Shown here in pieces: positions 1 to 37,984 of a stretch of 37,984 nt of DNA. The position numbers and the translations under genes were made by a program. Position 1 is the stretch's first letter. Every line of letters begins with the position of its first letter. The notes under the pieces are model-generated. The model saw only the letters and a program-made list of their open reading frames with translations, had not been told where the DNA came from and searched no databases. This stretch comes from a virus, in the IMG/VR virus record IMGVR_UViG_3300047462_000755, positions 1 to 37,984 of that record; one strand, written 5' to 3'.

Positions 1-390
1 ATGATCTTATCAGGTTTAGAGATAACAATTGAAGATGCTCATCAGATCATTAACATGGGTGGTCCATGGATTGGCAAGTTGTATATTGATTCTGTTTTAA
101 TTGCAGAAGATTGTATTGTAGACAACTTTGTGTTTAACGAACAATGGAAATCGTTGTTTTTCGTGAAATATCATCATGCAGTTAAATCAACTAAGAAAAA
201 TTATTTTACAATTAATTTCTACCAAACGGATAATCGAACGGTTTATCAATTCGAAAAAGTTTGGGCTATAGTTTATCTCGATATGTTTTTGACTGCAAAC
301 AAGCTTCAAGTACATCATGCCTTTCACAATAAAATTATAACAAATAGGGGGATTTTCGACCTTGACGAAGAAGATTTTAGGGCGCTATAA
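1..390 (+). CDS. Hypothetical protein, left host flank
   Basis: This is an open frame of 129 codons starting with ATG at the first base of the window, so the true start could lie further left. The product is soluble-looking, rich in aromatic residues (several F, Y, W), with an acidic C-terminus (DLDEEDF). No signal peptide, membrane segment or catalytic motif is visible, and I do not recognise the family. Its base composition is AT-rich, like the toxin-antitoxin pair that follows and unlike the phage genes further right. It probably belongs to the chromosome's accessory content. Confidence 0.55.
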   Translation: MILSGLEITIEDAHQIINMGGPWIGKLYIDSVLIAEDCIVDNFVFNEQWKSLFFVKYHHAVKSTKKNYFTINFYQTDNRTVYQFEKVWAIVYLDMFLTANKLQVHHAFHNKIITNRGIFDLDEEDFRAL

Positions 391-436
391 GTGTTGAAAA
401 ATATCTCCTTACTCATGGTTTGGCTAAATCATTCAT

Positions 437-461
437 TCAATAAATCAATCATTCAAAAATA
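437..461. repeat. Direct repeat copy 1 flanking the TA module
   Basis: TCAATAAATCAATCATTCAAAAATA occurs here just upstream of the antitoxin gene. The same sequence, with one extra 8-base ATCATTCA unit, recurs at 1290-1322 just upstream of the LOG gene. The two copies bracket the toxin-antitoxin pair. Confidence 0.6.
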
Positions 462-477
462 GTACCTTAGTATAAAT

Positions 478-714
478 GTGTATGCGATGATAGCAGAACA
501 AAAGGGATTGAGCAATATCCAAAAAGAATTGTTAAAAATTTATGCGAACGATATACCTGAAGAAGAACTGTTCGAAATAAAAATGCTTCTTTCAAAGTAT
601 TTTGCAGATAAAGCAACGTCCGAACTCGATAGATTTATGCAGGAAAACAAACTAAGTCAGGACGACATTCTCAAATGGTCTGAGGAACATCACCGTAGTG
701 AAGGTCGTAATTGA
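478..714 (+). CDS. Probable antitoxin of a PIN-type toxin-antitoxin pair
   Basis: A small acidic and basic helical protein of about 75-78 residues. It overlaps the downstream PIN-domain gene by 17 bases, the usual layout of an antitoxin translated together with its toxin. The frame is open from GTG at 478; the ATG at 487 (MIAEQKGL) is an equally good or better start, and no Shine-Dalgarno sequence separates them. Residues near the C-terminus (DDILKWSEEHHRSEGRN) look like the flexible toxin-binding tail of such antitoxins. By family precedent it would neutralise the PIN ribonuclease and repress its own promoter. The antitoxin role rests on context; no DNA-binding motif is certain. Confidence 0.6.
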   Translation: MYAMIAEQKGLSNIQKELLKIYANDIPEEELFEIKMLLSKYFADKATSELDRFMQENKLSQDDILKWSEEHHRSEGRN

Positions 715-1120
715 CACCAATATATTGCTGGCGATTATCAGCAAGGATTCTAAATTCCGTTGGATATTTGAATGTTTAATCATTGGTCAAATTAAAATCT
801 GTGTATCGACGGATATTTTGTTTGAGTACAAGGAAGTGTTACTTAGAAAAACCAATAATGCTATATCAGAAAATATATTAAGTTTTATATCTTCTAATCC
901 GTTCACTCAAAAAATTGATATATTCTTCAATTTTCATTTAATTACGACGGATGAGTCGGATAACAAATTTGTTGATTGTGCAATCGCTTCTGATGCAATT
1001 TGTATAATTTCTAATGACCATCATTTCAATATACTTAAGTCAATAGATTTTCCAAAAGTAAACGTCCTAACGCTCTTCGAATTCGATGATGGATATAAAC
1101 AAAAATTCATTTTCAATTGA
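698..1120 (+). CDS. PIN-domain toxin (putative ribonuclease)
   Basis: A 140-residue protein starting with GTG inside the end of the antitoxin gene. The N-terminus MKVVIDTNILLAII is the typical first strand of a PIN domain with the metal-binding Asp at residue 6. Acidic residues in the middle (E43/E46) and the later segment DESDNKFVDCA followed by IISNDHHF (Asp near 88, 93 and 107) supply the remaining expected metal ligands. It matches the PIN family of toxin components with a full-length single domain. PIN toxins cleave RNA using Mg2+ or Mn2+. The target here is unknown. Confidence 0.8.
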   Translation: MKVVIDTNILLAIISKDSKFRWIFECLIIGQIKICVSTDILFEYKEVLLRKTNNAISENILSFISSNPFTQKIDIFFNFHLITTDESDNKFVDCAIASDAICIISNDHHFNILKSIDFPKVNVLTLFEFDDGYKQKFIFN

Positions 1121-1289
1121 AGTTAAGCAACCATCAAAACGATCAGGCTGAAAAGATATATGGGAAAAATACCATTTCAGCTCCAATACTTTTCAGACCT
1201 TCGTCTAATCAATATGTCAAATCAAATCCCTGACTACCGGACTCTGCCGACTCCCGGAATTAAAAATAGGAAAAAATAAACTTGTCCAA

Positions 1290-1322
1290 TCAATAAATCA
1301 ATCATTCAATCATTCAAAAATA
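1290..1322. repeat. Direct repeat copy 2 flanking the TA module
   Basis: Same sequence as at 437-461 but with an internal tandem duplication of ATCATTCA. It lies immediately 5' of the LOG start codon at 1328. The 1121-1327 interval otherwise shows no gene. Confidence 0.6.
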
Positions 1323-1327
1323 TAGCC

Positions 1328-1663
1328 ATGAATGCTATTTGCGTTTTTTGCGGTTCAAATTTTAATGGCGATCCTGTTTTAAGGGATGCGGTGGAGCAGT
1401 TGGCTCAGGTCATGCTCAATCAAAATATCAGCCTGGTATATGGCGGCGGTAAAGTAGGGGTGATGGGTTTAATTGCGGATGCCATGTTAAAAGGCGGCGG
1501 AAAGGTTGTGGGCATTATCCCGCAGTTTTTGCTGGACAAGGAAGTGGGTCACGAGGGTTTAACCGAACTCCATGTGGTTGAAAACATGCACCAGCGCAAA
1601 AAATTGATGAATGATCTTTGCGATGGCATTATTACGCTGCCGGGCGGCTACGGCACGATGTAA
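1328..1663 (+). pseudogene. LOG-family phosphoribohydrolase, N-terminal part, disrupted by prophage
   Basis: The 111-residue frame MNAICVFCGS...LPGGYGTM is the N-terminal portion of a LOG-family (TIGR00730, 'lysine decarboxylase-like') cytokinin-riboside 5'-monophosphate phosphoribohydrolase. The family-defining CGS motif near the start, the GGGKVGVMG nucleotide-binding loop and MHQRKK are all present. The host-encoded part ends at 1660; the TAA stop (1661-1663) is formed by the first three bases of the prophage. The missing half starts at 36876 with EEFFEVLTW after a duplicated GATG. The break falls within the catalytic PGGxGTxxE signature, so the remnant lacks the catalytic Glu and is almost certainly inactive. 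The start at 1328 is the only ATG that fits the family N-terminus. Confidence 0.92.
1657..1660. repeat. Target-site duplication, left copy (GATG)
   Basis: GATG ends the host LOG sequence here and recurs at 36875-36878 at the start of the right host flank. Joining the flanks through a single GATG restores an uninterrupted GYGTM-EEFFEV reading frame. Confidence 0.75.
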
Positions 1664-1709
1664 GATCGCGAAATCCACATGTAACAAAAATTTAAGTCCA
1701 GTTGTAACA
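1661..1709. mobile_element. Left prophage end (attL) with two transposase-site-like repeats
   Basis: The phage begins TAAGATCGCG. Ten bases in, two 16-base motifs fit AARTCCASWTGTAACA at 1671-1686 and 1694-1709, spaced 23 bp start to start. The right end, read inwards, begins TAAGGGGG and carries TAATCCACTTATAACA at the identical 10-bp offset. This matches the repeated end-type binding sites of Mu-family transposases. The boundaries come directly from the interrupted LOG frame. Confidence 0.82.
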
Positions 1710-1756
1710 TTTTTTTCGCGTTGGCAAGTTTAATCAATTGCTTTTACAGTAAATAA

Positions 1757-1787
1757 AAATCCCTTTTAATCGAGTTAAAAGGGATTT
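1757..1787 (-). terminator. Rho-independent terminator of the leftward late operon
   Basis: A perfect 13-bp inverted repeat (AAATCCCTTTTAA / TTAAAAGGGATTT) with a 5-base loop lies 21 bp beyond the stop of the last leftward gene. Read on the minus strand it continues into TTTTTATTTA, a good U-tract. Confidence 0.85.
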
Positions 1788-1807
1788 AATATCGCTTTAA
1801 AGGTATT

Positions 1808-2242
1808 TTAATCTTCCACTGTAACCCAACAATGCTCCCCGGAATCGAACGCCTTAAAGAACTTCGGGTAAAATGTTTCAACCGCTTCTTTACTGTTCAA
1901 TACCTCATTTGTGCCTACGGAAGTACCCAATAACTGACAAGCTTTTGTGTCTTTTGCGAAGTTACCAACGTGCATTTCGTCATCTTCAAAACCAGGCACA
2001 TTAAGTATGCGCGGCACAAAGCAGTTATGATCTGGACTAAAATACTTATCCATTGGGTAACGGCCCGTTGGTATGGCTGTTTTGCCCGGAATCTTTTTTG
2101 CAATAATCTCACTTAGTGACATCGTTGACTTTAAGCCGCGATCTGTTGGCTCCAAGCAATAACATTCAAATTTGCCGTTTAATAGCAATTCTCCCGTTGT
2201 AGTGGTCGCTGTTTTAGTTTTACGTTTTACTATCAGTTCCAT
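1808..2242 (-). CDS. DUF5675-like protein
   Basis: A 144-residue soluble protein at the very end of the late leftward operon, directly before its terminator. The layout MELIVKRKT..., the central PTGRYPMD segment, and later NVPGFEDDEMHVGN resemble the DUF5675 family found in phages and prophage-like clusters of Bacteroidota. The His in MHVGNF and nearby Asp and Asn residues are conserved-looking but no reaction is established to my knowledge. The gene lies next to a small holin-like membrane protein, so a role in lysis or envelope interaction is possible. That role is inference. Confidence 0.65.
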   Translation of the reverse strand: MELIVKRKTKTATTTTGELLLNGKFECYCLEPTDRGLKSTMSLSEIIAKKIPGKTAIPTGRYPMDKYFSPDHNCFVPRILNVPGFEDDEMHVGNFAKDTKACQLLGTSVGTNEVLNSKEAVETFYPKFFKAFDSGEHCWVTVED

Positions 2243-2252
2243 TTGTTATGAT

Positions 2253-2489
2253 TTATGTTGCCGATGGCAAATCATCTACTTTAGTGCCTGGTGCGCTTTC
2301 TTTTTGCGCAAACTGCGCTACTGCGGCTATCGAAATACCGCCAGTTAGCAGTATAGTAGTAATATTGGCAGGTACGCTACCCTGTGCGGCCAATATCTTA
2401 CCAGCCGCGAACGCTGTGGCCCCAAATGCCTGAATCCATCTAAAGAAAGCGGGTGTAGGGCTAAAGAACCTCTTTATTATTGTTTTCAT
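2253..2489 (-). CDS. Small holin-like membrane protein
   Basis: A 78-residue protein with a basic N-terminus (MKTIIKRFFSPTPAFFRW) and two short hydrophobic stretches, about residues 19-36 and 43-60, then a polar tail. Length and topology fit class II holins. Similar small proteins beginning K..KRFFSPTP.FF are familiar to me from Bacteroidota phages and prophages. It is distinct from the clearer holin at 14974-15519. It may be a second holin, an antiholin or a pinholin-like protein. Only topology and context support this. Confidence 0.5.
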   Translation of the reverse strand: MKTIIKRFFSPTPAFFRWIQAFGATAFAAGKILAAQGSVPANITTILLTGGISIAAVAQFAQKESAPGTKVDDLPSAT

Positions 2490-2537
2490 TTTTTCATTTT
2501 AATTGCGCCTTAGGTATAACAAGCCGCAAAGTTAATT

Positions 2538-2831
2538 TTAAACAGCCGCAGCCCTGTAGGCCGCAACCGCTGCTTCAATAGCCGATTTTAATGTTGCTTT
2601 CGCAGCAGCATTGGGGTCTACCTGAGGTGTTGCGCCGGGTACTACAGGAGCGGGTTGATTAGGATTGAAATTAAAAGGTGACAGAATCCCCTGGCTGATC
2701 AGGGTACCATCGGCTGCAAAAAGATCAATGCTTTCGTAACAGCTTGCGTTTATTAAACCCACATTTAATTTACGGGCAAGGCCTGACTTTGGCTCATTTG
2801 AATAAGGTACTGTTGTTGGTGTGTTTGCCAT
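2538..2831 (-). CDS. Small phage structural protein, fibre-associated, unknown
   Basis: The start at 2831 (MANTPTTVPY) is chosen because the longer frame to 2906 would run into the end of the upstream fibre gene (2860). The 97-residue product has a proline-rich middle (NPNQPAPVVPG) and an alanine-rich helical C-terminus (AIEAAVAAYRAAAV). The position directly after the long tail-fibre gene suggests a fibre chaperone or accessory tip protein. I do not recognise the family. Confidence 0.6.
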   Translation of the reverse strand: MANTPTTVPYSNEPKSGLARKLNVGLINASCYESIDLFAADGTLISQGILSPFNFNPNQPAPVVPGATPQVDPNAAAKATLKSAIEAAVAAYRAAAV

Positions 2832-2859
2832 TTTATTGATTTTTTTATTTGTTTGAAAT

Positions 2860-4737
2860 TTATAATGCTCCCTGAACGCTGGTAACAACCCAGTCGTTAC
2901 CGTCACTTTGTATAGTGTAAAATGTGTTGTTAGCCAAAGCTGTAACCCTGTTACCAGCGGGGTCTTTTACAGCGTAGTCACCTGAAAAATGCCAGCTAAA
3001 ACCACTGGTATTTTTATTCCAAAATTTTATTTGTTTAGCAGTTTGAAAGTTGGGCGCTCCATCTGGATACGCAAAAACAATGTTTCTGTTGGCTGTTATA
3101 ACAGGTAAGGTATATATGGTATTGGATGAAACATCAAAGTCTGCATCAGCCGGGCTAACTGTTGGGTTGTTGATATCCGCAAGCCTAACCACGTGGTTAG
3201 GAAGGTAAGGAGCATTATTTGCTTGCAGAACGCCGGTAGCTGTCCAAGTGTCGTGCAACACATTCCAACCGTTGTTGCCATCAGCTATGGTCAACATTTC
3301 AACACCGTTGATAAGGAATTTTATATAATCGCGCGTACCAATTTGAAACTGATCGGATAGATACATAAATCCGTTCGTGCCGGATATTTGCAAGTATCCG
3401 TAATCATTGTGAAGCGATGACAGGCTGTCGCCCTGGAAGATTACATTTTTTGCGTCAGACTTACGCTGGATCACGCCGCCCATAAACTGTATTTCGTCGT
3501 AACCGCCGCCCATACCATTGGTAGATGCTACATCGAAAATGCCATCTGACGCAATTTTTACATTCCCTAAACCATCGTCAAGCAATATAAAATTGTCGCT
3601 TGCTTGCCAAAAAGTCCCTGCAAGTGTTGAGTAGTTGCTTCCAACATTTGTGCTAATTGCCCCAGATAGATTAAGAGCGCCTTGTACTATTTGGGAATCG
3701 TAACCATGCGAGTGAACCACTTCTTCATCAATTGCCAACGTGCCAGGATTTAACGGCATATAAAAATTACCACCAGTGGACAAAGCATTTTGTAACAGTG
3801 TTTGCGATACGCCGTTTAGGCTAAAAATAAACTGGTTACCTCCAATGATGATGATACCTGCACCATAATTAGAAGTCTGTAGTTGGCTGTTAATTATGGT
3901 TTGGCCGCCGCTTCCGCCATCAAGCCGCGCATAAGAGCTTAAATCCTGATCACCGGTGTTTGTGCCGCTTAAATTATCTGCAACTATAGTGTTACTACCA
4001 AGGTCAACGTTTTGTTGAGCGCCAGAATAAGGAAGGTAAAGACTGGCTAATGCTGAAGCATATATTGCGTTTATTTCACCGGTTCTATCATCTGCCTGCT
4101 TGTAAAACAATAAATCAGAAGGCGATATATTTCTGTAATTCTGTGAATTTGGATAGTATATGGAAGAATTAGCATATAAAGCGTTTTGTGCGTAAAGTCC
4201 ATTGTAAAAGTGAGAAGGAGCTTGCGCCTGTATGCCAGAAACGAAATTCCATACAGCACTTCCAGCATCATAGAATCCTGTGGATTGATTATGCTGGAGC
4301 AAACCAGGCAAAGCAGAAAATTTCCCGGTATTGAAATCATAGCTTGCTAAAACATTTGGATAATCAAGGCTGCCGATTTGCATGTTGTCAAAAATGGCGG
4401 CATTAACGCTGGATGCTGTAAGGGCAACTGGTGGAACCCATGTGCTACTGTCGCTATTCCATATATATTCCTCGCCTGCTACAACTGCATAAAAACCGTC
4501 TTGACCTTGTGGAAAAGATGCCTGTAGTTCGGCCAGACTTTCAAATTTACCTACAAAATAGGTCGTTAAAGGCCCGTCTACTTTATTACCCAGAATCTGC
4601 GCCAATCCGTTTATATTCGCTATGCCGATCTCATCATCAGTCTTATGCCAGTAACTGTCCATCCACTCCCAAAACTGCCCTTGTGTGGGCTTATTCCCGG
4701 TGCTGAACCACTGCTTTAAAATCGCTTTAACTGTCAT
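2860..4737 (-). CDS. Tail fibre protein
   Basis: A 625-residue protein and the largest late product apart from MuA. Its N-terminus (ILKQWFSTGNKPTQGQFWEWMDSYWHKTDDEIGIANINGL) is a motif repeatedly seen at the start of tail-fibre proteins of Bacteroidota phages, where it probably anchors the fibre to the baseplate. The rest is beta-rich and low in charge, with many Gly, Asn and Ser residues, as expected for a trimeric shaft and receptor-binding tip (SGTNTGDQDLSSYARLDG is a phage-fibre-like stretch). It should determine host adsorption. Its receptor cannot be predicted. Confidence 0.82.
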   Translation of the reverse strand: MTVKAILKQWFSTGNKPTQGQFWEWMDSYWHKTDDEIGIANINGLAQILGNKVDGPLTTYFVGKFESLAELQASFPQGQDGFYAVVAGEEYIWNSDSSTWVPPVALTASSVNAAIFDNMQIGSLDYPNVLASYDFNTGKFSALPGLLQHNQSTGFYDAGSAVWNFVSGIQAQAPSHFYNGLYAQNALYANSSIYYPNSQNYRNISPSDLLFYKQADDRTGEINAIYASALASLYLPYSGAQQNVDLGSNTIVADNLSGTNTGDQDLSSYARLDGGSGGQTIINSQLQTSNYGAGIIIIGGNQFIFSLNGVSQTLLQNALSTGGNFYMPLNPGTLAIDEEVVHSHGYDSQIVQGALNLSGAISTNVGSNYSTLAGTFWQASDNFILLDDGLGNVKIASDGIFDVASTNGMGGGYDEIQFMGGVIQRKSDAKNVIFQGDSLSSLHNDYGYLQISGTNGFMYLSDQFQIGTRDYIKFLINGVEMLTIADGNNGWNVLHDTWTATGVLQANNAPYLPNHVVRLADINNPTVSPADADFDVSSNTIYTLPVITANRNIVFAYPDGAPNFQTAKQIKFWNKNTSGFSWHFSGDYAVKDPAGNRVTALANNTFYTIQSDGNDWVVTSVQGAL

Positions 4738-4748
4738 TTAAAATAAGT

Positions 4749-5534
4749 TTAAAGGGCTATTACTAACCAATCCATTGTTAAGTTTTGGGTACTGTTGGCA
4801 GGCTCCTCCACGTATACCGTAAAGCCGTTCACAGTTTTATTTCTTATCGCTACAAAGTCTACCCGGTCGTTAGCCGGGGTTGTAGGGTTGTTGCTGTTTA
4901 ACGTCATCAAAACCATGTAATTCGTAGTGGTTAGCGCATTGGTAAATGCCACGTTATACACGGCACCCGGCGCAGGTATATCGCCAATGAATAAATTGCC
5001 GCTTGCCAGCTTTTTTATGGTCGTGGCTATCTGTGTATTTATATCGGCAACACTTTGGTCGATGGCGTTAATATCGCCCTCAATCGTGGTAATGTTTTGA
5101 TTAATGGCGGCTATTTCCTGGTTTAAGGCGGCGTCATCAGTCTCCAGCGCATCGAGGCGCGACAGTACGCCGCTCCCTTTGTTTGTCGAAAAATTAGCCC
5201 ACAAGTTATTTTGTACACCATCGTCGCCAAATTGGGCTACGCGGGTAAACTTTACTACACGGGGCGTATTGTCCTGGTAAACAATTGTGGTATCCGTTTC
5301 CACAATAATTACTTTGGGCTGAATTACGCCGCCGACGAAGGGCAATATTTCGTTATTGATAACTACGTAACCTGGTGTAACGGTATTGCCGTTGGTAACG
5401 CAGCCTGAAAGGATAGCCAACGGCCCCGCAAGTGAGGCAGCTTGCTCTGCGGTATCAATGCAATCCTGTATAAATGCCATAACGCCCTGATCGAACGGGA
5501 ATCCGCCCGGCTGCGTAAAATCATACCTGTTCAT
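4749..5534 (-). CDS. Baseplate/fibre connector-like protein with central coiled coil
   Basis: A 261-residue protein between the baseplate genes and the long fibre gene. The N-terminal part (MNRYDFTQPGGFPFDQGVMAFIQ...) resembles fibre-attachment domains. Residues about 125-175 form a heptad-like coiled coil (DALETDDAALNQEIAAINQN and onward), followed by a beta-rich C-terminal domain ending in MDWLVIAL. The design suggests a trimeric short fibre or collar. Its start is 4 bp inside the end of the upstream gene, pointing to coupled translation. Confidence 0.65.
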   Translation of the reverse strand: MNRYDFTQPGGFPFDQGVMAFIQDCIDTAEQAASLAGPLAILSGCVTNGNTVTPGYVVINNEILPFVGGVIQPKVIIVETDTTIVYQDNTPRVVKFTRVAQFGDDGVQNNLWANFSTNKGSGVLSRLDALETDDAALNQEIAAINQNITTIEGDINAIDQSVADINTQIATTIKKLASGNLFIGDIPAPGAVYNVAFTNALTTTNYMVLMTLNSNNPTTPANDRVDFVAIRNKTVNGFTVYVEEPANSTQNLTMDWLVIAL

Positions 5535-5998
5535 ATTCTGTAAATTAAAAATCGTTTACTTGCCAGTTTATAAGCCGTCACTAAGGCGGTCATCTGTATT
5601 AAATCCTGCGCACCTATGCTAATGGCTAAAGGCACATTGACAATAAAGTCCACACCGGTATCGCCGTAATCTCCGGGATTATAAAGCGGTACGCTAGCCA
5701 GATAAAGGGGCTTGCTTTCGTCTTCTCTGAAAATATAAATCCGGTCGAAGGCAAAGCCATCCGTAATATAAATGCGCCTTTCGGTTGCGTCGAACCTATC
5801 GTTTAGTACCGCCTGTATACTAAACACCCGGCTGTCATGGGCAAGGTTGTACAGATCGGCGGCCCGGGCCGTTAAAAAAAGCCTATACAGGGTAACTACC
5901 GGAGAGCATAGCGCACGCAGCCATGAAAAAAGCTTTGGCTTCCGCTTAAAATAAGGGATGAGCCATAAAAGCAGATATTCGTAATTGATGTTAAACAT
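5531..5998 (-). CDS. Baseplate-region protein, unknown
   Basis: A 155-residue protein starting 8 bp inside the end of the baseplate-J-like gene and overlapping the next gene by 4 bp. The N-terminal 45 residues are hydrophobic and basic (MFNINYEYLLLWLIPYFKRKPK), the remainder mixed alpha/beta. By position it corresponds to the small tail protein (gpI or gp48-like) that follows the J-like wedge in P2/Mu-type baseplates. Sequence similarity to those is not evident to me. Confidence 0.55.
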   Translation of the reverse strand: MFNINYEYLLLWLIPYFKRKPKLFSWLRALCSPVVTLYRLFLTARAADLYNLAHDSRVFSIQAVLNDRFDATERRIYITDGFAFDRIYIFREDESKPLYLASVPLYNPGDYGDTGVDFIVNVPLAISIGAQDLIQMTALVTAYKLASKRFLIYRI

Positions 5999-6821
5999 AC
6001 TGCCTATAGTTAATTACATATCCGCCGTCAGGCACCCGCAGGTAACCGCCATCAGGAATGTACTTTTCGTCAATCTCTGCAAATGGCCGCGTCCCGTATT
6101 GAGCCTGTGCGCTTAATATGCCAACCAACACCACGCCGTCTACGGTTTGTATGGCATCGTTTAGACGCATCTTTGCAAATTCCCCGTTAAATTTTAAAGC
6201 TTTTAAATACGCGTTGCTGGCATCAATAACCGGGGTAGACGCATTTCCGTCTATCCTTGCTCCTGTAGCATTCAATACCAACGGGTCGTAAAAAATGTCT
6301 ATCACCAGCTTTAGCGCATCAGGCGGCAAACTGTCAATTGTGATCTTAACGCCAGCGTCCTTAGTGTCGGCAATGAAGGCGGTGAACGCCAATTTTTCCG
6401 CATCATCTAATTGCGCATAGTCATTGTCAACCAACTTCACCACTTTCATGCGCAAGCTGCCGTCTGTATTCTCTACAACGGCGGCTTGTGTAATTATTTT
6501 TTGTGCGGCTATCTGGTCGCTGGTAAGGCCGGTATTGGCGTACTGATCTGTGTCGGTCGTTAATGATTGCCCATATTGAAAAAGCAAAGCCAGGTTACGA
6601 TACCAGGTTAACGAGTGCATTTTTTGATTGAGCAATAAGCCGGTTACGTCTGCCCGGTGCAAATCAAACAAGGTATCCAACGTCCAAATAAAAAAAGCTA
6701 CTATGTAAGCCCATAGCTTATAATCGGCTACATTGCTGGTGCTGTTTAAGCCGCTTAAATTAGGGTCTGCATTAACGCGGCCAATAATTTGCTGATACCA
6801 ATAGTCTACTGTCTGTGCCAT
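5991..6821 (-). CDS. Baseplate J-like wedge protein (Mu gp47-like)
   Basis: A 276-residue protein. The N-terminus (VDYWYQQIIGRVNADPNLSGLNSTSNVADYKLWAYIVAF) matches the start of Bacteroidota baseplate J-like proteins. The segment VKLVDNDYAQLDDAEKLAFTAFIADTKDAGVKITI resembles the J-like core. The C-terminus is glycine and tyrosine rich. In contractile tails this protein forms the wedge around the hub. It lies in the conserved order hub, spike, W-like, X-like, J-like. Confidence 0.75.
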   Translation of the reverse strand: MAQTVDYWYQQIIGRVNADPNLSGLNSTSNVADYKLWAYIVAFFIWTLDTLFDLHRADVTGLLLNQKMHSLTWYRNLALLFQYGQSLTTDTDQYANTGLTSDQIAAQKIITQAAVVENTDGSLRMKVVKLVDNDYAQLDDAEKLAFTAFIADTKDAGVKITIDSLPPDALKLVIDIFYDPLVLNATGARIDGNASTPVIDASNAYLKALKFNGEFAKMRLNDAIQTVDGVVLVGILSAQAQYGTRPFAEIDEKYIPDGGYLRVPDGGYVINYRQYV

Positions 6822-6822
6822 T

Positions 6823-7113
6823 TTATTGTACTATAAAATCAAACCCAATCGCCCAAAACCCTATCCCCCCCGGTAATAATACTTCCAGTTGGCTTGTGGC
6901 CGAAGCCGGAAACTGGCCGTATTTTCTAAAATAATCCGCAACGTGCTGGTTTACCACAGCCGGATAGTTAGCCATCTGGCCGCTCACTAAAGCATCTGTT
7001 ATACCAATACCATTGGCTGCGGCAACGTCGAATATGCTGTCAGCCGCGCCGCATTGCTGCATAGCTATATCTATAGCTACCTGTTTTGCCTGTATCTGTA
7101 CGCTATTGGGCAT
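6823..7113 (-). CDS. Small tail protein, LysM/gpX-like candidate
   Basis: A 96-residue protein with the pattern AIDIAMQQCGAADSIFDVAA followed by GIGITDALVSGQ, reminiscent of the short LysM-like repeats of tail protein X (an irregular 'DIA..YG....I...NGI...L..GQ' pattern). Such proteins cap or clamp the hub and baseplate. The gene overlaps the preceding gp46-like gene by 11 bp. The assignment is by pattern and position only. Confidence 0.5.
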   Translation of the reverse strand: MPNSVQIQAKQVAIDIAMQQCGAADSIFDVAAANGIGITDALVSGQMANYPAVVNQHVADYFRKYGQFPASATSQLEVLLPGGIGFWAIGFDFIVQ

Positions 7114-7390
7114 ATTCTGCTATATCAACAAGTTTAGTCCCTACAAAACCCAACTGATAAACCGTCATGCCATCGTCGCTAAAGCGAAGGCGTATTTCGC
7201 GTAGTAAGTTTGACGGGCTATCATCATTCAGATAGCTGCTTAAACCTACGGTCGCTGTTGGGTACTGTTTATAGTCGCCCTTTTCCGCCAGCAACAAACT
7301 TCGCTTATGCTGATTGTTGCTTGTACCCCTTACCAAATCGCCGTTAGCTATTTGCAGGTCGTCGTTTGCATCCATCAAATAATCTATCAT
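7103..7390 (-). CDS. Baseplate assembly protein W/gp46-like (gp25-type)
   Basis: A 95-residue protein with the features of Mu gp46 and Bacteroidota W-like proteins: an N-terminal 'D..DDLQIANGDLVRG' segment, then QHKRSLLLAEKGDYKQYPTATVGLSSYLND and a C-terminal LREIRLRFSDDGM. This fold lies at the sheath-baseplate interface and initiates sheath assembly. The start at 7390 overlaps the preceding stop by 4 bp, indicating translational coupling. Confidence 0.7.
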   Translation of the reverse strand: MIDYLMDANDDLQIANGDLVRGTSNNQHKRSLLLAEKGDYKQYPTATVGLSSYLNDDSPSNLLREIRLRFSDDGMTVYQLGFVGTKLVDIAEYAQ

Positions 7391-7599
7391 TGCAAATCCC
7401 CTTCAAACTGGCCGGTTACGGGGCCGCTGCCGCTTATTAAACCGCTCATATAATTGATAGTCGCCGACCTTACATAGTCGCCTGTCGCTGTTATAAATGC
7501 GTCTAAAAACGCATCCAAAGCGGCGTCCGCCGTGCCTTTGCTGGCAAGTGTTTCGTTGTACGCGGCTTTTAAATCTGTTTTATATTGAGCGTCATTCAT
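7387..7599 (-). CDS. Small baseplate-operon protein, unknown
   Basis: A 70-residue acidic helical protein (MNDAQYKTDLKAAYNETLAS...) lying between the spike-like and gp46-like genes, overlapping each by 4 bp. The tight coupling argues it is a real gene. I see no recognised motif; it may be a small chaperone or spike-tip adaptor. Confidence 0.55.
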   Translation of the reverse strand: MNDAQYKTDLKAAYNETLASKGTADAALDAFLDAFITATGDYVRSATINYMSGLISGSGPVTGQFEGDLQ

Positions 7600-8057
7600 G
7601 TTAGTAAATTGCTTATGCGCAATAACAGCGCGGTTATATCAGGCACATCTTTCGGCGCGGCTATGGTTAGCACTCCCTTAACCAGGTCGGTTAGTATCTT
7701 AGCCAGGCTATCGGTTCCGTTGGTTATTTTAAAGCCGGTTTGGTCAATGGTAAAAACCATTAAGCCTACGGTTACGCGGTAACTGGTTATCTGATCGCAA
7801 GCGATCACTAAAAAATCATCGTCGCCCATCTTTCCAACTACCACCGCGCTGTCTATTGCAGGCAGCACGTCTATACTTTGGTTGTTGCTAACTACTGCCC
7901 GTAGCCGCACATCCGCCAGCGAAATTTCATTTAGCAGGATGGTACACGTATAAGTTTCGGGGTCTATGGCGGTTACCACCGCGTCATAAATAGGCTCCGG
8001 CCCTCCGCTGTGTGCCTGCTTTAAAAACTCTGTTCTTAGTTTAGCTGCCCACTCCAT
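7596..8057 (-). CDS. Baseplate spike protein, gpV/gp45-like
   Basis: A 153-residue protein. The central region (YDAVVTAIDPETYTCTILLN, then AVVVGKMGDDDFLVIACDQI) is the OB-fold-like strand pattern of P2 gpV and Mu gp45 spikes. The C-terminal part contains the beta-helical-type FTIDQTGFKITNG. It is shorter than Mu gp45 and lacks an obvious long beta-helix tip, so a separate tip protein is possible. It overlaps the hub gene end by 17 bp. Confidence 0.7.
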   Translation of the reverse strand: MEWAAKLRTEFLKQAHSGGPEPIYDAVVTAIDPETYTCTILLNEISLADVRLRAVVSNNQSIDVLPAIDSAVVVGKMGDDDFLVIACDQITSYRVTVGLMVFTIDQTGFKITNGTDSLAKILTDLVKGVLTIAAPKDVPDITALLLRISNLLT

Positions 8058-9132
8058 CTAACCTATAAGTTATTTGAACCTTCCGTTTTGCCCCTGTAAC
8101 GCCAAACGTCACCTCCGTGCCAGGCACGAAATAGGTGCCTGCGCGTGCGCCGTTATATTTTTTGTCGGTTATCGTCGCTTTCCATCCGGGTTTGCAAAAG
8201 GGTTGCAAAAACCCGGTAACTTTGCCCTCGTAGCCGTCATATTTTAGTTTTTTCAAGTAAGCCGCTGCCTGGCTTTGCAAATAGTTCACATCACTGCTAA
8301 ATGGAATAATCCTTTCCACTATCGCACCTCCCGGGTCACCAGCTTCGTATAAAATGCATTTGCCGGTTTTCTGGCGGGTTTTAAGCCTTACGCGCACCAG
8401 GTTATCTTTTCCTAACCGTTGCTTTAAATCGGGCTGATTGGTTGGGCAGTTATACCCGATGCTGTATTTTACTTCTGCCAACGTAGAAAGCGATTGTACG
8501 CCGCTGGTAGTAGCCGTTATGCGCCCCTCCTCAATCCCGGCATACAGCACGTTGTCGTCGAAGTAAACCGTTAACAACATTTTGTCTTTTAAATACTCCA
8601 GTACTTTTAAGCCGCTTTCGTTTTTTATATAAAAGTTTGTTAGCGCAATCTGCGGTATATCCGGGCTTAACACAATATCAGTACCTTGTATAATGCGCTG
8701 TAAAACGTCCTTTACGGTGGTAGCCTTCCAACTGGCTAAAATATTTTGGTTGCGCAATTGCCAGGCGTAGCCCTCCAGTTCAATGGTGATCGGGGTAGTG
8801 ATATTTACCCGGCGCACAAATCCGCGAAATTCGTTTTGCAGTTGCCCGTTATAACCCAAATCAATCGCCACGCTATCGCCTTCTTTAAAAAGCAATGCGG
8901 TTTGAACGCTGCTGGCTGGCAGGTTTGAAACGGGCGTTTGATTGCCTAAACCAATCAGGCTTAAAGCCGAATTGATGGCGTTTTTTACCGACACAATGCG
9001 ACCCAGACCCGGTATTTTAAGCACGGCAGTATCGACGATGACATGAACATTCTTTTTAATCGTTAGCTCATGCACCCCCCCGGCAAAGGTGTACGCGCCG
9101 ATCTTGATTATACTGTTTAGGGTAAATGCCAT
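8041..9132 (-). CDS. Baseplate hub/tail protein, gpD/gp44-like
   Basis: A 363-residue protein. FKEGDSVAIDLGYNGQLQNEFRGFVRRVNITTPITIELEGYAWQLRN is the beta-barrel hub signature (phage late control D/Mu gp44 type). A second domain follows (about residues 140-260), and the C-terminal GKVTGFLQPFCKPGWKATITD with GTYFVPGTEVTFGVTGAKRKVQITYRLDG is typical of hub C-terminal barrels. A trimer would connect the tail tube to the spike. Confidence 0.78.
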   Translation of the reverse strand: MAFTLNSIIKIGAYTFAGGVHELTIKKNVHVIVDTAVLKIPGLGRIVSVKNAINSALSLIGLGNQTPVSNLPASSVQTALLFKEGDSVAIDLGYNGQLQNEFRGFVRRVNITTPITIELEGYAWQLRNQNILASWKATTVKDVLQRIIQGTDIVLSPDIPQIALTNFYIKNESGLKVLEYLKDKMLLTVYFDDNVLYAGIEEGRITATTSGVQSLSTLAEVKYSIGYNCPTNQPDLKQRLGKDNLVRVRLKTRQKTGKCILYEAGDPGGAIVERIIPFSSDVNYLQSQAAAYLKKLKYDGYEGKVTGFLQPFCKPGWKATITDKKYNGARAGTYFVPGTEVTFGVTGAKRKVQITYRLDGVGS

Positions 9133-9738
9133 TTAGCTGATATACAAATTAAAAATACCGTCACTAACTGCCGAAAACGCAAAGTCGCGCACCCCGATCA
9201 CTTTCGGTTTTTCAGGAATACTTAGTTTTTTGATTAGCACGTAATCGTTGCTGTGTAAAAAAATATCAGAAAACGCAGACTTTAACCGTACCGTTTGGTT
9301 CCACTCAAAAACATCATTCAACATCTTTATTTTGTCATCCGGGAACTGGTCATAGTCGCCGATCACAAACCCTTTGATGCTTATCTCAAAGTCGTTATTA
9401 CCAATAATTTCCTTTACTGACCCGTTCAATTCGGTCATTTGAGTTTCGACGACCGTTTTAGTACGATCAATGCCGATTACAGCGAAAGGGAAATTATAAT
9501 CAGTACCGTCTACCTCAATGGTGATCGGGCAAAACACTTCACGGCCTATCATGTCTGCCTGGCCGTAGAGCGTTTCGCCATAGAGGTTCACCGTTTTTTT
9601 AGTAGCTGGCTGCACTTGCGCCGGGGGCAATGCTGGCGGGTTATCCGGCAGGCCAGCCACATAAGCAGGGCGGTAACCGTGTACCTGTTCAAACAGGTCA
9701 ACAATATTGAAGGCTGTATCTAAGGTTGCAAGGCTCAT
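9133..9738 (-). CDS. DUF6046-like tail protein
   Basis: A 201-residue protein between the tape measure and hub genes, abutting both (the stop overlaps the tape measure start region by 1 bp). FCPITIEVDGTDYNFPFAVIGIDRTKTVVETQMTELNGSVKEIIGNNDFEISIKGFVIG resembles the DUF6046 tail proteins of Bacteroidota phages, which occupy the position of Mu gp43 (the circularisation-like protein). It probably links the tape measure to the hub. The family name is recalled, not searched. Confidence 0.6.
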   Translation of the reverse strand: MSLATLDTAFNIVDLFEQVHGYRPAYVAGLPDNPPALPPAQVQPATKKTVNLYGETLYGQADMIGREVFCPITIEVDGTDYNFPFAVIGIDRTKTVVETQMTELNGSVKEIIGNNDFEISIKGFVIGDYDQFPDDKIKMLNDVFEWNQTVRLKSAFSDIFLHSNDYVLIKKLSIPEKPKVIGVRDFAFSAVSDGIFNLYIS

Positions 9739-11522
9739 TAGTTCGGGTTTACGGCAGCATTGCCGGAGTTTATTACCTGGTTAAACATTTCAATAAAAAT
9801 GCTGCGTATCTGGCTGGCCCCTTCGGTAAGGCTTGCGGCATGAATGGTAACGCTGTCAATACCCTGTTTAGCTATATTGATCGTCAGGTTACGTACGCCG
9901 CCCCCGGCTATGCCTTTGCTGGTGTCGCCTGCGCCTGCGGGGGGTGAACCTGCGCCGCCTTTAAAATCAAACTTCTGGCTCATCCAGTCATTTGAGGTGG
10001 AGTTATCAGGAGTGTCTTTATGTTTAGTTAGCCCTACCTGCTTCCATGCATTGGTAATGCTTCCCACATGCTTACCAATATCCCGCATGTTTTCCGACCG
10101 TTGGTTAGCACGTTCCTTTTTGAGCGCATCTATTTCTTTATCGGCATCGGTAGTAATATGCGCAGTTAACAGGTTTTTTGCGCCTTTAAAATCGCCACTT
10201 AAAGCGAGGCCCATTGCCTTTACGGTATTGCCGATCAGCGTCCCCACATACTCAAAAACGCTTTTAGCTTTGAGGTAGAACATATCGAAAAAATACATCC
10301 ACTCCTGGAAGTTTTCTTTAAACGTAATCCCTACGATGGCAAAAAAGTCTTTTGTGATTTGCCACAACGCTGTTATGCTTTTTCCCCAACCGTCAAAGCT
10401 TTTAACCAGCCAAACCACTACGCCTACTAAAATTCCGATCACGGCTATAGGCCAGAAGGCGATAGCGGTTAAAATGCCTTGCCAAATGGCGGCGCGTTGC
10501 GTCCACCCGGTGTACAACGCCCATGCTATAGTCATGGCCCCTATACCTGCGGCTATGCCGTACATCAATCCCTGGTGATTGCCCATCCAGTTGAGCGCGT
10601 CAATTACACCACCGGCGGCAGGCAGCAAGCCCATACCAATCGTCCCGGCCAAAGTTTCCATAGCACCCTGAAAAGCCATAATCTTACCCGTAGGCGTTTC
10701 GCCCATTTTTTGCATGCCATTATGAAACCTGCCCATAGGCCCGGTAGCATATTCAAAGGCCCCAGCAACATCTTTAAAGGTTATTTTACCTTTTTCCATG
10801 TCTTTGCGCAAATCGGCCATGCTGCGTTTCGTTTTTTCAGAGATCGCTTGCAGTGGATTAAATCCGGCGTTAACGTATTGTAACAAATCCTGTCCTGTAA
10901 GCTTTCCCGCGCTGGCACTTTGCGCAAAAGCCAGGGTAAGGCTTTTCATGTGTTCCACATCGCCCATAGCCACGTCACCCAGCATTTTCATAGCTGGCAT
11001 AACATTGTTAGCGGCAATCCCAAAACCCAGCATCGTTTTTGCTTCGCCAAATACTTCATTTCCGTAAATGGTGTCGGTCGCAAAACCCATTAGGTTTTTA
11101 TGGAGGGCATTGCCGTTTTTCTTTCCGGCCATTACCTCGAAGGCGGTTCCGGCCATTTGCCGCTCCATACCCTGCTTAATCGAATAACCGCCCAACGCAC
11201 TCAAACCCAGCACACCGCCGACACCCAAGCCTTTTATGAGCGTGCCGCCTCCACTTTTGCCCCTGTTTTGCAGGGCATCCCTTTTGCGCTCCAGCTTTTC
11301 AATTTCCTGGTTGGCTCTTTTAATGTCGGTCAGGTTTAAAGATATATCGCGGGTTTTGGTTAACGCCTCAATCTTGCCGTTTAGCTGATCTATGGTTGAC
11401 CCGGTCATGCGCACCCGGTTTGATATGCGGTTAAATGCACCATCGCTGTTATTGGCAAGCTGGCGCATCTGGCCGCTTCCCAGGTCACGTATCTTTACCA
11501 GAAATTCAACAATATTCGCCAT
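9738..11522 (-). CDS. Tail tape measure protein
   Basis: A 594-residue protein. It has an N-terminal coiled coil (about residues 10-90), a glycine-rich hydrophobic segment (95-112) and the tape-measure core around residues 125-270 (AGTAFEVMAGKK...FGEAKTMLGFGI...GQDLLQYVNAGFNPLQAISE). Two membrane-capable stretches follow, at about 318-338 and 350-375, and a glycine-rich C-terminal region. By the usual rule of about 0.15 nm per residue it would set a tail near 90 nm. The ATG at 11522 shares its A with the stop of the frameshift extension of the preceding gene (TAATG), supporting this start. Confidence 0.88.
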   Translation of the reverse strand: MANIVEFLVKIRDLGSGQMRQLANNSDGAFNRISNRVRMTGSTIDQLNGKIEALTKTRDISLNLTDIKRANQEIEKLERKRDALQNRGKSGGGTLIKGLGVGGVLGLSALGGYSIKQGMERQMAGTAFEVMAGKKNGNALHKNLMGFATDTIYGNEVFGEAKTMLGFGIAANNVMPAMKMLGDVAMGDVEHMKSLTLAFAQSASAGKLTGQDLLQYVNAGFNPLQAISEKTKRSMADLRKDMEKGKITFKDVAGAFEYATGPMGRFHNGMQKMGETPTGKIMAFQGAMETLAGTIGMGLLPAAGGVIDALNWMGNHQGLMYGIAAGIGAMTIAWALYTGWTQRAAIWQGILTAIAFWPIAVIGILVGVVVWLVKSFDGWGKSITALWQITKDFFAIVGITFKENFQEWMYFFDMFYLKAKSVFEYVGTLIGNTVKAMGLALSGDFKGAKNLLTAHITTDADKEIDALKKERANQRSENMRDIGKHVGSITNAWKQVGLTKHKDTPDNSTSNDWMSQKFDFKGGAGSPPAGAGDTSKGIAGGGVRNLTINIAKQGIDSVTIHAASLTEGASQIRSIFIEMFNQVINSGNAAVNPN

Positions 11523-12054
11523 TACCTTAAACCGTTTCTTTCGGCCTCTTTTTGCCTTATATCTTCAATTTGCTTCCAAACCTGCGCCCAACGTTCATCA
11601 CTAAGTGTAGAGGGGTCGTAACTGGTATAAAAAGCGATGGTGGTATCTATGTAACCAATCCAATCGCTTTCTAAATCACCGCGGGCATCCTCTACAACTT
11701 TTTTAAGCTGGCCGCTTTTATATCAAGTACCTTTTGCACTTCCGGCATCACGCTGTAAAATGCCTCATCGTCGGTTTTAATTTCTTCATCACCACCCAGC
11801 CAAAGGGTGTCCAGCACAATTTCGGTATAGGTTACCGGGTCGGTTCCATTTGCCTTCGCGGTTAGTTCGCGCATTTCGTCGCGCGTGGGCTTACGCATCC
11901 AGCCTCTAAATTTTATGATCGGAATGCGGTTATTTTTGGTGCCTGTATATTCGCCGCTTTCTACGGCCAATTCAAAAACGCCTGTAGGGTGTTTAGCGTT
12001 CCACTCCGCTAAAATCTCCGGCGTCACTTCGCTGCTTTTTGTAATTGCTTTCAT
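11522..12054 (-). CDS. Tail assembly chaperone, -1 frameshift product (gpGT-like)
   Basis: The 120-codon frame 12054-11692 ends ...AASLKKL-stop. Just before this stop the message reads A AAA AAG (plus-strand 11698-11704), the classical -1 slippery heptamer. The -1 frame is then open for 58 more codons without any ATG (VVEDARGDLESDW...AERNGLR) and stops at 11522-11524, overlapping the tape measure ATG. Placement between tail tube and tape measure and this architecture match the G/GT chaperones of lambda and their Mu equivalents (gp41/gp42). The fusion would bind the tape measure during tail assembly. Frameshift use is inferred from sequence. Confidence 0.8.
11692..12054 (-). CDS. Tail assembly chaperone, short form (gpG-like)
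   Basis: The 120-residue unshifted product starts at 12054 (MKAITKSSEV). It is acidic and alpha/beta, with the segment KFRGWMRKPTRDEMRELTAKANGTDP and DEEIKTDDEAFYSVMPEVQKVLDIK. It lies directly after the tail tube gene. The A AAA AAG heptamer covers the last codons, so most ribosomes should end here and a minority continue in the -1 frame. Related proteins coat the tape measure before the tube polymerises. Confidence 0.78.
   Translation of the reverse strand: MKAITKSSEVTPEILAEWNAKHPTGVFELAVESGEYTGTKNNRIPIIKFRGWMRKPTRDEMRELTAKANGTDPVTYTEIVLDTLWLGGDEEIKTDDEAFYSVMPEVQKVLDIKAASLKKL
11698..11704 (-). other. Programmed -1 frameshift site A AAA AAG
   Basis: Plus-strand CTTTTTT reads AAAAAAG on the message, in the phase X XXY YYZ relative to the zero frame (TTA AAA AAG). 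The zero-frame TAG follows 3 codons later, and the -1 frame is open for 58 codons. Confidence 0.8.
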
Positions 12055-12062
12055 TTTGCTTT

Positions 12063-12497
12063 TTAAGATTGTGTTATGCCCATTGCCAGGAACGGAACAT
12101 CAACTTCCATCATCTTCGCGCCTTGTTCCATTGCTTTCTCCCAATCGGTAAATTTGATTCCGCTGATAATGTCGGTTTGCTGCGGCCTGCCGAATGCCTG
12201 TTTATACACGAAAGTGCCGACGATCAACTGATAAGGCACGTCCCCAAAGTCATCATACCCGGCATTACGGGCGGCGGTATTAAGCCTGTCTATTTCGCTC
12301 TTTAAAAATTTGATGCTGCCATCGTATTTTTTATTACCGCTCTGTATACCGGCTGGCTCATCGCCTGCGGCGTGTAAGTGTTCGCTGTCGGTTGTTTTTT
12401 TGTACTTTAAGCCGCGCAGGCCCCGGATAACTACGCCGATCACCGACAGGCTGGCATGTTTCCACTCTAATTCTTGTGAGTTGATTGATACTGACAT
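12063..12497 (-). CDS. Tail tube protein
   Basis: A 144-residue protein starting MSVSINSQELEWKHASLSVIG, a typical tail-tube N-terminus. The beta-rich strand pattern has a 'GLRGLKYKKTTDSEHLHAAGDEPAGIQSGNKKYDGSI' loop shared with Bacteroidota tube proteins and a C-terminal AKMMEVDVPFLAMGI strand. It lies between the sheath and tail chaperone genes. Hexamer rings would form the inner tube of a contractile tail. Confidence 0.8.
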   Translation of the reverse strand: MSVSINSQELEWKHASLSVIGVVIRGLRGLKYKKTTDSEHLHAAGDEPAGIQSGNKKYDGSIKFLKSEIDRLNTAARNAGYDDFGDVPYQLIVGTFVYKQAFGRPQQTDIISGIKFTDWEKAMEQGAKMMEVDVPFLAMGITQS

Positions 12498-12500
12498 AGC

Positions 12501-13694
12501 TTAGTTATTAGTCGGGTTGTAAAAACCCAGTTCAACGTCAATTATTTTGGTGTATCCTTTTGGCCTGATACGCAGCTTTGTTTTGAAGGTGGAGGTAGCC
12601 AAAATGGGTTGCGAAGGGTCGGTGTAGCTTACCGGGCTACCGCTCATACTTTCGGCCATGTTAAGGTTTAGAGCGTTAACAATTGCGGCATCATAAGCGG
12701 CTATTACTACCGGCTCCAGCAGGTTGTTAGCGTCCAAATCCACATCGTTGTTAATTTCCTGTACGTAGGTTTGGTAGCTTACAATGCTGGCTTTGTCAAT
12801 CACCCGGCCATTGGCAAGGCTGGCATAATCGTCGCTTTCGGCAACGGCCATAGGGTCGTCGCTAATAAAGTACCCGGCCACAGACGCGTAACTGGTAACC
12901 GTCATAAATCCCGAATCAATTAATACGTTTAATTGCTCATACCAGGGCGCGGACGGCATAGTGTTATCCTGCAAAATAGGCAGATCGCCTATAAAATATG
13001 CGCTGATCGGTAGGCCTCCATCCTGCACACGGCCTAAGTTGCGGTGCGGCGGCGTAGCGGCCACGCGGCCTAAAAACAGGCCCATACTGGTAAAGCCATC
13101 GTTAGCGGTGCTGCCGATAACCAACCCAACGTTATTTGCGCCCAAAGTATTAGGCGTATCTATCGTATTGCTGGTTATATCGTTTACCCTGGCGGCGATC
13201 AGGATGCGTAGCGGGGTATGTGCTGCAAACATGGCCGTTGCAAACGCTTTGGCATTCGGCACCGCCGCAATCACATCGCTGTCGATAAATTTAGGCGTGG
13301 TAGGCACATAACCGGCCTGCGGGGTGCGGGATACCGCTATAACGCGGATGGTGCCATTTGAATAGTCAACCAGCTTTTTAATGCTTGTCGCTATATTGAT
13401 GTTGCACAGATCAACCAAACTGGTCGTGTCCGCCGCCAGCATGATGTAAACGGGCACACCCAAAGTGCCGGGGATACTGTAAAATTCGGTTACGAACTTG
13501 TAGGCTTCCGGCTCTGCCGTTTGCGTGATACCCTGCGTTTGGGCATCCAAAACGCTCACTACTTTAATCGGCGTAAGTAAAGGCAGTATACCAGTCCCTG
13601 CGCCGGTTAATACGTAACCGGTTGTATTATCGTTTGTGGCTACCGAACCGCCGATCTGGCCGTTAGCCAGGCTCACATTAACACCTGGAATCAT
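12501..13694 (-). CDS. Tail sheath protein, DUF2586-like
   Basis: A 397-residue protein resembling DUF2586, the sheath family of Bacteroidota contractile phages: N-terminal IPGVNVSLANGQIGG, central subtilisin-like sheath fold, and C-terminal KLRIRPKGYTKIIDVELGFYNPTNN, which is typical of sheath C-terminal arms. Its presence, next to the tube and baseplate genes, makes this a contractile-tailed phage. It is expressed from the leftward late operon. Confidence 0.85.
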   Translation of the reverse strand: MIPGVNVSLANGQIGGSVATNDNTTGYVLTGAGTGILPLLTPIKVVSVLDAQTQGITQTAEPEAYKFVTEFYSIPGTLGVPVYIMLAADTTSLVDLCNINIATSIKKLVDYSNGTIRVIAVSRTPQAGYVPTTPKFIDSDVIAAVPNAKAFATAMFAAHTPLRILIAARVNDITSNTIDTPNTLGANNVGLVIGSTANDGFTSMGLFLGRVAATPPHRNLGRVQDGGLPISAYFIGDLPILQDNTMPSAPWYEQLNVLIDSGFMTVTSYASVAGYFISDDPMAVAESDDYASLANGRVIDKASIVSYQTYVQEINNDVDLDANNLLEPVVIAAYDAAIVNALNLNMAESMSGSPVSYTDPSQPILATSTFKTKLRIRPKGYTKIIDVELGFYNPTNN

Positions 13695-13697
13695 TTT

Positions 13698-13943
13698 TTA
13701 ATTGTTTTGCACCTCCGGCGCGGCATCTGCCCCGCTATCGGCTTCGTTAATAATTATGTCGGGGTCTTGCACTTCGGGCAGTTCCCAACCGTTGTTGTCC
13801 GTTTCCGGCTCCTGTAGTTTGGCCGTGCCGTAACTTTGCTCCTCATCGCCAGCCGGGGGCGGTAATGGAGGGTTTCCGCCTTCTATATCCAAAAAGTATT
13901 TATAGAAGGCTTGAAAGTCTGGCGATGCCGGTATGTCCGCCAT
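13698..13943 (-). CDS. Small acidic phage protein, unknown
   Basis: An 81-residue protein, strongly acidic and proline-rich (PPLPPPAGDEEQ, then DPDIIINEADSGADAAPEVQ), just upstream of the sheath gene. It is likely largely disordered after about residue 25. The N-terminal ASPDFQAFYKYFLDIEGG may be a folded head-tail or packaging adaptor motif. The family is not recognised. Confidence 0.5.
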   Translation of the reverse strand: MADIPASPDFQAFYKYFLDIEGGNPPLPPPAGDEEQSYGTAKLQEPETDNNGWELPEVQDPDIIINEADSGADAAPEVQNN

Positions 13944-13967
13944 CGTTAAACAGGCTTTAAAAGCTTT

Positions 13968-14504
13968 TTAAAAAAAATATTTAATTACAGCAATCACTAC
14001 CCCCGCCAGTAACACATACCATATCCACGATGGCAAACCCCAGCCTATACTTTGAGTTGTTTGGGTTTTCACGTGCGATACAGAATCCGTTTTGTTTGTC
14101 GTGCTGACTTTGCTGTGTTGCACATCGTGTATATTTGTATTTGTTGTTGGTTTTGCAATCGCCGTATAGTCAATTTCCTGTCCTGTAATTTTACCGGCCT
14201 TGTTATGTTTTGGCCTTAAAATAACGGTAAGGTTTATACCGCTACTGGCCTCGTGCAGCGTGTCGGCCTCCAACGTATCTACAGGTAAAACCGCCTGGCC
14301 TTTTAGCGTATCACCAAAGGTTTTAATGTCGGTCACCTTGTCGCTGGTGCTATCGGCCTTAACGGTTGTTACCCGGTGCAAGCTTGCATTGCTGTCAGTA
14401 GTTATTTTCTTTGTTCCGGCGCATCCGGTAAAGAATAATAACAGCCCCAATGCAAACATGAAAATAATGACCCCTAACACGGGGCCGTTGAATTTGTCTT
14501 TCAT
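13968..14504 (-). CDS. Candidate unimolecular spanin (lipobox plus C-terminal membrane anchor)
   Basis: A 178-residue protein. It has an N-terminal signal with a lipobox ending at Cys28 (LLFFTGC), a long polar periplasmic-type region (residues 30-155, many Thr, Asp and Lys), and a single C-terminal transmembrane segment (about 160-178, WIWYVLLAGVVIAVIKYFF). Outer-membrane lipoylation plus an inner-membrane anchor in one chain is the layout of u-spanins such as T1 gp11, which fuse the membranes at lysis. Its gene directly follows the GH24 endolysin gene, with the endolysin stop overlapping the start. Spanin function is inferred from topology and neighbours. Confidence 0.7.
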   Translation of the reverse strand: MKDKFNGPVLGVIIFMFALGLLLFFTGCAGTKKITTDSNASLHRVTTVKADSTSDKVTDIKTFGDTLKGQAVLPVDTLEADTLHEASSGINLTVILRPKHNKAGKITGQEIDYTAIAKPTTNTNIHDVQHSKVSTTNKTDSVSHVKTQTTQSIGWGLPSWIWYVLLAGVVIAVIKYFF

Positions 14505-14977
14505 TATGCTTGTGTTTTAAAAGGTTTACTTTCTATGTACCTGCGCTTGTACAAATCACGGGATGCGATCTTTTGGCCGGTGTGCGGGTCTGTTACTTTA
14601 TCCCAAATCAAAAACTCCGCAGCCGCACCGTTAAAGTCTCCGGCGTTTAACTTTTTTAGCAAATGGCTTTCGGCTAACGCGCCCGTGCCTTCATTGTAGG
14701 TGAAACTAACGAGGCTGTTAAACTGCGCCTGTGTTAGCGGAACTTTTACATGCGTGTTTACCGCTTCAATATATTGGCCAAGCGTGTGTAAAAACAGATC
14801 AGAGGCACATTCTTTATTTAACAGCAAGTCGCCTTTTTTAACAGGCTGACCGTTGGCATATCGGGTGCTACCGTAACCAATCGTCCAGACTCCGGCTACA
14901 TCCTGGTAAGCATGTAATACCAACCCTTCAAAGCCTTCAATCAATGTCTTTCCGGCATCGTCTAATGTCATTTTCAT
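14504..14977 (-). CDS. Endolysin, GH24 (T4-type) lysozyme
   Basis: A 157-residue muramidase. The E-8-D-5-T catalytic spacing of T4 lysozyme is present as Glu17, Asp26 and Thr32 (GFEG...YQDVAGVWTIGYGST). There is no signal peptide, so release should need the holin encoded immediately upstream (overlap of 4 bp). It cleaves the MurNAc-GlcNAc bond of peptidoglycan. Confidence 0.9.
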   Translation of the reverse strand: MKMTLDDAGKTLIEGFEGLVLHAYQDVAGVWTIGYGSTRYANGQPVKKGDLLLNKECASDLFLHTLGQYIEAVNTHVKVPLTQAQFNSLVSFTYNEGTGALAESHLLKKLNAGDFNGAAAEFLIWDKVTDPHTGQKIASRDLYKRRYIESKPFKTQA

Positions 14978-15519
14978 TTCAAAAGGTTTAACTTTTCTTT
15001 AATCTTGTTAATCCAGGCTGCTTTGTCGTTCCCGCAGATCACCGCCATATTCTCAAGTATGGAGACGATGTTTTCAAATACAATTTGCGCGATCAGGAAA
15101 TTTTGGAGCCAGTCGAAAGCTGCGGCCATTACATCGTTATGATGCGCCTTAAAGTCGTTTTTCCATTGGTAGGGTATGGCTATAATCACTAAGTAAACAA
15201 ATATCTTTAGCGTAAAACGCGAAAGCTTTAAGCTGCTAAACTGTTCTTTACGCAGGTGTGAGGCTGTAATACCCGTCATCAATTCGACTACAAATCCCAG
15301 AATAAGCGATATAAATGCACCATCCTGCACACCTATGGCGGCATCCATGCCCGGAAAAAACAAACCCACAACGGCTACAAAGGTTGGATAAGCAAAGCTT
15401 ACCAGCAAAAGCGGTTTAGTAATGGCATACCGGAACGAAGGGGCCAGGCTTTCAAAGAAGCCCGTCAGACTATGGTAGTCAAAAGTTCCAAGCATCAACA
15501 GGCACCAGTTTTTTTTCAT
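14974..15519 (-). CDS. Phage holin, holin_4_1 (PF05105)-like
   Basis: A 181-residue membrane protein. The core segment (about residues 68-115) GAFISLILGFVVELMTGITASHLRKEQFSSLKLSRFTLKIFVYLVIIAI matches the toxin-secretion/phage-lysis holin pattern, with a TG-A-K motif after a membrane segment and a serine pair (FSS). Additional hydrophobic segments lie near residues 37-57 and 140-155. It is encoded 5' of the lysozyme, giving the order holin, endolysin, spanin. Confidence 0.8.
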   Translation of the reverse strand: MKKNWCLLMLGTFDYHSLTGFFESLAPSFRYAITKPLLLVSFAYPTFVAVVGLFFPGMDAAIGVQDGAFISLILGFVVELMTGITASHLRKEQFSSLKLSRFTLKIFVYLVIIAIPYQWKNDFKAHHNDVMAAAFDWLQNFLIAQIVFENIVSILENMAVICGNDKAAWINKIKEKLNLLK

Positions 15520-15534
15520 TTCTCTTTTTCAAAA

Positions 15535-15557
15535 GCCCCGCGCCATTTGCGCGGGGC
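15535..15557 (-). terminator. Strong hairpin/terminator after the capsid gene
   Basis: GCCCCGCGC/GCGCGGGGC, a 9-bp GC-rich stem with a 5-base loop, lies between the major capsid gene and the holin gene. On the minus strand it is followed by TTTTGAAAAAG, a short U-tract. It probably reduces transcription of lysis and tail genes relative to capsid. Confidence 0.65.
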
Positions 15558-15593
15558 AGTAATCGTCTATTTCGCTGTGGTGGTGTTTATCAA

Positions 15594-16781
15594 TTATTCG
15601 GCTGCAATAGCGGCTTCCCAGGCAGTTATTTGCCCTGCGGTAGGCGTACCTTGTACAAGCAAACAAATGCCTGCGAAATCAGCACGGCGCGGACGGCCTC
15701 CCATACGGACTAAGAAGGAATACAAATCACCATAGTAAGCCGGTGCGCCCATCTGTTCAAACATTTTGGTTTCGCCATAGGCCAACTCAACGCCCTGTGT
15801 ATACCAGCATAAAATAGCTTCGCTATCGCCAACATCGCCAGGGTCGCCAGGGGCGCGAATTACTCCGGCAGCCGATACATACACTACCGTACTGCGCTGC
15901 ATAATGCCAAATCCCTGCGCTTTCATCAGCAAGCCTTTGCGGCGTTCCTCCTCTGTAGCTGCCTGCATATAGGTAGCGGTAGTGAGGTTGTCGGCAGGAA
16001 ACATTTGAGCGTTTAACATCGATGGCTGTAACGAATACATCTGGCCTTCAAACCAGCGGTTTTGCTTTCTCAAAAAGGTTGAGGCGGCTTGCAAATCGGT
16101 TAAGCTTGCGCCAAAACGATACCCGGTAGCACCAGGGGCAGAAGCCGGAACAATATTCGCTATAGACGACCCGGCAATTTTCCCGGTGGTATAGATCATG
16201 CTTGTAGATGGCAACGGAACGGCAACGCCTGTACTCAAATCATTCAGCCAGTTATACAGGGCCTCTTCGGCCACGGTTTGTACCAACTTTTGTTTATCCT
16301 CACCCAGCACACTTGCACGTTTATCATAGGTAAGCTCTACAGTATCTGCGTTCGGTATTAATACCGGGTCGGTGGTATATTCGTCAATCAGGTAGATCAC
16401 ATCGGTATCTGTACGCTTGCGCACGTTTGCAGGTAAGTTAGTGCGGTTTTTGCTTACGTTGCCAGAGCCGCCGGATTGCGGGATATGTACCGCCCTGCCG
16501 TTAACGTATTCGTCGGCTTTAAAAGAAAACCGCAAAAAAGAATTGTCTTTAAAAATTTGTTCCTCAATATCGGCTTCCCAAATTTCCTTTTGAACGGCCA
16601 TCATGATAGAAAAATGGCTAAATGATTTTTGAGCAAAACCCAGCACCGTACCCGATACCAAACCGCCGATAGCAGCCAGGGGCGCAATAAACGCAAGCGG
16701 CACCCCGATGATGGAAAAAAGCAACACAATAGCCAACACGTTATACAGGTAGTTGACTGGTTTTAATTTGATGTTAATCAT
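15594..16781 (-). CDS. Major capsid protein with hydrophobic N-terminal extension
   Basis: From MMAVQKEIWEADIEEQIFKDNSFL onward (residue 60-61) this is a typical Bacteroidota major capsid protein: N-arm, E-loop-like stretch (EYVNGRAVHIPQ) and long core to residue 395. Preceding it in frame are 59 residues with two hydrophobic stretches (about 12-29 and 31-49). An alternative start at 16604 or 16601 would give a conventional 335-336-residue protein. Neither start has a good Shine-Dalgarno sequence. The capsid role is inferred from position after the protease/scaffold gene and from the sequence pattern. Confidence 0.78.
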   Translation of the reverse strand: MINIKLKPVNYLYNVLAIVLLFSIIGVPLAFIAPLAAIGGLVSGTVLGFAQKSFSHFSIMMAVQKEIWEADIEEQIFKDNSFLRFSFKADEYVNGRAVHIPQSGGSGNVSKNRTNLPANVRKRTDTDVIYLIDEYTTDPVLIPNADTVELTYDKRASVLGEDKQKLVQTVAEEALYNWLNDLSTGVAVPLPSTSMIYTTGKIAGSSIANIVPASAPGATGYRFGASLTDLQAASTFLRKQNRWFEGQMYSLQPSMLNAQMFPADNLTTATYMQAATEEERRKGLLMKAQGFGIMQRSTVVYVSAAGVIRAPGDPGDVGDSEAILCWYTQGVELAYGETKMFEQMGAPAYYGDLYSFLVRMGGRPRRADFAGICLLVQGTPTAGQITAWEAAIAAE

Positions 16782-16844
16782 TGTTTAAAGTTGTTTTAAA
16801 TGAGTTGTTGAATGATCTTTCGGCTTTCGCCTTTAACCTTGCGC

Positions 16845-17915
16845 TTATCCTTTGTATTCTTTGCCGAACCTTTCCGCAAACTTTTCTTTGAATAGTTCAA
16901 AGTTTTCAGCCTTTAGCTTTGTAAGCTTTCCGGCTTTGTCGAGGTCATTCCATGATAGCGCAGTGTAATCGCCGCCAGCGGCTTTACCTTCGCCCACGGC
17001 CTGCGCGATTGTTTTTGTGGGTGTAATTGCGTCCAGCGCGGCTTTAGTGTTGTCAAAATCCGCAGTAGCCAGCTTGATGTAAGTTTCTTTCTGGCCGGGT
17101 AAAATTTTCTTTTCAGCAATGGCGGTGTCCACCAGGGCAATAATTTTGTTAGTGGTAGCCAGCTTAATGCTGTTTGCCAAATCCTGTTCTGCCTTTGTTT
17201 TAGCAGCCGTTAAACTTTCCTTTTCGGTGATTAAGGTCTGAATTTGAGTTTCACGGTCTAAAGAAAGTTGCACCAGGTCGGCTACCGCCTTTTGCACATC
17301 TACCTCCGTAGCCGTTTCGTTTAGTTTCAAGTGCAGCAAAATGGCAGAAGCCGAAGCCGCATTAAGCGTGATTATTTTCATGTCTGATTTTATGGTGTTT
17401 TGCAGGTTGTCATAAAGGGCAATCATTCCTTCCGGGGTAAGGCTTGCCATTTCTATTTTATTGTCGTCGGCATCGTATAGCTGGCACCCGAAAGCATCAG
17501 GGTTACCGCCAATATCTACGCAACTTGTTTCTACCCAAAGCCATTTTGTAACAGTAGGGCCTAACTGGCCGGGTAGCATTAATTCCGGGTCGTTGCTGAT
17601 CTCAATAGGTTTAGCACCCAGCGAAAGCATATTTAAAGTACCGTTTTCGTACTTGTTATAAATTTGCATGGCAAAGGGGTCGGTCTCATCAAACTCCAGG
17701 TAACAGGTAATTTGATCGCCCTCTATTTTTATGTCCACGCATCGGCCTAACGGCAAAATCTGATCTTTTGAATTACCTGTAGCGCGAAGGTGCATCCAAA
17801 GCATAATCGGGTTGTTTACATATTGCGACATATCGCCGCCTGTAGTAAGCACCCTGAACAAATAGCAATTAAGGGAACTGGTTGTAACTACATACCGCTT
17901 TGTGGTGCGCTTCAT
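16845..17915 (-). CDS. Prohead protease fused to scaffold-like C-terminal domain
   Basis: A 356-residue protein. Residues 1-150 resemble the S78-type prohead protease, with a candidate catalytic His at 42 (LWMHLRA) and Ser at 98 (LNMLSLGAKPIEIS). The C-terminal part, from about 180, is helical and charged (coiled-coil stretch about 205-260), ending in EKFAERFGKEYKG, as expected of a scaffold. Mu gpI/Z makes protease and scaffold from one gene with an internal start. An internal start for scaffold alone is possible here too, for example at the Met around residue 179, but unproven. Confidence 0.8.
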   Translation of the reverse strand: MKRTTKRYVVTTSSLNCYLFRVLTTGGDMSQYVNNPIMLWMHLRATGNSKDQILPLGRCVDIKIEGDQITCYLEFDETDPFAMQIYNKYENGTLNMLSLGAKPIEISNDPELMLPGQLGPTVTKWLWVETSCVDIGGNPDAFGCQLYDADDNKIEMASLTPEGMIALYDNLQNTIKSDMKIITLNAASASAILLHLKLNETATEVDVQKAVADLVQLSLDRETQIQTLITEKESLTAAKTKAEQDLANSIKLATTNKIIALVDTAIAEKKILPGQKETYIKLATADFDNTKAALDAITPTKTIAQAVGEGKAAGGDYTALSWNDLDKAGKLTKLKAENFELFKEKFAERFGKEYKG

Positions 17916-18176
17916 TGTTTTTCAGTTGTGTTAGCTGCCCGTCCCCTTGTTAATTGCCTTTTTTCCATGTGTTTGTTTTTAGTTTTTCATCCTGCTAAAA
18001 AGCTTATGACCGCTGTGATTGAGAACAAACGTAAGCCGCTTTGCCGGGCTTAAAAAACCGGGTTTTTGAATGATTAAAGCCACTTTACCACATGACTAAG
18101 GCTGCGTTAATCATTTGAATACTGCATTATATAAGAGGTAAAAAAGCACCCATTTTTGAGAAACAATCGGGGCGTA
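17916..18176. promoter_or_regulatory. Divergent late control region
   Basis: A 261-bp gap separating the two divergent late operons. It contains an inverted repeat ATGATTAA (18070-18077) / TTAATCAT (18107-18114), with arms 37 bp apart, and a near-palindrome AAAAACCGGGTTTTT around 18050. No TAnnTTTG promoter is evident, which is compatible with activator-dependent late transcription. No small gene is visible. Confidence 0.5.
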
Positions 18177-18641
18177 ATGGTTAAAAAAAAGCTGACAAAA
18201 GAGGAATTGGAAGTGCGCAAAAAACTGGCGCAAAGCCTCTTTACAAGAGATGGCGTGATTACGCAAAAGGAACTGGCAGAGCGCGTAGGCGTTACCGAAA
18301 AAACCATTGGTAAGTGGATTATTGACGGAAAGTGGGAAAGCGAACGCACCAGTATTTTACTTACCCGCGAACAGGAATTGCGGCGCACCTATCGCCAGTA
18401 TACCGCCCTAAACGACAGCATTGAAAAACGCGGGGAAGGTGCCAATTTTCCAACCCCAAAAGAGGCGGATATTTTAATCAAGATCGCCGCAGCCATTGGC
18501 AAGCTGGAGACCGAAGTATCAGCGCAGGAAGCTGTCGAGGTTCTTATGTCGGTCGTGAATTTTGCCCGTACCGAAAATTTAGCCGAAGCAAAGATTGTAA
18601 TGAAATGGGCTGATCTGTTTATCAAAACCAAACTTAAATGA
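18177..18641 (+). CDS. Terminase small subunit (HTH)
   Basis: Start chosen at ATG 18177 (MVKKKLTKEEL) rather than the upstream TTG at 18156. The 154-residue protein carries an HTH (VITQKELAERVGVTEKTIGKWIIDGKWESE), the DNA-recognition domain of terminase small subunits. The C-terminal half is helical. Its stop overlaps the large-subunit start by 4 bp. Corresponds in position to Mu gp27. It would select phage ends for headful packaging. Confidence 0.82.
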   Translation: MVKKKLTKEELEVRKKLAQSLFTRDGVITQKELAERVGVTEKTIGKWIIDGKWESERTSILLTREQELRRTYRQYTALNDSIEKRGEGANFPTPKEADILIKIAAAIGKLETEVSAQEAVEVLMSVVNFARTENLAEAKIVMKWADLFIKTKLK

Positions 18642-20146
18642 TAAAAGCAGCCGACAAAAAAGCACTCATTGATTGGGACAGGTTTGTTGATAACATGAAC
18701 CGCGCCGCCCCGGTTGACCTGCTGGAAACCCCGGTAGAAAAACGCAAGCGTATAGAATGGCTGGAAAAAGATGGCAATGAGGAGTTATGGTTTAAATATT
18801 ATTTTTTGTCGTTCTATACATCAGAACCGGCCCCGTTCCACATAGCATCTACCAAACGGGTTTTGTACAACCCGGAGTTTTTTGAGGCAAGGCCCTGGAG
18901 CCGCGAACTTTCTAAATCTGGCCGTACCATGATGGAAGCGTTATACCTTACGCTAACCAAAAAGAAGCGGAACGTTATTTTAACCAGTAACAGTTTTGAT
19001 AATGCCAAACGCCTTTTAAAGCCCTATAAAACCATACTGGAAAAAAACCAGCGGATAATAAACGACTATGGCGAACAGCAAAGCTATGGCGACTGGAGCG
19101 AAAGCGAATTTATTACCAAAGCTGGCGTTGCATGGCGTTGTTTGGGTGCCGGGCAGTCACCCAGGGGTACACGTAACGATGAGATCAGGCCGGATTTAAT
19201 TATTGTCGATGATTTTGACACGGATGAAGATTGCCGAAACCCGGAGATCGTAGAGCACAATTACGACTGGTTAGAACGTGCTTTGATACCTACCCGGTCT
19301 ATCTCCGTGCCGTTGCTAGTCATATTTAACGGTAACATCATTGCCGAAGATTGCTGTATGGTTAGGGCGATGGCCGTTGCCGACTATTACGAGATCGTCA
19401 ACATTCGTGACGAAAATGGCAAAAGTACCTGGCCGTCAAAAAACACGGAGGAGTATATTGACATTGCCCTCCGTAACCTTTCTTACAAAGCCATACAGGG
19501 CGAATACTACAATAACCCGATTACCGAAGGCAAGGTATTTAAAGAGATTTATTTTAAGAAAATGCGGCCCCTTAAAGACTACCGCTTTTTAGTTTCTTAC
19601 TGCGACCCATCTTATAAAAGTGGCCGCAAAAGCGATTTTAAAGCCGTAGTACTTATGGGTAAGTACAAACAGGAATACCATGTGCTGCATACCCGGTGCG
19701 CCCAAACCACTACCGCCGTAATGCTGGAATGGCATTATGAAATTATGGAACTGGTTAAAGCCGCCGTACCCGTTTACATGCTCATTGAATGGCCGTGGAT
19801 TGATGAGCCGCTAAAGTTGGAGATACAAAAAGCCAACAAACGTACAGACATAGCACTCCCGCTAAAAGCCGACGAACGCAAAAAGCTCGAAAAATTCTAC
19901 CGCATAGAATCGTCTCTGGAGCCGATCAACCGCAACGGCCTCTTATTTTTTAACGAAGCTGAACGGGACACGCAGGACATGAAGGCGATGGAAGCGCAGT
20001 TTAAAGCATTGAGCCAAACCAGCCGGGCGCATGATGACGGCCCCGATGCTGTTGAAGGCGCAAAATTCATAGTGGATAGTAAAATAGTAAACAACACGGG
20101 CGGCATACAGGTGGTAGCGCGGCCTACAAACAGCAAACGAGTTTAA
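18638..20146 (+). CDS. Terminase large subunit (Mu gp28-like)
   Basis: A 502-residue packaging motor. Walker B is clear at about residues 187-193 (LIIVDDFD) and a C-motif-like segment (LLVIFNGN) follows. The Walker A-like region (RELSKSGRTMM, around 89-99) is degenerate. The RNase H-like nuclease begins with FLVSYCDPSYK (Asp323) and ends with HDDGPDAVEGA. The overall length and motif order match Mu gp28-like terminases. It translocates DNA into proheads and cuts it. Confidence 0.88.
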   Translation: MIKAADKKALIDWDRFVDNMNRAAPVDLLETPVEKRKRIEWLEKDGNEELWFKYYFLSFYTSEPAPFHIASTKRVLYNPEFFEARPWSRELSKSGRTMMEALYLTLTKKKRNVILTSNSFDNAKRLLKPYKTILEKNQRIINDYGEQQSYGDWSESEFITKAGVAWRCLGAGQSPRGTRNDEIRPDLIIVDDFDTDEDCRNPEIVEHNYDWLERALIPTRSISVPLLVIFNGNIIAEDCCMVRAMAVADYYEIVNIRDENGKSTWPSKNTEEYIDIALRNLSYKAIQGEYYNNPITEGKVFKEIYFKKMRPLKDYRFLVSYCDPSYKSGRKSDFKAVVLMGKYKQEYHVLHTRCAQTTTAVMLEWHYEIMELVKAAVPVYMLIEWPWIDEPLKLEIQKANKRTDIALPLKADERKKLEKFYRIESSLEPINRNGLLFFNEAERDTQDMKAMEAQFKALSQTSRAHDDGPDAVEGAKFIVDSKIVNNTGGIQVVARPTNSKRV

Positions 20147-20148
20147 TT

Positions 20149-20562
20149 ATGGCATTTATAAGCAAAACAGATTTAACCACGATTATTTACCTGGAAGACA
20201 TTGACGTTATTACCGAAGGTGACGATACCAAAGTAGATAGCGCAATAGCCGCAGGTATTGGCGAAGCCCAAAGCTATTGCGACCGCTTTGATGTTGTTAC
20301 CCTTTTTGGCCGCACCGGCACAGACCGCGACCCGATTTTATTTGAAAGCTGCAAAGCTTTGGCATGTTGGTTTTTAGTTGCAGCCTGCCCGGCTAACCAA
20401 AACACAAAGGATATAAGGGAACGCGCCAACGATGCGCGTACCTGGTTAAGCAGGGTTCAAAACGGCAAGCTTAAACCCGTTAACTGGCCCCCAAAACCGC
20501 CCGATCAAAACAGCAATCTTTTCCACGTATCCAGCTACGATAAACGCATCAATAACTACTAA
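20149..20562 (+). CDS. Head-tail connector, Mu gp36-like (DUF1320)
   Basis: A 137-residue protein starting MAFISKTDLTTIIYLEDIDVITEGDDTKVDSAIAAGIGEAQSYC, the signature of the gp36/DUF1320 family, followed by helical segments (CKALACWFLVAACP). In Mu gp36 lies downstream of the head genes; here it sits between terminase and portal. Related proteins act in head completion or as connectors. Confidence 0.8.
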   Translation: MAFISKTDLTTIIYLEDIDVITEGDDTKVDSAIAAGIGEAQSYCDRFDVVTLFGRTGTDRDPILFESCKALACWFLVAACPANQNTKDIRERANDARTWLSRVQNGKLKPVNWPPKPPDQNSNLFHVSSYDKRINNY

Positions 20563-20582
20563 CCCCTTTAACACGCTTTTAA

Positions 20583-22007
20583 ATGGCAAAAAATAAAAAA
20601 CCGCTCCGCAAGGTCGGCATACAAAAGGGCGGCGCAATAACGGCCACAAATGCGCCCATCATCCAAACAACTAAGCTGGATATACGGCAGATTTTAAGAC
20701 AGCCGCAGGATTTGGGCAAATGGCGGAACGCGCTCCGCGTTGCCGAAAGCATCATGAGGCCGCGCCGGGTATTGCTTTATGATCTTTATCATGACATCAT
20801 GCTGGACGGCCATTTAATTGCCGTCACGGGTAAGCGCATCGACCCGATTACGATAGCGAAATGGCAGTATGTGGACAAAGAAGGCAAGCCCGTTGATGAG
20901 GTTAATGAATTGCTGGATAGCATTGGTTTTGCCGATTTACTAACCGAAATTATGCTTTCGAAGTTTTGGGGCTACTCAATGGTAGAGTGCGATATATTCC
21001 GCGATGAGGAAGGGCGTTGGGACATGACGGCCACACAGTTCGACCGTAAGCACATGCGCCCCGAAAGCGGCCTGATTGTTTACGATCAAAACGGCGACAT
21101 CGGGTTTAGCGTTCGCGAAGGCCGATACGCTTATACAGTGCTGGAGGCAGGTAAACCGCGCGACATGGGTTTATTTATTTCGGCAGCCCAATACGCCATC
21201 TTAAAACGCAATAACTACGCCGACTATTCCAATTTTATTGAAATTTTCGGTCAGCCGATCATGGACGCAGAGTGGGACGGTTTTGACGAAGATCAGCGGT
21301 TAAAGCTGTTGGAATCCATCACCGCTATGGGTAACAGCGGTAGGCTGGTGCGGCCATCAGGCACTAAAGTTAATTTTATCGAAACCAAAGGCCAGGGGGC
21401 TACCGGCCAGCTACAGGAATCATTTAAAAACAGCATGAACGCCGAAATATCCAAAGCCCTGTTAGGCACTACGGAAACGGTGGAAAGCAGCAAAACAAGC
21501 GGATACGCACAGGCGCAGGAACACGGCGACCAGGACGACAAAAAGAACGAAACGGATTTAGACTTTACAAGGCGCATTTTAAACAGCCGCTTTATCAAAA
21601 TCATGAGGGCGTTCGGCCTGCCTGTTGACGGCGGTAAATTCATTATCCCAGAGGCTAAAAAACAAGCCGGGCCGGTTGAAACTTTCAGCATGTTTGTAGA
21701 TATGGCTCAAAAATTAAACATGCCTGTTGACCATGAATTTATTTACCAATTTACAGGAATGCCGAAGCCGGCCGACTACGATACACAAATAGCAGAGAAA
21801 AAAGCCGCTGCCGCACTGGAAACGCAACAATTGGCCGAAGATGACGAATTAGACGACGACAATACCCCCCCTGCTAACGACCCCGAAGATGGTAAAAAGC
21901 CGCCTGTCAAAGTCCAAAAAAAACCCTTAACCAGGGCGGCAAACACCGGCACAAAAGCTAAAATGGCATTGGATTTTTTACATTTTTTCGGGTGGCCCCG
22001 GACATAA
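20583..22007 (+). CDS. Portal protein, Mu gp29-like (DUF935)
   Basis: A 474-residue portal with typical DUF935 segments: IMRPRRVLLYDLYHDIMLDGHLIAVTGKRIDPIT near the N-terminus, and FKNSMNAEISKALLGTTETVESSKTSGYAQAQEHGDQ in the middle. The C-terminal tail is charged and disordered (AEDDELDDDNTPPANDPED). It forms the dodecameric DNA entry ring. Its end overlaps the F-like gene by 16 bp. Confidence 0.88.
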   Translation: MAKNKKPLRKVGIQKGGAITATNAPIIQTTKLDIRQILRQPQDLGKWRNALRVAESIMRPRRVLLYDLYHDIMLDGHLIAVTGKRIDPITIAKWQYVDKEGKPVDEVNELLDSIGFADLLTEIMLSKFWGYSMVECDIFRDEEGRWDMTATQFDRKHMRPESGLIVYDQNGDIGFSVREGRYAYTVLEAGKPRDMGLFISAAQYAILKRNNYADYSNFIEIFGQPIMDAEWDGFDEDQRLKLLESITAMGNSGRLVRPSGTKVNFIETKGQGATGQLQESFKNSMNAEISKALLGTTETVESSKTSGYAQAQEHGDQDDKKNETDLDFTRRILNSRFIKIMRAFGLPVDGGKFIIPEAKKQAGPVETFSMFVDMAQKLNMPVDHEFIYQFTGMPKPADYDTQIAEKKAAAALETQQLAEDDELDDDNTPPANDPEDGKKPPVKVQKKPLTRAANTGTKAKMALDFLHFFGWPRT

Positions 22008-23266
22008 CGGGGCCAATTATACTAAGTAATTTATACGCCGATTGCGGCTGCGGCCATGTTGCCGATATTGCTCTAACCGGGCATAAAGATATTTTAGATC
22101 AATTTTTGGCCGATGTGCATTCGGGTAAATTAACAGCCGACAGCATACAGCCCGATTTTTATAAAAACCTGTCTGCACAATTGGTTAAAGCAGTTGCCGA
22201 AGGGTTGGGCGGCTCCATTTTTAAAAACAGCGATTACACCAACACCCTAAAGGCATATTTAGACCACAATATTTACGCGTTTAGCGGGGCTAAGAGCCTT
22301 GTAGAATTGCGCCTGTACAATAAGTTGCTTTTAGGCGATGACGGCGAAATACTACCTTACAATCAGTTTAAAGCTAAAGCATTGCAGGTTGACGAATTGT
22401 ATAACAAAACCTACCTGTCTGCCGAATATGAAAACGCGGTAGCCTCTGCCCAAATGGCCGAAAAGTGGCAGGGCTTGCAAGGTTTTAAATATCTGGAATA
22501 CCGAACCGTTGGCGACGATAAGGTTAGGCCGCAGCATAAAATATTAGACGGCCTTATCTTGGAAAGCAGAGACCCGATTTGGAACCGCATTTACCCGCCT
22601 AACGGTTGGCGGTGCCGCTGCACGGTGATACCCGCCGCCAGCAACGATACGCCAACCAATAGGACTACCGCGAAGGACTATGAAAAAGTAGCCGACATAG
22701 AGCCGTATTTTAAAAAGAACGTGGGCAAGGAAAAAACAATATTTGCCGATGGACACCCCTACATTCAGGAAATTGGGTCGGGTAAGATCAAAGAGTTTGA
22801 CGCGGAAAAAAATTACGGCATGGATGGCGTTGAGAAAATATACAAAAAAGGCGACTTCCCAAAATCGGTTTACATGGCCGATAAAAGCAGCGCATTGCAA
22901 TGGTGGCAGGAACAAGCCGGAAGCATTCGCGGCAGCTTTGATGTAAAAACGGCAGACGGCTTAACCGTAACTTTTGATAACAAGTTTAGAAACCATGTGA
23001 TTGAACAAAATGCCGACAACCGCTGGAAGATCATCAACAAGGTGCCGGAAGTATTGCAAAAGCCGGATGAAATTTGGAGCCGCATGATTGACAAAGAACT
23101 AAGCCTTACGTATATCAAGTATTACGACAAAGCCCCAATCCTTGTACAGGTAGACGCGGAAGGCACGGTAAGGGGTTCCACAATGGTAGAAATGCAGCAT
23201 AACGGCAAAATCAATACCGCCGAAATGATTAAAGTGCGCAAAGGGCAGCTAAAATTTAAACAATAA
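21992..23266 (+). CDS. Minor head protein, Mu gpF/gp30-like
   Basis: A 424-residue protein with the SPP1 gp7/Mu F signature around residues 165-215: YRTVGDDKVRPQHKILDGLI, then YPPNGWRCRCTVIPA. The C-terminal third (from about 290) is not part of the classical F domain, with FDNKFRNHVIEQ and a conserved-looking PEVLQKPDEIWSR ... YIKYYDKAPILV...GTVRGSTMV stretch resembling the barnase/EndoU/ColicinE5/RelE-like nuclease-type (phage-Barnase-EndoU) C-terminal domains attached to F-like proteins. That nuclease link is tentative. Confidence 0.82.
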   Translation: MAPDITGPIILSNLYADCGCGHVADIALTGHKDILDQFLADVHSGKLTADSIQPDFYKNLSAQLVKAVAEGLGGSIFKNSDYTNTLKAYLDHNIYAFSGAKSLVELRLYNKLLLGDDGEILPYNQFKAKALQVDELYNKTYLSAEYENAVASAQMAEKWQGLQGFKYLEYRTVGDDKVRPQHKILDGLILESRDPIWNRIYPPNGWRCRCTVIPAASNDTPTNRTTAKDYEKVADIEPYFKKNVGKEKTIFADGHPYIQEIGSGKIKEFDAEKNYGMDGVEKIYKKGDFPKSVYMADKSSALQWWQEQAGSIRGSFDVKTADGLTVTFDNKFRNHVIEQNADNRWKIINKVPEVLQKPDEIWSRMIDKELSLTYIKYYDKAPILVQVDAEGTVRGSTMVEMQHNGKINTAEMIKVRKGQLKFKQ

Positions 23267-23268
23267 AA

Positions 23269-23330
23269 AATCGCTTGTGCATCCCTCCGGCCAATCCACT
23301 AAAAAGCAATCCCGGAGTACACAAGCGATT
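23269..23330. repeat. Large nested inverted repeat in the rightward late operon
   Basis: AATCGCTTGTG (23269-23279) pairs perfectly with CACAAGCGATT (23320-23330), and inside it CTCCGG (23285-23290) pairs with CCGGAG (23312-23317). The element begins just after the F-like stop codon. It could act as mRNA stem, attenuator or mobile-repeat relic. Confidence 0.65.
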
Positions 23331-23374
23331 ATTTAACTACAAAAGTAACGATGTTTCTAATAAAAACAAAAAAG

Positions 23375-23406
23375 TCTCCCCTTTGGGGGGAGATTTAGAG
23401 GGGGGC
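23375..23406. repeat. REP-like palindrome (copy A)
   Basis: TCTCCCC-ttt-GGGGGGAGA followed by tttaGAGGGGGGC. This layout (a C-rich/G-rich hairpin then a G-rich tail) is a repeat style common in Bacteroidota genomes. It lies immediately upstream of the start codon at 23410. Confidence 0.55.
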
Positions 23407-23409
23407 GCT

Positions 23410-23970
23410 ATGGATAGTGTAGACTTTACAAAATTATCGCATAAACAGGCGGCAGAAATAAACCTGTACATCAACAACATGGCCCCGGCTATGGTGGTAC
23501 AAAAAACGCTGCGCTTTATTGATGGTAACTTTCGCGCCCAGGGATGGCAGGGTGCTACATTTCAGCCATGGGCGGCTATCAAACGCAAAGGTACTATACT
23601 GGTGCTTACCGGCAAGCTTCGGCGCGGCACCAACTATACGACCAGCGGACGCGGGGAAGTTCGTTTTTACAACAATGTACCGTATGCCAAAGCCCATAAC
23701 GAAGGGATAACCATTAACGCAACGGTGAACGTTCGCGGATTTATGAGGCGGCGTTTTTATACCGACGAAGTATCAAAGCCCGGCGCACGGAAACCCAAAA
23801 TTGAAAAAACGCAGATTGGCGAAAGCGAGGTTAGGCCGTTTACCCGAAAAATGAATCTAACCATAAAACAACGGCAGTTTATGCCCTATGAAGGCCACGA
23901 AAGCCCGGTTTTGAATAAAGCCATTATACGCGAACTTGAAAAAACAATTAAAGGCATTTTAAAGGTTTAA
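23410..23970 (+). CDS. Phage virion morphogenesis protein, Mu gpG-like
   Basis: Start set at ATG 23410 (MDSVDFTKLS); the frame is open further upstream only because it crosses the inverted repeat and REP-like element. The 186-residue product has the motif RAQGWQGATFQPWAAIKRKGTILVLTGKLRRGTNYTTSG, the characteristic stretch of the phage virion morphogenesis (gpG/tail completion) family, followed by YAKAHNEG. It is basic overall (many K, R). Confidence 0.8.
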   Translation: MDSVDFTKLSHKQAAEINLYINNMAPAMVVQKTLRFIDGNFRAQGWQGATFQPWAAIKRKGTILVLTGKLRRGTNYTTSGRGEVRFYNNVPYAKAHNEGITINATVNVRGFMRRRFYTDEVSKPGARKPKIEKTQIGESEVRPFTRKMNLTIKQRQFMPYEGHESPVLNKAIIRELEKTIKGILKV

Positions 23971-23974
23971 AAAC

Positions 23975-24499
23975 ATGAGTGATTTAACGATGGACGCTAT
24001 ATTGGCGAACGTATTTTTAACGGTGCAAACCCAACTGGCTACAATACCCGACTTGAAATTTATAGATCAGGATTTGGGCCAATTGGATTTTGATGACGAA
24101 CTGGACAAAAGCCCCGTAAAGTTCCCCTGTGCGCTATTTGACATGGTGGATATTCAATACACCGACAATGCGGAAGATAGCCAACTGGCTACGGCTATCC
24201 TGGAGCTACGGTTAGGGCTAACGGCCTATGCGGCAGCAACGCATTATTACCAGAACAACAGTCATAAAGAAAACGCCCTGTTTTATTTTAACCTGGAGCA
24301 TACCGTAAACAAAGCCCTGCACGGTTGGAGCGACGATATGTATTTTAACCCACTAAGCCGCATCAGCGCACAAACAGAGAAAAGAAAAGACAATATTAGG
24401 GTAAGAGTATTGCGCTATGCATTCGGCTTTACAGATAACACCGCTATGCCGGTTTACACCCAGCTAACGCGCCCCGATCTGGAAATTGATATAAGTTAG
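23975..24499 (+). CDS. Tail terminator-like protein (Mu gp37-like)
   Basis: A 174-residue acidic protein starting MSDLTMDAILANVFLTVQTQLATIPDLKFIDQDLGQLDF. LRLGLTAYAAATHY and the C-terminal RVRVLRYAFGFTDN are typical of the gp37/tail-terminator group in Bacteroidota phages. It closes the rightward late operon, and its stop (TAG 24497-24499) overlaps the stop of the convergent moron gene. Confidence 0.68.
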   Translation: MSDLTMDAILANVFLTVQTQLATIPDLKFIDQDLGQLDFDDELDKSPVKFPCALFDMVDIQYTDNAEDSQLATAILELRLGLTAYAAATHYYQNNSHKENALFYFNLEHTVNKALHGWSDDMYFNPLSRISAQTEKRKDNIRVRVLRYAFGFTDNTAMPVYTQLTRPDLEIDIS

Positions 24500-24993
24500 T
24501 ACGTTCTGATATTCATTTGCCAATGGTCAGCTTCGCGCACAAAAGAAACAATATATGTTTTGCCATCCTGTTTAATGTTGAAATTGATATATCCTTTCTG
24601 TTTAACTTGTTCCATCGACTCATTTGGGTTAAATAGCTTTTGGTAAACCGCGAAAAGATCAACAAAAAGGCCCTCTAAAAGAACCTGCCTAACTATGGGC
24701 ATCGGCTTTATGCCCATGTCGGCATCACCGCCAGAAATTCCCTTACGAAAAGTTAAGATAATATGGCGGTCTTTGTTTACAACGCCATTAAATGCAACGG
24801 TAACAGCTTCGTGATCTGCTGTGAAAGGTTCGGGTTCAACCTTATAAGCATCGCCAATTAATACCCCGATAGCCGATTTTAAGCTGTCCAATTTGTCAAC
24901 CTTCCAAACGGTGTTTAAATATGGCAAAGGCGATTGAGCTAAAATAGTTGAGCCAAATAAGGCAAAGCAAGCGATAAGGATAATTTTTTTCAT
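24496..24993 (-). CDS. Secreted moron protein, unknown
   Basis: Start set at ATG 24993 (MKKIILIACFALFGSTILAQ); the longer TTG start at 24999 is unlikely. A signal peptide of about 20 residues ends LAQ, so the mature protein is probably periplasmic. The remainder is an alpha/beta protein with no recognised family (DSLKSAIGVLIGDAYKVEPE, GGDADMGIKPMPIV). The gene lies at the far end of the early operon with an own promoter-like TATATTTG just upstream and overlaps convergently with the gp37-like gene. This is the layout of a lysogenic-conversion moron. Confidence 0.6.
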   Translation of the reverse strand: MKKIILIACFALFGSTILAQSPLPYLNTVWKVDKLDSLKSAIGVLIGDAYKVEPEPFTADHEAVTVAFNGVVNKDRHIILTFRKGISGGDADMGIKPMPIVRQVLLEGLFVDLFAVYQKLFNPNESMEQVKQKGYINFNIKQDGKTYIVSFVREADHWQMNIRTY

Positions 24994-24996
24994 ACC

Positions 24997-25004
24997 CAAA
25001 TATA
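24997..25004 (-). promoter_or_regulatory. Candidate -7 promoter element of the moron
   Basis: On the minus strand TATATTTG fits the Bacteroidota -7 consensus TAnnTTTG. It sits only a few bases before ATG 24993, implying a nearly leaderless message. No clear -33 TTTG is found 19-21 bases upstream. Confidence 0.35.
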
Positions 25005-25040
25005 GACCTTTTACCTTTCAGCTTCACCCTTTTGCCTAAC

Positions 25041-25406
25041 TTAATACCAGTTAAAATACGGGAACTTCTTTTGCAGAAACTTGCTGTCGGCATTGCTCTT
25101 TTTAAGTTTCTCCAGGTTGTCGCGCTCATTCATGATAATTTGCGCTAACCTTAATTCACTTAAATCAAACTCCTCATTGAGGCGGGTAAGGGCCACATCA
25201 TACCGAAGCCCTTTGATGCTGAAATGATAATAAAGGCGGCAGGCGATCTTAAAATTACGCTCACTGGTAAACACACCTTTTTGATGCTTTACTGTGCCTT
25301 TTTTTAAGTCTTCAGAAAGAATTGTGGTAACGATTTGGTGCCCTAACGCCATGTAGTAATAAGTAGCACAATTATACGAAATGCGCAAAAAATGAGATTG
25401 CTCCAA
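25041..25406 (-). CDS. Candidate Mor/C-like late transcription activator
   Basis: The likely start is TTG 25406 or ATG 25352 (MALGHQIV); the frame is open back to the HNH gene stop. The region SERNFKIACRLYYHFSIKGLRYDVALTRLNEEFDLSELRLAQIIMNERDNL resembles the C-terminal HTH of the Mor/C family: 'RN.KIA..Y', then a helix-turn-helix ending LS..RI.QI. Location at the distal end of the early operon is where Mu encodes Mor. If correct it would activate the late region at 17916-18176. Assignment is tentative; the spacing between the helices is longer than in Mu Mor. Confidence 0.5.
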   Translation of the reverse strand: MEQSHFLRISYNCATYYYMALGHQIVTTILSEDLKKGTVKHQKGVFTSERNFKIACRLYYHFSIKGLRYDVALTRLNEEFDLSELRLAQIIMNERDNLEKLKKSNADSKFLQKKFPYFNWY

Positions 25407-25439
25407 ACGGGCTAAAACAGCACTTTTTTTAACGTTTTG

Positions 25440-25769
25440 TTAAAATAATTTGGTTTGATTTTCCAGATAATGCCGCCCATACTTGCGGTTATTGATATGG
25501 CGCGGCAAATCGTACTTTAAATGGCAACGCTGGCACAGAGCGGCTAAGCGTTCATCTCTTACATCATGATTGGTTTTGTCATGATCTAAGTGCGCTATAG
25601 TAAGCACAATGAATGTAGTTTGAAAAAAGCCGTGTTTGTTGGGTTTTTCGGCTTTACGGTAAATGTGGTTTTCAACGCCGCAAAACTCACACCTGTTCCC
25701 GGCGCGTAATAAAATACGCTTCCGTATAGCTTTCCAATTGGGCGGGTATTCTTTGTAGTTGACTGGCAT
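25440..25769 (-). CDS. HNH endonuclease
   Basis: A 109-residue protein. It has two zinc-binding CxxC pairs (Cys27/Cys30 and Cys79/Cys82), the HNH core AHLDHDKTNHDVRDERLAALCQRCH with His60 and Asp62/His63, and a basic C-terminus. Full-length for small phage HNH proteins. Phage HNH nucleases cut DNA, sometimes assisting packaging or acting as homing enzymes; location in the early operon next to a methyltransferase does not distinguish. Confidence 0.85.
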   Translation of the reverse strand: MPVNYKEYPPNWKAIRKRILLRAGNRCEFCGVENHIYRKAEKPNKHGFFQTTFIVLTIAHLDHDKTNHDVRDERLAALCQRCHLKYDLPRHINNRKYGRHYLENQTKLF

Positions 25770-25791
25770 TTAATTAAGGTGTAAAATAACG

Positions 25792-26423
25792 TTAAAGTAA
25801 ATCAGAATATATTTTACCCACCCCCCATTGTTCGGCCATAGCGTTCGCAACGCATTCAAACGTCTTAGATCGCTTATGTCCGCCGTGATTAGCTTCTGTC
25901 CAGTGCATCGCTTTACCAGTCGACCGCAAGTAATAAACTGGCTGTGGCGCGACGATGTCTATCGGGGCTGGATGTGTAAGCTTTGGTAAGTTTTTTAACC
26001 ATAAACAGGTTCGCTTTTTTGCATTATCACCAAAATAGTACGGGTGAATTATTTGTGAATAAGGAATAAATTTACTTGCATAACCAACCGGGTTTTCTAT
26101 CGCAATCTTATCTATCTGACAATTGTAAATATTCAAAAAAAACTCTAACCCTTTTCGCGTTTTTCCGCTCGTCCGGGAGCATTCCAATGCCTGTTACCTA
26201 CGTAAGATAGGTATGTGCAAGGCGGGTGAAAAATACCCAAATCCCAGCCATCATTTATAATGTCAAAAACTGACCCCTGATAATGTTTGCCAATGTTTGT
26301 CCTAAATAAATCAATTTCACCTGGTAACAAATCGCAACTAACGGCATCATGGCCCCTTGCTACAAATGCATCTCGGATAACGCCGGAGTATTCACATCCA
26401 ACAAGTACCTTTAATCTTTTCAT
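25792..26423 (-). pseudogene. DNA cytosine methyltransferase-like protein, frameshifted
   Basis: N-terminal frame (start at ATG 26423, MKRLKVLVGCEYSG) shows the SAM-binding strand and IFHPPCTYLSYVGNRHWN, the PPC motif IV of C5 methyltransferase-like phage proteins. It ends in a TAG after REKG. The -1 frame continues the family pattern directly with LEFFLNIYNCQIDKIAIENPVGY, ... PYYFGDNAKKRTCLWLKNLP, to the C-terminal AMAEQW motif. The full protein would be about 210 residues. A single lost G, or -1 slippage at A AAG GGT, reconnects them. The reaction (cytosine methylation) is by family; activity is uncertain. Confidence 0.82.
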
Positions 26424-26424
26424 C

Positions 26425-26811
26425 TTAATAAATCTCTGTATAAGTAATTTCCCGTTTAAAAGCCAGCCCGTCAATAATCACCATCGGGCTTGTTTCAAAA
26501 ATGGCATCGGCGGCTATGCTGGCTATAATGCGGTATTCGTAGCCGGGTATTACCCGCATTCCTAACAAAAACACGTCATTTTCATGCGTTTCAACGGGCG
26601 GTTTTTCGCTGAAACTGTGCATACTTGCAACTAAAACGGTCTGTAGCGGTAGGGGTATGTGCAAAACAATAGCTGTTAAATCAATATTTTGGCAAGTAAA
26701 AAAGTGCCTTACATTGCTTAAATGGGCTATTATCTCGCTAATTTTACTGTACTCCACGTAATAATCAGAAGGATGCACCCGCTCCATAACACCAAGCCCT
26801 TTAAATAGCAT
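26425..26811 (-). CDS. Early-operon protein, unknown
   Basis: A 128-residue soluble protein starting 11 bp inside the upstream gp16-like gene and ending 1 bp before the methyltransferase start. Beta-rich, with HVPLPLQ-like strands (IVLHIPLPLQTVLVA) and a C-terminal VIIDGLAFKREITYTE. The compact spacing supports reality. The family is not recognised. Confidence 0.5.
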   Translation of the reverse strand: MLFKGLGVMERVHPSDYYVEYSKISEIIAHLSNVRHFFTCQNIDLTAIVLHIPLPLQTVLVASMHSFSEKPPVETHENDVFLLGMRVIPGYEYRIIASIAADAIFETSPMVIIDGLAFKREITYTEIY

Positions 26812-27202
26812 TTAAATAACTCATGTAAACCGCGTTGAACATGGTAACTGCCTTTGGCAACTCCGCATAGTTTAGATCGTCTAAGGGCTTATTAAAGCCT
26901 TTAGCAATGCACCAGTTGTTTACCCGTTTCATATCAACTTTGCGGGTGCCGGGCTTATGCCACTTCATTTCATGCGCAAGGCTTAATATCTTACGTTTCA
27001 TTTTCTCGTTAGGCCCTTCCGGCTGGTTAATCATTTCGCGCAGGGCAGCTATTAAGCTTTGCGTTTCGGAATAGGTCATTGCTGTTAAACTCCGGGTGCG
27101 CCCTGCGCTATGGATTAACGCCAGTTCCTCTTTATCTTCCACGTCTGCCATGCCAGCCTTAACCAGCATGCCGCGCACCATTTTAATTTGTTGTGGTGTC
27201 AT
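26801..27202 (-). CDS. Mu gp16-like protein (DUF1018)
   Basis: A 133-residue helical basic protein: QIKMVRGMLVKAGMADVEDKEELALIHSAGRTRSLTAMTYSETQSLIAALR, then KMKRKILSLAHEMKWHKPG and NNWCIAKGFNKPLDDLNYAELPKAVTMFNAVYMSYL. This arrangement is that of Mu gp16/DUF1018, a conserved early protein of Mu-like phages located just before Mor. Function unknown. Confidence 0.8.
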   Translation of the reverse strand: MTPQQIKMVRGMLVKAGMADVEDKEELALIHSAGRTRSLTAMTYSETQSLIAALREMINQPEGPNEKMKRKILSLAHEMKWHKPGTRKVDMKRVNNWCIAKGFNKPLDDLNYAELPKAVTMFNAVYMSYLNAI

Positions 27203-27203
27203 G

Positions 27204-27590
27204 TTAATACCTTAAAGCTGTCCAATGAATAACCTTCCTTGATAATTCCTGCCCTGCATTCTTTTTAATTTCCGGTATCCACCATGCCTCAAACGCCTTC
27301 AAATTTTCAAACCCATCTTCTTTTGCGAACTTTTCACGTTCGTTATAGCCAAACAGCTCCGTGTTGCCTACTGTAATTTCAAGAATGTGGGTGTAAGTCA
27401 TAAATACACGTTGTGTTGACAAACATATTTTTTCATCAAATTGATGGTACTCTTTTGAGAAACGACCGCCAGTATACATGTGCATTATCATACCCGGTTT
27501 CCAACGACCATTCTTATCGTCGCGGATTGTTAGAACCTTAGTACCGTGTAGTATTGGCTCAACAAATTGCTTTTTAAATCCTATAACCAT
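27204..27590 (-). CDS. ASCH-like domain protein
   Basis: A 128-residue protein. The N-terminus VIGFKKQFVEPILHGTKVLTIRDDKNGRWKPGMIMHMYTGGR matches the ASCH/PUA-like beta-barrel start (a 'F...F...I..G.K..TIR' strand and a 'W.pGd...' strand). Such small domains bind RNA or modified nucleobases. It lies between the gp16-like gene and an unknown gene. The specific ligand is not predictable. Confidence 0.6.
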   Translation of the reverse strand: MVIGFKKQFVEPILHGTKVLTIRDDKNGRWKPGMIMHMYTGGRFSKEYHQFDEKICLSTQRVFMTYTHILEITVGNTELFGYNEREKFAKEDGFENLKAFEAWWIPEIKKNAGQELSRKVIHWTALRY

Positions 27591-27648
27591 TTTCTGTCAA
27601 TTTTTAAGTTTTGTGCTTTTAGCCTTTAGCTTTAACCTTTCGGCTCTT

Positions 27649-28080
27649 TCAGACTTCTTTACTCCAGTCAGTCTTGTAATAATCCTTTTTTAAAAAGTTC
27701 TCCGGGTTGGCTTTGGCTACCCCTGTTTTTGTACAATAGGCCGTGTACGGGGCAATGGCTTTAAGGGCCAGTACCCGTTTTGCTTCACTGTATTTTTTCC
27801 AAAGCGGCTCACAGCGGTGCGGGTGTATTTTCTTATCGTATTGCAGCCAAAAGTTTTCAAAACTTAAATCCTGGTCTACCTTTCTAAGCACGAATTGAGT
27901 ACCCAAAATTAAATTGGTCAAATCCTGTTCCTCACGGGGTATCTTTTTAAGCAGAGCGAGTAATTGTTTTTCACTCAATTCGGCATCCAAAACGCTGTAA
28001 AACACCAGCAAACCGCTATTATCGTAGTTAAACTGTACGGCTCCTTTGTAAAATGGCGATGTTAGTAAGTATCTTATCAT
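27649..28080 (-). CDS. Early-operon protein, unknown
   Basis: A 143-residue protein with N-terminal YLLTSPFYKGAVQFNYDNSGLLVFYSVLDAELSEKQLLALLKKIP. The C-terminus is basic with a helical segment (KYSEAKRVLALKAIAPYTAYCTKTGVAKANPENFLKKDYYKTDW), resembling phage proteins found beside DNA-replication ATPases in Bacteroidota phages. I do not recognise a catalytic motif. It ends just before the RecA-like gene's downstream neighbour, with 11 bp between it and the ATPase. Confidence 0.55.
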   Translation of the reverse strand: MIRYLLTSPFYKGAVQFNYDNSGLLVFYSVLDAELSEKQLLALLKKIPREEQDLTNLILGTQFVLRKVDQDLSFENFWLQYDKKIHPHRCEPLWKKYSEAKRVLALKAIAPYTAYCTKTGVAKANPENFLKKDYYKTDWSKEV

Positions 28081-28091
28081 GTCAATACCCC

Positions 28092-28808
28092 CTATGCTTC
28101 AAGGCTGTTTTGTGCATTTTCCGGCTGGTTAAACAGCGTTTTCCGCTCCTGTTTATCGCGCTCCGCAAAGAATTTTTGCTCCAATAGCCGGGCGCGTTCC
28201 TCCCAAATGATGTATGGTTCCGTACCGCCGAACCTGTTTTTTTCAGGATAAGCGATATAGTTTTTAACCAATATCCGTAAACCGCCGTCATAGCCGATCT
28301 TGATAGCGGTAGTGCCTTCGGGTAGTTTGCCCTGCTTGTGGCTGATAAAAATGAACCCTTTTTTGGAAAACATATTTTTCAGTTCATAGTACTCCTTTAC
28401 TGTAAGGCCCAGGTATTGCAAACTGTCGATCACGAACACATCAGAACTATTGCGCCCTTTTATTTTTTTAATCAAATCCTGCAAATAGGTGGTATTGGGG
28501 TCTTTTTTATGGTTGGGGTCGCTAATGTGAAACATCTTGCCCAATTCGATCATGTTGTTACGCCGAAGGGCCATTTGCATATCAAGGCCATGCCCTTGCT
28601 CGTAACTTATCCAATCCACATCAACCCCCTTTTTACAGTAGCTTTTTACCATGCGCATCACATATTCCGTTTTACCGTGTCCGCTGTCGCCAAATACCAC
28701 CATAAGCACATTCATGGGGATATTACCCAGAATACCTTTAAACTCCGGGTCGTAATCCATCAGGTCATAAGTCTTCTGTAAAACTTGAAATGCGTTAGTT
28801 GTATTCAT
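28092..28808 (-). CDS. RecA/DnaB-fold ATPase
   Basis: A 238-residue ATPase. Walker A is GDSGHGKT (residues 40-47), preceded by LMVVFG; Walker B is VFVIDSLQ (about 124-131); a sensor-like ISHKQGKLPEG follows. The RecA-like core without a primase or hexamer N-domain suggests a helicase/recombinase accessory or MuB-like partner rather than a DnaB. It sits in the early operon of replication functions. Confidence 0.75.
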   Translation of the reverse strand: MNTTNAFQVLQKTYDLMDYDPEFKGILGNIPMNVLMVVFGDSGHGKTEYVMRMVKSYCKKGVDVDWISYEQGHGLDMQMALRRNNMIELGKMFHISDPNHKKDPNTTYLQDLIKKIKGRNSSDVFVIDSLQYLGLTVKEYYELKNMFSKKGFIFISHKQGKLPEGTTAIKIGYDGGLRILVKNYIAYPEKNRFGGTEPYIIWEERARLLEQKFFAERDKQERKTLFNQPENAQNSLEA

Positions 28809-28813
28809 TTAGC

Positions 28814-29170
28814 CTATTCGTTTATGCAGCTTATACCAAATTTTGTTGCTTGCGCAAATTCAATGCGTGCGCCTTCGCTATCCGAAAAATCGGGGAGTAA
28901 ATAGATGTGATCGGCCATGTTAAGCAGGGTGCTGGCCATGCGCATAGCGATCTGCCAGTTTTCGGCGTTGCCTATAAACTGCGTAGGGTTAAGTACGCAA
29001 AAGCCCTGCGCCTCCAGCTTTACTTGTGCGGCTTTGAATTTTGCGTTTACCTCATCGGCAGGCAGGCCGGTAACTTTTCCGGCTATATAAATAATGGGCT
29101 TTGATTTGTGATGATTAGCTAAGTAAGTGCTAACGTTAATTAAAAAAGGTATTTTTTGTTTAAGTATCAT
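28814..29170 (-). CDS. DUF4406 nucleoside deoxyribosyltransferase-like protein
   Basis: A 118-residue protein. The signature PIIYIAGKVTGLP...AKFKAAQVKLEAQGFCVLNPTQF with later MADHIYLLPDFSDSEGARIEFAQATKFGI matches DUF4406, whose fold is nucleoside 2-deoxyribosyltransferase-like. The Glu in SEGARIE is the conserved catalytic-type residue. It may modify nucleosides or serve in phage-host nucleotide signalling; the actual substrate is unknown. The first 20 residues may be non-native N-terminal extension. Confidence 0.7.
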   Translation of the reverse strand: MILKQKIPFLINVSTYLANHHKSKPIIYIAGKVTGLPADEVNAKFKAAQVKLEAQGFCVLNPTQFIGNAENWQIAMRMASTLLNMADHIYLLPDFSDSEGARIEFAQATKFGISCINE

Positions 29171-29185
29171 TTGTTTTAGGGGTTA

Positions 29186-29284
29186 TTAATTTTCCAATAA
29201 AAGGCCTGATGTCATTTGGCGATTGTATTTGCCGCCTTCTACATCGCTTAGTTTTCGCCTGTCTTTTTGCTCCTGCTTGGACAT
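29186..29284 (-). CDS. Small 32-residue ORF, possibly a damaged gene
   Basis: ATG 29284 begins MSKQEQKDRRKLSDVEGGKYNRQ, ending LLLEN. Codons upstream in the same frame (KLLVAVNWGD) look coding but reach a TAG without a start; an ATG one frame away (MQMTL) suggests a one-base insertion. The order between DUF4406 and the Ala-rich gene fits a short early gene. Low support. Confidence 0.35.
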   Translation of the reverse strand: MSKQEQKDRRKLSDVEGGKYNRQMTSGLLLEN

Positions 29285-29332
29285 ATCGCCCCAGTTAACA
29301 GCAACCAGGAGTTTAGTCTAAAGTCATCTGCA

Positions 29333-30040
29333 TTATTTAGCCTCCTTTAAAAGTTCAACCAATTTTTCGCCCATCAAGATAAAGTGCTGTTGCCCTGCGC
29401 TGATGCGCGCGCCAGCAGCATCAGCATCATCATCAGCAGCATCAGCAGCATCAGCAGCAGCAGCATAAGCAGCAGCATCAGCAGCAGCAGCAGCATAAGC
29501 AGCAGCATCAGCAGCAGCAGCAGCACTTCGCAACTTCCACCACTCGTCTCGCAAAACTGTCGTTTCAAGAGACCTCGCAAAAGCTTCCGCTACATTTCGG
29601 ATAGCCTGGCGGCTATCCTCCCTTTTTGTAAATTTGATGACACCTGCGGTGTCATCTATCAGCAGCCAAATCATAAACTTGCGCCATACGTGTTCAATAT
29701 TTACACCAACCGGCACGGCCTCAATAAACTTTAACGGCCATTCTTTAGCCGCGTCAATTGGCATTCCCTCAAAAATCCGGTCTTCTAACCGCGCAATAAT
29801 GCGCGGTATACCCAACTGCGTTTCGTAGCGACCATGAATATCGCTTGTATTCACTTTCAGACTTTTAAAATCTTCCGGCGAAAACATGGTACACGTTACC
29901 GCGCACCCTTTTTGCTTATCCCTATCGAAATAAGATTTTTGCATCAGGTTGTCTAATTCCCTGTGTTTTTTAAGGTCGGCTATCTTAGCGTCCTTAATTT
30001 CTTGCTTTCCGTAAAAGCTGATTAATCTTTCTGATTTCAT
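29333..30040 (-). CDS. Early protein with Ala/Asp/Tyr repeat tail
   Basis: A 235-residue protein. Residues 1-165 are a globular basic domain (KSERLISFYGKQ, EDRIFEGMPIDAAKEWPLKFIEAVPVGVNIEHVWRKFMIWLL). Residues about 172-211 form an almost pure Ala/Asp/Tyr tract with two repeats of a 10-residue unit (AYAAAAADAA type). The C-terminal 25 residues are helical. Phage proteins with Ala-rich YAAA/DAAA repeats are known but their role is unclear. The repeat is encoded by a 30-bp tandem (29451-29510). Confidence 0.55.
   Translation of the reverse strand: MKSERLISFYGKQEIKDAKIADLKKHRELDNLMQKSYFDRDKQKGCAVTCTMFSPEDFKSLKVNTSDIHGRYETQLGIPRIIARLEDRIFEGMPIDAAKEWPLKFIEAVPVGVNIEHVWRKFMIWLLIDDTAGVIKFTKREDSRQAIRNVAEAFARSLETTVLRDEWWKLRSAAAAADAAAYAAAAADAAAYAAAADAADAADDDADAAGARISAGQQHFILMGEKLVELLKEAK
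29412..29526. repeat. CAG/CAT triplet tract with 30-bp tandem unit
   Basis: Triplet-rich tract inside the coding sequence of the Ala-rich protein. Units 29451-29480 and 29481-29510 differ by one base, and a third, partial unit follows to 29526. Confidence 0.8.
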
Positions 30041-30063
30041 TTTTTATTCTTTTAAAATATTGG

Positions 30064-30252
30064 TTATTCGAAAAATTCCGGGTTTGCAATTTTGGCTTGT
30101 ACGCCAATCACCACCCGTTGCGCATCCCTGATAGCCTTGTTAAAATCGGCCTCATCCTCATGCTTTACAATGGCCGGTAATTCGTCGGCCATTTCGTTAA
30201 ACTCATTCCAGGCATCTTCCAAAGCGTTTAATACTTCTTTTGGATTTTTCAT
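30064..30252 (-). CDS. Small acidic early protein, unknown
   Basis: A 62-residue helical, strongly acidic protein (MKNPKEVLNALEDAWNEFNEMADELPAIVKHEDEADF). It starts with the same base as the last base of the preceding Gam-like gene's stop. No motif recognised; an acidic small protein next to Gam could be a DNA mimic or inhibitor, but that is conjecture. Confidence 0.5.
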   Translation of the reverse strand: MKNPKEVLNALEDAWNEFNEMADELPAIVKHEDEADFNKAIRDAQRVVIGVQAKIANPEFFE

Positions 30253-30779
30253 TACGCTACCTCCGCCAGTTCCTTTTTAGGTTCTACAAAAAAGGCTTCG
30301 TCCTGGTCAACCAAAATGCCCACTTTGGCAAAAAGGCTGGCTACCTCCGGCACTTCGCGGTCGGCCAGCAGCCTGTCTTTTGCTGGCTCCTCTGCTACGC
30401 GCACATAAGCAGGTAAATACTCTTTAAGCATATTAAGAACAGCAGGCCAGGTAAACCCTTTCCGGGTTTTAAGCTTCGGCGTTCCGGTACGGAAGCCGAT
30501 AACGCCATGTGTAAGCATCAGGCTTTTTTTGTTGCCGAACGCGTCCCGGTTGTTAATGGCATAGGTTTGAATAATCTCAAAATCAGCCGCTTTTTTCTCT
30601 GTCAGCTTCGCCAGATCGTCGGCATATTTGTCCCTGATCTTCGTGATCTGCATATCCATGTTAGCGGTTATGCGTTGTTGTTGCGCATCAGCTTCGGCGT
30701 AGCTGGCAAATGCGGTTTCCGCTTGTTCGCGGTTAATGGTGTTAGGGAGTAACACTTTCTTTTCTCTCGTTTTGCTCAT
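30252..30779 (-). CDS. gam: Host-nuclease inhibitor Gam (Mu Gam-like)
   Basis: A 175-residue protein with the Mu Gam pattern: long N-terminal helix (INREQAETAFASYAEADAQQQRITANMDMQITKIRDKYADDLAKLTEKKAADFEIIQTYA), then FGNKKSLMLTHGVIGFRTGTPKLKT and WPAVLNMLKEYLPAYVRVAEEPAKDRLLADR. Mu Gam is a Ku-like dimer that coats DNA ends and blocks exonucleases such as RecBCD. It is encoded in the early operon downstream of MuA/MuB as in Mu. Confidence 0.9.
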   Translation of the reverse strand: MSKTREKKVLLPNTINREQAETAFASYAEADAQQQRITANMDMQITKIRDKYADDLAKLTEKKAADFEIIQTYAINNRDAFGNKKSLMLTHGVIGFRTGTPKLKTRKGFTWPAVLNMLKEYLPAYVRVAEEPAKDRLLADREVPEVASLFAKVGILVDQDEAFFVEPKKELAEVA

Positions 30780-30820
30780 GTTTTTGGTTGTTATAGTTTT
30801 TTAAATTTGTTGCTGATTGA

Positions 30821-30855
30821 ACCCTCTCTTACGGGGAGGGCAGGGAGGGGCTTAA
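30821..30855. repeat. REP-like palindrome (copy B)
   Basis: ACCCTCTCTTACGGGGAGGG (30821-30840) followed by CAGGGAGGGGC and the stop codon of the gene ending at 30852. It is the same architecture as copies A, C and D (a CCCTC...GAGGG hairpin then a G-rich tail). Confidence 0.6.
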
Positions 30856-31166
30856 GCGTACAACTGGTCGAACTCCGACAGGTGCATCCTGATAATGTTC
30901 TTTTCGTACACAAACCCGTCTTTAAGGCTTCGCTGATTGAAATACACGTAAAACCCTTTTGCCTCAAATGGCTCCAGCGACACGCTCCACCCGTTTTTAC
31001 TGCATTGTTGCAGCCGCCTTTTTTGCATCTTTAAAAAGATTTTTTTTAATAAATCCATCACTAAGCTTTCTGCAATGTCTCCGGGCGTGTCGGTTATCAC
31101 TTCATATTCAAAGAAGTGGTAAAAAGCGTCAAACTGTTCTTTATTAAGCTTCAACTTCGGTTTCAT
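30852..31166 (-). CDS. Early protein, unknown
   Basis: A 104-residue basic protein (KLKLNKEQFDAFYHFFEYEVI..., LKKIFLKMQKRRLQQCSKNGWSVSLEPFEAKGFYVYFNQRSL). It overlaps the upstream coiled-coil gene by 23 bp. Its stop codon lies inside a REP-like element. No family recognised. Confidence 0.55.
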   Translation of the reverse strand: MKPKLKLNKEQFDAFYHFFEYEVITDTPGDIAESLVMDLLKKIFLKMQKRRLQQCSKNGWSVSLEPFEAKGFYVYFNQRSLKDGFVYEKNIIRMHLSEFDQLYA

Positions 31167-31353
31167 CCTTACTTATCTTAAGGGCTTTTTCTAAGCGTTT
31201 AATACATCTCTCCTTATCGGCTACCAGTTGCTTTAACCGGGCGTAGGCTGTAAAAACGGCACCTTCTTTCAATAATTTAACTACGCCGGTTAGCGTTTCC
31301 GTCTCCGATCTCTGCGCCTCCAGATCGGCTTTTAAAAGGTTTTTTTTGCTCAT
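31144..31353 (-). CDS. Small coiled-coil early protein
   Basis: A 69-residue protein predicted as one long coiled coil (KADLEAQRSETETLTGVVKLLKEG and VADKERCIKRLEKALKIS), overlapping the following gene by 23 bp and the preceding one by 4 bp. Function unknown. Confidence 0.5.
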   Translation of the reverse strand: MSKKNLLKADLEAQRSETETLTGVVKLLKEGAVFTAYARLKQLVADKERCIKRLEKALKISKDETEVEA

Positions 31354-31730
31354 AATTGGTGTTTTATAGTTTTAGGGTATTCTTTATTTTTAAGTGCATC
31401 TATCAGGATAGCGCGTTGCGGGGTGTAATCAAATGCGCTGCGGTCGTGTACCATTCGGTAATAAATATTACGCTCCTTTATGCTCATGTGCTTACAGGCA
31501 TCCAAAAAGTCCATATCTATGTCGTGCCAATGGTTTTTCCACCATTTCCAGAACAGGGCGTTAACCGCCAGTTCCTTACCCATTTCAAGGCCCCCTAATT
31601 GCTCCTCCAAATACGCGTTGGCCTGTTCCATCAGGTAGTTACCGTAATCCAGTTCGGTAATGCCCAGCAGCCTGATTACCTTTTCTCTGGTAACCGACTG
31701 TAGCGTTATTACATGCTTTACGTGGCTCAT
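31350..31730 (-). CDS. Early protein, unknown, conserved-looking
   Basis: A 126-residue protein following the MuB-like gene with a 4-bp overlap. It contains MSHVKHVITLQSVTREKVIRLLGI, ALFWKWWKNHWHDIDMDFL and a C-terminal DYTPQRAILIDALK. The tryptophan-rich middle is distinctive; similar proteins appear beside transposition genes of Bacteroidota Mu-like phages, from memory only. The function is not known. Confidence 0.55.
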   Translation of the reverse strand: MSHVKHVITLQSVTREKVIRLLGITELDYGNYLMEQANAYLEEQLGGLEMGKELAVNALFWKWWKNHWHDIDMDFLDACKHMSIKERNIYYRMVHDRSAFDYTPQRAILIDALKNKEYPKTIKHQL

Positions 31731-32601
31731 TTTGATGCTGATTTTTGTTTGTGGGCATGCACCAGGCGTTTTACCCGGCGCAGCGAATAGTTATTTTGTT
31801 CGTTAAGGCAGTCGTTAATAATGCTGTAGGCTTTTTCGGGGCTTTCTACGCCGTTGGCTTTTACAATTTCAAGTACATCTTTTTCGCACGGCGGCGTTAA
31901 CTCAATCCACTTTGCGCCGATTCGGTCAAACAGGGTATTCCAGTTTACCTTTTGGCTTTTATACCCATTTTCGGCCATTAGCTTTAAAACAGATGTGCCA
32001 AGCAAAACAAAGCCGCATACCTCCTCCAACTTGTTGTACAGGTCTATAAATTGCGATCTTACCGAAGTGTCCCTAACGCGCTCTAATTCGTCTATCACGA
32101 ATATTGGTGCCTCCAGTTTGGATACCACTCCTATGATTTGCTGTTGAATGTCGTACAGGTTGTAGCTATTAGCTTGCTTACCCAGCGATTTGAGTATTTC
32201 GGTATAAAACGACCTCACTTTCATAATATCCACGCATTTTACAACAATGATATTTTTTGAGTAGCCGATAGCTGGTTAAGGGTGTGCGTTTTGCCGCTGC
32301 CTGGATGGCAGATGATACCGAATGAATTGCCGTGTAGCCTGGCATCGTTAAAATGGCCCATAAGCTTTAAATAGGGCGTGGTATCAACATGCACCCAGCG
32401 TTCATCCAATTTGCAATTTAAGATAGCGGCCACTTTGCGCCACATATCGTCACTTAACAATTCGGTTTTGTCGTTAAGCATGTTGCTGATTGTTGCGTTT
32501 GATATCCCCAACTCAACACCGGCCTTTTTGCCGCTACCGATGTGTGCTACCCGTTTGTTTAGTTCGCACTTTATTAGTTCCTTTGTGTTCTGATCAATCA
32601 T
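31727..32601 (-). pseudogene. MuB-like transposition ATPase, frameshifted
   Basis: The first frame (32601-32239) has an N-terminal HTH (KKAGVELGISNATISNMLN, about 25-43) and Walker A HPGSGKT (residues 99-105), then stops. The second frame (from about 32255 on) resumes the domain with NIIVVKCVDIMKV and Walker B PIFVIDELERV, continuing to residue 290 overall. The two are in -1 relation across a run of six A (message) where seven would restore the frame. Total length matches MuB (312 aa). MuB captures target DNA and stimulates MuA. Whether the shift is mutation, slippage or error is unresolved. Confidence 0.83.
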
Positions 32602-32625
32602 TTTTTTAAGTTTTAAAATTTATGG

Positions 32626-32653
32626 TTAGCCGCGCCGGGGGGTGCGGCTTTTT
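32626..32653 (+). terminator. Rho-independent terminator-like hairpin, plus strand
   Basis: AGCCGC/GCGGCT stem with a G-rich loop, followed by TTTTTTT on the plus strand, between the MuA and MuB genes. It would stop antisense transcription; on the coding strand it lacks a U-tract. Confidence 0.5.
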
Positions 32654-32671
32654 TTATGCTTTGTCTTTTGC

Positions 32672-32714
32672 CTATCCCTCCCTCTCTGCCGGAAAGGGCC
32701 GGGGTTAGGCTACA
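32672..32714. repeat. REP-like palindrome (copy C)
   Basis: Contains CCCTCCCTCTCTGCCGGAAAGG and a GCCGGGGTTAGGC tail covering the stop codon of the transposase (32710-32712). Related in layout to copies A, B and D. Confidence 0.6.
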
Positions 32715-34761
32715 TTTCGTCGTAAATGCTCCAGGATTTTTCCACCACTTCACCCTCTCCTTTGGAGATGGACGGGGTGAGGCAATCTTCATATCCGCCC
32801 AATACTTTTTGCGCTTTGTGATTGATGGCTTTAGTGAGTACCCCGGCCTGTACAAGGCTGGAAGCGTCTATTTTAGCCCGTTCCAAACGTGCGTCCCTGT
32901 CGGTAACGTAGGTGTTAAGCTTATTCATTATCGCTTCTTTTTCTTGCATGCGTTCGTCGCGCATTGCGCCGTCTCCTGGTGTCATATCGGCAAGGGCAGC
33001 TGGTTGCAGCTTGTAGGCAGAGGCCACAAAGCGCAGGCCTTTGTTATCGGTAACCAATACCTGGCTCATGTCGGTAGGGTCGTAGGTAATCTCTACCCGT
33101 TTGTTCAAATTTTCGGGGAACAATGCCGCAGGAACGTCATAGCTGTACTTCACGTTATTGATCTGGAAGTTTAACCCGCTTACGGTAAGCCTTGCAGGCT
33201 CATGCGGCTGGTGCTTTTTGCCAAAAAGTTCAATCCGGTTTTCGTTGGTAATGGCGCGGCTTTTGCAAAAATCGCTTTGCATAAAAGCATCAAGCCATTG
33301 TTGTTGTCGGGTCTGTTCGGTGTCAGCTACCAGGCTGTGGCGCATGGTATTGATTGCCATTTCTATCACGGCTTCCGCATGTTGTTTCTCCGGGAAATCC
33401 TTGCTTCTTTTTTGTAAAGCTTCCGGGTTGGGGCGGCTTGTTTCGCTCTTTGCAGTAATGTTACCCCCGGAGTAATTCGGGAATACCTTTAACACTTTGT
33501 GCAGCGGTCGGCCAAAAACCCGCTCTATGTACTTACTCTGCGCCACTTGCGCCGGAAAGAAAATAGACTGTTGTTTAAAGTTTAGAAAAGTAGCTAATTC
33601 GCCCTCCAACTTCGGGTCAATGCTCCACTTATCCGTTTTTACCTGGTGCCACAAATGCGGTTGGCCTGTTAGGTCAACAATGTGCGCCATTGCATTTCGG
33701 TAAGCCTCTTTAACCAGTTCTATCGTAACCGTTTCGCCAACTGCATATCCTAAAATGTAATCATTAAAGGTATCTATCACCACGTACATCACCGGGCGGT
33801 AATAACTGTTGGTATGCTTTTTACCGTTGCTGTAGCTGATCTCCTTAAAGTACAAGTCCAGCACGTTGTCGTCGCTGTTAATCAGCATTAGCGGCGATGT
33901 GGCCCGGCTTTGCTTAATTTGCTTGCTGTATTTGTTATAAGCAGCTTTTTGGCCTATCCTGGCGGCATCCACTTCATAACCACGGGTGCGCCTGCGGTAG
34001 GCAACTGCCGACCCGGTAATGGTTTTGCGGCCATTTTTTGCCGCCCACAGGTTATAACTGGCAGCTATAACTTCGTCGTCGTGCTTATTATCTATTTCAA
34101 TAAGCTTCATTAGCACGTCTTCCGCTTCCTGATCTTTTACTTTTTTGCTGTTTTCGTTACCAAAACGGTGTTCATCCTTCTTAATAAGCAGCTTAAAACC
34201 CGCTTCGGTGTTAAAACCGGCCTTTTTATAGTCCTGTAACGTCTCTGAAAGCCGGATTCTGTTTTTAGGCAAATGCACGTTTTCAGCCTTTAAAACATCG
34301 GCCACAATAAGCCAAAAAGCGGCCATATTGATATTAAAATCACGCTTTAAAGCTATTTTATCCGTAGTATAATGCTGTATAGCGTCTAAGTAGGTTATAG
34401 CTTTGGTGTATCGGTCGCGGTACTGCTCTGGCAGCTTGCTGCCGTTTGGCAGTACATAACGGGTATAAAAATCCCTGGCTATAGTATTCCAGTTGATCTT
34501 TACCCACTCTGTTAATGGCTTCGTAAGGACGTATTTATAAGGGTCACCGTATTTTTCTTTAATCGCAACCTTATATTTTTCGGGTAATGTTTCGTATTCG
34601 ATCAGAACAGTACTACCGATACCACCACCCCGGCCAAAAACGGTTATTTTCTTACCCTTACGATGATATTGATAGTTATCCGCTTTCATAATAGCGGGTA
34701 CGATTTCATCGTATTCAAGACATAAAATATTGTTACTATAGAACTTCATAAGGATTAACAT
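32710..34761 (-). CDS. MuA-like DDE transposase
   Basis: A 683-residue transposase (start 34761; the Met at 34749, MKFYSN, is alternative). N-terminal DNA-binding regions (about 1-280) are followed by the RNase H-like core. Catalytic residues align to MuA: Asp297 (LINSDDN), Asp377 (HQVKTDK) and Glu413 (KYIERVFGR), matching MuA D269, D336, E392. The later segment SGGNITAKSETSRPNP is the MuA-like loop. The C-terminus carries a foreign-looking LTPSISKGEGE peptide from a REP-like insertion. It joins phage ends to target DNA and drives replication. Confidence 0.93.
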   Translation of the reverse strand: MLILMKFYSNNILCLEYDEIVPAIMKADNYQYHRKGKKITVFGRGGGIGSTVLIEYETLPEKYKVAIKEKYGDPYKYVLTKPLTEWVKINWNTIARDFYTRYVLPNGSKLPEQYRDRYTKAITYLDAIQHYTTDKIALKRDFNINMAAFWLIVADVLKAENVHLPKNRIRLSETLQDYKKAGFNTEAGFKLLIKKDEHRFGNENSKKVKDQEAEDVLMKLIEIDNKHDDEVIAASYNLWAAKNGRKTITGSAVAYRRRTRGYEVDAARIGQKAAYNKYSKQIKQSRATSPLMLINSDDNVLDLYFKEISYSNGKKHTNSYYRPVMYVVIDTFNDYILGYAVGETVTIELVKEAYRNAMAHIVDLTGQPHLWHQVKTDKWSIDPKLEGELATFLNFKQQSIFFPAQVAQSKYIERVFGRPLHKVLKVFPNYSGGNITAKSETSRPNPEALQKRSKDFPEKQHAEAVIEMAINTMRHSLVADTEQTRQQQWLDAFMQSDFCKSRAITNENRIELFGKKHQPHEPARLTVSGLNFQINNVKYSYDVPAALFPENLNKRVEITYDPTDMSQVLVTDNKGLRFVASAYKLQPAALADMTPGDGAMRDERMQEKEAIMNKLNTYVTDRDARLERAKIDASSLVQAGVLTKAINHKAQKVLGGYEDCLTPSISKGEGEVVEKSWSIYDEM
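32745..32786. repeat. REP-like palindrome (copy D) inside the transposase gene
   Basis: CACCC...GGGGTG outer arms around TCTCC-TTT-GGAGA; on the coding strand it encodes LTPSISKGEGE, a peptide type seen where such Bacteroidota repeats fall in genes. It lies in the last 15-25 codons of MuA. Confidence 0.65.
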
Positions 34762-34810
34762 GGGGCTTGCTCCCGCCCCGGTCTCGAACCGGGGAGATTG
34801 CCTAACGGGA
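34762..34810 (-). promoter_or_regulatory. Leader hairpins upstream of the transposase
   Basis: The message leader can form hairpin 1 (CCCCGGT...ACCGGGG, 34776-34794) or hairpin 2 (GGGGC...GCCCC, 34762-34779), which share the same bases and exclude each other. The hairpin 2 loop contains GGGAG, an SD-like sequence 8 bases before ATG 34761. Hairpin 1 contains GGTTCGAGACC, resembling a tRNA T-arm. Confidence 0.55.
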
Positions 34811-35254
34811 TTAAATAACAGGTACTAATTTTTTGCTTGCTGCTTTAGCTGCGGTGCGCTTTTGCCTGCGCTTTGCGTTTTGTGTAGCCTTTTGGGCCAT
34901 TACCTTTAAGCCTTTGCTTTCGGCTAAAAAGCTGTACTGGATAATAAATACAGGCACAATCAGGTCTAAAAACACGTCTCCGGCGTAGTCAAACCCGAAG
35001 CTCACGGGCTTACCCGTATAGATCAGGTTAATGATAAAGCTGGAAAGCCCGGCTATAACCGCTTGTTGCTTTTTTCCGTAGTGTATAAATAGGTAAACGC
35101 CTATTTCTAAGCTGATAGCGGCTACATAGGCGCAAAGCAGGTTTCCGTACAGGTTACCCGTTTTAAAGTGCCTCATGAACACGTATGCGGTACTGCTTAC
35201 CTGCGTAAACAGGGAGCCGCAAAGGGCGATGTTGATTAAATATTGCTTTTTCAT
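34811..35254 (-). CDS. Early membrane protein, unknown
   Basis: A 147-residue protein with about four hydrophobic segments (residues 5-25, 38-58, 64-79, 88-107), followed by a long basic tail (QKATQNAKRRQKRTAAKAASKK). It is encoded between a small membrane protein and the transposase in the leftward early operon. Possible roles include superinfection or host-envelope functions, by position only. Confidence 0.65.
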   Translation of the reverse strand: MKKQYLINIALCGSLFTQVSSTAYVFMRHFKTGNLYGNLLCAYVAAISLEIGVYLFIHYGKKQQAVIAGLSSFIINLIYTGKPVSFGFDYAGDVFLDLIVPVFIIQYSFLAESKGLKVMAQKATQNAKRRQKRTAAKAASKKLVPVI

Positions 35255-35265
35255 GTCCGTTCGGG

Positions 35266-35424
35266 TTAGCGGTTAACGAATGCTTGAGGACACAACCAGG
35301 CAAATAACAGCGTCACGGTTACGTACAGGAATACCATGAAGCCAATGCCTTCAATAAGGGTTACACCCTCCTTGCTGATAAGGCGGCGCGGGATGGTTAC
35401 GATTTGAATAGTGATCTTTTTCAT
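35266..35424 (-). CDS. Small 52-residue membrane protein
   Basis: A short open frame from ATG 35424 to TAA 35266: MKKITIQIVTIPRRLISKEG, then VTLIEGIGFMVFLYVTVTLLFAWLCPQAFVNR. One clear transmembrane stretch (about 22-44). It abuts the next membrane gene by 11 bp and has a long homopolymer tract just upstream. The coding sequence has normal phage codon use. Function unknown; a small early membrane protein. Confidence 0.7.
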   Translation of the reverse strand: MKKITIQIVTIPRRLISKEGVTLIEGIGFMVFLYVTVTLLFAWLCPQAFVNR

Positions 35425-35432
35425 TTTTTTAG

Positions 35433-35453
35433 TTTTTTTTTTGGGGGGGGGGG
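35433..35453. repeat. Homopolymer tract T10 G11
   Basis: Ten T followed by eleven G (plus strand), giving C11-A10 in the leader of the small membrane gene at 35424. Such tracts are prone to slippage. Confidence 0.75.
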
Positions 35454-35477
35454 ATTTATGGTTGTTTAAGAATTTGC

Positions 35478-35744
35478 TTACTCGTTTTTGCCTTTAAGGT
35501 GATCTATCACCTCTTTAGCCATAGCTACAATGTGCATTTGCTCATCTACAATCAGTTCCTTGCAGTACATTACCAGTTTAGCCGTTTCGCTTTTGTTGTC
35601 GCGGTCGCCGGTAAGAACTTTTTTAGCGTAACTGGTGGATACGCCTGTAATAAGGGCTATTGACTCTGCTGTAGGGGGTTGCAGCACTGGCAATACCTCT
35701 TTTTTGTTACAAGTCGTTTTTATTGTTTTATATTTACTGTCCAT
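35478..35744 (-). CDS. Ner/Cro-like HTH regulator
   Basis: An 88-residue protein with an HTH-like region ESIALITGVSTSYAKKVLTGDRDNKSETAKLVMYCKELI (about residues 28-65). It is divergent from the LexA/CI-like repressor and first in the leftward early operon, exactly where Mu encodes Ner. The promoter and operators lie in the shared intergenic region. It would repress both divergent promoters during lytic development. The Ner label is by position. Confidence 0.7.
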   Translation of the reverse strand: MDSKYKTIKTTCNKKEVLPVLQPPTAESIALITGVSTSYAKKVLTGDRDNKSETAKLVMYCKELIVDEQMHIVAMAKEVIDHLKGKNE

Positions 35745-35762
35745 TGTGTACGTTTGCGTTCA

Positions 35763-35793
35763 CAAACATATACTAAAAAAGTATAATTACAAA
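35763..35793 (-). promoter_or_regulatory. Early leftward promoter (Bacteroidota -33/-7)
   Basis: On the minus strand TTTG (35790-35793) precedes TATGTTTG (35763-35770) by 19 bp, matching the Bacteroidota promoter consensus TTTG-N19-21-TAnnTTTG. Operator O1 lies between the two elements. Transcription would start about 12 bp before the Ner-like ATG (35744). Confidence 0.75.
35769..35785. promoter_or_regulatory. Operator O1 (TATAC-N7-GTATA)
   Basis: Perfect inverted repeat TATAC taaaaaa GTATA, inside the early promoter spacer. Binding here would block RNA polymerase. Confidence 0.7.
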
Positions 35794-35798
35794 CTTTA

Positions 35799-35815
35799 TA
35801 TACAAAAAATGTATA
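35799..35815. promoter_or_regulatory. Operator O2 (TATAC-N7-GTATA)
   Basis: TATAC aaaaaat GTATA, 30 bp from O1 centre to centre and ending 1 bp before the repressor ATG (35817), so it would also affect repressor expression. Confidence 0.7.
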
Positions 35816-35816
35816 A

Positions 35817-36707
35817 ATGCTTATCAGTGAGAAAATAAAACTGGCAAGAAAGCTGATAGGTGTGAGCCAGTCGGAGGCTTCTATTAAATCTGGAGTAGAG
35901 CAAAAGGATATATCGTTGCTGGAAAGTGGGAAAAAGAAGTTCGTTCCCGATGAGTATATACAATTTTTGTATAAATGTGGTATTGATCTAAACACCCTGT
36001 TTAACCCCGATGCAGAATTACGGCTTTTAGGTGCTAATACCCCCGTAGCTAACAAGCCAGATCATTTACTAAGTGATACAGTTCTTACCTATACCCCTGC
36101 CGATAAAAAGGATTTATTAAAAAAAAATACTACACCCAACACTACATCCAATACCGTTTTAACCCCTCAATTTATAACGGTTGACAGCGAAGGAAACGAG
36201 AATATTTTGTTTGTTTCTGTGAGGGCCGCTGCGGGTTATTTGAACGGCTACCAGGATAGGGAGTATATTGAAACGTTGCCTTCGTTCACTTTACCGCAGC
36301 TTAAAAACGGCACCTTTCGCGCTTTTGAAGTCGATGGCGACAGTATGTTCCCAACACTCGAAAACAAAGAAACTGTAATAGGAAAGTACTTAGAGCGATT
36401 AGAAAATATCCGGGAAGATTACGTATATATCGTGGTTACTAAAGACAGGGGAGCGGTAGTTAAACGCCTGTTAAACAGGATAGATAAGTACGGTTATATC
36501 GTTGCTAAAAGCGATGCGCTCGATAATCGCAACCTATACCCAAATATCGAAATTTACGCTGATGACATACTGGAAGTTTGGGAGGCAGTAGCACACATCA
36601 ACTTTAAATTTAAACATCCTACAGATATGTACAAGCGGGTCAACAATATCGAAGCCGACATGAGCGAAGTGATGCGCCTTCTAAAGAAGAACAACCTTTT
36701 ATCGTAA
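35817..36707 (+). CDS. LexA/CI-like phage repressor (XRE HTH + S24 peptidase)
   Basis: A 296-residue repressor. N-terminal XRE-type HTH (about 5-55, RKLIGVSQSEASIKSGVEQKDISLLESGKK). A Ser/Thr/Asn-rich linker follows to about 125. The S24 domain has the AAAGYL cleavage site (Ala139-Gly140 region), catalytic Ser176 (GDSMFPTL) and Lys216 (GAVVKRLL). Autocleavage on RecA activation would derepress the early promoter. Divergent from the Ner-like gene, with operators between. A third operator lies within the gene at 35957. Confidence 0.9.
   Translation: MLISEKIKLARKLIGVSQSEASIKSGVEQKDISLLESGKKKFVPDEYIQFLYKCGIDLNTLFNPDAELRLLGANTPVANKPDHLLSDTVLTYTPADKKDLLKKNTTPNTTSNTVLTPQFITVDSEGNENILFVSVRAAAGYLNGYQDREYIETLPSFTLPQLKNGTFRAFEVDGDSMFPTLENKETVIGKYLERLENIREDYVYIVVTKDRGAVVKRLLNRIDKYGYIVAKSDALDNRNLYPNIEIYADDILEVWEAVAHINFKFKHPTDMYKRVNNIEADMSEVMRLLKKNNLLS
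35957..35973. promoter_or_regulatory. Operator O3 within the repressor gene
   Basis: TATAC aattttt GTATA, the same inverted repeat as O1/O2, 158 bp downstream of O2 inside the repressor coding region, and likewise followed by AAATG. It could bind a distal repressor dimer for looping or roadblock. Confidence 0.65.
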
Positions 36708-36874
36708 ATGGTACATAATGCTTTAAAAGGCTTTAAAATGGTATTTAAAATGGAAGCAAAATAGCATCATCCGGTACATCTCGTTTTTTTCCATTTTTTC
36801 AAAAACCGCCTTAATCGTACAGATTTCGGACTTTTTTATAATCTATATTGTTATAAGTGGATTAAACCCCCTTA
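36708..36874. mobile_element. Right prophage end (attR) with transposase-site-like repeat
   Basis: Gene-free 167 bp ending CTTA at 36874, the inverse of the left end TAAG. TGTTATAAGTGGATTA (36849-36864) is the inverse copy of the left-end motif at the same 10-bp offset, and a partial second motif (GGACTT, 36829-36834) lies further in. Confidence 0.8.
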
Positions 36875-36878
36875 GATG
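36875..36878. repeat. Target-site duplication, right copy (GATG)
   Basis: GATG at the start of the right host flank repeats the GATG at 1657-1660 that ends the left host flank. Confidence 0.75.
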
Positions 36879-37130
36879 GAAGAGTTTTTCGAGGTGTTAA
36901 CCTGGCTCCAGTTGGGTATTCACAATAAACCGATAGGCGTTTTAAACGTAAATGGTTTTTACGATCATTTGCTGTTGCAGCTCGATGTGATGGTAGAGCA
37001 GCGTTTTCTTAAACCTGCCAACCGCAAGCTGGTGATCACTTCCGGAGATCCGGTTGAACTGATTAGCCTCATGTCTGATTTTAAAGCTGCACCGGACGAA
37101 GTTTGGTTCAAAGACCGCAACCTGGTTTGA
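36876..37130 (+). pseudogene. LOG-family phosphoribohydrolase, C-terminal part
   Basis: From ATG 36876: MEEFFEVLTWLQLGIHNKPIGVLNVNGFYDHLLLQLDVMVEQRFLKP..., the C-terminal half of the LOG gene interrupted at 1660. The EE after Met provides the catalytic Glu of PGGxGTxxE. The ATG formed by the duplication could allow translation of an isolated fragment, but without the nucleotide-binding N-terminus it would be inactive. Confidence 0.92.
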
Positions 37131-37153
37131 TGCGTATGCGTTGCTGAATGGTC

Positions 37154-37984
37154 TTATTGGGTTAACAACTGCGACGCGCCATCGCTGCTAAAACAATAAT
37201 TAAGGACGGCCGCCAAACGTATGCCCGCCCGCTCAATGCGGCGCTTTAAAACGGGCAAATGCGACTCATAATAAGTTTCGTCAAAACGATTATCATTTTC
37301 TGCTTCGGCGTATAAAATAGTGCTGATCTGGTAGCTTTCGTAAAGCCAAATCATGATGCTGTCGTGTTGCCATTTGTTTATTTGTACCGGCGTTGCCGTG
37401 TCGTAATCTTTAGCAATTTGCTGAAAGCTCAATTTCTGTCTGTCGAGCAGACCGTAATCCCAAAGGCTATGCAGGTCGGTATAATAGCCCCCAAACTTAA
37501 CTGCTATGTTGTTGCCGCCCTTATCTTCCTCCCGGCTTACGTGCATCGGCTGATGCATATCGCCAACTAAATGCACGATCATCTTTACCAGGTGAGACTC
37601 GAAGCCTTTTATTTTACCGGCGCTAAGTTTTATTGTGCCCGGGTTCTTTAAATAAAGAATATCAATTATAAGATTGTTATAGATATTCGGCTGACGGTCA
37701 TGCAGTACAAAGTCGCGAAAGCCCTCATAACTCAAGCCCGGCGGCACATTTATGTAATGCCAGGGGGCTGTATAGCGGTAGTTTGGGTCGCTTTTTATTT
37801 CATCGGCATAAGTGCTTACATCGGCAAGGCTCTTTCCACCCAATAACTCAGAAACGTCGGCTTTCGCTTGGGGCGACAAATGATTTTCGGCTATTTGGCC
37901 AATGGCGCGATGCCCGGTTTCGCCCCAGGAAACAAGCAGTAACAACAAAAATATCCAAAAACAAGTCACTCCGGTCTTCTTCAT
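37154..37984 (-). CDS. S1/P1-type nuclease, secreted
   Basis: A 276-residue protein with an N-terminal hydrophobic signal (residues 5-18) leading to mature Trp20. All nine S1/P1 trinuclear zinc ligands can be placed with family spacing: Trp20, His25, Asp61, His76, His138, Asp142, His148, His172, Asp176 (WGETGH, YADEI, WHYINV, HLVGDMHQPMH, DLHSLWD). S1/P1 enzymes hydrolyse single-stranded DNA and RNA and 3'-nucleotides in the periplasm or outside the cell. The start is at the window edge, so upstream regulation is not visible. Confidence 0.92.
   Translation of the reverse strand: MKKTGVTCFWIFLLLLLVSWGETGHRAIGQIAENHLSPQAKADVSELLGGKSLADVSTYADEIKSDPNYRYTAPWHYINVPPGLSYEGFRDFVLHDRQPNIYNNLIIDILYLKNPGTIKLSAGKIKGFESHLVKMIVHLVGDMHQPMHVSREEDKGGNNIAVKFGGYYTDLHSLWDYGLLDRQKLSFQQIAKDYDTATPVQINKWQHDSIMIWLYESYQISTILYAEAENDNRFDETYYESHLPVLKRRIERAGIRLAAVLNYCFSSDGASQLLTQ

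Follow-up and report, generated by a model that had tools for sequence, protein, structure and literature searches.

The early-control region of this transposable prophage raises the question of why the same palindrome occurs three times at one repressor gene, twice in front of it and once within its coding sequence, which protein recognises the three copies, and what the intragenic copy does. The window, meaning the whole stretch of 37,984 bases analysed, is from a viral record and contains a prophage whose MuA-type transposase identifies it as a Mu-like transposable phage; its host is a Bacteroidota bacterium. The early operon is transcribed on the minus strand and contains a gene for a short Ner-like protein followed by the MuA and MuB genes, and the repressor gene is transcribed divergently from it (Table 1). 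The Ner-like protein fits Ner in its position in front of the MuA gene and its helix-turn-helix (HTH)-like look, and has no confident family match.

The prophage (1661–36874) splits a LOG/lysine-decarboxylase-like gene (1328–1660 and 36876 on), has the ends TAAG...CTTA, and is flanked by an apparent 4-bp duplication, GATG (1657–1660 and 36875–36878), compared with 5 bp in Mu. Runs of T and G are located side by side at 35424–35455, upstream of a 52-aa early ORF, and may be a slippage site or an artefact of sequencing.

Table 1. Coordinates of regulatory features and genes at the early-control region of the window.
Feature	Coordinates	Strand	Remarks
MuA-type transposase	32710..34761	-	phrog_310, E 7e-41
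Short Ner-like protein, 88 aa	35478..35744	-	opens the divergent early operon
Candidate repressor promoter (TTG, 22 bp, TATATTTA)	35704..35736	+	weak consensus match
Early promoter, putative -7 box TATGTTTG	35763..35770	-	predicted from the Bacteroidota consensus
O1 TATACTAAAAAAGTATA	35769..35785		early-promoter spacer; conserved in L057, L175, L207 and L222
Early promoter, putative -33 box TTTG	35790..35793	-	predicted; 19 bp from the -7 box
O2 TATACAAAAAATGTATA	35799..35815		ends 1 bp upstream of the repressor's ATG (35817)
Repressor, 296 aa	35817..36707	+	CI/434-type DNA-binding domain (DBD) and S24 domain
DBD part of the repressor gene	35817..36026	+	putative recognition helix QKDIS; contains O3
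Decayed O3a, fourth half-site CGTTCCCGATGAGTATA	35942..35958		overlaps O3; perfect in L057, L207 and L222
O3 (O3b register) TATACAATTTTTGTATA	35957..35973		within the repressor gene, codons for Y-I-Q-F-L-Y

The repressor has the features of a CI-type S24 repressor, with a lambda/434-type N-terminal HTH as well as an S24 dyad and cleavage site. Residues 1–42 give a match (E 0.0025) to 1sq8, an engineered 434 repressor domain, the protein matches the phrog_4 transcriptional repressor (E 2.7e-15), and the S24 domain is recognised as PF00717 (E 9e-6); the Ser-Lys dyad (Ser176 and Lys216) and the Ala139-Gly140 cleavage site are invariant in the repressor alignment. A protein of this kind would probably recognise palindromic operators located at the divergent early promoter, and the S24 domain suggests that induction may occur by cleavage.

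The palindrome TATACNNNNNNNGTATA (TATAC-N7-GTATA) has three exact matches in the window and none besides (shuffled expectation 0.02, with three matches reached in no shuffle), and the next-best site, at 23758, has one mismatch. The scan of the whole window finds no copy within the Ner-like gene. O1 and O2 are 30 bp apart, O2 and O3 are 158 bp apart, and O3 is located about 140 bp into the repressor gene; a longer 23-bp word, TATATACAAnnnnTGTATAAATG, is common to O2 and O3. The predicted early promoter, TTTG-N19-TATGTTTG on the minus strand, is of the Bacteroidota -33/-7 type, and O1 fills its spacer and covers the first two bases of the -7 box. The first-pass annotation had placed all three perfect sites correctly, O1 in the promoter spacer, O2 beside the repressor ATG (the 30 bp being the distance from O1 to O2) and O3 within the repressor coding region, and its inventory missed the decayed fourth half-site, which is at the place where relatives have an additional perfect site that overlaps O3.

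Phages with the same operators were sought by several routes. A scan of 2.9 million viral contigs for the O1–O2 pair, by DNA pattern alone, gave 39 stretches, one of which (L057) encodes a relative of the DBD beside MuA. Among 151 genomes from a single bacterial family the same pattern matches twice, and one match (G030, L207) is a transposable prophage with the repressor's DBD adjoining MuA. Another such phage (L222) came from a DBD profile search and a further one (L175) was found independently via a MuA search. Scans of viral contig proteins with the Ner-like protein or the transposase as lone query gave no matches, and alignments were needed. One weak DBD match (L148) is a small, unrelated HTH protein that lacks the sites and was rejected.

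The first-pass annotation proposed one regulator for all three sites, acting on the early promoter, and took absence of the sites from phages with the same repressor as evidence to the contrary; O1, O2 and an intragenic site are present in all five phages of the DBD class (the window, L057, L175, L207 and L222), which share about 47–61% identity in the DBD and in whose aligned members QKD, in the putative recognition helix, does not vary. Four perfect sites are present in each of L057, L207 and L222, the two intragenic ones overlapping by two bases. The window retains only the second of this pair and L175 only the first (O3a), with one mismatch, O3b being gone.

Comparison of these phages with others indicates which protein the operators follow. 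L057 has the same operators as the window with 46% identity in the DBD and 25% in Ner, and L175 has the same operators with 47% identity in the DBD and an unrelated C-terminal domain, whereas L067 is similar to the window in Ner (49%) and the C-terminal domain (69%) but not in the DBD (22%), and its operators differ. More generally, phages that resemble the window in Ner, transposase and C-terminal domain have other operators when their DBD is a different one. Because the operators follow the DBD, the predicted regulator is the repressor and not the Ner-like protein, the first-pass annotation having named both as candidates. It is very improbable that the sites are bound by a Ner- or Cro-like early protein that turns the repressor off, whether or not the repressor binds there too. 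Operators of Ner and Cro frequently coincide or overlap with those of the repressor, and the Ner-like protein is encoded divergently from the operators and HTH-like in look, but the operators can differ between phages with similar Ners and be the same where the Ners are dissimilar.

In two Sphingobacteriaceae chromosomes (L223 1428–2714 and L226 1354–2634) a protein composed of two tandem DBD copies and an S24-like end is encoded between queuine tRNA-ribosyltransferase-like and permease-like genes. Its helix (QRDIS) is related to that of the repressor, and no TATAC-N7-GTATA site is found near either gene, which counts against the operator reading given below.

Judged on the window by itself, a perfect O3 has a probability of 3% once the repressor protein sequence is fixed, and the case for O3 therefore rests on cross-phage comparison. 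At least ten operator specificities, from phages with unrelated DBDs and including that of the hankyphage, have their own operator copied inside the repressor gene, usually with O1 near -50 to -60, O2 near -20 to -30 and the intragenic copy at about +112 to +190. These include TTAGAC-N4-GTCTAA (L004, L007 and L067), TACAG-N4-CTGTA (L068 and L153), TTGTAA/TTACAA types (L006 and L157), TCTCAA types (L107 and L192), TCGAAA-N4-TTTCGA (L201) and TCAAGTTTCTTGA (L198), and more classes with this layout exist. The rank test described below indicates a layout of this kind in the Elizabethkingia phage TCUEAP3, and inspection by eye does so for a Porphyromonas transposable phage.

In the rank test, each locus's own coding region was compared with the coding regions of other loci, all scored against the upstream operators of that locus. 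The own coding region ranks first in 17 of 29 loci, and in a larger set it reaches the top 2% for 23 of 34 transposable-phage loci versus 9 of 68 other loci; O3 is not significant in about a third of the former (11/34 outside the top 2%). A first statistic on the triple, unweighted, gave modest p-values only; in the refined statistic, which reuses the same loci, matches are weighted by base rarity and compared with other loci's coding regions. An automatic scan for upstream pairs was noisy because start codons are misplaced.

The codons point in the same direction as the ranks. Permutation of synonymous codons gives a combined Fisher p of 4e-9, and at residues conserved within classes identical codons are used at 63 of 74 positions in O3 (85%) versus 206 of 452 (46%) over the remainder of the DBD (Fisher p 5e-11); these p-values serve as guides since the pairs are not independent, and the codon-conservation test is independent of the refined match statistic. 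The alternative that the protein sequence at the end of the HTH domain produces O3 incidentally, such that only O1 and O2 matter, draws on the 3% figure for the window and on the observation that in 56% of cases the best match stays where it was when codons are permuted. However, the O3 of each class differs and matches its own upstream operator, and its synonymous codons are far better conserved than those elsewhere in the DBD, so that this alternative is highly unlikely. The comparison supports an O3 that is not a chance occurrence but functional and under codon-level selection, as judged from sequence.

It is probable that the three sites are the repressor's operators, with O1 and O2 silencing the early promoter and O3 limiting the repressor's own transcription by a block to elongation. 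The early promoter, from which the Ner-like, MuA and MuB genes are expressed, would be occluded by a repressor dimer on O1. O2 is about three helical turns from O1, and another dimer bound there would strengthen repression cooperatively. The candidate repressor promoter is situated upstream of all three operators, such that repression at its core is unlikely and negative feedback would act on elongation, as a roadblock, or by looping; relatives have promoter-like sequences in the repressor direction at about -87 to -108 (TATATTCG, TATCTTCG and TATATTTG). Repressor on O3 would lower repressor output by stopping RNA polymerase that started at the upstream promoter, and this feedback would hold the repressor concentration in a narrow range, from which cleavage or loss could induce the phage.

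Looping would have dimers on O1/O2 and O3 joined via the C-terminal domain, closing a loop of 140–230 bp that tightens repression of both the early promoter and the repressor gene. CI-type S24 C-terminal domains can oligomerise, and every phage of this DBD class retains at least one intragenic copy. In phage TP901-1 the third CI operator is likewise distal (PMC7250872). Loops so short should nevertheless be phase-sensitive, and helical phasing is not significant either for O2–O3 centre distances, which range over 138–202 bp (class-level Rayleigh p about 0.17), or for O1–O3 distances (class-level Rayleigh p about 0.45); for both, the ten classes are a small sample. The lack of significant phasing leans towards a roadblock over looping, which we regard as possible but rather unlikely. 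The first-pass annotation had offered both for O3; the functional role that it assumed is upheld, and, by analogy, a roadblock would be the most likely form of it.

The Bacteroides hankyphage jmh43 is a transposable phage whose repressor, RepC_HP, holds lysogeny according to a silencing experiment (PMC12135933). This is the only paper found in which a transposable-phage repressor from Bacteroidota is identified experimentally, and its passages on the subject describe no operators for RepC_HP. The 42.8-kb genome contains exactly three TCTAAG-N3-CTTAGA sites within one mismatch, all at the repressor: one upstream, one at the gene start and one about 150 bp inside, two of the three falling within the repressor coding region. 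RepC_HP thus resembles the window's repressor as a transposable-phage master repressor at the same locus with a three-site layout, but it is short, lacks an S24 domain and has a different operator.

The non-canonical Bacteroidetes LexA (CTAA-N5-TTAG) is similar in having an HTH and an S24 domain, a phage origin and a related C-terminal domain; it differs in being a chromosomal SOS regulator, and its published analysis is of upstream boxes. Eight chromosomal, phage-derived LexA-like genes (L108, L111, L114, L115, L123, L135, L138 and L146) have, in addition to upstream CTAA-N5-TTAG boxes, an intragenic box at +141 to +154 (positions in L123 and L138 after start-codon correction), which is exact in L108, L123, L135 and L138 and has one mismatch in the other four; the HTH protein motif at this position itself favours such codons. 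An apparent intragenic copy of the own operator is also seen at +139 to +224 in six temperate-phage contigs without a match to the window's MuA (L016, L017, L022, L024, L011 and L009).

On balance we favour a wider view, in which Bacteroidota transposable phages, some other temperate phages and phage-derived LexA carry their own operator in the DBD sequence, such that the DBD and all operators would form a contiguous immunity cassette of ~250 bp, exchangeable by recombination with its autoregulation included. A new immunity specificity may then arise in one recombination event, because the exchanged stretch carries the DBD, O1, O2 and O3. The lysogeny switch of many such phages would be mappable from sequence alone, and the pattern points to self-limiting transcription via an intragenic operator as a widespread mode of repressor homeostasis.

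The restriction-modification controller C.Kpn2I limits its own synthesis through a binding site within its own open reading frame, acting as a roadblock, a form of intragenic self-limiting control that was called unprecedented (PMC6237814); it shares with the window a regulator's site inside its own gene, but has a single intragenic site and serves no phage immunity switch. The TP901-1 CI switch (OR, OL and OD) has divergent repressor and early genes and three operators, the distal third one intragenic, a topology common to phages with different operator sequences (PMC7250872). Its OD, however, lies in the lytic mor gene, whereas the third site of the window is in the repressor's own gene, and its CI has no peptidase domain, unlike the window's repressor. 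Phage BPs was considered as a precedent and rejected, as what lies within its repressor gene is attP, and OR and ORep, its two operators, are intergenic. Searches of the open-access literature gave no description of a phage repressor gene with an operator in its own coding sequence. In Mu, the O1–O3 operators lie upstream of the repressor gene. The likeness to Mu drawn by the first-pass annotation holds for the multiple operators and for a repressor divergent from an early operon with a Ner-position gene and MuA; it fails for O3, which is in the repressor's own coding sequence, and the window's repressor is of the CI/S24 type. As read from its sequence, the switch of the window is a CI-type multi-operator switch in a new form, with one predicted operator in the repressor's own gene.
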